Positions 1 through 53,405 of a stretch of DNA of 53,405 nt are shown here, in pieces. The position numbers and the translations under genes are program-made. This stretch comes from Terriglobia bacterium (GTDB lineage Bacteria > Acidobacteriota > Terriglobia > Bryobacterales > Bryobacteraceae): contig JAENWC010000028.1 in NCBI GenBank assembly GCA_016650235.1, positions 1-53,405 on the forward strand, given 5' to 3'. Every line of letters begins with the position of its first letter. The first letter of the stretch is position 1. The notes beneath the pieces are model-generated. The model was given only the letters and a program-made list of their open reading frames with translations, had not been told where the DNA came from and did no database searches.

Positions 1-500
1 CGCGGGGACAATGCGCATGAATTTGGCATCGGGTACGACGTGATCGGTTCACCCCCGCGCGCGCGGGGACAATCTGTCATTTAGCGGCAGGCTTCCACCC
101 TCGTACGGTTCACCCCCGCGCGCGCGGGGACAATGTCCATCCATGGTTCAAGCCGCAGCGGGGTAGCGGTTCACCCCCGCGCGCGCGGGGACAATGTTAT
201 CTCGCACCGCTCAAGCCTCGATATGGCCGGTTCACCCCCGCGCGCGCGGGGACAATCGCGAACGCATGCCGGCGGAACGCTGGACCATCGGTTCACCCCC
301 GCGCGCGCGGGGACAATATCTGCGTTACAGCTATACTCACTCCGCCAGACGGTTCACCCCCGCGCGCGCGGGGACAATCATTCTGGAAACTCGTTTGCAT
401 TCCGGGGTGGCGGTTCACCCCCGCGCGCGCGGGGACAATGCCTTCTGCGAGCCTGAATAGATAGCCTGGATCGGTTCACCCCCGCGCGCGCGGGGACAAT
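1..500 (-). CRISPR. CRISPR array, type I-E, 8 full repeats plus one partial
   Basis: Eight identical 29-bp repeats start at 45, 106, 167, 228, 289, 350, 411 and 472. The last 12 bases of a ninth lie at 1-12. All eight visible spacers are 32 bp, giving a 61-bp period typical of type I-E. On the plus strand the repeat begins CGGTTCACCCCCGCG and ends GGGGACAAT. On the minus strand it reads ATTGTCCCCGCG...GTGAACCG, which matches the transcribed orientation of the E. coli I-E repeat with its GC hairpin and ACCG 3' end. I therefore infer transcription on the minus strand, with the leader end near 500 and the leader-distal end outside the window. No repeat degeneracy is seen. Only 10 bp separate the first repeat from the cas2 stop, so a normal leader cannot lie in non-coding DNA here. 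Confidence 0.97.
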
Positions 501-510
501 ACATGATAAT

Positions 511-792
511 TCAGCCCTCCAGGTGAGCCTCGACAAGCCGAAGTCCCTCAATGTCGACAACTGAACGGGAGGGATCGCCCCAAAGGTCAACCGAAAACCC
601 CTGCTCATTCCTCACGGAGTACACAAGAATGCCCGCACCTCCAGCCATTTCCTGGCATGCCCTCCGCCATAGACGATCGCGGACAACTGGGGTCAAGGTT
701 CCGACGAAAACGCCGCTGCGTATCTCTAACATCCAGCGGGTCAGTTCACCGCGAAGCACGATGGGGACCCTCTCAAGCACAAGGACAACCAT
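511..792 (-). CDS. cas2e: CRISPR-associated endonuclease Cas2, type I-E
   Basis: A 93-residue protein, close to the 94 residues of E. coli Cas2. It opens MVVLVLERVPIVLRGELTRW, the typical I-E Cas2 beginning, continues through LEIRSGVFVG and ends near VDIEGLRLVEAHL, the conserved C-terminal strand. Cas2 forms the Cas1-Cas2 integrase complex that inserts new spacers. A longer frame opens at 852, but the ATG at 792 overlaps the cas1 stop codon by one base and fits the family length, so I chose it. The gene is the last in the cas operon, and its stop lies 10 bp from the first CRISPR repeat. Its 3' end probably doubles as leader DNA. Confidence 0.93.
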   Translation of the reverse strand: MVVLVLERVPIVLRGELTRWMLEIRSGVFVGTLTPVVRDRLWRRACQEMAGGAGILVYSVRNEQGFSVDLWGDPSRSVVDIEGLRLVEAHLEG

Positions 793-1730
793 CACTCCTC
801 CTGATCCGAGTGGTTGACTCCACCGGCCACGATGCCGGATTCCGGGTCCCACAGGCCAGATGGGAGGGCATCGTTGGCATCGAAGTCCTCCTCCTGTTCT
901 TCGGCGCTAGCCGCCCCACTCATCAGGAATGCCAAGTCCGGAACGATTCTCTCGAGCAGACGGGATTCAAAAAAACTGTCCCTGAGAAGATGGCGCATCC
1001 TGCCTTCGACTCGTCCGTTCCCGTCCGCCGCTGACCGGAAAGCCGCTGGGATCACGGTGTTCGCTTTGTAGAGGTCACCAATGTCATACACAAAAGAAAG
1101 CGCCTTTCCGGTGTGGATGAATCCCAAGGCCGGAGAATATCCGGACGCGACGATGGCCGCATGGCAAAGACCGTAGAGACAGGAATTGCCCGCCGAGAGC
1201 GCGCGATTTATCGGGTCGGCAGAGGACCAACTGCCGGATTTATAGTCGCGGCCTTTCCACTCGACGCCCGTCTCACGACTCGCGCGGGCGTAAGACTCCC
1301 TGACACGGACCCCTTCCCGGCCGCGAATTTCTTCGAGCCGCAGACCGGAGAGGTCTTCGCCTGGAAAGCGGTACTCGTACATGCGGCGAACCACCTGCAA
1401 CCGGAGCTCCGGATCGGAATGCAGGCGTACCCGACGCAGGAGGTTCTTCGCCGAACGGGTCTCACCGAGGCCGACGGCGTACACCCGCACACTCTCCTCT
1501 CCGCACCACATCAGCATGCAGCCGTTGTCGGCGAGGGTTTTCACGGCCGCATGGGTAATCGAAGTGCCAGGACCGAGCATGAGGAGAGACAGGACCGCGC
1601 AAGGTACCTGAATGGCGGCCTTGGCGTCGTGAACGGTGATTGACTTCGCGTCCTGGTCAATCTTGCTGTGCTCGACATAGAGGTAGCTCCAACTATCTTT
1701 GACCTTCGGTAGAATGTGCAGGTCTTTCAT
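792..1730 (-). CDS. cas1e: CRISPR-associated endonuclease Cas1, type I-E
   Basis: A 312-residue Cas1 integrase, catalytic subunit of the Cas1-Cas2 spacer acquisition complex. The likely metal ligands are visible: Glu139 in RGREG, His206 in GFIHTG and Asp216/Asp219 in YDIGDLYK, in the usual order. The N-terminal beta domain begins KDLHILPKVKDSWSYLYVEH, as is common in I-E proteins. The acidic tail after about residue 275 is poorly conserved in the family. The start overlaps the cas6e stop by 4 nt and the stop overlaps the cas2 ATG by 1 nt, so the three genes are translationally coupled. No damage is seen. Confidence 0.95.
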   Translation of the reverse strand: MKDLHILPKVKDSWSYLYVEHSKIDQDAKSITVHDAKAAIQVPCAVLSLLMLGPGTSITHAAVKTLADNGCMLMWCGEESVRVYAVGLGETRSAKNLLRRVRLHSDPELRLQVVRRMYEYRFPGEDLSGLRLEEIRGREGVRVRESYARASRETGVEWKGRDYKSGSWSSADPINRALSAGNSCLYGLCHAAIVASGYSPALGFIHTGKALSFVYDIGDLYKANTVIPAAFRSAADGNGRVEGRMRHLLRDSFFESRLLERIVPDLAFLMSGAASAEEQEEDFDANDALPSGLWDPESGIVAGGVNHSDQEE

Positions 1731-2422
1731 TTGGGCACATCCGGTTCACGTGCCGGTGCCAGGGATAGCAGCCCCTGGCCGTAGCTCTTCGCCCGCCCAA
1801 TGCCGGTTTGCAGGGCTTCGCGCAACAGCGCCGCATCCAAAACTTCCAGGATGCCGTCGAACAGCACAGACGCGACAGTGATCCGGGAGCCGCCCTTAAG
1901 GCCCTCCACTTTGCCGTTCACTCGCCGCGGATCGGGAGCTCCAGCGTCAATGCGACAGGCAAGGATCCGGAAACCGTGCTGACCCGCCTTGCGATGAAGC
2001 CACCCCATGCAGGCTTCCTCGCCACGCAGTTCGACCCGCTTGCCATTGCTCTTCGTGCCGTCCGGACGGGTTTTTGTGTCGATGGCGCGCGTGGGATTGG
2101 CGCGCAGCCGGAATAACAGTTTCCTGCCGGGCTGCAACAGGACATCGATGGAGCCGAGGGTCTTCGACTGCGGAGGAGTCTCCAGATATCCCTCAGGGAG
2201 ACGCGCAAAGTCGGGCCGATCGAGCGACTGGAGCAGCACGCGAACCATGCCCGCCTTGCCCTGATCCAGGCGGTACAGAACACCGAGAGCATTTCGGGCA
2301 GAGGGCTGGTCTGCTGCAGGGAAGAGCCTCATAAGGGCGCGGTGCAAACCATTGCAGTCGCCGAGGTCGTTGCGGACCGCGCGGCTGCGGGGATTGAGTT
2401 CGAGCAGAGAGAGCCAGATCAT
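1727..2422 (-). CDS. cas6e: CRISPR RNA endoribonuclease Cas6e (CasE/Cse3)
   Basis: A 231-residue Cas6e, which cuts the pre-crRNA at the base of the repeat hairpin and stays on the crRNA 3' end within Cascade. The N-terminal His27 in GLHRALMRLFP sits where the catalytic histidine of Cas6e is expected. The C-terminal glycine-rich loop is GIGRAKSYGQGLLSL, about residues 207-221, the family hallmark. The strong GC hairpin of the adjacent repeat is the expected substrate. It overlaps cas5e and cas1 by 4 nt on each side. Confidence 0.94.
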   Translation of the reverse strand: MIWLSLLELNPRSRAVRNDLGDCNGLHRALMRLFPAADQPSARNALGVLYRLDQGKAGMVRVLLQSLDRPDFARLPEGYLETPPQSKTLGSIDVLLQPGRKLLFRLRANPTRAIDTKTRPDGTKSNGKRVELRGEEACMGWLHRKAGQHGFRILACRIDAGAPDPRRVNGKVEGLKGGSRITVASVLFDGILEVLDAALLREALQTGIGRAKSYGQGLLSLAPAREPDVPK

Positions 2423-3156
2423 CGTTGTGCAACCTCCTCAACAGGCCTGAAATCGGTGCGGACGCGGCGCTGCGCGAAGCGCCGGTGGTGGAAGTTGAGC
2501 GGGGCGTCGGAGCGCAATTCTGCGGCTTCGGCGGCATCGCTGGCCTCAATCACGAACCGGACACGATCCGGTGAGCCGGAGATTGCAAATGCTCCGTCAA
2601 GCGGGTGCCCGAGCGGGACGGAGAGAAGCGCGGTTTCGAGCGGTTCGTCTCGAACTCCGGGCCCTTCTGGCGGAGCGTCCGGCAAGTGGACTGGAATCGA
2701 CGGGACGAAGGCCTTGCGTCCGAGCGAAAGCTGCCAAACGGGAAAGCGGAGGGCATGGTCGAGCAACTGGAGCAGTTCACGCGGCCCTTCAAGCCCGACG
2801 AGAAAGTGGGCTCCGCTGAGGTAGTAGCGGGTGGTGGGCAACGGATCGCCTGTCTTGCCGCTGGCCTTGAAGACGCCGTACGGGCGGCCATTCCAGTCGC
2901 CGCCACCAGCGGTGTGGTAATCACGGGCCATGGCGCCCTCGCGGTCCACGCGGACTCCCATGCGGAGACCTGCCAGGACCGCCAGCGTTGGGAAACCATC
3001 CTGTTCGGTCTCGGCGGCAGGTTTTCCCAGCGCGGCGCACAGCAGCCCGAGCGCACCACTCTTGGAAGGCTCCCGGCCGGTGTCGCGGATGGTGAAACGG
3101 CTGGACAGGCCCCACGATTGCATGGGGCCGGCGAGCCGGAGAAGCAACGTCGGCAT
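2419..3156 (-). CDS. cas5e: Cascade subunit Cas5e (CasD)
   Basis: A 245-residue RAMP-fold subunit that binds the crRNA 5' handle in Cascade. The N-terminus LLLRLAGPMQSWG, followed by SRF and EPSKSGALGLLCAALG, is the diagnostic Cas5e signature. The gene lies 10 bp after cas7e and overlaps cas6e by 4 nt. Length and motifs are normal, and nothing suggests inactivation. Confidence 0.94.
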   Translation of the reverse strand: MPTLLLRLAGPMQSWGLSSRFTIRDTGREPSKSGALGLLCAALGKPAAETEQDGFPTLAVLAGLRMGVRVDREGAMARDYHTAGGGDWNGRPYGVFKASGKTGDPLPTTRYYLSGAHFLVGLEGPRELLQLLDHALRFPVWQLSLGRKAFVPSIPVHLPDAPPEGPGVRDEPLETALLSVPLGHPLDGAFAISGSPDRVRFVIEASDAAEAAELRSDAPLNFHHRRFAQRRVRTDFRPVEEVAQR

Positions 3157-3166
3157 GGCAGTCCTC

Positions 3167-4396
3167 CTATACCCCGAAGGATCCTGAGCAATGTTCTACA
3201 GCCGCACGCACGAGCGCGGGGACGGTTTTGACCTCCCCTTCTCGGGCCAAATCGCCGAGAGAATCCGGGTGAAGCGTCGCGACGCCGAGCCATGCACCAT
3301 CGGGCGCGCCGTACATCGCGGTGAGTTTGCCCCAGTAGTCTCCGAGTGCTGCCATGGATGCAGTCATGAGGTCGCCGCCGACGGCGGCACGAACGGGCTT
3401 CAGGAAGGCGTTGGCGAGAGACCAGAGACCGCTCTTGCGGAGGACAACGAGCACCAGGGATGGCGGGTTCTGAGCTGCCATGCTGTTCTGTTTGCCGCTA
3501 GGAACCGCTTCGATGGAGGCCGTGAGGAAGGCCTCAACGGCCTCGCGGGCCAGGGCGGCAGTGCCGAGGTTATCGCGCAGTTGGCCGAGGTCGATGTTGG
3601 CGTAGCGGTAGAAGCAGGCGGCGTTGTACTCGACCGTGCCCATCATGGCGGCGCCGGTTTCACCTTCCGGCCGAAGGTCGTCGACGGCGGTGTAGAAGTC
3701 GAACTCGAGGTCGACCTTGTGGGTAGAGAGGGCGTGCGCAACCTGCGTAGCGGCTACGACTCCCCTGCTGTCACGGTTCTTGGGCTGTTTGGCAACCATC
3801 CGTCCGAATAGAGCAAGATCCACAGCGGACCCTTTGAAGATCACGTCCAACTCGTCCTTTAACTTCTTGGGTGCCGCTTTGACCCACCCTGGGGCTTTTT
3901 TAGATTCATCGTCATCCTCCTCTGTGACCGACTCTTTCGGTTTGTTCTTCCCCTTCTTTTTCATCTCGATTTCGTTCTTCATCTCGATTTCAAGTCGGAG
4001 CAACTCCTCCCGGTTCTTGACACATGCCCGGGCGAAAGAGTCGAGCCCCGGCCGGGAGAGGAAGATAAGAACCTTGGAGTCCCCCTGCTCGTCCAACCCA
4101 GCCTCCAGAATCTGGAATGCGACCGAACTGGCCTTTGACGCTTCAACTTCGCTGAGCCCAAGACCGACCAATAGTCGGGCGACCTCTCCGCCGAGGCTCC
4201 GACTGCGAACGCCGAGCCGCCCCTCCGTGATCAATCCGTTCTGCTGGAAGCGCGTCCTGACGGATCTCTTCAAGCACTGACTTGATATGCGGGCGCGGCG
4301 GACTCCGCCGAACTGGCAGTCCTTGGGAGATCCCGTGTCGTCGCGATTCAGATTTGACGGCGCGTAACTCTGAAGTATGTGCAGTTCCAGGTTCAT
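3167..4396 (-). CDS. cas7e: Cascade backbone subunit Cas7e (CasC/Cse4), with a charged insertion
   Basis: A 409-residue Cas7e, the crRNA-binding backbone protein present in several copies per Cascade. The N-terminus (ELHILQSYAPSNLNRDDTGS, then RARISSQCLKRSVR) is the family signature. E. coli CasC has about 363 residues. Most of the excess here is a highly charged segment at about residues 134-175, rich in Lys and Glu/Asp, which includes a duplicated EIEMKN/EIEMKK from an 18-bp tandem repeat around 3961-3993. The insertion is in frame and the rest of the protein is normal, for example DLALFGRMVAK and the PSGKQNSMAAQNPPSLVLV region. The subunit is probably functional, with a surface loop expansion. 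Confidence 0.94.
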   Translation of the reverse strand: MNLELHILQSYAPSNLNRDDTGSPKDCQFGGVRRARISSQCLKRSVRTRFQQNGLITEGRLGVRSRSLGGEVARLLVGLGLSEVEASKASSVAFQILEAGLDEQGDSKVLIFLSRPGLDSFARACVKNREELLRLEIEMKNEIEMKKKGKNKPKESVTEEDDDESKKAPGWVKAAPKKLKDELDVIFKGSAVDLALFGRMVAKQPKNRDSRGVVAATQVAHALSTHKVDLEFDFYTAVDDLRPEGETGAAMMGTVEYNAACFYRYANIDLGQLRDNLGTAALAREAVEAFLTASIEAVPSGKQNSMAAQNPPSLVLVVLRKSGLWSLANAFLKPVRAAVGGDLMTASMAALGDYWGKLTAMYGAPDGAWLGVATLHPDSLGDLAREGEVKTVPALVRAAVEHCSGSFGV

Positions 4397-4405
4397 CGTT
4401 TCACC

Positions 4406-4975
4406 TTATCCATTCAAAAGTTCGGATTCCTGTTGAACTTCTTCCTGAGGTTGATCAGACTCGGAAGCCCCGGGAACACTGTGCTTCCAGAACTCGCGGG
4501 CCCACCGCCTCTGAACGCGGTGTTCCGGTTGCCCCCACCAGCGAAGGTCGCGGAGCAATTGGGCCCAGTCCACAGCGATCTCCTCTGCTGCGAGCAGCGA
4601 GATCGCATGGCGGAGGTGAACACCGACGCTATCGGCATCGGCAGCTAGAAGAGCTACGAAGCGGCGTTCGAGGCTCTCGCTTTCTTTCTTGAGCTGGAGG
4701 TGGCGATAGGAGCCGCCGAAGTTGTGACCGGGGGTGTTCGTACAAGGGTAGCGGCCGAACAGGGCCGCGACTAGATAAAAGCGCTGCTCGTCCCAAAGCC
4801 GGTCCTTCTCGTGGATCCAACCCGCGACATAGCGGTGCATGCCAGCCGCCGCAGCGCCCTCGGACGATAGGCCGCGGCGTAGGGCCGCCAGCGCACCCCT
4901 GTTCCCGTTGTCCGCGAGACTCTTTAGGAACTCGACGAACTTGCCATCTCGGTCATCCCGCGATTGCGGTGTCAT
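4406..4975 (-). CDS. cse2: Cascade small subunit Cse2 (CasB)
   Basis: The alpha-helical small subunit of type I-E Cascade, which stabilises the R-loop. It can be read from a TTG at 4981, but the ATG at 4975 follows an AGGAGG ribosome binding site by 9 nt, so I use it (189 residues). The start lies inside cas8e and overlaps it by 23 nt. Typical features are the Arg-rich helices and the segment VAALFGRYPCTNTPGHNFGG followed by SLERRFVALL. The position between cas8e and cas7e matches the canonical I-E order. Confidence 0.9.
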   Translation of the reverse strand: MTPQSRDDRDGKFVEFLKSLADNGNRGALAALRRGLSSEGAAAAGMHRYVAGWIHEKDRLWDEQRFYLVAALFGRYPCTNTPGHNFGGSYRHLQLKKESESLERRFVALLAADADSVGVHLRHAISLLAAEEIAVDWAQLLRDLRWWGQPEHRVQRRWAREFWKHSVPGASESDQPQEEVQQESELLNG

Positions 4976-6593
4976 TCTCAACCACCTCCTTCCTCACTTC
5001 GGGGTCTGGTAGTTTCTGGTTTAGAGTGCCGATGAAGGAGCTCTCCGCCTCAGCCACGGCGCGGAAGGTCCTGTCACCGTGGCCCACGGCCCGAAAGGTG
5101 AGATCCATGGAGCGCTTTGCAGAACGGCGGCACTGACGGATCCACTCAGCCAAAGCCTCGGTCAGTCCAGTGTCGACGTCGATGGAGTCACGGCCGCCCG
5201 CTGCAAGGTCTACGATGAACTTCTGGAACTCGATCTGAATGCCCGCCCAATAGTGCTGAAGACGAAACAGCGAGCAAGCAAGACGCGACACGGCATTCTT
5301 GTCCGAATCCTTCTTCTCCCCGCCCACGCGGTCCTGATGAGTCAGGAGTCGCTCAGCAAGGCGCTTCGTTCCAGATTGAAGGGCCCTTTCACCGTTTTCC
5401 GCCATTTCCAACGCCTTCTTCACCTGCGCGCAAAGTGCAGGCTGCTTCAGAATCGTGAGCGGCAGGGGAAGCGATTCGGCGTGCCAGGAGAGCACCTTCG
5501 CCCTGGACGTGCAGAGCCCGGCAACGTCCAGAGCATACGGATGAGCCTCATCGAGAACTTCGTCGGTAAGATCACCGATCCAGTCCAGGATCGGCGGACG
5601 GACGGATTGATCCTCAAATTTCCCGAAGAGGCTATGGGCGTCGCGCCAGACCGCTCTCTCTTCCCGGAAGCTGAGCGGAATCCAGGGACTCGCGCCCTTC
5701 CGGGCCTTCGGCAAGCGCTGCCACGCCATCATCGAGTCCTTCTCTGGAAGAGCAAAGCTGTTCGAGACCGCCTCACCCTTCATTACTGCTGCGTTGCGCA
5801 CCTCGGGCGCCACGGTATCGCCCTCGGGAAAGAGCAGAATTCGGCGGCTCTGCCAAGTGAGCAGGTCCAACCATCCGCAAGGTATGCGTTCGCGAACCTG
5901 AGCCGATTTAACTCTCTCCCAGGCAGGGATGTCCTGTGCACCGCCGAAGGGAACTTCTTGGGTGGGGTGGTAGCGACGAAGATTCAAGAGCAAGGTCTGG
6001 CGAAGGCTGTCTCCTCGCACCATGCATAGTACGCCCTTAACGGTGGGCGAACCCTCCGTGTGCTTGCTCTTGGCCACGGAGGGATCGGGCGTCGCAGTGC
6101 CGCCAACGGCGTAGGTCTGATGCGCCACCAATTGGAGAGCCGCCTCCAGGGCCGTGATCGCAGAGCAGTCGTCATCGAGCGAGTGATCGAAAAGGGTGGC
6201 GTTGTTCCCGCTGGCGGAGGAATGCACCAACTTGGAGACAGGTCCAGCCAAGCACCGCGGAATCGAGGCATCCTGATAGAAGGGCTGTTCAGCGCCGAAT
6301 AAATCAAACCTGCCCCTCCACTGGTCGAAGTAGCCGTCCAAGGCAGCCATGTCGAAGGACGGAGAGCGCCACAGTATCGCCCAGGCCGCGGCGTTCCGTG
6401 GCCCGTAGACCCGGTGCAGTACTGCCAGCAAGAGGCGCATCACACTGACGCCCACCAGAGGTGACTCGTGCGTGATGTTCAGCAATTCGTGGGCGCGCGC
6501 CAGCGTTTCCCGAAGTGAGAGCGGCACCGCAATCCCCTGTCGAGTGAGACATGGAATCCACGGACGCTCCAGCAAGTTGAACGAATAGCTCAT
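4953..6593 (-). CDS. cas8e: Cascade large subunit Cas8e (Cse1/CasA)
   Basis: A 546-residue large subunit that recognises the PAM and recruits Cas3. The N-terminus FNLLERPWIPCL is the hallmark of Cse1. The length is in the usual 500-560 range, with FDLFGAEQPFYQ and a C-terminal helical bundle as expected. The start overlaps the cas3 stop by 4 nt and the 3' end overlaps cse2 by 23 nt. No frameshifts were seen. Confidence 0.94.
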   Translation of the reverse strand: MSYSFNLLERPWIPCLTRQGIAVPLSLRETLARAHELLNITHESPLVGVSVMRLLLAVLHRVYGPRNAAAWAILWRSPSFDMAALDGYFDQWRGRFDLFGAEQPFYQDASIPRCLAGPVSKLVHSSASGNNATLFDHSLDDDCSAITALEAALQLVAHQTYAVGGTATPDPSVAKSKHTEGSPTVKGVLCMVRGDSLRQTLLLNLRRYHPTQEVPFGGAQDIPAWERVKSAQVRERIPCGWLDLLTWQSRRILLFPEGDTVAPEVRNAAVMKGEAVSNSFALPEKDSMMAWQRLPKARKGASPWIPLSFREERAVWRDAHSLFGKFEDQSVRPPILDWIGDLTDEVLDEAHPYALDVAGLCTSRAKVLSWHAESLPLPLTILKQPALCAQVKKALEMAENGERALQSGTKRLAERLLTHQDRVGGEKKDSDKNAVSRLACSLFRLQHYWAGIQIEFQKFIVDLAAGGRDSIDVDTGLTEALAEWIRQCRRSAKRSMDLTFRAVGHGDRTFRAVAEAESSFIGTLNQKLPDPEVRKEVVENDTAIAG

Positions 6594-9355
6594 GCTCCTG
6601 CCCTTCCAAGAACCCGGAACCCGAGCAGCGGGTCAAGTTCCACGATACACCCGTTCACCTCCGCCCGTGCCGACGAGTCGAAGACAACAGGCTTATGAAA
6701 GCGAAGCATGGCGCTCTTGGCCCAGCCCACCGGCGTTGCCGTCTTCGCCAGCGAGAAAACTAGTCTCTTGTCCGCAACGCTCACTGAGCGAAGCAGCAGT
6801 TCCCTGACGTGCCCGGGAGACGGAGCCGCGCACAGGTCCGTCCGGCGGTGACCTGCAGCATCCAGTGAGGGCCGTGTGGAATCGCCGAACAGGCAAACCA
6901 CCTGGACGCTGGCCTCGGCCAGGCGGGTCACGGCTTGCAATCGCTGATGGACTTCGGGGTTGTCTTCCTCCAGGGGGTTCGCCGTGAACATACTCAGAGC
7001 TACGTCCGCATGGGGTTTTGGCAGGAAACGATTCCTTGCTTCCTGCGCTGCGTTGGCTATGTCCTTGTCCATGGCCGACCTCATGCGCTCCAGAGCTTCC
7101 CGTAGTGCGGCCTCCGTGGAACTTCCGGTACCGCTCCCGTATACTCCCTCGATCAGTTCCTCGACGTCATCGGGCAAGCAGACGGCTTCCTTGCACCTCA
7201 GTGCCATCCAGGTCCTGAGCAGAATGTACGGTTGGTAGACGCTGCTGTTGCGGCGGCCGAAATCGGGGATGCCAGCTGCGGTAAAGCCTGGGTCGATGAT
7301 CCACAAGCACGGAGTTGCCAATCGTTGGGGCCGGGCGTTTCGCTCGTGCCTGTGTAGACGCCCGGATCTTTGAAGGAGGAAGTCGACGGGCGCAAGCTCC
7401 GAGACCATGAGGTCGAAGTCGAGATCGAGGCTCTGTTCTACGACTTGAGTCGCGACGAGGACGGCCTTTCCAGGTCGCGCGCCATTGCCTGGGCCGAAAC
7501 GTTCAAACACCTGCTTTTCGATCCGCTGGCGATCTTCCAGGATGAAACGTGCGTGGAACAACTCCAGTTCCGGCCGGACAGCTTCGGGTTGCTGGTCGAA
7601 GACGCGCCGCAGCTCGCGGTAGGTTTCCTGCGCTTGCGCCACGGTGTTGCAGATGACTGCGGCACAGCCTCCGCCCGAGAGCAAGTCAATAAGGGTTGCC
7701 CCCGATGCGTCCCAGCCCAACCATCGCAATCCCAGGGAACGATGCGACCTCTCTGAAACGGGAAGCGCGAAACTATCCATGGCGCCGCAAGCGCGAATCA
7801 CGCTCACTCTGGGATATCGCTGGTCCTTGATCTCAATCTCAGTCCCAGGCTTTCCAGTTGCCCCTTCGGCCCACGCTTGCAACAGAGCATTTCTCCGGGC
7901 AGTCGGCAGGGTCGCGGATAGGAGCACCACGGAGCACCGTAACGCCCCTAGCCACTCGAGCAGCCGCTCCAGCAGCGTGCTCATATAGGCATCGTAGGCA
8001 TGGACTTCATCGATCACGAGCACCTTACCAGCCAGACCAAAGAGCCGGACGAAGACATGCTTCGTGATGAGGCTTGCCATCAGCGCTTGATCGATTGTGC
8101 CGACTCCGAAGGGCGTCAGAAGTGCGCGCTTCGACTGCACGAACCAGGACGCTGCAAAAACCCTTTCCGTGCCTTCCTCCCCGATGGAGGATAGCTCCAA
8201 AAACTTTTCCAGCAGGTTCAAGAACTCTGGGGACAGATTGGCGTGCCCATGAGCCAGGATGATCGGCACCGCGGCAGTGTTGTGGTAACGCTGGTCCAGG
8301 AACTCACAGACCCGCGTGAAGAGCTGGTTGCTCGTCGCCTGTGTCGGCAGGCCAAAGTAGAAACCGCGCTGACCCGCCGCGGCAGCCAACCTGTCGGCCA
8401 GCAGCAGGGCCGCCTCAGTCTTGCCTTCCCCCATCGGGGCCTCAATCAAGATAGCTGCAGGCTCGCTCAACTCCCCCGCGAGGATCTCGATTCGCGCCTG
8501 GGACTCCCGGGGCTGCTTCCCAGGAAAGAGAAGCTCGAACAGAGAAGCCGACCGAGGCTCCGGTATCCTCCGCCAACCCAGTTCACGCAGCGCCCGCCGG
8601 GCACGCTCGCGTGATTCCTGGAAGTAACCCGTCAGCGAAGGAAGGTTGAACTCGACGCCGAGTTGCGCAGCGCAGCGAAAGTACCGTTGATTGGAAGCGA
8701 TCCAATCGGCAACCGATACAAGACCAGCCGCCGATAGAGCGGGCGCGCAATCCAGGGTTTCCTTCGTCGGGCGAGTCGGCCGAAGGAGATCGATGAGTTG
8801 GTCGAGAATGCCCGCGCGCAGTGTGTTCCATTGCCCGGCACCAAAGGGGTGCTGATCGTCAGTTGTATCTTGAATCTCCTTTCGCGCTGGAAAAACACCG
8901 TGATGGCCGCCGGCGACCGACGCCCATTGACGGGCCAGCTTTGGCGTCATATTGAACTTTGCGGCGAAGGCAGGGCAAAGCAAAGCAGTCCCAAGAAGAC
9001 CGTGCGGCTTGGGCGGGTTCGCCGGAAGGTATTCGCGAGAGAGGATGCCCGCTGCAATCAGCGAAGCCGCCAATGGTTCGCTCTTTCGCTGGAACTCCGG
9101 AGTGCACTTGCCCAGATCGTGAGTGCCGGCGACGAAGGCAAGCCAATCGCGGCAATCGCCGTCAGGCAACTCTGTCGAGTCGGCAAGGAGCTGCCGAAAC
9201 GCCGGGGAGAGGACTTCCATCCACATCTCAGTGGCAACAGCAGCAACGTCGGTGAGATGGAGGAGAAGCGGGTGATAGCACAATGTTGTCGGCGGAGACC
9301 GCTCCAGTGAGGCCTCCGTCTTCGCCCAGATCAGCAGGTTTACACTATCATCCAC
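6590..9355 (-). CDS. cas3: CRISPR-associated helicase/nuclease Cas3, type I-E
   Basis: A 921-residue Cas3 with an N-terminal HD nuclease and a C-terminal SF2 helicase, which degrades DNA recognised by Cascade. HD domain: His33 in LLHLTDV, HD at 79-80 in GTHDLGK, HHG at 151-153 and SVADW near 214-218. Helicase: Walker A APMGEGKT at about 306-313, the DEVH box at 449-452, SATLP at 480-484, and the motif QRSGRLHRH. All expected motifs are present, so the gene appears intact. It starts with GTG at 9355, eleven bases from the remnant of an unrelated helicase gene, so its promoter must lie in that degraded DNA. It is the first gene of the cas operon. Confidence 0.95.
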
Positions 9356-9365
9356 TAGAGAACCA

Positions 9366-9825
9366 CTTTATATGATTGATCAGGTCGCTGCGGATCAGTA
9401 GTTCCTTGATGAACAGACTGGCCATGATCGTCTTGCTGGCACCGGGGTGATCCGCCATGAGGAACCGGAGCGGTTGCTGCGGCAGCATCTCTCCGTAGAC
9501 GGCAGTGATTGCAGCGGGTCAAACATCGAAGGGTGGATGGCGAGGATCGAAGAGATGGGCCAAGTGGATCCAATGCGCTTCAGAGGCCAGCCGAAATAGC
9601 TTCCCATCACCGTCAAAAAGCTCCACGGCCGACCCGTTTCAACGATCTCCAAACTGGGTTCACGATCCCGGTAAAGGAGCAACACACTCGGGTTCCCGGA
9701 TGGGTGTGTTTGCATGTGAGCTCAATCGCCGCCTAGCCGTACCACTTGACGTCAATCACCGCGACGAAGCAATCTTGTAGCATTCCCTCGACGGCCGCGC
9801 CGCGTTTGAGTTATTCGAGCTTGAC
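9366..9825 (-). pseudogene. 5' remnant of an SNF2/DEAD-type defence helicase gene
   Basis: Reading the minus strand and switching frames recovers the N-terminal part of a large SNF2-like helicase. Near 9811 it gives LKRGAAVEGMLQD, then VAVIDVKWYG and, in the next frame, LLYRDREPSLEIVETGRPWSF. It then changes frame at an A5 run (9615-9619 on the plus strand) to DGDGKLFRLASEA, then [26 protein letters not shown] and the Walker A region [17 protein letters not shown]. Stop codons interrupt it at 9811-9813, 9733-9735 and 9519-9521. The normal Walker A glycine/alanine pair is also altered. Similarity to the family ends around 9385, and the rest of the gene is gone where cas3 begins. I infer truncation by arrival of, or recombination at, the CRISPR-Cas locus. 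Such helicases often belong to phage-defence operons, which is suggestive only. Confidence 0.8.
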
Positions 9826-10265
9826 CGTAGGCGGGCTGCGATCTTCGTATCTACTTGAGGATTTGACCGAAAGCTCATGATATTACTTTGCAGGGGTGGG
9901 TGCCCAGTCTCAACCCTCCTCAACAAACGCTTCCTGTCAACCGGAGAAACGGGAGAATTGGTAGGCGAAAACGTGGGGTTCAGCCTTAACTCTGGGGTTG
10001 AGCGCGCCACCCCGCAACACCTCGCTTCCAACCGGAGAGAACGCGCGGCGCGCCAGAACGTGCGGAATGTGGCGGATGCGGGCAAAGTCGGCGGCGGGTG
10101 CTGCTGTCAACAAAATAGGCGCTTCGAGTTGGGGTAGAAAAGTAGTGGCTCCCCGGAAACCATGGTTTCCAACACCCTCTCCGCCAGGAAGCGGGTTGGG
10201 CCACGCGAGGCGTGCCATCATATTCTGCCATTTTTCATGCCATAATGGAGCGAGGAGTCGAGCCA
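9826..10265. other. 440-bp non-coding stretch between helicase remnant and mazEF
   Basis: No gene is supported here. Open frames in both directions lack family motifs and ribosome binding sites. Two things stand out. A perfect 16-bp palindrome GGAAACCATGGTTTCC lies at 10155-10170, directly after the sequence GTGGCTCCCCGG at 10145-10156. That string recurs at 11329 and 12256 and resembles a tRNA acceptor end read on the minus strand. The mazE operator candidate is at the right end. Confidence 0.5.
10228..10248 (+). promoter_or_regulatory. Candidate MazE/MazEF operator and -10 region
   Basis: An imperfect 21-bp inverted repeat with arms CCATT (10228-10232) and AATGG (10244-10248) overlaps a possible -10 element CATAAT (10241-10246), about 20 bp before the mazE start. 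MazEF operons are usually repressed by their own products through palindromes at the promoter. No convincing -35 is visible, so this is tentative. Confidence 0.35.
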
Positions 10266-10523
10266 ATGAAGAACTTTCACCTGCCCCTGCCGGAGCAGAC
10301 CTACATCCGTCTTAGGGCGGAGGCCGACCGGACACGGGTCCCCGCCACGACCTTGGCGCGTGAGGCCGTGGATGGGTGGCTGCGGCAACAATCCCGCAAG
10401 GCAAGGCAAGACGCGATCGCCGCCTTCGCTATGGAAATGGCGGGAACACATCTTGATCTCGACACCGATCTGGAATCGGCCGGGATCGAGCATCTGGTGA
10501 AAGGCAGGAAGACAAGCAGATGA
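10266..10523 (+). CDS. MazE-like antitoxin (ribbon-helix-helix type)
   Basis: An 85-residue protein beginning MKNFHLPLPEQTYIRLRAEA, which looks like a short DNA-binding ribbon-helix-helix segment (strand, then helices with TTLAREAVDGWL). It is followed by a toxin-neutralising tail rich in acidic residues (HLDLDTDLESAGIEHLV). ATG 10266 is preferred over the upstream in-frame codon because GAGGAG lies at 10251-10256. The stop overlaps the start of the downstream mazF-like gene by 4 nt, the classic arrangement with the antitoxin first. The pair lies in a zone of mobile-element debris. Confidence 0.8.
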   Translation: MKNFHLPLPEQTYIRLRAEADRTRVPATTLAREAVDGWLRQQSRKARQDAIAAFAMEMAGTHLDLDTDLESAGIEHLVKGRKTSR

Positions 10524-10867
10524 AGCGCGGTGAGGTTTATTGGGCCGACCTTGTCCCGCGGTCAGGATCGGAGCAGACGGGCCGACGTCCCGTGATCCTG
10601 GTGTCTCACGACGGTTTCAACCAAACTCTCGGATGGAGGTCTATCATCGTGGTCCCCATCTCCACCGCCTCATCGAAGGGTAAGCGCGGACCTACGGTTA
10701 TCGAACTCTCGGGCGGGGTTGCCGGTCTACCCAGGACGAGCTTCGCCGTCTGCCATCAAGTGACCACTTTGGATCGGGCCAAGATGACCAAGCGCGCCGG
10801 CACGCTGCCGCCTGAGTCTCTGCGCGAAGTCGAGGAGGGGCTGAAGGCCGCGATGGATCTCGATTGA
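10520..10867 (+). CDS. MazF/PemK-type endoribonuclease toxin
   Basis: A 115-residue MazF/PemK toxin, which cleaves mRNA at short sequences. Family signatures are GEVYWADLVPRSGSEQTGRRPVI in the N-terminal strand region (with the conserved GSEQ..RRPV), VVPISTA, and CHQVTTLDR near the C-terminal third, where the family has the catalytic Thr/Ser. Full length, with no damage seen. Translationally coupled to the antitoxin gene through an ATGA overlap. Confidence 0.9.
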   Translation: MKRGEVYWADLVPRSGSEQTGRRPVILVSHDGFNQTLGWRSIIVVPISTASSKGKRGPTVIELSGGVAGLPRTSFAVCHQVTTLDRAKMTKRAGTLPPESLREVEEGLKAAMDLD

Positions 10868-10905
10868 AGTTTCCACGGACCCGGGGCTGTCAACATCAGC
10901 CCGGC

Positions 10906-10977
10906 AGTTGGAAAGTAACAATCCTGGGGATCCAGGCTGGACGGTGGCTCCCCTCTCTCAACGCTATTCGAACTTTT
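10906..10977 (+). repeat. 72-bp direct repeat, copy A
   Basis: This stretch aligns without gaps to 11290-11361 at an offset of 384 bp, with 53 of 72 identical positions by hand count. Shared blocks are AGTTGGAAAGT, CCAGGCTGGACG, TGGCTCCCC (10945-10953) and TTCGAACTTT (10967-10976). The last two have the spacing of a tRNA acceptor end and T-loop on the minus strand, although the region between them is not conserved. Confidence 0.75.
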
Positions 10978-11289
10978 CTCCACGACCTTCCGCCGAAGAC
11001 GCGCCTGCTACTGGGGCGTTGCTACTGCTGATTCAAGCCCCAGCGCCGCCGCGGAGTCCGGCAGATCCGCCGTATCTTTCGATCTGTTGCTCGTGGATTT
11101 GAAGCACTCGTCCAGCGATAGGAACACGGGTTCCATGAGTTTGGCGACGGAAACTATTGCGCCAGTTTCCGGAACGCCTTCTCGTATCGCTTGTGCGCCC
11201 AGTCCTGCGCCGCGTCGAACTTCTGCCGCCGCATTGAGGGTTTGGCCGGAGCAACAATTAATTGCCTGCCGCCGGTACTGACATCGGAG

Positions 11290-11361
11290 AGTTGGAAAGT
11301 TGACTTTCTGGGGGCCCAGGCTGGACGATGGCTCCCCGGCATGGACACGTTTCGAACTTTC
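11290..11361 (+). repeat. 72-bp direct repeat, copy B
   Basis: Partner of the copy at 10906-10977. Here the tRNA-end-like string is complete (TGGCTCCCCGG, 11329-11339), followed by TTCGAAC at 11351-11357. The same two strings occur a third time, closer together, at 12256-12280. Confidence 0.75.
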
Positions 11362-11556
11362 GCCGCATAAACCGGCCGCGCTCGAACCAACATAACCAGC
11401 TTGTTCACAAGCGCATCTGAGCAGGACCGGCAGCACCATCCAGACTGGGTGCTCAGGCCGGACACATCTCGAACTTCCCCGATCCGTCCTTGCCCGACAG
11501 GGACGGCGGAGGCGAGATCGATTCGCTGGAGAACCACCAGAAGGAAGGGATACGGA

Positions 11557-11576
11557 TGATACCGAATGCGGTATCA
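11557..11576 (+). promoter_or_regulatory. Palindromic operator upstream of hicA-hicB
   Basis: A 20-bp perfect inverted repeat: TGATACCG (11557-11564), spacer AATG, CGGTATCA (11569-11576). It ends 8 nt before the GTG start of the hicA-like gene. HicB antitoxins commonly bind such palindromes to repress their own operon, so this is the likely operator. It overlaps a possible -10 (TATCAT, 11572-11577). Confidence 0.6.
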
Positions 11577-11584
11577 TAACTAAT

Positions 11585-11836
11585 GTGGCTGCCGGCAAAG
11601 CTCTTCGAAGGATGCGCGAGAGTCCAATTGGCTGGCGAATCGAAGAATTACAGGTTGTAGCGGAAGAGAATCTCGTTGAGTGGCGGAGGCCAGGCCGAGG
11701 TGGCAGCCATGTGATCTTCAGCGCGCCCGGAGTGCGGGAGATCGTGTCTGTGCCAGCGAAGCGTCCTATCAAGCCGGTCTACATCAAGCAATTTTTGGCG
11801 CTGATCGACGCGGCGGGAGGTATCGGAACAAAGTGA
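11585..11836 (+). CDS. HicA-like toxin (YcfA family)
   Basis: An 83-residue protein with the short HicA fold, a double-stranded RNA-binding-like mRNA interferase. Motifs are GWRIEELQVVAEE, then RGGSHVIFSAPG, which contains the conserved Gly-Ser-His, and VPAKRPIKPVYIKQFLALID at the end. The start is taken as GTG 11585. An in-frame ATG at 11612 would still include the core but has GAAGG immediately adjacent to it, too close to be a normal ribosome site. The stop overlaps the next gene's GTG by 4 nt. Here toxin precedes antitoxin, as in typical hicAB. Confidence 0.82.
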   Translation: MAAGKALRRMRESPIGWRIEELQVVAEENLVEWRRPGRGGSHVIFSAPGVREIVSVPAKRPIKPVYIKQFLALIDAAGGIGTK

Positions 11837-12192
11837 GTACCACGAATCGAAATCTTGACCAGTACCAATTCACGGTTCGGCCACTGTCAAAGCAGGAGGG
11901 TGGTGGCTATCTGGTGGAATATCCGGATCTACCCGGATGCATGTCCGACGGTGAAACCATTGATGAAGCGATCACGAATGGCCGGGAAGCTCTCCGCGAT
12001 TGTATGGAGGTATTCAGGGAGTCGGGCCGAAAAGTACCGAAGCCCAGCATCGAGGCCGCTCAATGGCGCCAGCGGTTACCCCGTACCCTCTACTCCAAGT
12101 TAACGAAACAAGCCGAAAACGAGGGCGTCAGCATCAATAGTCTGGTGACGGCAATTATCGCCGAAGCGATCGGAGCAAAGCAGGCGCGTTAG
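11833..12192 (+). CDS. HicB-like antitoxin with C-terminal DNA-binding domain
   Basis: A 119-residue protein. The degenerate RNase H-like HicB domain is clear: GGGYLVEYPDLPGCMSDGET, followed by IDEAITNGREALRD. The C-terminal part (LPRTLYSKLTKQAENEGVSI, then NSLVTAIIAEAIG) looks like a ribbon-helix-helix/Arc-type DNA-binding segment, used for autorepression. The GTG start at 11833 overlaps the hicA stop. After the stop come three short GCAGGCGCGTT-type repeats (about 12180-12228), which I could not explain. Confidence 0.87.
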   Translation: MSTTNRNLDQYQFTVRPLSKQEGGGYLVEYPDLPGCMSDGETIDEAITNGREALRDCMEVFRESGRKVPKPSIEAAQWRQRLPRTLYSKLTKQAENEGVSINSLVTAIIAEAIGAKQAR

Positions 12193-12253
12193 AGCAAGGC
12201 AGGCGCGTTCAAGCAAAACAGGCGCGTCAATATCTCTAGCTGACTCTTTCATC

Positions 12254-12290
12254 AGTGGCTCCCCGGCCTGGATTCGAACCACGATCACAG
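12254..12290 (-). other. Possible tRNA 3'-end fragment
   Basis: On the minus strand this reads as a T-arm (GGTTCGAATCC) followed by an acceptor-like CCGGGGAGCCA. No matching D arm, anticodon arm or 5' acceptor strand exists upstream (12291-12340 is AT-rich and unrelated). It is therefore at most a tRNA 3' fragment, of the kind left where integrative elements recombine into tRNA genes. It lies directly before the broken terminase gene. Confidence 0.4.
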
Positions 12291-12415
12291 GGAATCCATA
12301 AAAAGTTGGAATATTCTTAAGTCATTGTTAGGGAATGGGTTAGTTGTATTGGATTTGGGTTTGGATTGAGCCGGTGCTCGGGTTTTTGGTTGAGTTGGCT
12401 GGTAGGGTGGGAGAT

Positions 12416-13620
12416 ATGTATCAGGGATTTTTCGGAAAGCATGGGTTGGAGAAGGTCATTGCCCCGGGGAAGGCTCGGGCAGCGGAGGTGTTGGAGAAGG
12501 ATGTAGTTGCGTTTGTGAGGGGGCGGCTGGGGCTGGATCCGGATGAGCAGCAGGAGCGGTTGCTGCGGGAGAGTGGATCGCGGGTGCTGGTGAATTGCGC
12601 GCGGCAGTGGGGGAAGTCGACTGTGACGGCGGCGAAGGTGGTGCATCGGGCATGGACGGAGCGCGGAATCACAGTGATAGTAGTAAGTCCTAGTGGGCGT
12701 CAGAGCGGGGAGTTTATACGGAAGGTGAAGGAGTTTGTGCGGAAACTGGGGGCGGCGCCGAAGGGGGATGGGGATAACCGGTGGTCGGTGGTGCTTGGGA
12801 ATGGGTCGCGCATTGTGGGGCTGCCCAGTGTGGAGGCGACGGTGCGTGGATTTTCGGCGGTGTCGTTCGTGGTGGTGGATGAGGCGGCGCGAGTGCGTGA
12901 GGAGATGTACACGGCGGTGCGTCCGATGCTGGCGGTGGGGGATGGGGATTTGTGGCTGCTATCGACGCCGGCGGGGCAGAGCGGGTATTTTTGGGATGCC
13001 TGGACTTTTGGGGGCGAGGGTTGGACGCGGGTGCAGGTTCGGGCGGATGAGTGCGGGAGGATGTCGCGGGCGTTTTTGGAGGAAGAGCGTGCGGCGATGA
13101 CGGAGAAGAAGTTCGGGCAGGAGTATCTGTGCGAGTTCAATGAAGTGGATGACGGGGTGTTTGATCCGGCGGCGGTGCAGGATATGGTGGATGAGAGTGT
13201 GGAGGAGTTGGCGGCGGATGGGTTTAGGGTGCGGGTATGAGTCGGCCGTGGAGGCTGAGCGGCAGGTGATTTTGGGGCGCAGATGCGCGGGCGGTATGAG
13301 GTGGTGGCGGATGCGACGGGGGGAAGCGGGTTTGCGGAGCGGTGACCGCGGTGGTGATCACCGGCGGGAGTAGCGCGCATATGTCCGACGGGTGCTGGCT
13401 GACGCCGAAGAAGGATCTGATTGGGGAGCTGGCAGTGATGTTGGAGAAGCGCGAGCTGCGTGTGGGCGGTTGGGTTACAGGAGTTGGGCCAACTGAGGCG
13501 CGAGTTATACGGGGCGGGGCGGCCGGGAGCATGATGATCTGGCGATGGCGGTGGCGCTGGCGTGCTGGAGAGCGCGGCGGCGCGGAGTGCGGCCCGCAGG
13601 GGCGGAGTTTGATGTTGGGA
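12416..13620 (+). pseudogene. Phage-type terminase large subunit, frameshifted
   Basis: The first 275 codons (12416-13240) encode a clear terminase large-subunit ATPase: NCARQWGKSTVTAAKVVHRA (adenine/Walker A region), VVSPSGRQSGEF, FVVVDEAARV (Walker B with catalytic Glu), LLSTPAGQSGYFWDAW (coupling motif) and KKFGQEYLCEF. The frame then ends at 13240. Parts of the nuclease half follow in other frames: VVADATGGSGF, TAVVITGGSSAHMSDGCWLTP, PKKDLIGELAVMLEKREL, LQELGQLRREL, then EHDDLAMAVALACWRARR to about 13600. Several indels separate these pieces, so the packaging ATPase is dead. ATG 12416 has a GGTGGGAG site. The G-rich third-codon usage differs from the neighbours and supports foreign origin. 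Confidence 0.85.
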
Positions 13621-13660
13621 TAGGGCTGATGTAAGCTGGTTGCTCCAGGGAGGCACCATC

Positions 13661-14980
13661 ATGAACCGTCGTCAATTCATTGGAAGCAGCGCGGGGCTGG
13701 CCTTTGCGCAGAGCAGGCCCAGGCGCGTGGGACTCATCGGCAGCGGCTGGTACGGCAAGGCCGACCTCCTACGCCTCATACAGGTGGAGCCGGTCGAGGT
13801 GGTTTCCCTGTGCGATGTGGATCAACGGATGCTTGCGGCGGCGGCCGATCTGGTGGCCGAAAGGCAGGTGTCGAAGAAGAAACCGCGCACCTACAGCGAC
13901 TACCGCGAGATGCTGCGCCAGAAGGACCTCGATCTCGTATTGATCGCCACTCCGGATCACTGGCATGCGCTGCCGATGATTGAAGCGGTGAAATCAGGCC
14001 TCGACGTCTACGTACAGAAGCCCATCAGCGTCGATGTGGTGGAGGGTCAGGCCATGGTGGAGGCCGCGCGCAAGTACAAGCGCGTGGTGCAGGTGGGAAC
14101 GCAGCGCCGCAGCACGCCCCACCTGATGGAAGCCCGCGAGCAGATCATCAAGGAAGGTAAGTTGGGTAAGATCGGCTTAGTGGAGATTTACTGTTACTAT
14201 CACATGCGCGCCACCACTAACCCGCCAGATACCGCGCCACCTTCCTATCTCGATTACAACATGTGGACTGGACCGGCTCCCATGCGGCCGTATAATGAGC
14301 TGGCGCACCCTCGGCGGTGGCGCGCTTTCATGGAGTACGGCAACGGCATTGTCGGCGACATGTGCGTACACATGCTGGACATGGTCCGGTGGATGATGGA
14401 CCTGGGATGGCCCACGCGGATATCCTCCACGGGCGGTATTCTAATCGATAAACAGAGCAAGGCCAACATCAGCGATACGCAGGAGGCCACGTTTGATTTC
14501 GAAGGCCTGCGCGTGGTCTGGCAACATCGCAGTTGGGGGCATCCGCCGGATCCAAAGTATCCCTGGGCGGCCACTTTCTACGGCGACAAGGGAACGTTAA
14601 AGGCAGGCGTGATGAGTTACGACTACATTCCTTTGGATAGTAAGATGCAAGGGGTCCACAAAGACGTCACTTACGAACTGGAACAGTATCCGGAGGATAA
14701 GACCGAGAAGGACTTGGAAAGACACGTCGCGCCCGCCATACGCGTCCATATGAAAGACTTCCTGCAGGCCGTCGACCGCCGCAGCCGCCCCGTCGCCGAT
14801 ATCGAACAGGGCCACATCTCATCGGCCAGTTGCATTCTCGCCAACTTGTCCATGAAGCTTGGCCGCTCCATTACCTGGGACCCGGCGCGCGGCCGCATCG
14901 TGGGTGATGAGGTGGCCAACCAGGCGCTGCGCCGCCCCTACCGGGCACCCTGGCAGCACCCGGAACCGGGCAAGGTCTAG
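13661..14980 (+). CDS. Gfo/Idh/MocA family oxidoreductase with Tat-like signal
   Basis: A 439-residue NAD(P)-dependent oxidoreductase. The N-terminus MNRRQFIGSSAGLAFAQS resembles a twin-arginine signal, common for this family in Acidobacteria and Planctomycetes. The Rossmann part shows VGLIGSGWYGKADLL, then VVSLCDVD. Next comes the family motif LIATPDHWHALPMIEAVKSG, with VYVQKPIS containing the catalytic-region EKP/QKP lysine. The C-terminal domain contains GNGIVGDMCVHMLDMVRWMM. The substrate is unknown; sugars or sugar-derived compounds are usual. ATG 13661 is chosen because AGGGAGG lies at 13647-13653. It stands alone between the terminase remnant and the dcw cluster. Confidence 0.88.
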   Translation: MNRRQFIGSSAGLAFAQSRPRRVGLIGSGWYGKADLLRLIQVEPVEVVSLCDVDQRMLAAAADLVAERQVSKKKPRTYSDYREMLRQKDLDLVLIATPDHWHALPMIEAVKSGLDVYVQKPISVDVVEGQAMVEAARKYKRVVQVGTQRRSTPHLMEAREQIIKEGKLGKIGLVEIYCYYHMRATTNPPDTAPPSYLDYNMWTGPAPMRPYNELAHPRRWRAFMEYGNGIVGDMCVHMLDMVRWMMDLGWPTRISSTGGILIDKQSKANISDTQEATFDFEGLRVVWQHRSWGHPPDPKYPWAATFYGDKGTLKAGVMSYDYIPLDSKMQGVHKDVTYELEQYPEDKTEKDLERHVAPAIRVHMKDFLQAVDRRSRPVADIEQGHISSASCILANLSMKLGRSITWDPARGRIVGDEVANQALRRPYRAPWQHPEPGKV

Positions 14981-15339
14981 TCTGGTGTAGTGTCCAAGAA
15001 TTAACTGGACAGATTGTTCAGTTATTTCCAGAAACACCACATCCCTCTCCAGGAGGCACGTTCGCAAATCCTTTGTTTTCAGCATCGACACGACAGGAGC
15101 GCCTCATGGCTCTCATGACGCGCGCAGCGCGTCGCGACTTTGGTCACGGCCGACAAATAATGACTGCGGCCAGTCACTTCCAGGGGTAATACTACTCGCA
15201 CAGTGTAGCTTTTTAGCCTCAGTACTGAAGACGTGCGATTAGCAGCGAATAAAAGACGAATACAAGGCAAACAAAAGTAAAACAATAACTTTCTAAAGAA
15301 AAAGCTTGCGCTGCCAATCCTTCCTGGAGTAACCTAGCA
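14981..15339. other. Intergenic region before the dcw cluster
   Basis: No gene is supported. Visible structures are an imperfect inverted repeat TGTCCA...TGGACA (about 14992-15012) just after the oxidoreductase stop, and a strong hairpin GACGCGC-GCA-GCGCGTC at 15117-15133 without a following T-run. An A-rich tract (about 15240-15305) could act as an upstream promoter element for mraZ. I could not define a -35/-10 pair with confidence. Confidence 0.5.
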
Positions 15340-15364
15340 GTGGACCAAAGTGGATGAAAAGTGG
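15340..15364 (+). promoter_or_regulatory. Candidate MraZ operator: three GTGG boxes
   Basis: GTGGA (15340), GTGGA (15350) and GTGGT (15361) are spaced 10 and 11 bp apart, directly before the likely mraZ start. MraZ of other bacteria binds tandem TGGG(A)-type boxes with 10-bp periodicity upstream of its own gene, so autorepression of the dcw operon here is a reasonable inference. Confidence 0.5.
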
Positions 15365-15385
15365 TCCAGAACTGTAGATAACGGC

Positions 15386-15865
15386 ATGAGCGACCTATAT
15401 ACCGTCCAGGTGGAGCCCCCGCGCGGGACCTTCCAGGCGCGGTGTGACGAAAAAGGCCGTCTGAAACTGCCCGCCAGCTTCAAGAGGTTCCTGGAGCGGA
15501 TGGGGGAGAGCGTCGTTTTTTGCACCACGATGGATAAGCGCATTGCTCGCATCTATCCTATCTCGATTTGGAAAAAGAATGAACTATTTTTTCAGAGTTT
15601 CCAGACCAATCCGCGGGCGGCGGCGGATGTCTCGCTGATCGCCAACCACTATGGGGCTGATTCCGAGCTGGACAATCAGGGCCGCATTCTGCTTCCGCCG
15701 GCGCTGCGGCGCGAGTTGAATCTGGAGAACGAAGGCGTGTGGATGGAGCACTTCCGGGGCCGGTTCAATGTGTACTCCGACGCCCTATACCAGGAGCGGC
15801 TGAGCCATGCCACGGAAGGATTGAGCGATAAGTTGGATGCCTTGGAGCAAGGCGGGCTGTTATAG
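15386..15865 (+). CDS. mraZ: Transcriptional regulator MraZ
   Basis: A 159-residue MraZ with the two expected AbrB-like repeats, each with a DxxGR motif: RCDEKGRLKLPASFKRFL in the first and ELDNQGRILLPPALRREL in the second. MraZ is the DNA-binding autoregulator at the head of division/cell-wall clusters. The frame is open from 15350, but starting there would put translation across the three GTGG boxes. The ATG at 15386 gives a normal length and leaves the boxes upstream, although it has no clear Shine-Dalgarno sequence. rsmH follows after 30 bp. Confidence 0.93.
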   Translation: MSDLYTVQVEPPRGTFQARCDEKGRLKLPASFKRFLERMGESVVFCTTMDKRIARIYPISIWKKNELFFQSFQTNPRAAADVSLIANHYGADSELDNQGRILLPPALRRELNLENEGVWMEHFRGRFNVYSDALYQERLSHATEGLSDKLDALEQGGLL

Positions 15866-15895
15866 ATTTCGGCGGAAGGCATCGGATGGCAAAGC

Positions 15896-16825
15896 ATGGA
15901 CGCACATTATCCGGTGATGCTCAGCGAAGTGCTGGAGTATCTGGCGGTGCGGCCGGACCAAGTGTACGTGGATTGCACAACGGGACTCGGCGGGCATTCG
16001 ATGGAGATTGCCAAGAGGCTGACGACCGGGCGGCTGATCTGCCTGGATGCGGACCGGGAATCGTTGGAGAAGGCGCAACAGAGGCTAGCGGAATTTGGGG
16101 GCCGGATCTGTTTTCGGCAGTCTCGATTTTCGCAGTTGCGGCAGAGCCTGACGGACTTGGGCGTAGACCGGGTGGATGGACTACTGGCCGACCTCGGCGT
16201 AAGCCGGATGCAACTGACCAGCGCGGAGAGGGGATTTAGTTTGATGCAGGATAGCCCGCTCGATATGCGTTTCGACCGCAGCACGGGGCAGACGGCGGAA
16301 GAGATTGTGAATTTCAGTTCGGAACATGAATTAGCCGACTTGATTTATCAACTCGGCCAGGAAAGGAGGTCACGGAAGATAGCTAGAGCAATCGTTCGGG
16401 CGCGGCCTGTGAAAACCACTGTCAGTCTGGCAAATGTGATTGAACAGGCCGTGCCTAGAGCGGGTAAGCTGCATCCGGCAACGCAGACGTTCATGGCCTT
16501 GCGCATGTACGTGAACCGGGAGATCGAGGAATTGGAGTCACTGCTGGAGCAGGTTCCCGCGGTCATGGCGCCGGGCGGCCGTGCAGTGTTCCTCAGTTTT
16601 CACTCGGGCGAGAGCGGGATTACCAAGAAAAGTTTTCAACAGTGGGCGCGCGAAGGCCGCGCGGAGCTGCTGACCAAGCATGTGGTCAAGCCGCAGCAGA
16701 GGGAAGTGCGCGAGAACGCGGCATCACGATCGGTGACGCTGCGGTGCGCGCAGTGGAGGGGGCCGGCATCAGGCCCAAACGAGGGGTCCAAACGAGGGGC
16801 CCAAACGAAGCAGGAGGAGAGGTAA
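15896..16825 (+). CDS. rsmH: 16S rRNA (cytosine(1402)-N4)-methyltransferase RsmH
   Basis: A 309-residue SAM-dependent methyltransferase acting on C1402 of 16S rRNA. The N-terminus HYPVMLSEVLEYL corresponds to the family's H-x-PVLL-x-EVL. The SAM motif is VDCTTGLGGHS, the LLADLGVSRMQL and GFSLMQDSPLDMRFD motifs follow, and LHPATQTFMALRMYVNREIEEL is typical. One conserved stretch is unusual: the family's SFHSLEDR-V-K reads SFHSGESGITK here. The C-terminus ends in a tail encoded by a 13-bp triple repeat. ATG 15896 is the first in-frame start fitting the family; GGAAGG lies rather far upstream (15874). Confidence 0.92.
   Translation: MDAHYPVMLSEVLEYLAVRPDQVYVDCTTGLGGHSMEIAKRLTTGRLICLDADRESLEKAQQRLAEFGGRICFRQSRFSQLRQSLTDLGVDRVDGLLADLGVSRMQLTSAERGFSLMQDSPLDMRFDRSTGQTAEEIVNFSSEHELADLIYQLGQERRSRKIARAIVRARPVKTTVSLANVIEQAVPRAGKLHPATQTFMALRMYVNREIEELESLLEQVPAVMAPGGRAVFLSFHSGESGITKKSFQQWAREGRAELLTKHVVKPQQREVRENAASRSVTLRCAQWRGPASGPNEGSKRGAQTKQEER
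16775..16813 (+). repeat. 13-bp tandem triplication in the rsmH 3' end
   Basis: Units CCAAACGAGGGGT (16775), CCAAACGAGGGGC (16788) and CCAAACGAAGCAG (16801) follow each other directly. Because 13 is not a multiple of 3, each unit is read in a different frame, giving the tail PNEGSKRGAQTKQ. The third unit leads into the ribosome binding site of the next gene (AGGAGGAGAGG, 16812-16822). Confidence 0.85.
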
Positions 16826-16829
16826 GAGC

Positions 16830-17327
16830 ATGTCGACGCTGGCAGCCTGGTATGAAGAACCGAAAGGAAATCGGGGCGCAACCACATCGGGAGATGGTTA
16901 CGACGGCAACCGAGGGCATGCGGAGAATCTATATCGGGTAAGGCCGTTACCCAATGAAGATATCTGCCTGTGGCAGACGCCGGTGGACAACAGCAAGGTT
17001 GTGCGCCAAACCGATCCGCAAGTCTGGGGCGCTTGCTGGCGCTTCATTACAGCATCCTCCATTGTTGCCATCGTTGTGGTGGGCCTGCTGGTGCCCAACG
17101 CCTATGGGGTTCTGGCCGGATACCGTCTACACAAGCTGCAACAGGAGAACGTGCAGTTAGCCGCTGAACAGCGCCAGTTGAAGATGGAGGAAACCAGTCT
17201 ATTGCGTCCAGAGCGCTTGGAACAGGTGGCGGTGGAGCGGGGACTGAAAGATCCGGAAGCAGGCATGGTGTACCAATTAGCGCCGGTGAACGACCAATCC
17301 GTGGCGCGCGTGAGCCCCGCGCGGTAA
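16830..17327 (+). CDS. ftsL: Cell division protein FtsL-like
   Basis: A 165-residue single-pass membrane protein: a cytoplasmic N-terminal 70 residues, a transmembrane segment at about 71-95 (FITASSIVAIVVVGLLVPNAYG), and a coiled coil (YRLHKLQQENVQLAAEQRQL) ending in a short conserved region (RPERLEQVAVERGL). Sequence similarity in this family is weak. The call rests on topology and on the position between rsmH and ftsI. It would form the FtsQLB/FtsLB complex that activates FtsWI at the septum. ATG 16830 follows a strong AGGAGGAGAGG. Confidence 0.82.
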   Translation: MSTLAAWYEEPKGNRGATTSGDGYDGNRGHAENLYRVRPLPNEDICLWQTPVDNSKVVRQTDPQVWGACWRFITASSIVAIVVVGLLVPNAYGVLAGYRLHKLQQENVQLAAEQRQLKMEETSLLRPERLEQVAVERGLKDPEAGMVYQLAPVNDQSVARVSPAR

Positions 17328-17352
17328 ATCCGCGGCATCGAGGTATCCTTTC

Positions 17353-19440
17353 TTGCAACCGTCCGAACACAGCGCCGAGATTGTCCGATTGCGACGCCTG
17401 GCGCGATTCGCTCTCATTTGGGCACTGGTGATTCTGGCGCGGCTGGTTTACCTGCAGGTGTACAGACATCAGGATCTGAAGCAGCAGGCGGAAAGCCAGC
17501 AACAGCGTGAACTGGAAGTGCAGGCACCGCGCGGGGATATTCTGGATGCCAACGGCGAAAAGCTGGTGGTCAGCACGCCGGTTGACTCCATCGCCATTAA
17601 CCCGCGGCTGTTGAAAGATCCCGCCGTAGCCACGGAACTGCTTTCCCGCGTATTGTACTTGAACAAGGCTGAGCTATCGGAGCGGATCCGCCAGGCGCAG
17701 CGCACCAATCGAGCCTTTCTCTGGGTCAAGCGCAAGCTCACGCAGCGGGAGTCAGAGCAACTGCGTTCGTTCCGCGCGGAATGGATGGAGTTCCGGCAGG
17801 AGAGCAAGCGCGTGTATTTGAACGGCGCGTTAGCCGCGAATCTGCTGGGCTCGGTGGACTCGCTGGAGAACGGAAACGCGGGCATTGAACTCAGTTTGCA
17901 AAAAGAGTTGCAGGGCAAGGCGGGGTACGTTCGCGTACTGACCGACGTGCGCCAACGCGGTATCGACACACAGGTGGAGGCGCAGCCGCAGCCGGGAAAG
18001 ACGGTGGCCCTTACCATCGATCAGCGCCTGCAGTATTACTCCGATCTTTGGCTGCGTGGAGCAGTGGAGCAATGGAAGGGGGAAGGCGGGTCAATCGTAG
18101 TGATGGACCCGAAAACCGGCCGCATCCTGGCCATGTCGAGTTTTCCGACGTTCGATCCCAATGCACCGCCTGCGTCCATCGATCCGGAGCATCGCAGGAA
18201 CCGGACCGTCGAGAATGTGCATGAACCAGGCTCGGTAGGCAAAGTGTTCACGCTCGCGGCGGCGATGGAGACCACTAGTTTGAACAAAGACTCGTCCATC
18301 TTTTGCCACAACGGGAGAATGAGCTGGTACGGCAACTTTGTATCGGACACGCACCGCTATGGATGGTTGACTGTGCAGGAGGTTCTGGAACACTCCAGCA
18401 ACATCGGCGCTTTGAACATAGGCCGCCAGGCGGGCGCCGCAAATCTGTATCACTACTTGCACGATGTATTTGGATTCGGTTATTCCACGGGTACAGGTCT
18501 AGCGGGAGAAAGCTGGGGCCGCCTGCGGCCGGTGAGCAAATGGTCGGCCGGGACGGTGGGTTACGCCAGCTTCGGCCATGAGTTCAACGTCACTACGATG
18601 CAACTGGCGCGCGCCCTCTCCGTCATTGCCAACGGAGGCGCGCTGGTCACGCCACAAATCGTGCTGTGGCAACAACGCGAGGACGGCAAACGCGAGTACA
18701 CCAAAGTTGTCCCGCCGCGGCCGGTATTGAAACCGGAAACCGCCATGCTGATGCGCAGCATGATGGAAGGAGTGATGCTGCGTGGAACGGGAAAAAAGGG
18801 CAGGCTCGAGGAGAATGGGAGCGGCGGCAAGACCGGTACGGCAAGGATCTTTGACCTCAAAACGAACAAGTACATCAGGAAATACCACAGCACGTTCATG
18901 GGCCTAGCTCCGCTCACCGACCCGAAGGTTGTGGTGGTGGTGACCTTGAACGGCATCGACAAGATGGCCGGCGATGCGTGTGCGCCCATTTACAAGAAGG
19001 TCGCATCGATGGCCCTGCGGCTCCAAGGGGTCACGCGGGACTTGCCGGAGGTAGAACCGGCCGTGACGCCTCTGCGCCTTGCGTCTTCCAAGGCCGCGCA
19101 AGACGGAGCTGCTCGCCACGAGCCTGGTGCCTGTGCTCCTCAGGGATTTAGCGGCGCGGCGAGCGCCCTTTGCGCTCCTAAGAAAGACGCGCCGCTGACT
19201 GCTACGGCGGTGGATGCGACCCAACTTAATCCTGAGGAAATTGTAATCGCCAGCGGGGATGTGATCGCACCACGCATGCCCGATTTTAAAGGCAAGTCTG
19301 TGCGGGTGGTAATCAAAGAGGCTCTCGCTCTGGGCATGGATGTGGACATGGTGGGCAGCGGGTTGGCGCGGGAGCAGGATCCACCCGCGGGAACAATGTT
19401 AACCGCCGGCCGGCGCGCCCGGGTGCAGTTTGCGAGATAA
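17353..19440 (+). CDS. ftsI: Septal peptidoglycan transpeptidase FtsI (class B PBP) with PASTA domain
   Basis: A 695-residue class B penicillin-binding protein that crosslinks septal peptidoglycan with FtsW. It has a transmembrane helix at about 18-37, the dimerisation region with APRGDILDANG (58-68), and the transpeptidase domain with SVGK (294-297), SSN (348-350) and KTG (493-495). A C-terminal PASTA domain spans about 641-695 (MPDFKGKSV ... DPPAGTML). The linker between transpeptidase and PASTA carries residues 581-608 encoded by an 82-bp palindromic repeat also found in the cytochrome c peroxidase gene. It starts with TTG at 17353. murE begins right after the stop. Confidence 0.93.
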   Translation: MQPSEHSAEIVRLRRLARFALIWALVILARLVYLQVYRHQDLKQQAESQQQRELEVQAPRGDILDANGEKLVVSTPVDSIAINPRLLKDPAVATELLSRVLYLNKAELSERIRQAQRTNRAFLWVKRKLTQRESEQLRSFRAEWMEFRQESKRVYLNGALAANLLGSVDSLENGNAGIELSLQKELQGKAGYVRVLTDVRQRGIDTQVEAQPQPGKTVALTIDQRLQYYSDLWLRGAVEQWKGEGGSIVVMDPKTGRILAMSSFPTFDPNAPPASIDPEHRRNRTVENVHEPGSVGKVFTLAAAMETTSLNKDSSIFCHNGRMSWYGNFVSDTHRYGWLTVQEVLEHSSNIGALNIGRQAGAANLYHYLHDVFGFGYSTGTGLAGESWGRLRPVSKWSAGTVGYASFGHEFNVTTMQLARALSVIANGGALVTPQIVLWQQREDGKREYTKVVPPRPVLKPETAMLMRSMMEGVMLRGTGKKGRLEENGSGGKTGTARIFDLKTNKYIRKYHSTFMGLAPLTDPKVVVVVTLNGIDKMAGDACAPIYKKVASMALRLQGVTRDLPEVEPAVTPLRLASSKAAQDGAARHEPGACAPQGFSGAASALCAPKKDAPLTATAVDATQLNPEEIVIASGDVIAPRMPDFKGKSVRVVIKEALALGMDVDMVGSGLAREQDPPAGTMLTAGRRARVQFAR
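19095..19176 (-). repeat. 82-bp palindromic element inside ftsI (long form)
   Basis: The reverse complement aligns without gaps to 47216-47297, with 67 of 82 positions identical. It has outer arms AGCGCAA ... TTGCGCG and an inner inverted repeat GCTCGCC ... GGCGAGC. In ftsI it is read through in frame and gives AQDGAARHEPG ... GFSGAASALCA, a Cys- and Ala-rich linker unlike a PBP. The reading orientation and frame are the same as in the peroxidase gene. Confidence 0.88.
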
Positions 19441-20970
19441 ATGGCGGCAGTAGTCATGATAGAAAAAGGAGTGAAGCCGGTGCGGCTGGCCGATCTGCTC
19501 CAGGCAGCAGGGGCGCCCATGCTCGTGCCTGCTTCGCTTCTCGAAACCGGTATCTCCGGGCTGGAGTATGATTCGCGCCGTGTCGCCCCCGGCTATCTCT
19601 TCTTCGCCTTTCAGGGGGCGCATGCCGACGGCCGTTGCTTTGCCGGCCAAGCCGAGGCGCAAGGCGCGGTTGCCGTAGTGAGCGAGGAGGAGGCGCCGGC
19701 GGATTTTCGCGGGACTTGGATTCGCGTCGAACACGGCCGGCGCACCCTCGCCTTGATGGCACGCAAACTGTATGCGGACGCCGCCTCCCATGTGATGATC
19801 ACCGGAGCCACAGGGACAAATGGGAAAACGACTGCGTGCACACTGGTGGATCAGTTGCTCAATTCCACCGGGAACATCACCGCGCTGGCCGGCACCATCG
19901 AATACCGTGTGGCCGGCAAAGTCCTTCCCGCTGTGAACACCACTCCGGAATCGGTGGATCTGTACCGGTTGTTCGAGGAGTTGCGGCAGGCTGGCGGCTG
20001 TCACGCCACCATGGAAGTTTCCTCGCATGCGCTGGCGCTGGGACGCGTGCATGGGATGCGGTTCCACACCGCCCTGTTCACCAACCTGACGCGCGATCAT
20101 CTGGATTTTCATCCGGACATGCAAGCCTACTTTGAAGCCAAGTGCGGCTTGTTTGCCGGTCAGGATGCTCCGCCGCCGCGCTTTGCCATACTCAACCGGG
20201 ACGACGAGTGGGCATCGCGAATTCCGTTGGCGGCGGAGACTGAAGTGAGCTGGTATGGAGTGGGCGAAGGGGCGGATCTACGGGCATCCAGCGTGCAGAC
20301 AACTCTGGACGGACTGCGGTTTCGTCTGCACTGGAAAGGGAGTGAATGGCCGGCGTCTTCGCCTCTAGCCGGGCACATGAACGTGTACAACCTGCTGGCC
20401 GCCTTTGGCGTAGGACTTACTTACGGACTGGAGGCGGAAGCGATGATCGACGCAATGTCCCGGATCGGATCGGTCCCCGGGCGTTTTGAGCGTGTCAACC
20501 AGCATCAGCCTTTCCTCGTGGTAGTCGATTACGCGCACACCGACGACGCTTTGCGCAATACGCTCAGAGCCGCCCGTCAACTGGGGGCGGGGCGTGTGCT
20601 GACTGTCTTCGGTTGCGGTGGAGATCGTGACCGCGCCAAGCGCCCTTTGATGGGACAGGCCGCCGGAGAACTCAGCGATTTTGTCGTGGTGACATCCGAC
20701 AATCCGCGCAGCGAAGAACCGCTGGATATTATCAACGACGCCCTGGTAGGGCTGCGGCGCACGGACGTGAATCATTGCGCCGAGCCGGATCGCGCCAAGG
20801 CCATCCGGATCGCGCTGGAGCGCGCCGGCCCCGGCGATGTGGTGCTCATCGCGGGCAAGGGTCATGAGACCTATCAGGTGCTGCGCCAAGGCGTCATTCA
20901 CTTTGACGATCGCGAAGTATCGCGGCAGATCTTAATGGAATTGGGATACGGCAAGGAGTCCGAGCGATGA
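19441..20970 (+). CDS. murE: UDP-MurNAc-tripeptide synthetase MurE, meso-diaminopimelate type
   Basis: A 509-residue Mur ligase adding the third residue to UDP-MurNAc-Ala-Glu in the cytoplasm. ATP-binding GTNGKTT is at 125-131, with EVSSHAL and NLTRDHLDFH following. The C-terminal domain carries DNPRSEEP at about 420, the DNPR motif that marks enzymes using meso-diaminopimelate rather than lysine. ATG 19441 directly follows the ftsI stop; ATG 19456 is an alternative that would lose five residues. The stop overlaps an ATG (20967) of a 61-codon frame with no recognisable family. Confidence 0.93.
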   Translation: MAAVVMIEKGVKPVRLADLLQAAGAPMLVPASLLETGISGLEYDSRRVAPGYLFFAFQGAHADGRCFAGQAEAQGAVAVVSEEEAPADFRGTWIRVEHGRRTLALMARKLYADAASHVMITGATGTNGKTTACTLVDQLLNSTGNITALAGTIEYRVAGKVLPAVNTTPESVDLYRLFEELRQAGGCHATMEVSSHALALGRVHGMRFHTALFTNLTRDHLDFHPDMQAYFEAKCGLFAGQDAPPPRFAILNRDDEWASRIPLAAETEVSWYGVGEGADLRASSVQTTLDGLRFRLHWKGSEWPASSPLAGHMNVYNLLAAFGVGLTYGLEAEAMIDAMSRIGSVPGRFERVNQHQPFLVVVDYAHTDDALRNTLRAARQLGAGRVLTVFGCGGDRDRAKRPLMGQAAGELSDFVVVTSDNPRSEEPLDIINDALVGLRRTDVNHCAEPDRAKAIRIALERAGPGDVVLIAGKGHETYQVLRQGVIHFDDREVSRQILMELGYGKESER

Positions 20971-21214
20971 CGCACCTTCATGCGTCCGCGACGGCTGTGC
21001 CGTTCCAAATCACCTCGGTCGCTGGACCGGGCCTCAACCGGGTCTTACCCGGAGTTGTATTTCCGTGCTCATTGGGAGACGCGGCGGCGGAAGCCGGCAA
21101 GTGGACGCAGACAGGGATAGAATCCCGGCCTCTTCCGCCGCGTACTTTTTGAGTAGTCCGGCCAGCACACGGCAGACCGATCAGCGAAAGGAAGTTTCGA
21201 CGGCATCGCCAACG
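20971..21214. other. Gap where murF normally lies, with two hairpins
   Basis: In most dcw clusters murF sits between murE and mraY. Here there are only 244 bp, with no Mur ligase motif in any frame. A short frame (20967-21152, 61 codons) overlaps the murE stop but resembles nothing I know. Two inverted repeats are visible: CCGGGT-CTT-ACCCGG (about 21037-21051) and a larger one with arms GCGGCGGAAG (starting at about 21082) and CTTCCGCCGC (ending near 21143). They could be attenuator-like structures before mraY or remnants of a deletion. Confidence 0.6.
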
Positions 21215-22348
21215 ATGTTTTACTGGCTCTTATTTGAAAAACTGCACACCAGCTTTGGACCACTGCGCCTGTTCGGTTATGTGACGTTCCGCACCGCGTT
21301 TGCCAGCCTCACCGCGCTGCTGTTGTGCATTGTGCTGGGACCGTGGCTGATCGGCCGCCTGCAGCGGTTTCAGATCCGGCAGTACATCGGCCAGCATGCT
21401 CCCACCTCGCATCAGCGCAAGGCCGGCACGCCCACGATGGGAGGCGTGCTGATCATCATCTCCATTGTTGTGCCTACGCTGCTGTACTCCAATCTGCGCG
21501 TGCCCTACGTTTGGCTCGCGCTGTTCGGCCTCCTCGCCTATGGAGCCATTGGTTTTTGGGACGACTACACCAAGGTGGCCAAGCGCCGCAATCTGGGGCT
21601 CACCGCCATTCAGAAATTCTCGCTCCAGACGCTGGCGGCGCTGGTGATCGGATTCTTTCTTCTGGTGCTGCATGCGCGCGGCCAATACTCGACGGCCATG
21701 AACGTGCCATTCGTGAAGACCTTCAAACCGGACCTCCTCATCGACTCGCTGCTGGGCTCGCCCTACACCTATCCGCTGGCCTTCATATTCTTCTTCGGCT
21801 TTCTGATTCTGGTACTGGCCGGAGCGGCGAACGCGGTCAATCTCACCGATGGCCTGGACGGGTTGGCCATCGGGCTGATGATCATTGCCGCCGGCGCCAT
21901 GACCGTGCTCACCTACATGGGCGGCCATCGTGAATTCGCTACTTACCTCGAGTTGGAGCGCGTGCCGGGCGGCGCCGAACTCACCATTTTCTGCGGCGCC
22001 ATGACCGGCGCATCCATCGGGTTTCTGTGGTGGAACGCGCACCCGGCCGAGATCTTCATGGGCGATGTCGGCTCACTGGCTCTCGGCGGCGGTTTGGGCA
22101 CCATGGCGGTTCTGATCAAGCAGGAGATTCTGCTGCTGTTCATCGGCGGCGTCTATGTGATCGAGCTCTTATCGGTCGTGTTGCAGGTGGCCAGCATGCG
22201 CTTGCGCGGCAAGCGGGTGTTTCTCCGCTCGCCGCTGCATCACCATTTTGAAGAACTGGGGTGGGAGGAGGCCAAGATCATCACGCGGTTTTGGATACTG
22301 GGCCTGGTGATGGCCTTATTCGCCTTGACAACGTTGAAGCTTAGGTAA
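21215..22348 (+). CDS. mraY: Phospho-MurNAc-pentapeptide transferase MraY
   Basis: A 377-residue integral membrane enzyme that links the MurNAc-pentapeptide to undecaprenyl phosphate, forming lipid I. Signatures are HQRKAGTPTMGG, FWDDYTKV, NAVNLTDGLDGLA and the C-terminal RSPLHHHFEELGW, with about ten hydrophobic helices. ATG 21215 (MFYWLLFEKLH) is the standard family start. The frame is open further upstream but lacks family similarity there. GAAAGGAAG lies about 20 bp upstream, farther than usual. Confidence 0.95.
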   Translation: MFYWLLFEKLHTSFGPLRLFGYVTFRTAFASLTALLLCIVLGPWLIGRLQRFQIRQYIGQHAPTSHQRKAGTPTMGGVLIIISIVVPTLLYSNLRVPYVWLALFGLLAYGAIGFWDDYTKVAKRRNLGLTAIQKFSLQTLAALVIGFFLLVLHARGQYSTAMNVPFVKTFKPDLLIDSLLGSPYTYPLAFIFFFGFLILVLAGAANAVNLTDGLDGLAIGLMIIAAGAMTVLTYMGGHREFATYLELERVPGGAELTIFCGAMTGASIGFLWWNAHPAEIFMGDVGSLALGGGLGTMAVLIKQEILLLFIGGVYVIELLSVVLQVASMRLRGKRVFLRSPLHHHFEELGWEEAKIITRFWILGLVMALFALTTLKLR

Positions 22349-22350
22349 CC

Positions 22351-23703
22351 ATGATGCAGGTGGCTGGAGTGGAGTTACGGAACGCAAATGTGGCCGTGTT
22401 CGGAATGGCCCTGTCGGGTATGGCCGCCGTGCGTCTGCTGCTGGAACAGGGGGCGCGCGTCACCGCCATCGATCGGAAATCAGCCGCTGAGTTAGGCCGG
22501 ACCAGCGAAGAACTGGCGCGCTTGCACGTTCCTTGCCAAGTGCAGACGGAAGATTCTGTCCGGTATCATCAGTTGGCCGTGATCTCGCCCGGAGTGCCGG
22601 TGGATGCCGCGCCGCTGGTGGAGGCGCGCCGGCTTGGCGTGCCTGTCATCGGCGAGTTGGAGCTGGCCAGCTATTTTCTAAAGGGCCGCACCATCGCCAT
22701 TACCGGTTCCAACGGCAAGACCACCACTACCGCGCTGACCGGACACATCCTCCAAGCGTGCGGCATCCCGGCCCAGGTGGGCGGCAACATCGGCACGCCA
22801 CCAGCCGCGATGGTGTCCGCTTCACGCCCCGGACAGTGGAACGTGCTCGAGCTGTCCAGTTTCCAACTCGAGACCATCTCGCACTTTCGCGCCGACGTCG
22901 GCGTGGCACTGAATCTTACGCCGGATCACCTGGACCGGCACGGCAACATCGAATCCTACGCCGCCGCCAAAGGACGGCTCTTCCGTACGCAGCGGGAACA
23001 AGACTTCGCGGTGCTCAACGCGGACGATGCCACATGCGTATCCTACGCCGCGCTCACGCCGGGCCGCCCCATCTGGTTCAGTCTCACCCAACCGGTGACG
23101 CCTGGGGTATGGCTGGAAAGCGATCGGATTCTTTTCGACGGTGAGCCGCTCATGCGCGCTTCCGAAATTCCGCTGCGGGGCCGCCATAATGTCGAAAATG
23201 TGCTGGCTGCCGCGGCGGCGGCGCGGCTTGCCGGAGCCACCTGCCCCTCCATCGCGGCGGCAGTTCGAAGCTTCCCCGGAGTGGAACACCGCCTGGAATT
23301 CTGCGGCAAGCGGGGCGGGGTGGAATACTTCAACGATTCCAAAGCAACCAACGTTGATGCCGCGCTCAAAGCCATCGATGCGTTCCCGGGCCGGCTTTGG
23401 GTGATTCTGGGCGGCAAGGATAAAGAGAGCGACTACTCCCCGTTGCGGCGGCCGTTGTCGGAGAAAGCCCACGCGGCTCTGCTGGTAGGCGCAGCCTCGT
23501 CCAAGATCGCCGCGGCGTTACAGGGCGCGGTTCCGCTGGTTCCTTGCGGCACCATCGAGGCTGCCATGGCCCACGCCGTAGCACATGCATGCCCGGGGGA
23601 TACGGTTCTCCTGGCGCCGGCCTGCGCCAGCTTTGACCAGTTTGAAAATTTCGAGCATCGCGGCCGCTTCTTCAAGGGCCTGGTGGAAAGGATCGCACTA
23701 TGA
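22351..23703 (+). CDS. murD: UDP-MurNAc-alanine--D-glutamate ligase MurD
   Basis: A 450-residue Mur ligase adding D-Glu. It has an N-terminal Rossmann-like domain (VAVFGMALSGMAAVRLL), the ATP site ITGSNGKTTTTAL, ELSSFQLE, LNLTPDHLDRHG and a C-terminal FNDSKATN, the family signature. It starts 2 bp after the mraY stop; two adjacent ATGs (22351 and 22354) are possible. The stop overlaps the ftsW ATG by 3 nt. Confidence 0.95.
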   Translation: MMQVAGVELRNANVAVFGMALSGMAAVRLLLEQGARVTAIDRKSAAELGRTSEELARLHVPCQVQTEDSVRYHQLAVISPGVPVDAAPLVEARRLGVPVIGELELASYFLKGRTIAITGSNGKTTTTALTGHILQACGIPAQVGGNIGTPPAAMVSASRPGQWNVLELSSFQLETISHFRADVGVALNLTPDHLDRHGNIESYAAAKGRLFRTQREQDFAVLNADDATCVSYAALTPGRPIWFSLTQPVTPGVWLESDRILFDGEPLMRASEIPLRGRHNVENVLAAAAAARLAGATCPSIAAAVRSFPGVEHRLEFCGKRGGVEYFNDSKATNVDAALKAIDAFPGRLWVILGGKDKESDYSPLRRPLSEKAHAALLVGAASSKIAAALQGAVPLVPCGTIEAAMAHAVAHACPGDTVLLAPACASFDQFENFEHRGRFFKGLVERIAL

Positions 23704-24863
23704 CCGCCACAATGACAACGAACACGCATAAAGGGAACATGGACTGGCTACTTTTCTTTTCCATCGTTGTGATGGTCTGTTTCGGGCTGGTGATGGTCTA
23801 CAGCTCCTCCTCGATGGCCGCGGAGCTGCGCTTCAACGAGTACAGCTATTACTTCCTGTTGCGTCAGGCAGTGGCTGCCTCGGCCGCCTTTCTCTTGCTG
23901 GTCTTCCTCAGCCAGCGCGACTATCGCAAACTGCGCCAGGCGCACTATGCCTTTGCCGGCGTCGGGATCATAATTGTCCTGCTGATCGCGGTCTATTTTC
24001 TCGACCAAAGAGCCCATCGCTGGATCCGCCTTGGCATCACCAACGTGCAGCCGTCCGAATTCGCCAAGCCGGCGCTCATCGTATTTCTCTCCTGGTTTGT
24101 GACGCTGCGCTCCTCGGTCATTAATAGTCCGCATACGGTGTGGCCGGCGGCTCTGTGTCTGCTCGGTCTGGCCGGCGGCGTTGTGGTAGCGGACCTGGGA
24201 ACAGCAACCGTTCTGGTTGCCACCACCGCCGCCATGTTTTATCTGGCCGGACTCAATCGCCGCTACACCGCCATCGCGGTTACCGCCAGTGTCATTTTTC
24301 TCACTCTGGCGGTGATGTACAAGCCGTACCGGCTAAAGCGCATGATCGATTTTATCGACCCAGGCTACAAAGTTCTTGTGTACGCGGATCCGGGAAAGAA
24401 GATGCTGACCTATGCCAATAGCGGCAGCAGCGTGCAAGACACCGGCTATCACGTAATCCAGTCGAAGATGGCTATCGGCAGCGGCGGGCTGACCGGCGCC
24501 GGCCTCATGATGAGCAAGCAAAAGCTGCTCTACCTGCCCGAAGCACACACCGATTTTATCTACGCCATCATTGCCGAGGAGACCGGGCTTTGGGGCGCAT
24601 CGCTATTGCTCGCCGGATTTGTCATCATCCTTTGGCGCGGATGCCGCCTCTACTGGACCGCCTCGGACGACTTCGGCCGGTACCTGGCGGTGGGTGTCAC
24701 CACCTCCATTGTTTTCCAGGCTCTGCTCAACATGAGCGTGGTTCTCGATCTGGGCCCCACCAAGGGAATCCCGTTGCCGCTGATCAGCTACGGCGGCAGC
24801 AGCCTGGTGAGTTCGGCGATTTCTTTGGGACTGCTTTTAAGCGTGAGTGAACGGGCGGCATGA
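23700..24863 (+). CDS. ftsW: Peptidoglycan glycosyltransferase FtsW
   Basis: A 387-residue SEDS protein that polymerises lipid II at the septum. About ten membrane helices are seen. Motifs are VYSSSS at the first periplasmic side, GITNVQPSEFAKPALI, the large extracytoplasmic loop with AHTDFIYAIIAEETG, and GIPLPLISYGGSSL near the end, typical of FtsW/RodA/SpoVE. The context between murD and murG supports FtsW over RodA. ATGA overlaps occur on both sides. Confidence 0.94.
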   Translation: MTATMTTNTHKGNMDWLLFFSIVVMVCFGLVMVYSSSSMAAELRFNEYSYYFLLRQAVAASAAFLLLVFLSQRDYRKLRQAHYAFAGVGIIIVLLIAVYFLDQRAHRWIRLGITNVQPSEFAKPALIVFLSWFVTLRSSVINSPHTVWPAALCLLGLAGGVVVADLGTATVLVATTAAMFYLAGLNRRYTAIAVTASVIFLTLAVMYKPYRLKRMIDFIDPGYKVLVYADPGKKMLTYANSGSSVQDTGYHVIQSKMAIGSGGLTGAGLMMSKQKLLYLPEAHTDFIYAIIAEETGLWGASLLLAGFVIILWRGCRLYWTASDDFGRYLAVGVTTSIVFQALLNMSVVLDLGPTKGIPLPLISYGGSSLVSSAISLGLLLSVSERAA

Positions 24864-25978
24864 GTGAGACGCCTCTCCTGTTTGTTGTGACAGGCGGAGG
24901 CACGGGAGGACACGTCATCCCGGCCCTCGCCGTGGCAGGCGAGCTGCGGCTCAGAGGGCATTCGGTGGTTTTTATTGGCACACAAGAAGGTATGGAAGCA
25001 AGACTGGTTCCACAATCCGGGCTCCCGCTGGAGTTGATCCGCATCGGCGGCCTCAATCGCGTCGGCTGGCGTCAGGCGCTGGCCACATGCTGGCAACTGC
25101 CGATCGGCATTCTGCGCGCTTGGCGCTTGCTGGGACAACTTCACCCGGCCGCTATATTGAGTCTCGGCGGCTACGTCGCCGGACCGGTCATCGTTGCCGC
25201 ATGGCTGCGCCGTCTGCCGGTGGTGGCTCTGGAACCAAATGCGATGCCCGGCATGACGCATCGTTTGGCCAAAGGCATGCTCAGCCGCGTGCTGCTTGGG
25301 GTTGCATCCGCACAAGCACATTTTCCCGCGGTACCTTGCGAGTTCACCGGCATCCCGGTGCGGCCGGAATTCCTGACCGCGCCCGATGTCTCCCTGACGC
25401 CGCCATTGCGGATTCTCATTACGGGAGGAAGCCAGGGATCGGGCGCGCTGAACCGCGCTTTCCGGCAGAGCTGGCCTCTCTTCCGCGAGGCCGGTTTACC
25501 CGTACGCTTTCTCCACCAGTGCGGCCGCTCCGCTGTCTCCGATCTGCGGCGCGACTTCGCCGCCAGTGGATTGCAGGGAGAAGTAACCGCCTTTATCGAC
25601 GACATGCCGGCCGCCTTTGCGCAGGCCTCGCTTGTGGTATCGCGCTCAGGCGCCTCCACCGTTGCGGAGCTGGCGGCCGCACGCAGGCCTTCTATTCTGG
25701 TTCCCTTCCCCTTCGCCGCGGACGATCATCAGCGGCATAACGCCGAGGTACTGGCGGGCGCGGGTGCGGCGCGCATTGTGCCGGATGCGGAACTCGACGG
25801 GAACAGGTTGTTTCAGGAAGTGGCGGCGCTGGCGCGGCAACCGGATCAATTGCGCGCGATGGGCGCGGCGGCGGGACAGGCGTGGCGGGGCGGCGCGGCC
25901 GGGCGCGCGGCCGAGGTTCTGGAGGAGACAGCTAAAAGAGTGGTTGACTTGGAAGCAAAAAGCCGAAACAATATATAG
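24860..25978 (+). CDS. murG: UDP-GlcNAc--lipid I N-acetylglucosaminyltransferase MurG
   Basis: A 372-residue GT28 enzyme making lipid II on the inner membrane face. It has the N-terminal [15 protein letters not shown] glycine loop, [30 protein letters not shown] in the second domain, and [13 protein letters not shown] with [13 protein letters not shown] for donor binding. The start overlaps the ftsW stop by 4 nt. The last ten or so residues are polar and not conserved. Confidence 0.95.
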
Positions 25979-25983
25979 CAAAA

Positions 25984-27363
25984 ATGTTTTTAAAGCCCCA
26001 GCACTTGCATTTCACGGGGATTGGCGGAATCGGAATGAGTGGCATCGCGGAGGTGCTGTTGGACCTTGGTTATACCATCACCGGATCGGATCTGAAGCTT
26101 GGCCCCATCACCGGGCGTTTGACCGGGCTGGGCGCGCGTGTGTTTGAAGGTCATCACGCGCGCCACGTGGCCGGCGCGCGCGCCTTGGTGGTCAGCTCCG
26201 CCGTGAGCCAGGATAATCCGGAACTGGTGGAGGCGCGCCGCCGCCAGATCCCCATCATTCCGCGCGGAGAGCTGCTGGCCGAGCTGATGCGGCTGAAGTT
26301 CGGCATCGCCGTGGCTGGCAGCCACGGCAAAACGACCACCACCTCGATGGTTGCGGCCATCCTGAGCCACGCCGGACTGGACCCGACCGTAGTGGTGGGC
26401 GGCCGGTTGCGGACCGTTGGCGGCAGCAACGCGCGCGTGGGCAAGAGCGAATTCATGGTGGTGGAGTCGGACGAGAGCGACGGATCATTTCTCAGGCTGG
26501 CTCCGATTCTTGCCGTGGTCACCAACATCGATCAGGAGCACCTGGACCACTACGGAAGCTTTGAAAACGTGGTGACCGCGTTCACGGAGTTCGTCAACAA
26601 GGTCCCATTTTACGGCGCGGCCGTATTGTGCATGGACGATGAGAACGTGCAGCGGATTCTACCGCTGGTGCGCCGCCGCAGCCTCACCTACGGGGTAAGC
26701 GCGCAGGCCGGCCTGCGCATCACGGAGGCCACCTATGGGGGCTCGGCCAGCCGTTTCCGGCTTGGCCTGCGAGAACAGGAACTAGGCGAATTCGAGTTGA
26801 ACGTGGCCGGGGCGCACAACGTGTTGAATGCCACCGCGGCCGTGGCCATCGCATTGGAACTGGAAGTTCCGCCGGACCAGATCCGGGAAGGATTGCGGTC
26901 GTATGCAGGCGTGGACCGGCGGATGCAGTGGAAGGGACAGGAGGCCGGGGTCACGGTAATGGACGACTACGGGCACCACCCCACCGAAATACGCGCCACG
27001 CTCGATGCGGCGCGCCTGGGCCGTTATCAGCGGATCCACGTCCTGTTCCAGCCGCACCGTTACTCGCGCACGCAGTTGCTGATGGAGGAGTTCGGGCGCT
27101 CCTTCCACGCGGCTGACAGCGTGTATGTGATGGACATCTATGCCGCCTCGGAAGCACCCATTGAGGGGATCGATGCGCAGGCCCTGGTGCGGAAGATCAG
27201 CGCCTACGGCCATCGATCCGTCCTTTACGTGGGCGGCATGGACCAAGGCATAGAAAAGATTCTACGCGAGGCGCATCGCGGAGACCTGGTTTTGACGCTG
27301 GGGGCAGGCAGCGTCACCCAGGCCGGCGATAAGCTGCTTGCGGCGCTGGCGGGGAGGAGCTAA
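25984..27363 (+). CDS. murC: UDP-MurNAc--L-alanine ligase MurC
   Basis: A 459-residue ligase adding L-Ala to UDP-MurNAc. N-terminal [17 protein letters not shown] is the MurC signature, followed by [13 protein letters not shown] (ATP site), [22 protein letters not shown] and [14 protein letters not shown]. It starts 5 bp after murG, and the ftsQ ATG follows its stop directly. Full length. Confidence 0.96.
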
Positions 27364-28272
27364 ATGGCGAAGAAGCAAACGCAAGCGCCGCGGATTATTT
27401 GGAAACCGTTTGTGCTGCCGGTGTTGGCGGCCACTTTCCTTTGCCTCACCGGCCTGCTGGTGTTTCAGGCGCTGGAACGGTTTTTGATTCACGATGCGCG
27501 TTTCACCATGCGTGCCGGGGATGTGCCTGGGGAGGGCTCTCCGGACCTGGCCATCACTGGCTTGAACCGGACCCCGGCTGCTCAAGTGCGCCGCCTGTTC
27601 CAAAGCGACGAGGGGCGCAGCGTGTACCTGCTGCCTCTTGCACAGCGCCAGGAGAGTCTGCGCCGAGTGCAGTGGATCAAGGATGCCTCGGTGAGGCGGC
27701 AGTGGCCCAACCGGGTGTCGGTGCATGTGAAGGAGCGCAAACCGGAGGCGTTTATACGGCTCACCTCCAAGCGGCAGGCGGCGTCACCCAAGTTCATGTT
27801 GATCGACGGGGATGGGGTGCTGCTTCCGGCTCCCGAGGATAGCGCCGTCATGGAGCTTCCCGCCCTCTCTGGCATCAGCCCCGACCAGAACCAGGAAGAT
27901 CGGGCCAGGCGCGTCCGCCTGATGAAGCATGTGATGCAGGCCATTGGGCGTCACGCCGAGTATGTGTCCGAGTTCAACGTGAGCGATGTGGACAATGTGC
28001 GGCTTATCTATTCGATTGAGGACCGCGCGGTGACGCTGCTGATGGGCAATGAGAATTACGCCGCCCGGCTGCAGCGCTTCCTCACGCATTATCCAGAGAT
28101 CAAGAAACGCGCGCCAACGGCGACGGCCTTCGATCTCCGGATCAAGGATCGTATCACGGCCATTGATGAGGAGCGTCTATCCGCCAAGCCCTCCGCCTCC
28201 GGCGGAGCGGCAGGGGGCCGCTCAGTGGAGAAAACGGTCGAACCGTCCGCTCAGGAGCACCATGCCGGTTAA
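27364..28272 (+). CDS. ftsQ: Cell division protein FtsQ
   Basis: A 302-residue bitopic protein with a basic N-terminus, a transmembrane helix at about 18-38 (VLPVLAATFLCLTGLLVFQAL) and a POTRA domain (residues about 58-130: ITGLNRTPAAQVRRLF, VQWIKDASVRRQWPNRVSV, VHVKERKPEAF), followed by the beta domain. It is part of the FtsQLB complex. The last 30 residues are low-complexity (Ser/Ala/Gly), encoded by DNA with small GC palindromes near 28186-28210. The 3' end overlaps ftsA by 11 bp. Confidence 0.9.
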   Translation: MAKKQTQAPRIIWKPFVLPVLAATFLCLTGLLVFQALERFLIHDARFTMRAGDVPGEGSPDLAITGLNRTPAAQVRRLFQSDEGRSVYLLPLAQRQESLRRVQWIKDASVRRQWPNRVSVHVKERKPEAFIRLTSKRQAASPKFMLIDGDGVLLPAPEDSAVMELPALSGISPDQNQEDRARRVRLMKHVMQAIGRHAEYVSEFNVSDVDNVRLIYSIEDRAVTLLMGNENYAARLQRFLTHYPEIKKRAPTATAFDLRIKDRITAIDEERLSAKPSASGGAAGGRSVEKTVEPSAQEHHAG

Positions 28273-29479
28273 ACCACAACACGCCGTCGGACTGGACGTA
28301 GGATCCACGCGCACCCGGTGCGTGATCTGCGTGGTGGAGGATGGGCAGCTTCGTTTTCTGGGCGCCGGTTCGGTGCCCTCGAAAGGTTGGCAGCGCGGCC
28401 GCGCCGCCGACCCGGGGGCGATATCCGCCAGCATCGCCGCGGCTGTGAAGGAAGCGGAAACGCGAGCCGGCGTACTGGTGGAAAGCGCGGTGCTGGGTGT
28501 GGGAGGACCGGATGTGACGGCGGTGCAGAGCCGCGGTGTATACGAGTTCGGCCGCCCGCGCGAGGTGGGGCCAACCGACCTGGCCTACGCAGTGGATCTG
28601 GCGCGGAAGGTAAAGATGGATGAGGACCGTGAATTGATCCACGTCTTTCCGCAGGACTTCACCGTGGATGGCCGCGCCGGATACCGCTATCCGGTAGGCG
28701 CGGTGTGCACGCGGCTGGAAGCCAATGTGCTTCTGATCACCACTTCCACCATTGAGCATGAATTCATCGTTTCGGCAGCACAGCGGGCGCACATCCACAT
28801 TAAGGACACGGTGTTTGAACCGGTGGCGGCCGGATACGCATCGGTGCTCCCGGAAGAGCGGGGGCGCGGCGTGGCGGTGGTGGATCTGGGCGTGGATGCC
28901 ACCGGCGTGGTGCTCTACGACGGCGAAGCGGCGGTGACGGCATGCAGCCTGCCGATCACGGCCGACCATCTCACGCGCGATCTCACCAGCGGCCTGCGCT
29001 ACTCCTGCGGAGTGACCGTCTCGCTGGACGATGCCGAGACCCTGAAGCGCGACTATGGCTGCGCGATGTTGGGACTCACCTCGGACAACACGCTGATCGA
29101 GGTGCCGCTCGCGGATGGACGCGGCTGGTTTGAGGTTTCGCGCCGGCAGATCAACGAGATTCTGGAAGCGCGCGCCGAGGAGTTGTTCCTCTATGTGCGC
29201 CAGGAGGCCTCGCGCGTGGGAATGGATCAATCGTTGCTGGAGGGCGTAGTCTTAACGGGCGGCGGGGCGCGGTTGAACGGGCTGTGCGACATGGCCGAGA
29301 GAGTTCTGAACTGTCCGGCCAAATTCGGATTGACGGCCGGAATCCGCGACTGGCCGCAGACCTTTCTCGACCCGGCCTGGACGACGGCGGCGGGGTTGTC
29401 AATGTATGCGGCGCGGTTGGATCAGCGCGGGGAGGACCGGCGGCGCGGACCTGGTTTCTGGGGATTCTTTGGATGGTGA
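28262..29479 (+). CDS. ftsA: Cell division protein FtsA
   Basis: A 405-residue actin-like protein that tethers FtsZ to the membrane. Motifs are VGLDVGSTRTRCVI (phosphate 1), VVDLGVDATGVVLYDG (phosphate 2), VVLTGGGARLNGL (adenosine) and the SHS2 (1C) domain around VLGVGGPDVTAV. The C-terminal RGPGFWGFFGW fits the amphipathic membrane-targeting helix. The frame is open upstream to 28049, but ATG 28262 marks the start of homology and overlaps ftsQ by 11 bp. Confidence 0.93.
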   Translation: MPVKPQHAVGLDVGSTRTRCVICVVEDGQLRFLGAGSVPSKGWQRGRAADPGAISASIAAAVKEAETRAGVLVESAVLGVGGPDVTAVQSRGVYEFGRPREVGPTDLAYAVDLARKVKMDEDRELIHVFPQDFTVDGRAGYRYPVGAVCTRLEANVLLITTSTIEHEFIVSAAQRAHIHIKDTVFEPVAAGYASVLPEERGRGVAVVDLGVDATGVVLYDGEAAVTACSLPITADHLTRDLTSGLRYSCGVTVSLDDAETLKRDYGCAMLGLTSDNTLIEVPLADGRGWFEVSRRQINEILEARAEELFLYVRQEASRVGMDQSLLEGVVLTGGGARLNGLCDMAERVLNCPAKFGLTAGIRDWPQTFLDPAWTTAAGLSMYAARLDQRGEDRRRGPGFWGFFGW

Positions 29480-29518
29480 GACGGATGGAAATGCAACCAA
29501 CGGATGAGAGGTATTGAA

Positions 29519-30766
29519 ATGCTAAACCTGGAAGCGAACATCGAAGCTATCAAATTTGAGATGGCGGAAGACTTAATGCTGGGCACCAAGATCAAGGTGC
29601 TGGGCGTGGGCGGGGCAGGCGGAAACGCCGTGGCTCGCATGATGCAGGCGGGAATGTCCGGGGTGGAGTTTTATGTATTGAACACGGACAAGCAGGCGCT
29701 GCAGGTATCTCCCGTTCCCAATAAACTCGCCATTGGTTCCAAGGTGACCAGCGGGCTGGGGGCGGGATCCAATCCGGAGATCGGGCGGCAGGCCGCGCTC
29801 GAGGACACCGAACGGATCATCGAGATTCTGGAAGGGTCCGATATGGTGTTCGTGACGGCGGGCCTCGGCGGAGGCACGGGCACGGGCGCAGCCCCGGTGG
29901 TGGCTTCGCTCGCCAAGGAATTGGGCGCGCTGACCGTAGCCGTTGTGACCAAGCCATTCCTGTTTGAAGGACCGCGCCGTATGAAACTGGCCGAACGGGG
30001 CTTGAGTGAACTGGCCGGCACGGTGGATACCGTCATCACGATTCCCAACCGGCGCCTGATGGAAATCGCCCCGCGCGGGACCACGTTCCAGCAGGCCCTG
30101 CAAATGGCCGACGATGTGTTGCGGCAAGCGGTGCAAGGCATCAGCGACATCATTACAACGCCGGGTCTGATCAACCGCGACTTCTCCGACATCAAGGCCA
30201 TCATGCTCGGCATGGGCTACGCGATGATGGGCACGGCGACGGCGGCGGGAGAAACCGCCGCCATAGATGCGGCGCGCAAGGCCATCAGTTCTCCATTGCT
30301 CGAAGAGAGTGTGACTGGGGCGCGCGGCATTCTGATCAACATCACCAGTTCCAGCCAGATCCTGCTGCACGATGTCGACGATGCCTGCACGTTGATCCGC
30401 GAGGCCACCGCCGATGAGGACGTGCAGATCAACTTTGGTGTGGTGACGGATGAATCGCTGGGCGATGAAGTGAAAGTCACCGTGATCGCCACCGGGTTCC
30501 AGCATGAAGGCTACGTGGCGATTCAGCCGCCGATGGCACGCCCTGTAGCGCCTTCTCCGCCGGTACCGGAGCCGGTAATGATTGGGGAAGCCGGGCCGGA
30601 GCCGGTTGCGGAGCAATCCATCCATGAAACGGAAATGGAGCCGGAAATGATGGCCAAGGAAGAAGAGGCCGAACAGGTGCAGTACAACCAAATGCCCGAG
30701 GCTCCGCCGCCGAACGACATTGACACCCCGGCTTTCCTCCGCCGCGAGCGCCGTCTGTTTAACTAG
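29519..30766 (+). CDS. ftsZ: Cell division GTPase FtsZ
   Basis: A 415-residue tubulin-like GTPase forming the Z-ring. Motifs are [13 protein letters not shown], the [11 protein letters not shown] tubulin signature, TIPNRRLME, and the C-terminal peptide [13 protein letters not shown] that binds FtsA, after an acidic linker (about residues 330-395). ATG 29519 is preferred over ATG 29504 because GAGAGGT (29506-29512) lies 6 nt before it. It is the last gene of the cluster. Confidence 0.96.
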
Positions 30767-30836
30767 AGCTTTGCCTGACCCTATCTTCGCCTCGAGAGCA
30801 CTTGGTCTCGCCACACCGGCAAGAGTTATCCGAGAG

Positions 30837-30859
30837 GGCGCAGCCCGCAGGGCGGCGCC
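30837..30859 (+). terminator. GC-rich hairpin downstream of ftsZ
   Basis: A stem-loop GGCGC-A-GCCC-GCA-GGGC-G-GCGCC lies 70 bp after the ftsZ stop. It has no T-run, so it is a candidate 3' end or stabilising structure rather than a clear intrinsic terminator. The rest of 30767-31016 contains no gene. Confidence 0.35.
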
Positions 30860-31016
30860 GGGATGCCTCGTGGAAGTCGACGAGGTTCAATGCGTACTCC
30901 TGTGCTTGTTGAAGTGCCGCGTGGCCACCCAACGGCCGGAGGCAGCAGCTCAAGGATCAAGAGCCGATCCCAAGAAAGAAGATGCGATAAGGGTGGAACG
31001 AATCTTTGACTGTGAC

Positions 31017-32378
31017 CTATTGGCCCGGAGCTTGCGCGAATCGTGCCAGTTCCAGCGCGGTATCATCACGGGTTTGGCGGGCCCATGCTTCGAGTTGATT
31101 CGCGAGGTTAACCACAAGTTCCGGTCGTTTCAAGTAGAGGTTGACGGATTCTTCGGGGTCGGCCTCCAGATCGTATAGCTCGCCCGGACGGAGTTCCGGG
31201 CGCAGATCGTATTTCCGAAGGATGAGCTTGTGGCGCGCAGTTCGAATAGCGCGCTCATCGAATAACGAACCGTCGATGGCTCGCTGCGGAATGTTCTGCA
31301 GAATCACGGGCTGCTTCCAGTCGTCGCTGCCGGAGAGCGTGGAAAAAAGACTGCTGGCGTGGAGAGTGGGGGTAAGGTCGTTAGTGCGGACTCCTTGCGC
31401 CAGAGAGATGCCGCAGGCGTCCAGAATGGTTGGAGTCATGGCAGCCAAGTTGACCCCCGAACGCCACACTTTGCCTTGAGGGAGCCGCGCCGGGTAACGC
31501 ATGATGAGTGGGACGCGTGCGACCTCTTCATAGGACATGGCGATTCCTTCAGCGGAACCGGGGCGGTCGATCCAGGTGCGGCCGTGATCGGCGGTGAAGA
31601 TGATGAGCGTATTGTCCAGAAGGTTGCGGCGGCGCAGGGTTTCCATCATGCGGCCGGTGTTCCAGTCGAGGTTGGCGATGGTGGCGTGGTAGTCGGCGTG
31701 TTCGGCGCCGGCGAAAGCGGAGGCCCAGCGTTTGGGCGGATCCAGCGGCTCGTGGGGCGCGTAGTAGGACTGGTAAAGGAACCAGGGCCGGTCGGCGTTG
31801 GCTTCTATGAAGCGAATCCCTTCATCGGTTTCGACGTCCGGGCGGTAGGCGGAACGGTGCGGCTCGCCCACCCAGTGCCGCAGGAGCGAGTTGAACGCTT
31901 TGAATGTATCGAAGAAACCAGGATTGGCGGGGCCGAGGTGCCATTTGCCGACGCAGCCTGTGGCGTATCCTGCGTTGTTCAGTTGGTAGACCACATTATC
32001 CCAGAGCCGGAAGCGTGGATCGCGGAACGGATCCACGATGGTGTCCGGGAAATTCGTATTGGTGCGTCCGGCAGGGGCGGGGTATACATTGCGGCGGATC
32101 CCGTGAGCGTGCGGGTAGAGCCCGGTGAGCATGGACGCGCGCGCGGGTCCGCACAGGGCTTGCGGGGTGTAGGCGTGATGAAAGCGAACGCCGGAGGCGG
32201 CCAGTTGGTTGAGGTTCGGAGTTCTGGTTTCGGAGCCTGAGTAGCAGCCGATGGCGTCGGCGCGGCACTTGTCGTACAGCAGCAGGAGAACATTCGGAGG
32301 GCGCGCGGATTGCGCGCGCGCAGTGTTTTCCGCCATGGCGGCGGTTGCGAATGAGGTGAGGAATTGCCGGCGTCGCAT
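31017..32378 (-). CDS. Sulfatase (formylglycine-dependent), exported
   Basis: A 453-residue arylsulfatase-family hydrolase. The N-terminus MRRRQFLTSFATAAMA is a Tat-like or Sec signal, which is why I start at 32378 rather than the in-frame ATG at 32405. The activation motif is CGPARASMLTG (C-x-P-x-R), whose Cys becomes formylglycine. GKWHLG, FTADHGRTW and the C-terminal LYDLEADPEESVNL also fit. The first metal-binding motif is unusual: the family's paired Asp is Tyr-Asp here (LLLLYDKCRADAIGCY). Substrate unknown. It is convergent with ftsZ. Confidence 0.9.
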   Translation of the reverse strand: MRRRQFLTSFATAAMAENTARAQSARPPNVLLLLYDKCRADAIGCYSGSETRTPNLNQLAASGVRFHHAYTPQALCGPARASMLTGLYPHAHGIRRNVYPAPAGRTNTNFPDTIVDPFRDPRFRLWDNVVYQLNNAGYATGCVGKWHLGPANPGFFDTFKAFNSLLRHWVGEPHRSAYRPDVETDEGIRFIEANADRPWFLYQSYYAPHEPLDPPKRWASAFAGAEHADYHATIANLDWNTGRMMETLRRRNLLDNTLIIFTADHGRTWIDRPGSAEGIAMSYEEVARVPLIMRYPARLPQGKVWRSGVNLAAMTPTILDACGISLAQGVRTNDLTPTLHASSLFSTLSGSDDWKQPVILQNIPQRAIDGSLFDERAIRTARHKLILRKYDLRPELRPGELYDLEADPEESVNLYLKRPELVVNLANQLEAWARQTRDDTALELARFAQAPGQ

Positions 32379-32455
32379 TGAGTGCAGTATACGCGCAAAC
32401 GCCATTGATGGGTCAAACGTGCGACCAAGTGGCCTATAATAAGATCTGGAAATCG

Positions 32456-32680
32456 ATGGAAACAGTCACAGTAGAATCGATCCCAATCGTCGTAGGGCGA
32501 GAGGAGGACGGGCGCTGGTGGGCCGACATCGGATCAATGCCTGGTGTACTGGCGTATGGCGCAACTCGCGAGTCGGCGATTGCAGCCGTGCGAGCATTGG
32601 CCTTGCGCGTTGCCGCCGATTGCATTGATCACGGGGAGGAGATCCCTGGACCATTCGCCAAAGTCTTCTGTGTGGCATGA
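32456..32680 (+). CDS. HicB-family antitoxin
   Basis: A 74-residue HicB domain: VESIPIVVGREEDGRWWADI, then MPGVLAYGATRESAIAAVRALALR, the conserved PGV/PGC and helix. ATG 32456 is the family start. A perfect TATAAT at 32435-32440 lies 15 bp upstream and may be the -10 element, with a weak -35 (GTCAAA, 32412-32417) 17 bp before it. The stop overlaps the ATG of a hicA gene that is frameshifted, so the antitoxin may be without a working toxin. Confidence 0.85.
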   Translation: METVTVESIPIVVGREEDGRWWADIGSMPGVLAYGATRESAIAAVRALALRVAADCIDHGEEIPGPFAKVFCVA

Positions 32681-32888
32681 GCCGCTGGCGATCGGTAAAG
32701 GCAAAGCAGCTTTTGGCCGCCCGCTCCGTATCGGTTGGCAGGTGGCTTGGCAGCATGGTTGGCACCACCGTCTGAAAAGGGCCGGATGGCCCAAATACAC
32801 ATTCGCGTTTCACGACGGCGACGAGGTCGGACCCGGGCTGTTAACACAGATCGCCAAGAAGACGGGGCTGACGCCTGAGGACTTGTAA
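32677..32888 (+). pseudogene. HicA-family toxin, frameshifted
   Basis: The gene starts in ATGA overlap with hicB and reads MSRWRSVKAKQLLAA, a normal HicA beginning. After about 32720 the correct sequence continues in another frame: LRIGWQVAWQHGWHHRLKRA, then GWPKYTFAFHDGDEVGP and IAKKTGLTPEDL to the TAA at 32886-32888. The in-frame reading hits TGA at 32773. A net shift of minus one base near 32716-32722 explains this. The toxin is therefore probably inactive unless the frame shift is programmed or a sequence error. Confidence 0.75.
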
Positions 32889-33120
32889 GCTGTCAAGGGG
32901 GGCACGGTCGAATCACGCGCGGGCATTGGGCAGCAATCAGACAGCCAATACTTCAAAGTCCGGCCTGCCGACCAGGCGGTCATTAGGAACCCGACCCTGA
33001 TCTTGTCTGCGGCGCTGCCTTAAAACGGGAGCCGCAATGAGGGTATTGCGGGCGGAAGACGTTCTTCTTCAAAGCGCTGCGGAGCCACGCCGCACACGAT
33101 CAGGGAGGTTGGAAATCGTG

Positions 33121-33511
33121 ATGCTTGAAACCGGTTATGTAGAACTACTGGTGGCGCATCAGCCCGCCAAGCCTCGCAAATCGCGAGGAACTGACGGAAA
33201 TGACTGCACTGCTGGAAACCCTCGCCGCCAATGAGACCGCGCAAACGCCGGCCATGGAGCGGTTCATCGAGACCCTCACTGCGCTAGTCCTGCAGTACGA
33301 AGAGGAGATCCACCCCGGACCCGGTGCGTCGCCGGCCGGGGTATTGAAATACCTGATGGAAGAGCGCGGTTTGCGACAGGTGGATCTTGTGCCGATCCTT
33401 GGAGGCAAGTCGTACGTGAGCCAGATCCTGTCTGGGCACCGGCCGATCTGCAAGGAAGCGGCCAGCAGGCTGGCAGAGTTTTTCCGCGTGAGCCCACATA
33501 GCTTTCATTAG
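33121..33511 (+). pseudogene. HigA-like XRE antitoxin with N-terminal frameshift
   Basis: The main frame (33200-33511, 103 residues) encodes an antitoxin of the COG5499/HigA type: acidic helices ERFIETLTALVLQYEEEIHP, then the helix-turn-helix LMEERGLRQVDLVPILGGKS and SQILSGHRPICKEAASRLAE. Its expected N-terminus lies in another frame from ATG 33121 (MLETGYVELLVAHQPAKPR), after a ribosome site AGGGAGG at 33102-33108. It joins the main frame near NREELTEMTALLE. One extra base around 33175-33183 accounts for this. The ATG at 33200 may still give a shortened protein with an intact DNA-binding domain. I found no HigB toxin upstream; 32889-33120 holds no recognisable gene. Confidence 0.65.
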
Positions 33512-33633
33512 CGGTTGGCCGCCATGTCTGGCGGCAAGAGCCGCCTGCGGACTAATCCGGCTAGAAGTGCTTTGAGATCTGCTGATGCGGATTCTTGGGC
33601 CGGTTGGGCGAGAAGCCCAGAAGGCTGGTCATT

Positions 33634-34077
33634 CTATCCGGCGGTCGCAGAAACGAGCTGAAGCTTGTCGAGGTGCCGAAAGTCCTTGGGATTATTTGTC
33701 ACAAGGGGCGCTGACAGAACGAGTGCAGTGGCCGCGATCCACGCATCTGCTGAACTCATCTGGCGTCCCTTGCGCCCACTTTGGTTGCGGACCTCAGCCC
33801 AGGCCGAACATAACAGGCTGTCTGAATGGAGCACCGAGAAGTCATCCAAATAGGATTGCAGCAGGTCGTGCCTGCGCTGCCCCCAGTTGGCGTCCAGCGC
33901 GCCTTGGCGCATCTCCGCCAGTGTCATAAACGATAGAACCAATTCAGAACCGCGAATGATCTCCACGTACTGAGGCGCGAATTTGGCGTGCCACTTGAAA
34001 ATGTAGCTGGCTACGTCTGTGTCAACGACCAGTCGTACCGTTGCGGTGGGAGGAGACGTCAATACGGCGCTGCTCAT
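33634..34077 (-). CDS. VapC-type PIN-domain ribonuclease toxin
   Basis: A 147-residue PIN-domain protein. Acidic metal-binding residues are in LVVDTDVASYIF, TLAEMRQGA, SSADAWIAATAL and LVTNNPKDF, the usual four positions. These toxins typically cut tRNA or rRNA. The ATG at 34077 lies inside the preceding small gene, suggesting translational coupling with an antitoxin. The first 14 residues are not conserved, so translation could begin slightly later. Confidence 0.87.
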   Translation of the reverse strand: MSSAVLTSPPTATVRLVVDTDVASYIFKWHAKFAPQYVEIIRGSELVLSFMTLAEMRQGALDANWGQRRHDLLQSYLDDFSVLHSDSLLCSAWAEVRNQSGRKGRQMSSADAWIAATALVLSAPLVTNNPKDFRHLDKLQLVSATAG

Positions 34078-34213
34078 AGATGGCCTGTACGAAAGCTTCG
34101 GATTCCTCCGGCGGTCCAGGATCGATGTGACTCAGAAGCCTTTCCAAAGAGAGTGAGCCGCTCCGGATCAGGTTGGGCGGGTCTTTGGCTGGCCGTTTTG
34201 GTGCATGCTCCAT
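34022..34213 (-). CDS. Putative antitoxin partner of the PIN toxin
   Basis: A 63-residue frame from ATG 34213, overlapping the start of the PIN-domain gene by 56 bp. It is charged (PKRPAKDPPNLIRSG, then PGPPEESEAFVQAIYEQRR) and has the size of a VapB-like or Phd-like antitoxin. I do not recognise a defined family. The call rests on position, size and overlap. Upstream the same frame runs into the remnant of a recombinase gene. Confidence 0.5.
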   Translation of the reverse strand: MEHAPKRPAKDPPNLIRSGSLSLERLLSHIDPGPPEESEAFVQAIYEQRRIDVSSHRNGTTGR

Positions 34214-34299
34214 AGTAATGACTATTATAGCGCCACCGGCCGGCTCGCAAACGCCTTTGCTGCGTCGACCGGCAGGAGGCGCGGCCTTGGCATCATCGA

Positions 34300-34459
34300 T
34301 ACAAAGCCAGCCACAAAAGCATAGCATGGCGTAACCGTACGATTCTTGCGAACTCGCCGCCGCGAGCGAATTCACGACGGCAGTTTTCGACTGTTCGAGA
34401 TCAGGGAACCGAAGAATCGTCTTTGGCTTGTGCCGTTTCGTCTTTTGCCGACGTGCCAT
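34300..34459 (-). pseudogene. 5' remnant of a tyrosine recombinase/integrase gene
   Basis: From ATG 34459 the minus strand reads MARRQKTKRHKPK, then LRFPDLEQSKTAVVNSLAAA and ESYGYAMLCFCGWLC. This is the N-terminal SAM-like core-binding domain typical of phage-type integrases (pattern PDLxxSKxAVLNSL...GYxxAIxxFxxWYC). Similarity stops around 34305, and the catalytic domain with its Arg-His-Arg-Tyr residues is absent. The frame continues into the antitoxin region only by chance or by fusion. It is evidence that this zone was mobile. Confidence 0.65.
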
Positions 34460-34622
34460 ACTGGCGGCCTCCTGTGCCGCGGATTCAGAATGGCGCGAGA
34501 AGCCGGGAGTTTCAGGTCCCGGAGCGCCGTGTGTGGACCGTGCGAGCGACGGAGGCTAGGGGTTCGGTTAGTCCGCGACCAGACCAAATGCCATAAACTG
34601 TTATCGTGCACCCACTGTTGAG

Positions 34623-34657
34623 GCGTCGAGAAGTGAGGGCGTTTGCCCTGTCGACGC
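34623..34657 (+). promoter_or_regulatory. Nested hairpin upstream of the DUF262 gene
   Basis: Outer arms GCGTCGA (34623-34629) and TCGACGC (34651-34657) enclose inner arms AGGGC (34636-34640) and GCCCT (34645-34649) with a GTTT loop. It lies 46 bp before the DUF262 start. It could be an operator, an RNA leader structure or an end of an inserted segment; I cannot tell which. The rest of 34460-34703 shows no gene. Confidence 0.45.
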
Positions 34658-34703
34658 GTTCATCTCGACTCTCCGCTCAACTGAGCGAAACGAGGAATCT
34701 AGA

Positions 34704-36191
34704 ATGAGAATGTCATCCGACAAACGCGCGATCGACAAGATCTATAAGAGAAGGGATCGGTACGAGATCCCGGATTGGCAACGCCAAGCCGTGTGGGGAC
34801 GAGGCCGAAAGCAGGAACTGATTGACTCAATATTGAGAGGCTGGAAGCTACCCAAGTTCTATTTCCTGAAGACCTCCTCAGACGAGGAGCTGTACGAGGT
34901 TGTTGACGGGCAGCAGCGGCTTACGAGCATCTTCGAGTTCTTTGACAATGACTTGCCGTTGTCTGCCGGGTCTGCCGCGGAGTTCGGCGGACGTTCTTAT
35001 AAGGATTTACCTTCAAGGGTATCGGACGCATTTGATGACTATGATATTCAGTTCGACCTACTGGAAGAGGCAGAGGAGGAAGACGTCAAACTCTTTTTCC
35101 AGCGCCTCCAGAATGGCCTTCCTCTTACCAGCAGCGAGAAGCTTAATTCGATTGACAGCAAGCTTCGGGACTTCGTGAAGGAACTAACGAAGCATGATTT
35201 TTTTGCGTCTGTTCCGGTTACTGATAGGAGATACGGCTACTTCGACATCCTCTGTAAAGTTGCCGTCCTCGAAATAGATGGGATTGATGCCGGTCTTCGC
35301 TACGACGAACTGAAGTCCGTACTTGAGTCCAGCAAAAATTTCTCCCCAAAATCAAAGACGGCGATCCGAATCAAAGCGTCGCTGGAGATTCTAGACGGGT
35401 TAACTACTGAGCAGAAAGGCCGATTTCGCAACCGAACGTTTGTCCAATCGGCGCTAACGCTCACCTGCCGACTCGTTGACAGCATAAGAGGCAAACCCCG
35501 TGCGACGGCCAGCCTCGGGTCCTTTTTTCTACAGTTTTTGGAGGAGCTCAACAGACAAATAGAATTGGGTAACCGGGCAACGGACAAGGACTACGTGGAG
35601 TTTCAGCGTACGATTAACGCCAACATAAGAAAAGGGGCACGGATTCGGCAGGTTATTCTAACCCGGAAGCTGTTGTCAGCATTTCCACAGATTGCGGATT
35701 CTCTGGACGCTGTTGCAATCGCTGAAGTGGCTTCGGCCTCCTCCTTGAGATCTCTGGCTGTCACGATCTCGGAAACCGTTGCTTCGCTTAACGCGGAGCA
35801 CGCAGCGAAAAAAGGATCGGACCTTTTTAAGCCAACCAACCGGACGGTTCAGGCGCAACAGAACCTGGGCATCCCTGTAAAGGATTTAGCCGGATATATG
35901 ACGCTAATTGAGAATCTCTACTTCTTGTTTCATGAGGGACCATCCGATAGGCTACAGGGACAGTCTCTGCCTGCGTTCGACGACCTGAACGACCTCCGAA
36001 CTGACCTTCAACATGATTTGGATCACGGGAAGGCAAGCAAGGCGAAGGCGAAACGCAGAAAGGTCGGCGCTGCGTTTCAGAAGTACAGCGGGGTACCGAC
36101 ACCAAATTCGCTCGACCCGGAGAAACTCGTTATCGTACAAGGAAATTTGCTGAGTGCGGTAATCAGTGACCTGAATGCCATTAAGATCTGA
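34704..36191 (+). CDS. DUF262 domain protein (GmrSD/ParB-like nuclease fold), probable defence gene
   Basis: A 495-residue protein. The N-terminal DUF262 domain is clear: RYEIPDWQRQAVWGRGRKQE (about 20-38), LIDSILRGWKLPKFYFL, and the hallmark DGQQRLTSIFEFF at 69-81. The remainder is alpha-helical, with no HNH motif of the DUF1524 type, so it is not a full GmrSD fusion. DUF262 proteins act as nucleotide-dependent nucleases in type IV restriction and related anti-phage systems. A defence role is inferred from family and from the accessory surroundings. ATG 34704 follows GAGGA (34692-34696). Its AT-richer composition than the neighbours suggests recent transfer. No partner gene is adjacent. Confidence 0.8.
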   Translation: MRMSSDKRAIDKIYKRRDRYEIPDWQRQAVWGRGRKQELIDSILRGWKLPKFYFLKTSSDEELYEVVDGQQRLTSIFEFFDNDLPLSAGSAAEFGGRSYKDLPSRVSDAFDDYDIQFDLLEEAEEEDVKLFFQRLQNGLPLTSSEKLNSIDSKLRDFVKELTKHDFFASVPVTDRRYGYFDILCKVAVLEIDGIDAGLRYDELKSVLESSKNFSPKSKTAIRIKASLEILDGLTTEQKGRFRNRTFVQSALTLTCRLVDSIRGKPRATASLGSFFLQFLEELNRQIELGNRATDKDYVEFQRTINANIRKGARIRQVILTRKLLSAFPQIADSLDAVAIAEVASASSLRSLAVTISETVASLNAEHAAKKGSDLFKPTNRTVQAQQNLGIPVKDLAGYMTLIENLYFLFHEGPSDRLQGQSLPAFDDLNDLRTDLQHDLDHGKASKAKAKRRKVGAAFQKYSGVPTPNSLDPEKLVIVQGNLLSAVISDLNAIKI

Positions 36192-36213
36192 GGACGCGCC
36201 AAGGTGCGCCGAT

Positions 36214-36231
36214 CGAGAACCGGGGTTCTCG
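36214..36231 (+). terminator. Hairpin after the DUF262 gene
   Basis: Perfect 8-bp arms CGAGAACC and GGTTCTCG with a two-base loop, 22 bp after the DUF262 stop and 13 bp from the convergent DUF433 stop. There is no T-run on either strand, so it may be a bidirectional 3' structure rather than a standard terminator. Confidence 0.4.
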
Positions 36232-36244
36232 TCAAGCTTCCATT

Positions 36245-36538
36245 TCATACGGCGAAACTGCCCGGCAAATCCACGTACCGCTCACGACTCATCTCGGCGC
36301 CATCCGCGATAGCAGCCAGGATGTCCTCGCGCTTCCGTTGCGGGTAGTTCTCCAGAATCTCTTCAATTGCCGCGCCAGAAGCGAGGAAATCAAGAAGCAA
36401 GGACACCCGGATCCGCGTACCGCGAACGCATGGATTGCCGAAGCAGGCCTTGGACAGAGTTAGACCGCGCCAAGGTCCATTACCCTTTGCCCGGAGTAAC
36501 GTCCGACAGATCATTGCCATACCACTGGCTGGTTGCAC
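36245..36538 (-). CDS. DUF433 protein (antitoxin type), unpaired
   Basis: A 97-residue frame whose core ACFGNPCVRGTRIRVSLLLD, then FLASGAAIEEILENYP and REDILAAIADGAEMSRER, is a typical DUF433 domain (winged helix). Such proteins usually serve as antitoxins to a downstream DUF5615/PIN-like toxin. Here no toxin follows, since the next gene is convergent. The first 30 residues do not fit the family, so the true start may be internal or the 5' end may be rearranged. The gene lies 9 bp after rhaB on the same strand. Confidence 0.7.
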   Translation of the reverse strand: MQPASGMAMICRTLLRAKGNGPWRGLTLSKACFGNPCVRGTRIRVSLLLDFLASGAAIEEILENYPQRKREDILAAIADGAEMSRERYVDLPGSFAV

Positions 36539-36547
36539 GACTTCGTT

Positions 36548-38020
36548 CTACAAACGCGTCAACCGGCAGAAGGCGCGGTACGCTTCATCCCAGCCGATTC
36601 GGGATCGCGGTGGCACTGCGGTGACCTCGAACGAATTCCGTACGATTTGGCGGGCCTCGGCTAGCCCCGCGACTTCGCCGGATCCGATGGCTTGCACCAG
36701 GATGTTGCCCGCGGCGGTGGCCTCGGCTGGACCCGCCACCACCATGCGGCCGGTGGCGTCCGCCACCAGTTGATTGAGTAACTGATTGCGGGAACCGCCT
36801 CCCATGATGTGGATGGTCTCGATGGTCTTGCCGGTGAGAGACTCCAGGCTTTCGAGCACTTGCCGGTAACGCAGGGCCAGGCTTTCGAGGATTACACGAA
36901 CCAAAGCGCCTTCCCCGATGGGAGCTTTCTGGCTGGTTGCGGCGCAGTACTCCGCGATGCGCTGGGGCATGTGGCCCGGTTCAAGAAACGCATCCGGGTC
37001 CACCATGGCGGCGAAGGGTTCGGCGGCGGCGGCTTTTAGCGCGAGATCTTCATAGCTGAACTCGTTGCCCTGCCCGGCCCATGCCCTGCGGCACTCCTGT
37101 AGCAACCACATTCCGGCGATGTTCTTGAGCAGCCTGACTCGTCCACCGGCTCCGATTTCATTGGTGAAGTTCAATTCCCGTGCCTTGCTGTCAATCACTG
37201 GCTCGTCGATTTCCACACCCATTAAAGACCATGTGCCGGAACTGATGTAGCACCAGTGGCCGGATTCCTGTGTTGGCGCCGCGGCGACTGCGCAGGCCGT
37301 GTCATGGCCGGCCGTGGCAAAGACGGTGGTCTGGGCGGGCAATCCGGTTCGATCCGCCACGAAGGCGAGCAGCGACCCCAGCCTTGTGCCGGGATCAATC
37401 AGTGGCGGGAGCAGGTTTGGATTCAAGCCCAAGGTTCGCAGCAGTTGCGCTGCCCAGGTTTTTGCACGGGGATCGTAGAATTGCGAGGTACTGGCGATGG
37501 TTCGTTCGGCGCGCCTCTGGCCGGTGAGAAAACAGTTGAACAGATCCGGCATGAACAGGAGCGTGCGGGCTGTCTGTAGGGCGGGTGAGGCCGACAGGTG
37601 CATGGCGTGCCACTGATAGAGCGAATTGATCTGCATGAACTGAATGCCGGTGGCACCGAAGATCTGCTCTTTGGGCGCCACCTCGAAGGTCTTTTCCATC
37701 ATTCCGTTGTTGCGCGCATCGCGGTAGTGGCGGGGATTATCCACCAACGCGCCGTCCGCGCCGAGCAATGCGAAGTCGACGCCCCAGGTGTCGACACCAA
37801 TGCCGGACACGATCAATTTGCGGTCCCGGCCAGCCACTGACAAGCCTTGCAGAATCTCTTCCCACAAACGCAGCGTGTCCCAATACAAACCGGTGGGCAG
37901 CATCACCGGCGTATTGGCGAAGCGATGCAGCTCCTCGAGTTTGAGGCGGCCATCGGAAATGGTTCCCAGGATTACGCGGCCGCTTTCCGCGCCGAGATCC
38001 ACAGCAAGGTAATAGCTCAT
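36548..38020 (-). CDS. rhaB: Rhamnulokinase-like FGGY carbohydrate kinase
   Basis: A 490-residue FGGY kinase. It shows AVDLGAESGRVILGT (phosphate loop), LYWDTLRLWEEIL, VDTWGVDFALL, the hydrophobic-pocket TAGHDTACAVAAAP and CYISSGTWSLMGVE, and the C-terminal MGGGSRNQLLNQLVADATG. The DLGAESGR and SGTWSL motifs point to rhamnulokinase (L-rhamnulose to L-rhamnulose 1-phosphate) within the family; a fuculokinase role cannot be excluded. The start overlaps the stop of the dehydrogenase gene by 4 nt, forming a two-gene sugar operon. Confidence 0.87.
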   Translation of the reverse strand: MSYYLAVDLGAESGRVILGTISDGRLKLEELHRFANTPVMLPTGLYWDTLRLWEEILQGLSVAGRDRKLIVSGIGVDTWGVDFALLGADGALVDNPRHYRDARNNGMMEKTFEVAPKEQIFGATGIQFMQINSLYQWHAMHLSASPALQTARTLLFMPDLFNCFLTGQRRAERTIASTSQFYDPRAKTWAAQLLRTLGLNPNLLPPLIDPGTRLGSLLAFVADRTGLPAQTTVFATAGHDTACAVAAAPTQESGHWCYISSGTWSLMGVEIDEPVIDSKARELNFTNEIGAGGRVRLLKNIAGMWLLQECRRAWAGQGNEFSYEDLALKAAAAEPFAAMVDPDAFLEPGHMPQRIAEYCAATSQKAPIGEGALVRVILESLALRYRQVLESLESLTGKTIETIHIMGGGSRNQLLNQLVADATGRMVVAGPAEATAAGNILVQAIGSGEVAGLAEARQIVRNSFEVTAVPPRSRIGWDEAYRAFCRLTRL

Positions 38021-39051
38021 GGCATTTCGATGACGACTTTGCCGACACCGTCCCGGTAGTGCTCCACAAGGTCGAAGGCTTCGGGGGTTTGTTCGATGGT
38101 CAGACGATGAGTGATGATACTTTCCGGGATGCGGCCATCCTGAATGAGCTCGATCGCTTCACGACCCTTATGATTACTGCGCTTGATAGTTTGGATTCTG
38201 AGCTCCTTGGCCATGGCGGCGTGCAGGTCTACGGGGAACTGTCTTTGCGACGGAATGCCGACCAGGACAAACTGTCCGCCGGGGCGCGCCATATCGAGTC
38301 CTGCCTGAATAGTCTCGGGGGCTCCGGCAGCATCCAGAACCACGTCCGCGCCGCGGCCCGCGGTGAGGTCCATCACAGCATCGACCACGCTTTCACGGCT
38401 CATGTCCACAGCCGCATCAATACCCAACCGCCGGGCCAGTTGCAATCGATGGCCCACGCGGTCCGCGATGATGACGCGGGATGCGCCCGCATAGCGGGCC
38501 AAGGTGGCCGCAAGCAGACCTATGGGACCAGCGCCCAGCACTGCCACGGTGTCACCGACTTTAATCCGGACGAGTTCGAGCAGGTGAACAATCACCGCCG
38601 TCGGTTCAATGAGCGTGGCCTGCAACGGTGTGAAGGACTCGGGGACCACCTCGGCATTGCGTGCCGGCACGAGGGCGCACTCGCGGAAGAATCCTTCGGC
38701 GGAGGGTCCGCCCATGAAGACACCGTGGACGCAGTTGTTATGGTGGCCGGTGAGGCAGTAGGCGCAGTGACCACAACTGACGGTGGGTTCGACAGATACC
38801 CTCTGCCCAATTTGATGCGAGGTGAGGCCAGGGCCGACGGCCACTACATCGCCGACCGGTTCATGTCCCAACACCATGGGATAGACGGCCATGTTATGGC
38901 CCACGCAGCCTTCCAGATACCAGTGCATGTCGCTGCCGCAGAGTCCCACGGCCCGCAAGCGAACCAATAGCTGGCCGGGACCGGGCTCAGGCGGAAGGGG
39001 GACTTCTTGTATTTCCAGTTGGCGCCGGCCGGTCAGGGCAACAGATTTCAT
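38017..39051 (-). CDS. Zinc-dependent medium-chain alcohol/polyol dehydrogenase
   Basis: A 344-residue dehydrogenase of the sorbitol/threonine dehydrogenase type. Features are LRAVGLCGSDMHWYLEG (catalytic Zn Cys), GHEPVGDVVAVG, the structural-Zn cluster CGHCAYCLTGHHNNC, the Rossmann motif VAVLGAGPIGLLAATLARYAG and LDAAGAPETI. It is probably an NAD-dependent sugar alcohol or sugar dehydrogenase working with the adjacent kinase. ATG 39051 is chosen since the frame upstream to 39138 crosses a divergent promoter. A possible minus-strand -10 (TATACT, 39064-39069) would give a very short leader. Confidence 0.87.
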   Translation of the reverse strand: MKSVALTGRRQLEIQEVPLPPEPGPGQLLVRLRAVGLCGSDMHWYLEGCVGHNMAVYPMVLGHEPVGDVVAVGPGLTSHQIGQRVSVEPTVSCGHCAYCLTGHHNNCVHGVFMGGPSAEGFFRECALVPARNAEVVPESFTPLQATLIEPTAVIVHLLELVRIKVGDTVAVLGAGPIGLLAATLARYAGASRVIIADRVGHRLQLARRLGIDAAVDMSRESVVDAVMDLTAGRGADVVLDAAGAPETIQAGLDMARPGGQFVLVGIPSQRQFPVDLHAAMAKELRIQTIKRSNHKGREAIELIQDGRIPESIITHRLTIEQTPEAFDLVEHYRDGVGKVVIEMP

Positions 39052-39088
39052 GGCGGATTTTGTAGTATAGCGCAGCAGAGGCGTGCGG

Positions 39089-39117
39089 TTGACAACCGCG
39101 AAATGCTCCGCTATAGT
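39089..39117 (+). promoter_or_regulatory. Sigma-70-type promoter of rpsA with palindromic -35
   Basis: TTGACA at 39089-39094, a 17-bp spacer and TATAGT at 39112-39117 form a near-consensus promoter, about 110 bp before rpsA, which leaves a leader of roughly 100 nt. The -35 lies inside a 15-bp palindrome GCGGTTGACAACCGC (39085-39099). The palindrome also sits upstream of the divergent dehydrogenase operon and could be a shared operator. Confidence 0.7.
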
Positions 39118-39226
39118 GCTGAAGTACTGGTCTATCAATAGTTTGTCAGTCTAAGCGCTCCACAACGACTGTTGATTCTCTTGTAGGGACTTTGATTGGA
39201 CCAGCAAGTTTTTTGGAGAATGAACC

Positions 39227-40951
39227 ATGCCGGGCAACAAAGAGGACCTGACACCGGGCAATCCCGCGCCTAACGAGTTCGACCAGGAGGACTACGAACA
39301 TCTTCTGGAAGACTATTCGCACTTTGCGCCACCGGCGGAAGGCGAGGTGTTGCAGGGTCACGTTCTCAAGGTCACCAGCAAAGAGGTGATCGTCGACTTC
39401 GGCTATAAGTCCGAGGGCCTGGTGCCGCTGGCTGAGTTTCTGTTGCCCGACGGATCGTGCACGGTACAACCCGGTGACGCGGTGGACGTGGTGGTGGACC
39501 GCACTGCGCCGCACGTGGAAGGCTACATTACGCTCTCGCATGAGCGAGCGGCCCGTCTGAGGGCGTGGGACACGCTGGAGACGGCATATCGCGAAAACCT
39601 TTTGATCTCCGGACGGGTGCTGGGCAGAACCAAGGGCGGCTTGGACGTGGATGTGGGTATCACGGCGTTCATGCCCGGCTCGCAAGTGGACGTGAGGCCG
39701 ACTCATAATCCGGACTCGCTGATCGGGCAGGATATCGCGGTCCGCATCGTGAAGCTGAACCGGCGGCGCGGCAATGTTGTGGTTTCGCGCAAGGCGGCGA
39801 TGGAAGAGGAGATCAATTCGCGCAAGGGCGCGACGCTGGAGGGTTTGTCGGAAGGCGCCATTGTGACCGGTGTGGTGAAGAACCTGACCGATTATGGCGT
39901 TTTCGTGGATCTGGGCGGGATCGACGGACTTCTGCACGTCAGTGATATATCGCATGGCCGGATTGCGCATCCATCGGAGGCGCTGCAGGTAGGCGATGAA
40001 ATCACGGTGAAGGTGCTGAAGTTCGATAAAGAAAAGGAGCGAATCTCGCTCGGCTTGAAGCAGGTGACGCCGGACCCGTGGCAGGCCGCGCCCACCCATT
40101 TCGTGATCGGCGCAAAGGTTGTGGGGAGGGTGGTTTCGATCACCGATTACGGCGCCTTCGTTGAGCTTGAGGCGGGCGTTGAGGGACTCATACACATCTC
40201 GGAGATGACTTGGTCGCGCCGGATGAAGCATCCGTCCAAAGTGGTCAAGGTGGGCGATCAGGTGGAGGCGGTAGTACTGGATATTCGGCCTGACAACCAC
40301 CGTATCTCACTCGGGATCAAGCAACTGGAGGCCGACCCCTGGACGACGGTAGCCGAGCGCTACAGCGTCGGGTCGGTGGTGGAGGGCCGAGTGCGGAAGC
40401 TAACTGATTTTGGGTGCTTCATCGAGATCGAAGAAGGCATTGACGGGTTGGTGCATGTCTCCGATCTTACCTGGAGCAAGCGCATCAAGCATCCATCGGA
40501 GGTGCTGAAAAAAGGGCAGATGACGCAAGCTGTGATACTGCAGATCGATCCGGAAAACCGGCGTCTTTCCTTGGGAGTGAAGCAGTTGCAGCCGGATGCG
40601 TGGGAATCTTTCTTCGCCTCGCATCAGCCTGGGGATATGGTGCGCGGGCGCGTCACGCGAGCGGCCAGTTTTGGAGTTTTTGTGGAGTTGGCCCCGGGTG
40701 TGGAAGGTCTTTGCCATCAATCGGAAGTGCCTGGTTCGCAGAACCGGGCCAAGGATGAGCCCGCGCTTCCATTGGGAGAGGAGATGGACTTCAAGATCGT
40801 GAAGATGTCGGATGATGATAAGAAGATTGGACTTTCGGTGCGTGCCGTGGTAGAGGATGAAGAACGGACGCGGTTGGAAGACTATCATCGCCAAGCCACG
40901 GCCGCCACGATGACCATCGAAGAAGCGGTGAACATATCGAAGAAGCGGTGA
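39227..40951 (+). CDS. rpsA: 30S ribosomal protein S1, six S1 domains
   Basis: A 574-residue protein with six S1 (OB-fold) repeats at about 40-108, 126-195, 207-276, 294-363, 379-448 and 466-540. Domains three to five carry the best conserved GVVKNLTDYGVFVDLGGIDG and GLIHISEMTWS-type motifs. S1 delivers mRNA to the 30S subunit. GGAG at 39215 and ATG 39227 set the start. A 20-bp tandem duplication at the very end creates the present stop. Without it the frame would continue through the downstream palindromic element to 41050. Confidence 0.94.
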   Translation: MPGNKEDLTPGNPAPNEFDQEDYEHLLEDYSHFAPPAEGEVLQGHVLKVTSKEVIVDFGYKSEGLVPLAEFLLPDGSCTVQPGDAVDVVVDRTAPHVEGYITLSHERAARLRAWDTLETAYRENLLISGRVLGRTKGGLDVDVGITAFMPGSQVDVRPTHNPDSLIGQDIAVRIVKLNRRRGNVVVSRKAAMEEEINSRKGATLEGLSEGAIVTGVVKNLTDYGVFVDLGGIDGLLHVSDISHGRIAHPSEALQVGDEITVKVLKFDKEKERISLGLKQVTPDPWQAAPTHFVIGAKVVGRVVSITDYGAFVELEAGVEGLIHISEMTWSRRMKHPSKVVKVGDQVEAVVLDIRPDNHRISLGIKQLEADPWTTVAERYSVGSVVEGRVRKLTDFGCFIEIEEGIDGLVHVSDLTWSKRIKHPSEVLKKGQMTQAVILQIDPENRRLSLGVKQLQPDAWESFFASHQPGDMVRGRVTRAASFGVFVELAPGVEGLCHQSEVPGSQNRAKDEPALPLGEEMDFKIVKMSDDDKKIGLSVRAVVEDEERTRLEDYHRQATAATMTIEEAVNISKKR

Positions 40952-40955
40952 ACAT
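40916..40955 (+). repeat. 20-bp exact tandem duplication at the rpsA 3' end
   Basis: ATCGAAGAAGCGGTGAACAT occurs twice in direct succession (40916-40935 and 40936-40955). The second copy is read in a shifted frame and supplies the stop codon TGA at 40949-40951, giving the C-terminus NISKKR. Confidence 0.97.
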
Positions 40956-40980
40956 GAAGAGTGTTAACAGGACCATTGCA

Positions 40981-41017
40981 AGCGCAAAGGGCCGCTTGGC
41001 GGGCTCCGTTTTGCGCA
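40981..41017 (+). repeat. Palindromic element, short form (37 bp)
   Basis: It begins AGCGCAAAGGGCC and ends CTCCGTTTTGCGCA, matching the outer arms of the 82-bp elements with the central part deleted. The following AGTTCTTCAAG matches the flank of the copies near 45301-45395, so the full unit probably extends about 10 bp beyond the arm. It lies between rpsA and the HU-type gene, and its right arm overlaps a candidate promoter. Confidence 0.85.
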
Positions 41018-41039
41018 AGTTCTTCAAGTGTGTTATAAA
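41011..41039 (+). promoter_or_regulatory. Candidate promoter of the HU-type gene overlapping the repeat
   Basis: TTGCGC (41011-41016), a 17-bp spacer and TATAAA (41034-41039) precede the start codon at 41094. The -35 matches the consensus only at its first three bases, but the -10 and spacing are good. The -35 hexamer is the right arm of the palindromic element, so the element may have contributed this promoter. Confidence 0.45.
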
Positions 41040-41093
41040 ATCATGCTAGGATGAGACTTAGTTGTGCAAAAGCCGAAGGAGAAGAGTGCAACC

Positions 41094-41429
41094 ATGACTA
41101 AAGCGGATCTGATTGAAGAAGTTTCCAGGGTTGTGGAAATGACCCGGAAGGATTCCGAAGTGATTGTGGAGTCGATCTTTGACAGCGTAGTCAAGTCGCT
41201 CCGCTCCGGGGACAAGATCGAAATTCGCGGCTTCGGCAGTTTCCGCACACGGCAACGCCAGGCTCGAATCGGCCGGAACCCCAAGACCGGCGATCGGGTG
41301 GACGTGCCGGCCAAGCGCATTCCCTACTTCAAGCCCAGCAAAGAGTTGAAGGATCTGGTGAACACCGATTCGGCCAAGGCGGTCACGGCGGCTCCTCAGC
41401 CCGCGGCCGGGCCGGGCCCATCGGCCTAG
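41094..41429 (+). CDS. HU/IHF-family DNA-binding protein
   Basis: A 111-residue nucleoid protein: MTKADLIEEVSRVVEMTRKD at the N-terminus, GDKIEIRGFGSFRTRQRQAR, and RNPKTGDRVDVPAKRIPYFK, the DNA-wrapping arm with the RNP motif. The Ala/Pro-rich tail of about 20 residues after KELKDLVN is extra relative to E. coli HU. ATG 41094 has GAAGGAGAAGAG at 41075-41086. HU and IHF subunits cannot be told apart from sequence alone here. The linkage rpsA-HU-like gene is similar to rpsA-ihfB in many bacteria. Confidence 0.92.
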   Translation: MTKADLIEEVSRVVEMTRKDSEVIVESIFDSVVKSLRSGDKIEIRGFGSFRTRQRQARIGRNPKTGDRVDVPAKRIPYFKPSKELKDLVNTDSAKAVTAAPQPAAGPGPSA

Positions 41430-41438
41430 CAGGCCAAG

Positions 41439-41915
41439 ATGGATCGCCTCTGGAGCCCGTGGCGATATCAGTACGTCAGTAAGGCATTACCGGCTGACGA
41501 TTGCATTTTTTGCACAAAGGGCGCCGGCGCGGCCGACGCCGAAAATTTCGTTGTTTTCCGCGGGCGGCTCAATTTCGTTCTGCTGAACATCTACCCTTAC
41601 ACCAACGGCCACATCATGATTGCTCCGTATGCGCACGTGGCCACACTGGAGGAGGCGGACGAGGATACAGTTGTGGAGATGATCCAGTTGGCGCGCCACT
41701 GGGATGGGATTTTGCGTTCTGTCTACAAAGCTCCGGGGATCAACATGGGGATGAACATTGGGGAATGCGCGGGAGCCGGGGTTGCCGGTCATATACACAT
41801 GCACATGCTGCCGCGCTGGCCCGCGGATTCCAACTTCATGACGACGGTGGCCGAGACGCGAGTCTTGCCGGAGGAGCTTGCGTCCACATTTGAGAGATTG
41901 ACCTCCCACATCTAA
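41439..41915 (+). CDS. HIT-domain hydrolase/phosphorylase (Ap4A type)
   Basis: A 158-residue histidine-triad protein. DCIFCTKG is an N-terminal Cys pair, then NFVLLNIYPYTNGHIMIAPY. The HIT motif is GHIHMHMLPRW, with the nucleophilic middle His. The LWSPWR beginning and the PRW ending are typical of the bacterial branch related to diadenosine tetraphosphate phosphorylases. It starts 9 bp after the HU-type gene. Confidence 0.9.
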   Translation: MDRLWSPWRYQYVSKALPADDCIFCTKGAGAADAENFVVFRGRLNFVLLNIYPYTNGHIMIAPYAHVATLEEADEDTVVEMIQLARHWDGILRSVYKAPGINMGMNIGECAGAGVAGHIHMHMLPRWPADSNFMTTVAETRVLPEELASTFERLTSHI

Positions 41916-41963
41916 GCTGTTTACCCGAGCGACTTCCCTGCCCTTTCCCCCTTACTTTAAAGC

Positions 41964-43184
41964 ATGGGCCTGTTATCGCTCCTGCTTGCCGCCGCAGCCA
42001 CCCACGCCGTAGTGTCCGATGTGGCGCTGCGCTCCGGGTGTGATCCGGAGGATACGCCGCTGGCCACGGTTTCGCGGGGAGATGCGGTGGAGATCCGGTT
42101 TGCACTGGCGGGCGGCAGCGGCGCCTGTTACAACGTATCGGTGGACTCGGGCGGCAAGACGCTGCAGGGCTATCTGAACTCGAAGGCCATCACGGGTATT
42201 GACGAGTTTGAACGGGGGCGCGCCTCGGCGGCGGGCTTCGATTCCCCGCAGGCGGTGCGTCAGGATATGGCGGTGGTGCGAAAGCCGGCCACGCTGGCGC
42301 ACGCGAACGAAAAGGTGATGCAGGCGGCGCGGCTGCTCGAAAACAATCAACCCGCCGAATCGCTGCAACTGCTGGAGTCCGTCGTGCGGGCCAATCACCG
42401 GGATGGCGCGGTGCTGGCGCTGGCCGGGCTGGCGGCCTATCAGAGCGATCAGGTGAAGCTGGCTATCGATTACTGGCAGGATTCGATCACGCTTGCGCCG
42501 GAGCCCTCCGTGGAGCGGCTGCTCAGAAAAGCGCAGCGCGAGGCCGCCGGCGACAGCAGCACGGAGAAGCTGTTCGGAGCCTATTTTCAGTTTCGATACG
42601 ACCCTCGCGAGGTAAGCGCGGACGAGGCGCGGAGCCTCGTTCCGGTGCTCGACAACGAGTTCGCGCGGCTGTCCGAGGAGTTGGGGTGCCGCTCGGCCGA
42701 ACGCATGACGGCGGTAGTGCAAAGCCGGCAGGCGTACCAGCAAAGCACTGGGGCCTCGGAGTGGAGCGGGGGTCTGTACGACGGGCGCATTCGCGTGGCG
42801 CTGCTCGAGCCCCGGCCCGGGCCCCTGACACGGCGCTCGCTGGCGCATGAAATTGTGCACGCCTGTTTGGCGCGGCTGGGAAACTGGCCGGTCTGGTTCC
42901 ATGAAGGTCTCGCCCAGAAACTCTCCGGCGACTCCATCACCGGTGAACAGATGGCGGCGGTGCGGACACTGGCGCGCTCCGGCAAGCTTCCGGCGCTGGA
43001 GCAACTCACCGGGTCGTATTCCAGAATGGGTTCGGACCATGCGGCGATCGCCTACATGGTGTCGCTTGCGTCGGCGGATTTGTTATACCAGTCCTATGGC
43101 AAGGAGGGGGTCCGGAGCTTGCTGCAAAGTCCGGAGCGATTGCCGCGAATCAGCCAGGAACTGGACCGCCGCTTACACGAGTAG
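41964..43184 (+). CDS. Exported gluzincin metallopeptidase with TPR region
   Basis: A 406-residue protein. A hydrophobic signal-like N-terminus (1-16) is followed by an SH3-like Cys-containing region, TPR-like helices (about 113-195: LLENNQPAESLQLLESVVRA) and a C-terminal peptidase-MA-like domain with HEIVH at 295-299 and the third zinc ligand Glu314 in WFHEGLAQ. It resembles the DUF-type peptidases common in Acidobacteria; the substrate is unknown. It has no clear operon partner, since ppa follows 35 bp later with its own GTG start. Confidence 0.82.
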   Translation: MGLLSLLLAAAATHAVVSDVALRSGCDPEDTPLATVSRGDAVEIRFALAGGSGACYNVSVDSGGKTLQGYLNSKAITGIDEFERGRASAAGFDSPQAVRQDMAVVRKPATLAHANEKVMQAARLLENNQPAESLQLLESVVRANHRDGAVLALAGLAAYQSDQVKLAIDYWQDSITLAPEPSVERLLRKAQREAAGDSSTEKLFGAYFQFRYDPREVSADEARSLVPVLDNEFARLSEELGCRSAERMTAVVQSRQAYQQSTGASEWSGGLYDGRIRVALLEPRPGPLTRRSLAHEIVHACLARLGNWPVWFHEGLAQKLSGDSITGEQMAAVRTLARSGKLPALEQLTGSYSRMGSDHAAIAYMVSLASADLLYQSYGKEGVRSLLQSPERLPRISQELDRRLHE

Positions 43185-43219
43185 TGCGGATTGGCTCCCG
43201 CCTCTGTTACTCTTCATGA

Positions 43220-43765
43220 GTGGTGAACTTATACGATCTTGACCCGGGTCCCGAGTGCCCTGAGGTAGTCCGGACCATCGTCGAGATTCCGAAAAACTCC
43301 GGCAACAAATACGAATACGATGAAAAACTGGGCGTGTTTCGCCTGGACCGCGCTCTCTATTCGCCGATGCATTATCCGGGCGACTATGGCTTCATTCCCG
43401 GAACCCTCGCCGACGACGGTGATCCGTTAGACGCGCTGGTGCTGGTGCAGGAGCCAAGCTTTCCCGGCTGCATGATCGAGGTGCGCCCCGTGGGCGTGCT
43501 GGACCTTGTGGACAACGAAGAGGCCGACCAGAAGCTGCTGGTGGTGCCCAACCGCAATCCCCGGTATGAGCAGATACACACGATGGATCAGATCTTCGCG
43601 CACGTGCGGCGCGAGATCGAGCACTTCTTCACCATCTACAAAGAGCTGGAAGGAAAACAGACGCGGATCGAGGGATGGCGTGGGCCCAAGGAGGCCCGGC
43701 AGGTGATCATGGCGTCGCGGAAGAAGTACCTGGACACCAAGGCATTAACGGCGCTGAAGGCCTGA
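43220..43765 (+). CDS. ppa: Inorganic pyrophosphatase, family I
   Basis: A 181-residue soluble pyrophosphatase hydrolysing PPi made by biosynthetic reactions. Family I signatures are EIPKNSGNKYEYD, MHYPGDYGFIPGT, the DGDPLDALVL metal-binding motif and HFFTIYKELEGK. It starts with GTG 43220 (GTG 43223 is equally possible); neither has a clear ribosome site. Confidence 0.94.
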   Translation: MVNLYDLDPGPECPEVVRTIVEIPKNSGNKYEYDEKLGVFRLDRALYSPMHYPGDYGFIPGTLADDGDPLDALVLVQEPSFPGCMIEVRPVGVLDLVDNEEADQKLLVVPNRNPRYEQIHTMDQIFAHVRREIEHFFTIYKELEGKQTRIEGWRGPKEARQVIMASRKKYLDTKALTALKA

Positions 43766-43793
43766 TATCGGTACCGCAAGCTGGAACGCTCTT

Positions 43794-45281
43794 CTACCAG
43801 TTGGCGGAGCGGAACAGGCTCGTCGGCAGCCCGGCGGCATTGTACAGGTTGCAGTCGGGATTAGCCGCCCAGGCGTAGCGGACCGCCAGCGGCGCGGTTA
43901 CCGATGGACTGGACACCACCACTGTTTGACCGTCGATCTTGGCTTCCGCCGCATAGAAGCGCCGGTCGGCGCCGGCCACCTCGAAGCCCTTGAGGGAATC
44001 GCCTTTCGCTTTCAGCCCACCGCCTGTGCTTTCAAACCACACGCGCATCTTGGCGCCTTCCGTTGTGGCTTGCCGGAACCGCGGACCGGAGTAAACGATC
44101 TGTTCCTTGTAGGCGAGATGGCACGCGGCGAGGGCGAGGCGATCACCGACGTCCTGCTTATTCTTCGGGTGAATATCGCCGGGGTCGCCGATGTCGGTGA
44201 TCACTGCCATGCCTGTCTGGCGCAGCTCCAGCGTCTTGGCTTGCGCTTCCTGGACCAGCACCCAATCCGAGGGTGAACCTGCCTTTTCGAAATTTGCGAG
44301 TTGGACAAACAGGAACGGGAAATCACCTTGTCCCCAACGCTCGCGCCAATCCTGAATCATGGTTTCAAAGAGGCGCTGATAGACGGGGGCCTGTGTCTTC
44401 GACGCGTTGCTTTCCCCCTGATACCAGGTTGCGCCTTTGATGGTGTAGGGCAGCAGGGGGTTGATCATCGCGTTGAACAAACCGGCGGGCGTGTGTGGAT
44501 GGCCGGGTCCGAGGGGAGCTGTGGGCCTGCGTCCTTGTTCGACGCCCGGTTTGGTTTTGGCGTCATAGTCCTCTAGTTGTTTTTGGTATTTGGCGGTCGC
44601 CTCCGGATAATCATAGAGCGCTTTGTTCCAGTCGGCCAGAACCGGGAGCAGCGCCGCGTCCGCATACAAGGCCCGGCGTGAGGTCCAGGCCTGCGCCGGC
44701 GTGCCGCCCCAGGTGGAATCGATGAAGGCGACCGGCACATTCAGCTTCTTATGCAAATGGCGTGAGAAGAAGTATCCGATGGCCGAAAAGTTCTTCACAG
44801 AATCGGGCGCGCAGACTTCCCACTTGCCTTCGACATCCTCGAGCGGTTCCGGCGTGGTCCGCCTGACGACCTTGAACAAACGGATCAGCGGATAGACGGC
44901 GGCGGCGATTTCCTGCTCCGCGTTGTCGGACTTGATCACCGTCCACTCCATGTTAGACTGCCCGGAGCCGATCCAGACCTCACCGACCAGCACGTCGCGG
45001 ACGGTAAGCGTGTTCTTGCCGCTAATGCGGAGATCAGCGGCTTGGCCCGGCTGCATTGGCTGGAGCCAGACATCCCATTTGCCTTGCGGGTTTGTGGTTG
45101 CGGTGAGCGTCTGACCGCGGAAGGCCACGGTCACCGATTCACCCGGCTCGGCCCATCCGAAGATCCGCGCGGGTACGCCCTGCTGCAACAGCATGTGATC
45201 CGAGATCAGCGCGGGCAGCTTTACATCGGCCCAAAGAGACACCGAGGCGAGCGCCAATGCGGCGGCGGAACGTAACAACAT
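43794..45281 (-). CDS. Sialate O-acetylesterase family, SGNH hydrolase, exported
   Basis: A 495-residue carbohydrate esterase. It has a signal peptide (MLLRSAAALALASVSLWA), then LPALISDHMLLQQGVPARIF, typical of this family. The SGNH blocks are GEVWIGSGQSNMEW (nucleophile Ser), DSTWGGTPAQAW, ATWYQGESN and DIGDPGDIHPKNKQDVG (catalytic Asp-His). It removes acetyl groups from sialic acid or other glycans. The start follows AAAGGAG. Two tandem palindromic elements separate it from the lipoprotein gene upstream. Confidence 0.9.
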   Translation of the reverse strand: MLLRSAAALALASVSLWADVKLPALISDHMLLQQGVPARIFGWAEPGESVTVAFRGQTLTATTNPQGKWDVWLQPMQPGQAADLRISGKNTLTVRDVLVGEVWIGSGQSNMEWTVIKSDNAEQEIAAAVYPLIRLFKVVRRTTPEPLEDVEGKWEVCAPDSVKNFSAIGYFFSRHLHKKLNVPVAFIDSTWGGTPAQAWTSRRALYADAALLPVLADWNKALYDYPEATAKYQKQLEDYDAKTKPGVEQGRRPTAPLGPGHPHTPAGLFNAMINPLLPYTIKGATWYQGESNASKTQAPVYQRLFETMIQDWRERWGQGDFPFLFVQLANFEKAGSPSDWVLVQEAQAKTLELRQTGMAVITDIGDPGDIHPKNKQDVGDRLALAACHLAYKEQIVYSGPRFRQATTEGAKMRVWFESTGGGLKAKGDSLKGFEVAGADRRFYAAEAKIDGQTVVVSSPSVTAPLAVRYAWAANPDCNLYNAAGLPTSLFRSANW

Positions 45282-45300
45282 GGGAACTATTCTCCTTTAA

Positions 45301-45332
45301 AGCGCAAAGGGCCGCAGGCTCCGTTTTGCGCG
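45301..45332 (+). repeat. Palindromic element, short form (32 bp), tandem copy 1
   Basis: It begins AGCGCAAAGGGC and ends CTCCGTTTTGCGCG, followed by TGTTCTTCAAAA. It is the shortest version, lacking nearly all of the inner palindrome. It lies directly before the ribosome binding site of the esterase gene on the minus strand and could form a hairpin in that transcript. Confidence 0.88.
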
Positions 45333-45343
45333 TGTTCTTCAAA

Positions 45344-45380
45344 AGCGCAAAGGGCTGCGGAGCAGGCTCCGTTTTGCGCG
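45344..45380 (+). repeat. Palindromic element, short form (37 bp), tandem copy 2
   Basis: It begins AGCGCAAAGGGCTGC and ends GCTCCGTTTTGCGCG, followed by TGTTTTTCAAAA, which contains the stop codon of the lipoprotein gene. It retains GAGCAG, part of the inner palindrome of the long form. Its period to copy 1 is 43 bp. Confidence 0.88.
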
Positions 45381-45386
45381 TGTTTT

Positions 45387-46151
45387 TCAAAAGCTGAACT
45401 CGACCGCGCCGGACGCCGATGGCGCCAGCGTGACTTTCCGCTGCTGGGAGCCGTAGACCTCATGCCAGGCCTCCAACGTAAATTCTCCAGGCGGCAGGTT
45501 CTTTATGCTGAATGAGCCATCGGGGCCGGACACCGCATAATAGGGGTGATCGAGCACGCCGATCCATGATTTCATCCAGGTGTGTATGTTGCACTTCACT
45601 GGAATCATCACCTCGGCGCGAGTAAAATCCCGTTCGAGGGCGCCGGCGCCGGGCGCCTGCTGCTGGTTCCACTCGCGGTTGTTCTTCGGCATGGGGTGAA
45701 TGTTGTGCGAGACCGGGTCGCTGTTAGTAACTTCCAGGGGCTGTCCGGCACGAATGCCGAAAACGCGCGGCTGGAAGGTGCAGCCTGCCTGATCGATTTT
45801 GACTTTCTCCGCGGGCGGAGCAAACTGTTTGCCCTCGAGGCCGGCCTGCACATATACGAAGACATTGGCGAGCGCGCCGCCGTCGCCGAGCACGACATCC
45901 TCTTGCACCGGCTTTCCTTTGTGGAGGCGCAGGCATGCAGGTTCTTCGGAGCCCATATTGATCGGCTTGCGGGTGGGCTTCTTTCCGGTAAAGACTACCT
46001 TGCCCGTGACGCCGGCGGCGGTGGCGGCGTTCACTTCAAAGAAAGCCGGCGCGGCCGGGGCTTCGGCTTTCTTCCCGGATGTGGAGGCGCCGGAGCAGCC
46101 AGTCAAAAGACCGGCTGCCGCGGCAAGGGCGATGAGAGCGAGGTACCGCAT
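45387..46151 (-). CDS. Cupredoxin-like lipoprotein
   Basis: A 254-residue lipoprotein with lipobox LLTGCSG. The middle part resembles a plastocyanin-like domain with possible copper ligands: LEVTNSDPVSHNIHP, then PVKCNIHTWMKSW, giving His, Cys and Met/His residues in a type-1-copper order. The C-terminus (GVLDHPYYAVSGPDGSFSIK, then LPPGEFTLEAWHE) is a carboxypeptidase-regulatory-like fold. It is probably a periplasmic electron carrier or metal-binding partner of the adjacent di-haem peroxidase, whose stop is 5 bp upstream. Confidence 0.8.
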   Translation of the reverse strand: MRYLALIALAAAAGLLTGCSGASTSGKKAEAPAAPAFFEVNAATAAGVTGKVVFTGKKPTRKPINMGSEEPACLRLHKGKPVQEDVVLGDGGALANVFVYVQAGLEGKQFAPPAEKVKIDQAGCTFQPRVFGIRAGQPLEVTNSDPVSHNIHPMPKNNREWNQQQAPGAGALERDFTRAEVMIPVKCNIHTWMKSWIGVLDHPYYAVSGPDGSFSIKNLPPGEFTLEAWHEVYGSQQRKVTLAPSASGAVEFSF

Positions 46152-46156
46152 AAGGG

Positions 46157-47329
46157 CTAGTTGCCTCCGGGAGGTCCGATGTTAGCCGGCGTTTCACCGG
46201 TGAGCGATTCGAGGAAAGCAATCAGATCCGCGCGTTCGGTCTGGGATAGTTTCAAGGCCTTGAGGTTCTTATCGAGATGCGGATTCGAGCTGCCGCCACC
46301 GACGTAGAAGTCGACCACGTCCTTAAGTGTGGCGAGGCTTCCATCGTGCATGTAGGGACCGGACTGGGCGATGTTGCGAAGGGTTGGCGTTTTGAAGGCG
46401 CCCTTGTCGGCATCGTTGCCCGACACCTTGGAACGGCCGATGTCCTTCAGTTCGCCCTTGGCATCCACGCCAACGCCGATGTTGTGGAACTTGTTGTCGG
46501 TGAATAGCGCGTGGTCTTTCTCAATGGTGTGGCAGACGGCGCAGTTGCCCTTGGCGGGGTTCTTGAAGACTTCCAGACCGCGCACGGCGGCGGCGCTGAG
46601 GGCTTTCTTGTCGCCTCCAAACTGGTACTTGTCGAAGGGCGAGTTGCCGGTGAGCACGGTGCGTTCAAAGCTCGCAATGGCCTTTCCGATTTTTTCGTAA
46701 GTGACTCTACCGGGGCCGTAGGCCTTTTCAAATTGGGCTTTGTAAGAAGGGTCTTGATCCAGCATCATTTCGCAAGCCACCAAGGTATTGGCCATTTCGA
46801 TTGGATTCTGGACGGGGCCTTCGGCCTGGTTTTCCAGGCTCGGCGAACGGCCATCCCAGAACTGGAGGGAGCTATAAGCGGAGTTCCAAACAGTGGGCGA
46901 GTTGCGGTTGCCGCGCTGGCCCTTCACACCCGACGAATTCGGACTGCCGTCGGAGAAGCCTTTATCGGGCGCATGGCAGGAGGCACAGGCGACGGTGCCA
47001 TCGGCAGAGAGGGTCTTGTCGTAATAGAGCCGCCGCCCAAGCGCGATGGTCTCGGCGGTGGGAGGATTGTCGGCCGGGAGTGGCATCGGGGGTAGGCCGA
47101 GCGGGGCCTTGATTTCCACCACCGCGCCAATGGGCTTGGAGGGCGGAACCGGTTCCGCCTTTTCCTCCGTCTTGGTGGAGCCGCAGGCGGCCAGCAGGAC
47201 CGTGATTCCGATCAAAGCGCCAAGGGCGCTCGCCGCGCCACTAAACCGGAGAGGAAAACGGGACTCATGTTCGTGGCGAGCAGTTCCGTCTTGCGCGTGT
47301 TCATTCAATGAAAGGTGTGTAAGTGACAT
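46157..47329 (-). CDS. Di-haem cytochrome c peroxidase (CcpA/MauG family), lipoprotein
   Basis: A 390-residue protein with two c-type haem sites, CASCH and CAVCH, plus LGRRLYYDKTLSADG and FKTPTLRNIAQSGPYMHDG, typical of bacterial cytochrome c peroxidases. It ends in TERADLIAFLESLTG. ATG 47329 is chosen as the only ATG giving a signal close to the lipobox LLAACGS. Residues about 11-38, ahead of the hydrophobic core, come from an 82-bp palindromic element (HAQDGTARHE ... RFSGAASALGA), so the signal peptide is unusually long. It lies 28 bp after the MFS gene. Confidence 0.9.
   Translation of the reverse strand: MSLTHLSLNEHAQDGTARHEHESRFPLRFSGAASALGALIGITVLLAACGSTKTEEKAEPVPPSKPIGAVVEIKAPLGLPPMPLPADNPPTAETIALGRRLYYDKTLSADGTVACASCHAPDKGFSDGSPNSSGVKGQRGNRNSPTVWNSAYSSLQFWDGRSPSLENQAEGPVQNPIEMANTLVACEMMLDQDPSYKAQFEKAYGPGRVTYEKIGKAIASFERTVLTGNSPFDKYQFGGDKKALSAAAVRGLEVFKNPAKGNCAVCHTIEKDHALFTDNKFHNIGVGVDAKGELKDIGRSKVSGNDADKGAFKTPTLRNIAQSGPYMHDGSLATLKDVVDFYVGGGSSNPHLDKNLKALKLSQTERADLIAFLESLTGETPANIGPPGGN
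47216..47297 (+). repeat. 82-bp palindromic element inside the peroxidase gene (long form)
   Basis: Outer arms are AGCGCCAAGGGC and TTCCGTCTTGCGCG, and the inner inverted repeat is GCTCGCC ... GGCGAGC. It aligns without gaps to the reverse complement of 19095-19176 (67 of 82 identical). The flank TGTTCATTCAA matches that of the intergenic short copies (TGTTCTTCAAA). It is translated on the minus strand as part of the signal region. Confidence 0.88.
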
Positions 47330-47357
47330 AAAAAAGCGAAATTCCTTCTTACGATAA

Positions 47358-48689
47358 CTAATCCGGCAGTTTTCCGTATTGGGGTTCAGGGAGCTGATAG
47401 CTCGCGAGGAACCCAACACCGTAAACAAATAATGCCACCAGTGCGGCGGCAAAGGCCAGTTTAGCCGATGGACTTGCGCCCGGGGTTGTGTTACTCAGTT
47501 GCGCCGTCACGGCGGCAAATGAGGTTCCGATCATGCGTCCGCCAATGTTGGCGGCGAAACTCTCGCCGGTACCGCGCAGATGGATGGGATAGGCGTGAGG
47601 CAGGTAGTTGCCCCAAAAGCTGAACTGCGCCACGGTGACCAGGCCGGCGAGGAAGACGCCCCACTTCAGCATTTCCAGATCAGTCACGGTGGCATAGAAG
47701 AACACGAGTGGAACCAGAATCAGCCCGGGCACCTGGAAGACATGCAGGAGCCGGCGGCGCGAAATGATCCGCACGGCAAGAAATGCCAGCAGAACGCGTC
47801 CCGCCAGTCCGCCGATCTCCTGGTAGAACTGCACATTGCTGACAATCTTTTCCTGCAGCGGGCGCGCGAGGCTGGCCACTTCCGATAATCCGGGTACGAT
47901 GCGGGGCAGATGCTGAATGGCTCCGAATGCGGCGCCGTAGCTGCAGGCGAACATGATGGTGGTGACGATGGTGGTGCGCCGCAGTTCCGGCGAGAACAGC
48001 TCGGCGATGGAAGGCCGCTTCAAAGTTCCGGCATCCTTCTTTTTCTTCCACGCGGGAGACTCGGGTAGAAATGGACGGATGATCATCAGCGGCAGGGCCG
48101 GAATCACGCCGGAGATCAGCGTGTAGCGCCAGGCCTGATGCACTCCATGGATGGCCGGCAGAGAATCGCCGTAAGTGACGGCGAGGTAGTATGCACCGGT
48201 GACCATCAAGCCGCCGACGGATGAGAATGCCTGTGTATAGCCGAGTACGGACTCGCGCTGCTTGTGGTCGGGAAACAGTTCGGCGAGCCATGCCACCGCG
48301 GCGACAAACTCGACGCAAACGCCGATGAACGTGGTGGTACGAAACAGCAGCAACATCTCCAGCGAAGTGGAGAAGCCGGCGGCCATTGCGGAAAGCGCAT
48401 AAAGCAGGATGCTGTAGACGAGCACGCGGCGGCGTCCAAAAAGATCGGTCAGGTATCCTCCGAGCAGTCCAAATGCCCCACCGGCCACCGCCGGGACATA
48501 GAATAGCAGGCTCACCCAGTTGTTGAAGTCGGCCGTGCCTGGTTTGATCTGGGCCATATCCATCAGCGCGGAGCGGATGATGAGCGGCAGCACCAGCAGT
48601 TCATAGATGTCGAAAGCGAAGCCGATGGCGGCTACGACGCAAATCATCCACTGGGTAACCGTGAGGCGGGGTCGTTCATTAGTGGCCAT
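47358..48689 (-). CDS. MFS transporter, sugar/metabolite:proton type
   Basis: A 443-residue transporter with 12 hydrophobic helices. Family signs are GGYLTDLFGRRRVLVYSILL in loop 2-3 (the MFS motif A, G-x-L-x-D-x-x-GRR) and FRTTTFIGVCVEFVAAVAWL in helix 4. Its substrate cannot be predicted. First gene of the apparent minus-strand group that continues with the peroxidase; the divergent gene at 48730 leaves only 40 bp for promoters. Confidence 0.85.
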   Translation of the reverse strand: MATNERPRLTVTQWMICVVAAIGFAFDIYELLVLPLIIRSALMDMAQIKPGTADFNNWVSLLFYVPAVAGGAFGLLGGYLTDLFGRRRVLVYSILLYALSAMAAGFSTSLEMLLLFRTTTFIGVCVEFVAAVAWLAELFPDHKQRESVLGYTQAFSSVGGLMVTGAYYLAVTYGDSLPAIHGVHQAWRYTLISGVIPALPLMIIRPFLPESPAWKKKKDAGTLKRPSIAELFSPELRRTTIVTTIMFACSYGAAFGAIQHLPRIVPGLSEVASLARPLQEKIVSNVQFYQEIGGLAGRVLLAFLAVRIISRRRLLHVFQVPGLILVPLVFFYATVTDLEMLKWGVFLAGLVTVAQFSFWGNYLPHAYPIHLRGTGESFAANIGGRMIGTSFAAVTAQLSNTTPGASPSAKLAFAAALVALFVYGVGFLASYQLPEPQYGKLPD

Positions 48690-48729
48690 AGGGTTTTCTT
48701 TTGGGCAGTCTCAAAGTGTATCGTAAATC

Positions 48730-49737
48730 ATGCTCGCTCGATTCATTGCCGTTGTCTTTTTTGCCATGGCTGCTGAGGCGGAAACCAAAAATCTGGTGCT
48801 GGTCACCGCCGATGGCCTGCGCTGGCAGGAGGTCTTCTCGGGCATCGACGCGAGTTTGATGAACGAGAAGGCGGCCGGGATGCAGGGTAAAGTTATTCTG
48901 CGCGGCCAACTGTGGCATGAGTCGGCCATGGAACGCCGGCAGCGGCTGATGCCATTCTTCTGGAAGCAACTGGCGCCGGACGCGGTGGTGCTGGACAATG
49001 TGCGCGTCACCAACTCCTTCCGCGTCTCCTACCCGGGCTACTCGGAGATCCTGACCGGGCGCGCGCAGGATGAGGTCATCAAAGGCAACTCGCCCATTCA
49101 GAATCCCGTCGAAACGGTGCTGGAGTTTCTGCGCCGCAACTTGCGGTTAACTAAGGAACAGGTGGCCATGTTCGGATCCTGGGATACGTTCCGCTGGATT
49201 TCTGAAAAGACACCGGGGTCCATCACGCTGAACGCAGGCTACATGGACTCAGGGCTGACGCCGCGGATCAGGGAGCTGAGCCGCATGCAGCACGACATAC
49301 GCTCTCCCTGGGACAGTGTGCGGCATGACTACTTCACCTTCGAGATGGCTCTTGATTACCTCAAGTCCGCCAAGCCGCGCGTGCTCTACATTGCCTTTGG
49401 GGAGACAGACGACTGGGCGCACGACCGCCGTTACGACCGTGTCCTGGAATCCATTCAATACTTCGACCGGAGCCTGGAGCGGTTGTGGACGGCGTTGCAG
49501 ACGATGTCCGAGTATCGTAATTCCACCGCGCTCGTGATTACCTCGGACCATGGCCGCGGCAGTAAGCTGGAAGACTGGAGCGGGCATGGAGCCAAAGTCG
49601 ATGGAGCGGACCGCATATGGGCCGTCATTGCAGGGCCGGATCAAGCCAAAGCTGGAAAGATAGAGGCGCAGAAAGACGTCGCTCCCGCCGCGCTGCGGAT
49701 GCTCGGATTGGATCCGGAGCAGTATTTGGGCCGATAG
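48730..49737 (+). CDS. Alkaline phosphatase superfamily hydrolase, exported
   Basis: A 335-residue protein with a short signal peptide (MLARFIAVVFFAMAAEA). Superfamily motifs are NLVLVTADGLRWQEVFSG (metal Asp), NSFRVSYPGYSEILTG (the Ser/Thr nucleophile region), FGETDDWAHD, VITSDHGRG and WSGHGAK (zinc ligands). It is related to phosphoglyceromutase-like and phosphodiesterase members; the substrate is unknown. Confidence 0.82.
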   Translation: MLARFIAVVFFAMAAEAETKNLVLVTADGLRWQEVFSGIDASLMNEKAAGMQGKVILRGQLWHESAMERRQRLMPFFWKQLAPDAVVLDNVRVTNSFRVSYPGYSEILTGRAQDEVIKGNSPIQNPVETVLEFLRRNLRLTKEQVAMFGSWDTFRWISEKTPGSITLNAGYMDSGLTPRIRELSRMQHDIRSPWDSVRHDYFTFEMALDYLKSAKPRVLYIAFGETDDWAHDRRYDRVLESIQYFDRSLERLWTALQTMSEYRNSTALVITSDHGRGSKLEDWSGHGAKVDGADRIWAVIAGPDQAKAGKIEAQKDVAPAALRMLGLDPEQYLGR

Positions 49738-49784
49738 GAGCCGCGCGCATCATTGAATTATGGCCGGGTTCCAGCGTCATCGTC

Positions 49785-50051
49785 ATGGGCAGCAACTCCG
49801 GCGCCATTCAGGCGATTTGCCGGCTGAAGGATGGTAATGCTGAGCGAACAGTTCTGCCCTCGGACTACAGAGACGCCATGGTGGCAATGCAGGACAAACT
49901 GGTCAACATTGAGATCCGGGACTCTTCCTCAGGACCCCTTCGGCTGTTCATAAGCGCAACGCCCTTTTTTCTGCTCTTGGGCTTTTGGATTTTTCTGATG
50001 ATTCGTAGGTTTCCGAATGGCCGGTTCAACCCCTCCCTGATGGACAGATAG
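49785..50051 (+). CDS. Small membrane protein resembling the FtsH N-terminal extracytoplasmic region
   Basis: An 88-residue frame: an extracytoplasmic-type segment (GAIQAICRLKDGNAERTVLP, then YRDAMVAMQDKLVNIEIRD) followed by one transmembrane helix (ISATPFFLLLGFWIFLMIRR) and a short basic tail. This is the layout and wording of the FtsH ectodomain leading into its second helix, but no AAA or protease domain follows. The homologous frame begins near 49750 without a good start codon, so the gene may be a 5'-truncated fragment or use a non-ATG start. No ribosome site is clear. Confidence 0.45.
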   Translation: MGSNSGAIQAICRLKDGNAERTVLPSDYRDAMVAMQDKLVNIEIRDSSSGPLRLFISATPFFLLLGFWIFLMIRRFPNGRFNPSLMDR

Positions 50052-50092
50052 ATCAGGCGACATCGCGGCGCCTTGGAGCGACGCTACAATAA

Positions 50093-50133
50093 CGGGTGGG
50101 CAGCGGCTCCAATTGCCGTTACCCGCCCTTTTT
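50093..50133 (+). terminator. Intrinsic terminator
   Basis: The stem pairs CGGGT (50093-50097) with ACCCG (50121-50125) and AGCGGC with GCCGTT, and is followed by CCC and a T5 run (50129-50133). It would end transcripts from the small membrane-protein gene and insulate the S55 peptidase gene, whose AAAGGAGGT site follows at 50144-50152. Confidence 0.7.
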
Positions 50134-50162
50134 CTCTTACTTGAAAGGAGGTCTCGCCACAC

Positions 50163-51917
50163 ATGTCAAGAAGCCGCTTTTTTCACCCCTGCCATTTGCC
50201 TTGCGCGTACAATAGTGTCGTGGCCGGCCTACCTCTTCTCGCCGCACTCACGCTGCTGAGCGCCCTGGTTTCGTTCGCACAGCCCTTCTTCCCCCTCTCG
50301 GAAATCAAGCCCGGGCTCCGAGGCACCGGCCGCACCGTCTTCACCGGCACGCGCGTCGAAGAATTTCAAGTCGAAATCCTGGGCGTACTCGAAAACGCCG
50401 GACCCAAACAGTCCATCATCCTCGCCCGCCTCTCCGGTGGACCGCTCGACAAGACCGGCGTCATGCAAGGCATGAGCGGCAGTCCCGTCTATATCAACGG
50501 CCGCCTCGTAGGCGCAGTCGCCAGCTCTTTCGCATTTTCCAAGGACCCCATCGCAGGGATTCGCCCCATTCAGGAGATGGTCTCCGCCACCATTCCCCCG
50601 CCAGCCACGCGCGCCTCAAGAGAACAAACCAGTTCCGGCTCCTCGCGCCTCATCGATATCGCCACACCCATCTCCTTTGGCGGCTTCACCCCCGGCGCAC
50701 TCGATTATTTCTCTCCGCAACTCCGCGCGCTTGGTCTGGAACCGCGGCAAGGCGTCCTCGGCGGCGGCAATGCCCCACCCGGCCTCGGCGATCCATCCCA
50801 GCTTCAGCCCGGCTCAATGATCAGCGTCCAACTGGTCTCAGGCGACCTCAACGCCGGAGCCGACGGCACCCTCACACACATCGACGGCAAACGCATCTAC
50901 GCCTTTGGCCACCGCTTCCTTTCCGCCGGCCCCACCGAAATGCCGTTTGCCCGCGCCGAAGTGCTCGCCCTCCTCCCCAACCTCTCCACCTCTTTCAAGA
51001 TCTCCTCGGCCCGCGAATGGATGGGCGCAATTACAGCCGACCACGCCACCGGCGTTTCCGGCGAACTCGGCCGCGCCGCCCGCATGATCCCCGTCTCCAT
51101 TTCCATTACTTCGCCCAACGCTCCCCCCTCCGCATACCAGATGCGCCTGGTCGATGATCGCTTCCTTACGCCCTTCCTCATGCAAATGGCCCTGTTCTCC
51201 ACCATCGACGCAACCCAGCGCGCCGTGGGCGTCGAAACCGTGCGCCTCCGTGGTCAACTCGACTTTGCCGGCGCCCCGCCCGTGCGCCTGGAAAACGTGT
51301 TCTCCTCCGAAGCCTCCGTTGCCGCACTCGCCTCCCTGGCCGTCGCCAGCCCCCTCAGCTACGCGCTGCAAAGCGGTTTTCTCAAGCTCCGCGGAATCAC
51401 ACTGCAACTCGATGCCACGCACGACAAGCGGCAAGCCTTCATCGATCAGGTCTGGACCTCGGCCCAAAGCATCCGCCCCGGCCAGTCACTCGACATCCAC
51501 GTTTCTCTCCAAGCTCAAGGCGCATCCATCCGCCACAAAGCCGCCTGGCGCGTCCCGCACGGAGCCGCCGCCGGCCCTCTTGTCATCACCGTCGCCGACG
51601 CCTCCACCGCCAACATAACCGACTATCAGCAATTCCTTTCCCAACCCCCCGGTTCTCAAAAACAACTGCTCGCCTTTCTCAACGGACTGCGCCCCGCAAA
51701 CGCCGCCTACATCCGCATCGGCCGCGCCGAGCACGGCTATCAGGTGCGCGGCTACAACCTTCCCGCGCCGCCGCCTTCGCTCGGACTCATTCTCAGCCGA
51801 ACCCCCGGAGCAAGCGCGCCATCCCAAACCGGTTCCCTGCTCGCCGAGATCCCCCTCCCCCAAGGCGATCACGCTATCTCCGGCGCAAAGACCATCCAGG
51901 TGGAAATCAAAGAATGA
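50163..51917 (+). CDS. SpoIVB-like S55 peptidase domain protein, exported
   Basis: A 584-residue protein with an N-terminal hydrophobic segment (about 18-40). The S55 domain follows: LSEIKPGLRGTGRTVFTG, then ARLSGGPLDKTGVMQGMSGS, with PVYINGRLVGAVAS. The Ser in GMSGSP is the expected nucleophile and a His is likely further downstream (GHRFLSAG). The C-terminal 250 residues are beta-rich, without a family I recognise. SpoIVB itself is a sporulation signalling protease, but non-sporulating Acidobacteria have many such proteins, so the role here is open. The stop overlaps the next ATG by 3 nt. Confidence 0.83.
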   Translation: MSRSRFFHPCHLPCAYNSVVAGLPLLAALTLLSALVSFAQPFFPLSEIKPGLRGTGRTVFTGTRVEEFQVEILGVLENAGPKQSIILARLSGGPLDKTGVMQGMSGSPVYINGRLVGAVASSFAFSKDPIAGIRPIQEMVSATIPPPATRASREQTSSGSSRLIDIATPISFGGFTPGALDYFSPQLRALGLEPRQGVLGGGNAPPGLGDPSQLQPGSMISVQLVSGDLNAGADGTLTHIDGKRIYAFGHRFLSAGPTEMPFARAEVLALLPNLSTSFKISSAREWMGAITADHATGVSGELGRAARMIPVSISITSPNAPPSAYQMRLVDDRFLTPFLMQMALFSTIDATQRAVGVETVRLRGQLDFAGAPPVRLENVFSSEASVAALASLAVASPLSYALQSGFLKLRGITLQLDATHDKRQAFIDQVWTSAQSIRPGQSLDIHVSLQAQGASIRHKAAWRVPHGAAAGPLVITVADASTANITDYQQFLSQPPGSQKQLLAFLNGLRPANAAYIRIGRAEHGYQVRGYNLPAPPPSLGLILSRTPGASAPSQTGSLLAEIPLPQGDHAISGAKTIQVEIKE

Positions 51918-53405
51918 ACCCCCGCCCGCTCGGCTTACTCTGCGCCGCTCTCGCGCTCCAGGGCGCCGCTCCCACCGCCTGGGAGATGACCTCATATGAC
52001 GATTTCCTGAAGGGCGCATTCCACGGCGTCGCCCTCCATCGCGACGGACGCATCCAACTCGCCCCCAAGCTGGACACCTTGCTCGAAACTCCCGAGCCAG
52101 CCGTTTGGGCCATGGCCACCCACACCAATTCCAATGGTCCCGTCTATCTCGCCACTGGACACCAGGGCCGCGTCTACAGAGTTGATCCCGACGGAAAGTC
52201 CACCCTCATCTTCACCGCTCCCGAACCTGAAATCTTCGCCCTCGCCCTCGACGAAGCCGGGCGAATCTATGCCGGCACTTCCCCCCATGGCAAGGTCTAT
52301 CGCATCGAAAACGGAAAGGCAGTTGAGTTCTTTGATCCCGGCGCAGCTTACATCTGGTCGTTGGCCTTCTCCCCCGACCGCTCCCTGTTTGTTGCCACCG
52401 GAGGCGAGGGGAAACTGTTTCGCGTCGCCCCGGATGGGAAAGGCGAACTCTACTACGACACCGGTCAGTCCCACCTCACCAGTCTTGCCTTTGACGCCCG
52501 GAAGAACCTGCTCGCCGGCTCCGACCCCAACGGAATCCTCTACCGCATCACCGCCAAAGACCGCGCCTTCGTCCTCTATGATTCCTCGCTTCCCGAGATT
52601 CGCTCCATTGTCCCGGCCCCCGATGGATCCATCTATGCCGTCGCCATGGGTGGCTCGCTCGCGCGCCAGATCCAGCCTCAGGAAGGGATCCCCGGCGCGC
52701 TCCCCTCCATCAATACCTCCACGCCCACCGTCACCGTCACTGTTTCCGAAGCAGCCGCCGCGCGCGCGGCAGTCGACCTCCAGCCAAAACCGAACGCGCC
52801 CACCGCACCTCCTCCGCAAACCCCTCCCGCCGCGCCTCCCGTCCTCGAATATGCCGGCATCGAAAAATCCGCCATCTATCGCATCGGCGCTGACCACTCC
52901 GTTGAAACCGTCTGGAGTTCCAAGGAAGAAAACGCCTACGACGCCGCCTCCACCCCACAGGGACTCCTGTTCTCCACGGATCAACAAGGCCGCATCTACA
53001 GGCTCTCCGCCGATGACAAAGTAACACTGGTTGCCGAAACCAGACAGGCCGAAGCCGTGCGCCTTCTCCCCACACCGCGCGGAATCCTCGTCGCCACCGC
53101 CAATCCCGGCAAGCTCTGGCGTCTCGGCGGCACACTCTCCCCGCAAGGTTCCTTCGAATCCCCCGTGCATGACGCCGGAGCCGTTGCCCGTTGGGGCCGC
53201 CTCAGTTGGCAATCCTCGCCATGCCAAGGCTGCCAGTTGCAACTCCAAACCCGCGCCGGCAACACCGCCCGTCCCGACAAGACCTGGAGCGATTGGTCCG
53301 CGCCCCTGTCCACCGGCGGCCAGATCCCTTCCCCCAATGCGCGCTATGTCCAATGGAAAGCCGAATTCAGCTCCACCAGTCCCACCGGACCCGAGCTTAC
53401 CTCCA
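51914..53405 (+). CDS. Exported beta-propeller protein, partial
   Basis: The frame starts at ATG 51914, inside the stop of the S55 gene, and is open to the window edge, so the 3' end is missing. After a short hydrophobic N-terminus come repeated blade-like segments: VYLATGHQGRVYRVDPDGKS, IYAGTSPHGKVYRIENGKAV, LFVATGGEGKLFRVAPDGKG and LLAGSDPNGILYRITAKD. A Pro/Ala-rich linker separates them from a second set (LFSTDQQGRIYRLSADDKV, LVATANPGKLWRLGG). This is a WD40/NHL-like propeller, probably coupled in translation with the S55 peptidase. Confidence 0.75.
   Translation, partial: MNPRPLGLLCAALALQGAAPTAWEMTSYDDFLKGAFHGVALHRDGRIQLAPKLDTLLETPEPAVWAMATHTNSNGPVYLATGHQGRVYRVDPDGKSTLIFTAPEPEIFALALDEAGRIYAGTSPHGKVYRIENGKAVEFFDPGAAYIWSLAFSPDRSLFVATGGEGKLFRVAPDGKGELYYDTGQSHLTSLAFDARKNLLAGSDPNGILYRITAKDRAFVLYDSSLPEIRSIVPAPDGSIYAVAMGGSLARQIQPQEGIPGALPSINTSTPTVTVTVSEAAAARAAVDLQPKPNAPTAPPPQTPPAAPPVLEYAGIEKSAIYRIGADHSVETVWSSKEENAYDAASTPQGLLFSTDQQGRIYRLSADDKVTLVAETRQAEAVRLLPTPRGILVATANPGKLWRLGGTLSPQGSFESPVHDAGAVARWGRLSWQSSPCQGCQLQLQTRAGNTARPDKTWSDWSAPLSTGGQIPSPNARYVQWKAEFSSTSPTGPELTS

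Follow-up and report, generated by a model that had tools for sequence, protein, structure and literature searches.

To our knowledge, the MurF step is commonly regarded as universal and essential, and the enzyme as a drug target. Bifunctional MurF fusions (MurE/MurF and MurF/alanine racemase; NF008896 and NF008897) keep the canonical N domain. MurT, which is soluble and paired with the glutaminase GatD, acts on lipid II (lipid II amidation). In the literature, MurF2 of the teicoplanin cluster is placed with vanHAX homologues (PMC4790382), dcw genes are described in general terms as able to escape or disappear (PMC8871954), and most dcw clusters are reported to carry murE and murF as a tandem pair (PMC11915815); the passages of the last two sources contain nothing on the protein described here. 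The open-access literature, a scope into which subscription papers mostly do not fall, yielded no paper on such a MurF and none on an mraY leader or relic of this kind.

At the locus analyzed here, murF was very likely lost, with its job taken by a probably imported cassette of ddl, an alpha/beta hydrolase gene and the gene of a MurF relative (MurF-TM), and with a relic left as a hairpin ahead of mraY. MurF-TM resembles MurF (TIGR01143; E. coli 1GG4, T. maritima 3ZL8) in its ATPase and C-terminal domains, GKT P-loop, DDxYNxNP motif and fold; it is also partnered with a Ddl and, in Poribacteria, has the same gene position. Unlike MurF, it has no UDP-binding N domain and carries approximately 180 largely hydrophobic helical residues instead, it scores below the family cut-off (234.2 vs. 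288.6 bits), and in Acidobacteria it has Asn at the position of a Lys. With MurT it shares the Mur core, and the MurT alignment begins near the start of MurT itself (residue 3 of 9sqj at model residue 165); however, the match to MurT was 7.5e-12 vs. 4.6e-64 to MurF, and the neighbors found were ddl and the hydrolase gene. MurF2 of glycopeptide (van) clusters is comparable in being a second MurF, but it is described as an added, resistance-linked copy, whereas no MurF-like gene other than MurF-TM was found here in addition to the dcw ligases. The bifunctional fusions are likewise a departure from stand-alone murF, whereas the match of MurF-TM to their MurF part starts only at the ATPase domain.

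The window is the whole 53,405-nucleotide stretch analyzed and represents the entire contig C28 of a 6.08-Mb genome (562 contigs, 86.4% complete). This genome is denoted G000, other G numbers denote related genomes, and L numbers denote fetched loci. The dcw order in the window is presumably mraZ, rsmH, ftsL, ftsI, murE, mraY, murD, ftsW, murG, murC, ftsQ, ftsA and ftsZ (names assigned from the sequences); the identities of murE, mraY and ftsQ were checked by domain search. An open reading frame with the Pfam Mur_ligase M, C and N domains defines murE (19441..20970, plus strand), the final gene 5′ of the gap, and matches to Glycos_transf_4 and MraY_sig1 define mraY (21215..22348, plus strand, start ATG 21215). 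The sequence-only reading had described the 244 bp in between (20971..21214, plus strand) as free of any Mur ligase motif, and both the coordinates and a TIGR01143 search of the window agreed with it: matches fell inside murE, murD and murC only, with none in the gap. The gap sequence is single copy in its own genome, and a mobile element or repeat was rejected on that ground. The 61-codon frame reported over the murE stop does exist (20967..21152, plus strand), but its status as a gene was not upheld, with no Pfam match and a frame that differs from that of the murF relic described below; it was judged to be due to chance. The murC-ftsQ interval (window 25984-28272) has no space for murB or ddl; a ddl is found on contig C287.

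Canonical murF was defined as a TIGR01143 score above the curated cut-off of 288.6 bits. It had been argued that murF, missing from the cluster, must sit at another site or have a replacement, and the genome search pointed to replacement: besides the three dcw ligases and a 46-bit match on contig C473, only a MurF-like protein below the cut-off (234 bits) was found, on C287, and this is MurF-TM. No MurF above the TIGR01143 cut-off was found in this genome or in eight relatives. In the first search of relatives, 34 of 41 genomes had an over-cut-off murF, and 30 of these 34 loci were fetched. The distance between murE and mraY was 1303-1563 bp in the 29 canonical loci that reach mraY (L033 stops short of it); these loci were picked via their murF match, and they show the usual place of murF, not its frequency. 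All murF-less junctions read (8/8 and 3/3) were short (2-280 bp), with distances of 244 bp in G000, 204 bp in G001, 179 bp in G010, 280 bp in G085, 200 bp in G070, 11 bp in G066, 2 bp in both G124 and G147, 94 bp in G104, 200 bp in G133 and 112 bp in G024. Across this comparison, which the sequence-only reading had proposed, murF came after murE in 30/30 canonical loci and was absent from 11/11 murF-less junctions.

In a family sample of 200 genomes, 171 had an over-cut-off murF and nine had MurF-TM at E 1e-60, with no overlap between the two sets. MurF-TM was present in 9/29 genomes without an over-cut-off murF vs. 0/171 genomes with one (Fisher test, P = 8.5e-9, kinship ignored). The best murF E-values of the nine MurF-TM genomes (1.1e-56 to 5.0e-70) were in the same range as that of MurF-TM itself; murF bits were read for six of the nine (228-237), and G066, G070 and G085 were judged from E-values. 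A further 20 of the 200 genomes lacked both an over-cut-off murF and MurF-TM at 1e-60, and some of these are contig-end cases (e.g., G020).

We considered it highly improbable that a canonical murF exists but was missed through gaps or misassembly in the 562-contig, 86% complete genome. The genome is indeed incomplete, and genes may drop out of these assemblies, as G124 and G147 suggest (90-92% complete; no murF, no MurF-TM and no Ddl match above 56 bits in the assembly; dcw loci on C67 of G124 and C93/C21 of G147, L162, L163 and L164, with murE and mraY 2 bp apart). Nevertheless, the murE-mraY junction lies on contiguous sequence and is seen again in other genera, a decayed murF piece is present at it, and G001, G024, G070, G085 and G104, at 96-99% completeness, were also without an over-cut-off murF. 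The explanation is thereby nearly refuted. A local assembly deletion, the weak point that the sequence-only reading had seen in its own claim, fails in the same way, because the same murF-less junction occurs in separate genomes of several genera. As judged from assembled sequence, canonical murF is lost in the window's genome and its close relatives, and the loss would date back to an ancestor shared by a group of Acidobacteria genera.

The MurF-TM protein of C287 is 491 aa long and contains the middle and C-terminal Mur ligase domains (PF08245 and PF02875). Its TIGR01143 match covers model positions 63-403 only, the UDP-MurNAc-binding N domain (model 1 to about 62) being absent from the match, and its N-terminal part is hydrophobic. 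None of the NCBIfam models scanned takes MurF-TM above its cut-off. The P-loop and the DDxYNxNP motif were kept in 8/8 acidobacterial MurF-TM. At the Mur-ligase Lys position, which we take to be that of the carbamoylated active-site Lys of Mur ligases, Lys was found in 14/14 canonical MurF, in G066 and in 29/31 other MurF-TM, and the same Lys is shared by canonical MurF and the MurE and MurD of the window; Asn was found in 8/8 acidobacterial MurF-TM. The Asn might indicate an altered or lost carbamoyl-Lys mechanism, and it is the main biochemical doubt about the function of MurF-TM.

A structure model of the acidobacterial MurF-TM L076 (the G024 homologue; 48-row alignment, pLDDT 90.8) consists of the helical residues followed by the Mur core, with only helices in the place of the N domain. 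The best PDB matches of the MurF-TM model were MurF structures (Z 41.0 to 3zl8), and the profile match to E. coli MurF runs from E. coli residue 99 onward. The N-terminal domain modeled alone (pLDDT 89.8) matched nothing in the PDB at E 0.001 (best VIA-align Z 4.8); this does not establish a new fold. MurF-TM is probably membrane-bound, with a hydrophobic multi-helix domain that would replace the UDP-binding N domain beneath the ATP-binding and C-terminal ligase domains. Three defining features fail (cut-off, N domain and Lys) and MurF-TM is not classed as MurF, yet it most likely works like MurF. It would then most likely act at the membrane, next to MraY, and join the D-Ala-D-Ala of the cassette Ddl to the tripeptide of MurE, making the pentapeptide on a UDP-linked or lipid-linked precursor.

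On C287, the gene order is ddl, alpha/beta hydrolase and MurF-TM, with MurF-TM third. The same three-gene cassette is found in G001, G010, G024, G070, G104 and G133. In G066 the hydrolase and MurF-TM genes are adjacent and ddl is divergent, and in G085 MurF-TM lies at the start of contig C105 and the best ddl on contig C80. The usual Ddl scored 340-362 bits in 9/9 canonical relatives tested, whereas the best Ddl of the nine MurF-TM genomes scored 175-272 bits and, G085 excepted, sits in the cassette. In G000 the cassette Ddl reaches 259.7 bits against the TIGR01205 cut-off of 245.65 and contains PF01820 and PF07478; the Ddl pieces of G024 and G066 fall below this cut-off. We therefore regard the cassette ddl as a putative D-Ala-D-Ala ligase gene, its specificity being assigned by family match. 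The hydrolase (e.g., L038 4374-5159), which is beside MurF-TM in 75/80 loci listed, perhaps acts on a precursor or lipid. Gene content and scores indicate that murF and the usual ddl are displaced jointly by the cassette; with the usual ddl displaced too, the whole D-Ala-D-Ala branch would have been swapped as one unit. The takeover probably followed horizontal acquisition of the cassette.

In the dcw tree, which was built from MurE, MraY and MurD segments, G000, G001, G010, G070, G085, G124 and G147 formed one clade (0.976; one inner node only 0.15), and G066 was placed beside the canonical G009, so that two losses of murF are indicated. The Mur tree (quick method) had 14 canonical MurF rows and 40 MurF-TM rows, with 31 of the 80 loci used. 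Canonical MurF and MurF-TM were separate in this tree; the eight acidobacterial MurF-TM clustered together (99), with a Chloroflexi protein next to them (97), and the G066 protein stood apart on a long branch, its placement being unsure. These trees point to two acquisitions of MurF-TM, and horizontal transfer of the cassette is probable. Contamination is an unlikely source of the cassette contig because its GC content is similar to that of the window (0.62 and 0.60, respectively) and because the pairs G000-G001 and G010-G070 are recovered alike by MurF-TM kinship and by the dcw tree.

A scan for contigs with MurF-TM gave at least 80 loci. Among those listed, three were acidobacterial, and the remaining ones were from Poribacteria, Scalindua, Chloroflexi, Bacillota, Bacteroidota, Synergistota and unplaced bacteria. 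A hydrolase gene on the same strand within 2.5 kb of MurF-TM was found in 75/80 listed loci and a ddl in 69/80, contig ends included. Seven Poribacteria loci (L078-L083 and L097) read ftsI, murE, hydrolase, MurF-TM, ddl, an mraY-sized space, murD, ftsW and murG, and the right half of this arrangement is visible in L094; in Poribacteria the cassette stands inside the dcw cluster at the place of murF. The MurF-TM alignment took in 48 of the 80 loci (L074, L075, L093, L095, L102, L120, L121 and L124 were left out of it and of the Mur tree), and the murF search of MurF-TM genomes took in 46 of the 80. In a phylum search, 55/396 genomes matched at 1e-50; the match began before model position 100 in four of the 55 (G000, G420, G497 and G529) and at position 132 or later in the other 51, which resemble canonical MurF cores. 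A second acidobacterial family (f49) has near full-length MurF-TM matches in G420, G497 and G529 (L189-L191).

The possibility that MurF-TM is a side enzyme (e.g., for an altered precursor), while the wall is made of tripeptide precursors or depends on another ligase, was weighed against these data and appears quite unlikely. The absence of the UDP-binding domain and the Asn at the usual Lys would agree with such a role, and an over-cut-off canonical MurF was found beside MurF-TM in 8/46 genomes searched, all of them Bacillota; several others of the 46 had weaker murF matches that reach the N domain (these may include MurE), some in very long, fusion-like frames. On the other hand, MurF-TM and murF are strictly exclusive in the family studied here, ddl is replaced jointly, the DDxYNxNP motif is kept, and MurF-TM was the only match at E 1e-40 in 5/5 Poribacteria genomes searched and in the isolates Dethiosulfatibacter aminovorans, Aquibacillus kalidii and Fenollaria massiliensis. 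Replacement of MurF by MurF-TM is the reading we retain. A relative that carries a hydrophobic helical domain would thus have displaced MurF twice in one bacterial family and seemingly across several phyla, and this raises the testable question of whether the last cytoplasmic precursor step can move to the membrane.

The gap retains sequence that resembles the 3′ part of murF (21065..21160, end approximate, plus strand), in the frame GTG CTC ATT GGG... and with the translation VLIGRRGG...AAYFL. A covariance model (R1) built from the relics of G000, G001 and G070 recovered the held-out relics of G024 (1.2e-7), G133 (6.1e-7), G085 (0.0031) and G010 (0.0094); the gap of G104 was not matched in the R1 search. 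R1 had matches in 98/200 family genomes and matched inside intact murF, at 0.83-0.85 of its length, in 20/20 canonical genomes compared, where the protein reads VLIGIRGAARHLVD...AAYFF and similar. VLxGxxG was read in the murF frame in 7/7 relics with the motif (window, VLIGRRGGGSRQVDADRDRIPASSAAYFL; G070, VLSGNRGAVRHMVDTH; G133, VLLGKRGAS). A few weak R1 matches were on non-murF contigs (G113 C19, G147 C110, G104 C31 and G098 C34). Stops interrupt the relic frame in G001, G085, G070 and G133, and only the G000, G070 and G133 frames are in phase with mraY; given these stops and the varying phase, the relic frame is not a conserved coding frame. By homology, the gap is a non-coding relic of the 3′ part of murF, i.e., a deletion scar.

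The conserved motifs and the hairpin ahead of mraY could also suggest an independent regulatory RNA family with no link to murF. We consider this a very remote prospect, and as to origin it is refuted, since R1 matches the same place inside intact murF and the relics are read in the murF frame; moreover, the gaps of the window, G085 and G070 gave no Rfam match near any gathering score. A riboswitch before mraY was likewise rejected as the origin, the same motif being found inside intact murF.

Within the relic lies a long GC-rich hairpin (21079..21143, plus strand; arms 21079-21097/21125-21143), detected by inverted-repeat search and fold z. Two inverted repeats had been reported in the gap, one with perfect 10-nt arms, and both are there: the 10-nt arms (21084-21093/21132-21141) are enclosed by arms of 19 nt that are 84% complementary. 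Just 3′ of the hairpin is a run of five T (21146..21150, plus strand), terminator-like or attenuator-like. The window hairpin ranked 2 of 37 among T-run hairpins in the surrounding 18 kb. The ranking was high only in G000, G001, G133 and G024 (G010, 14/27; G070, 16/24; G085, 19/25), and in G104 the gap hairpin was not seen in this test. The fold z of the window relic segment was −2.17, with 8/300 shuffles equally good. All eight relic segments or gaps of at least 90 bp had negative fold z (mean −3.19, range −1.63 to −4.40) vs. a mean of −0.77 in the homologous canonical murF segments (n = 29; P = 0.0001; segments 82-110 long, murF segments located by simple pattern, rows related). Counts from terminator and promoter consensus scans were near or modestly above those of shuffles, the loop limit of the scans leaving out the long hairpin.

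Whether this hairpin does anything is less certain than its origin, and of the two roles offered for the gap by the sequence-only reading, the scar is borne out by the murF relic and the mraY leader less firmly so. A functionless decaying scar, owing its strength to GC-rich sequence and its conservation to common descent, is a real if somewhat doubtful possibility. The hairpin is missing in the murF-less G124 and G147 (2-bp gap) and G066 (11 bp) and is therefore not essential, strong T-run hairpins occur elsewhere too in these GC-rich loci, and pair counts were weak (no excess covariation on three relics; 26/500 shuffles as high on five). Conversely, identity in the relic between G000 and G001 was 65/81, vs. 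50/134 at murE fourfold sites and 57/113 at mraY fourfold sites, and relic identity exceeded mraY fourfold identity in 14/15 genome pairs and fell below it in one, the excess often being slight and the gapped alignment flattering the relic. GTGCTC is kept in 7/8 segments and TGG(G)AC..CGC in 8/8, and the relics fold more strongly than the homologous murF segment. We infer that the relic is probably kept as an mraY leader or attenuator: the non-coding 3′ piece of murF at the old site, as a hairpin and T run, would probably act on transcription into mraY. The remains of a dead essential gene may in this way be kept as a regulatory hairpin. A changed order of steps, in which MraY takes UDP-MurNAc-tripeptide, a membrane-bound MurF-TM devoid of a UDP-binding domain adds D-Ala-D-Ala to the lipid-linked tripeptide and the murF hairpin is recruited as an mraY leader, seems unlikely.

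Other genes of the window were noted in passing. In its left part, Cas3 (best PADLOC match Cas3e) is encoded on the minus strand (6590-9355), followed by a small gene pair (10212-10867), the second of which is a PemK/MazF-like toxin gene, and by a terminase large subunit-like gene (12344-13240; PF03237), possibly a prophage remnant. A possible defense gene (34704-36191) contains the N-terminal domain of the GmrSD restriction endonuclease (PF03235).
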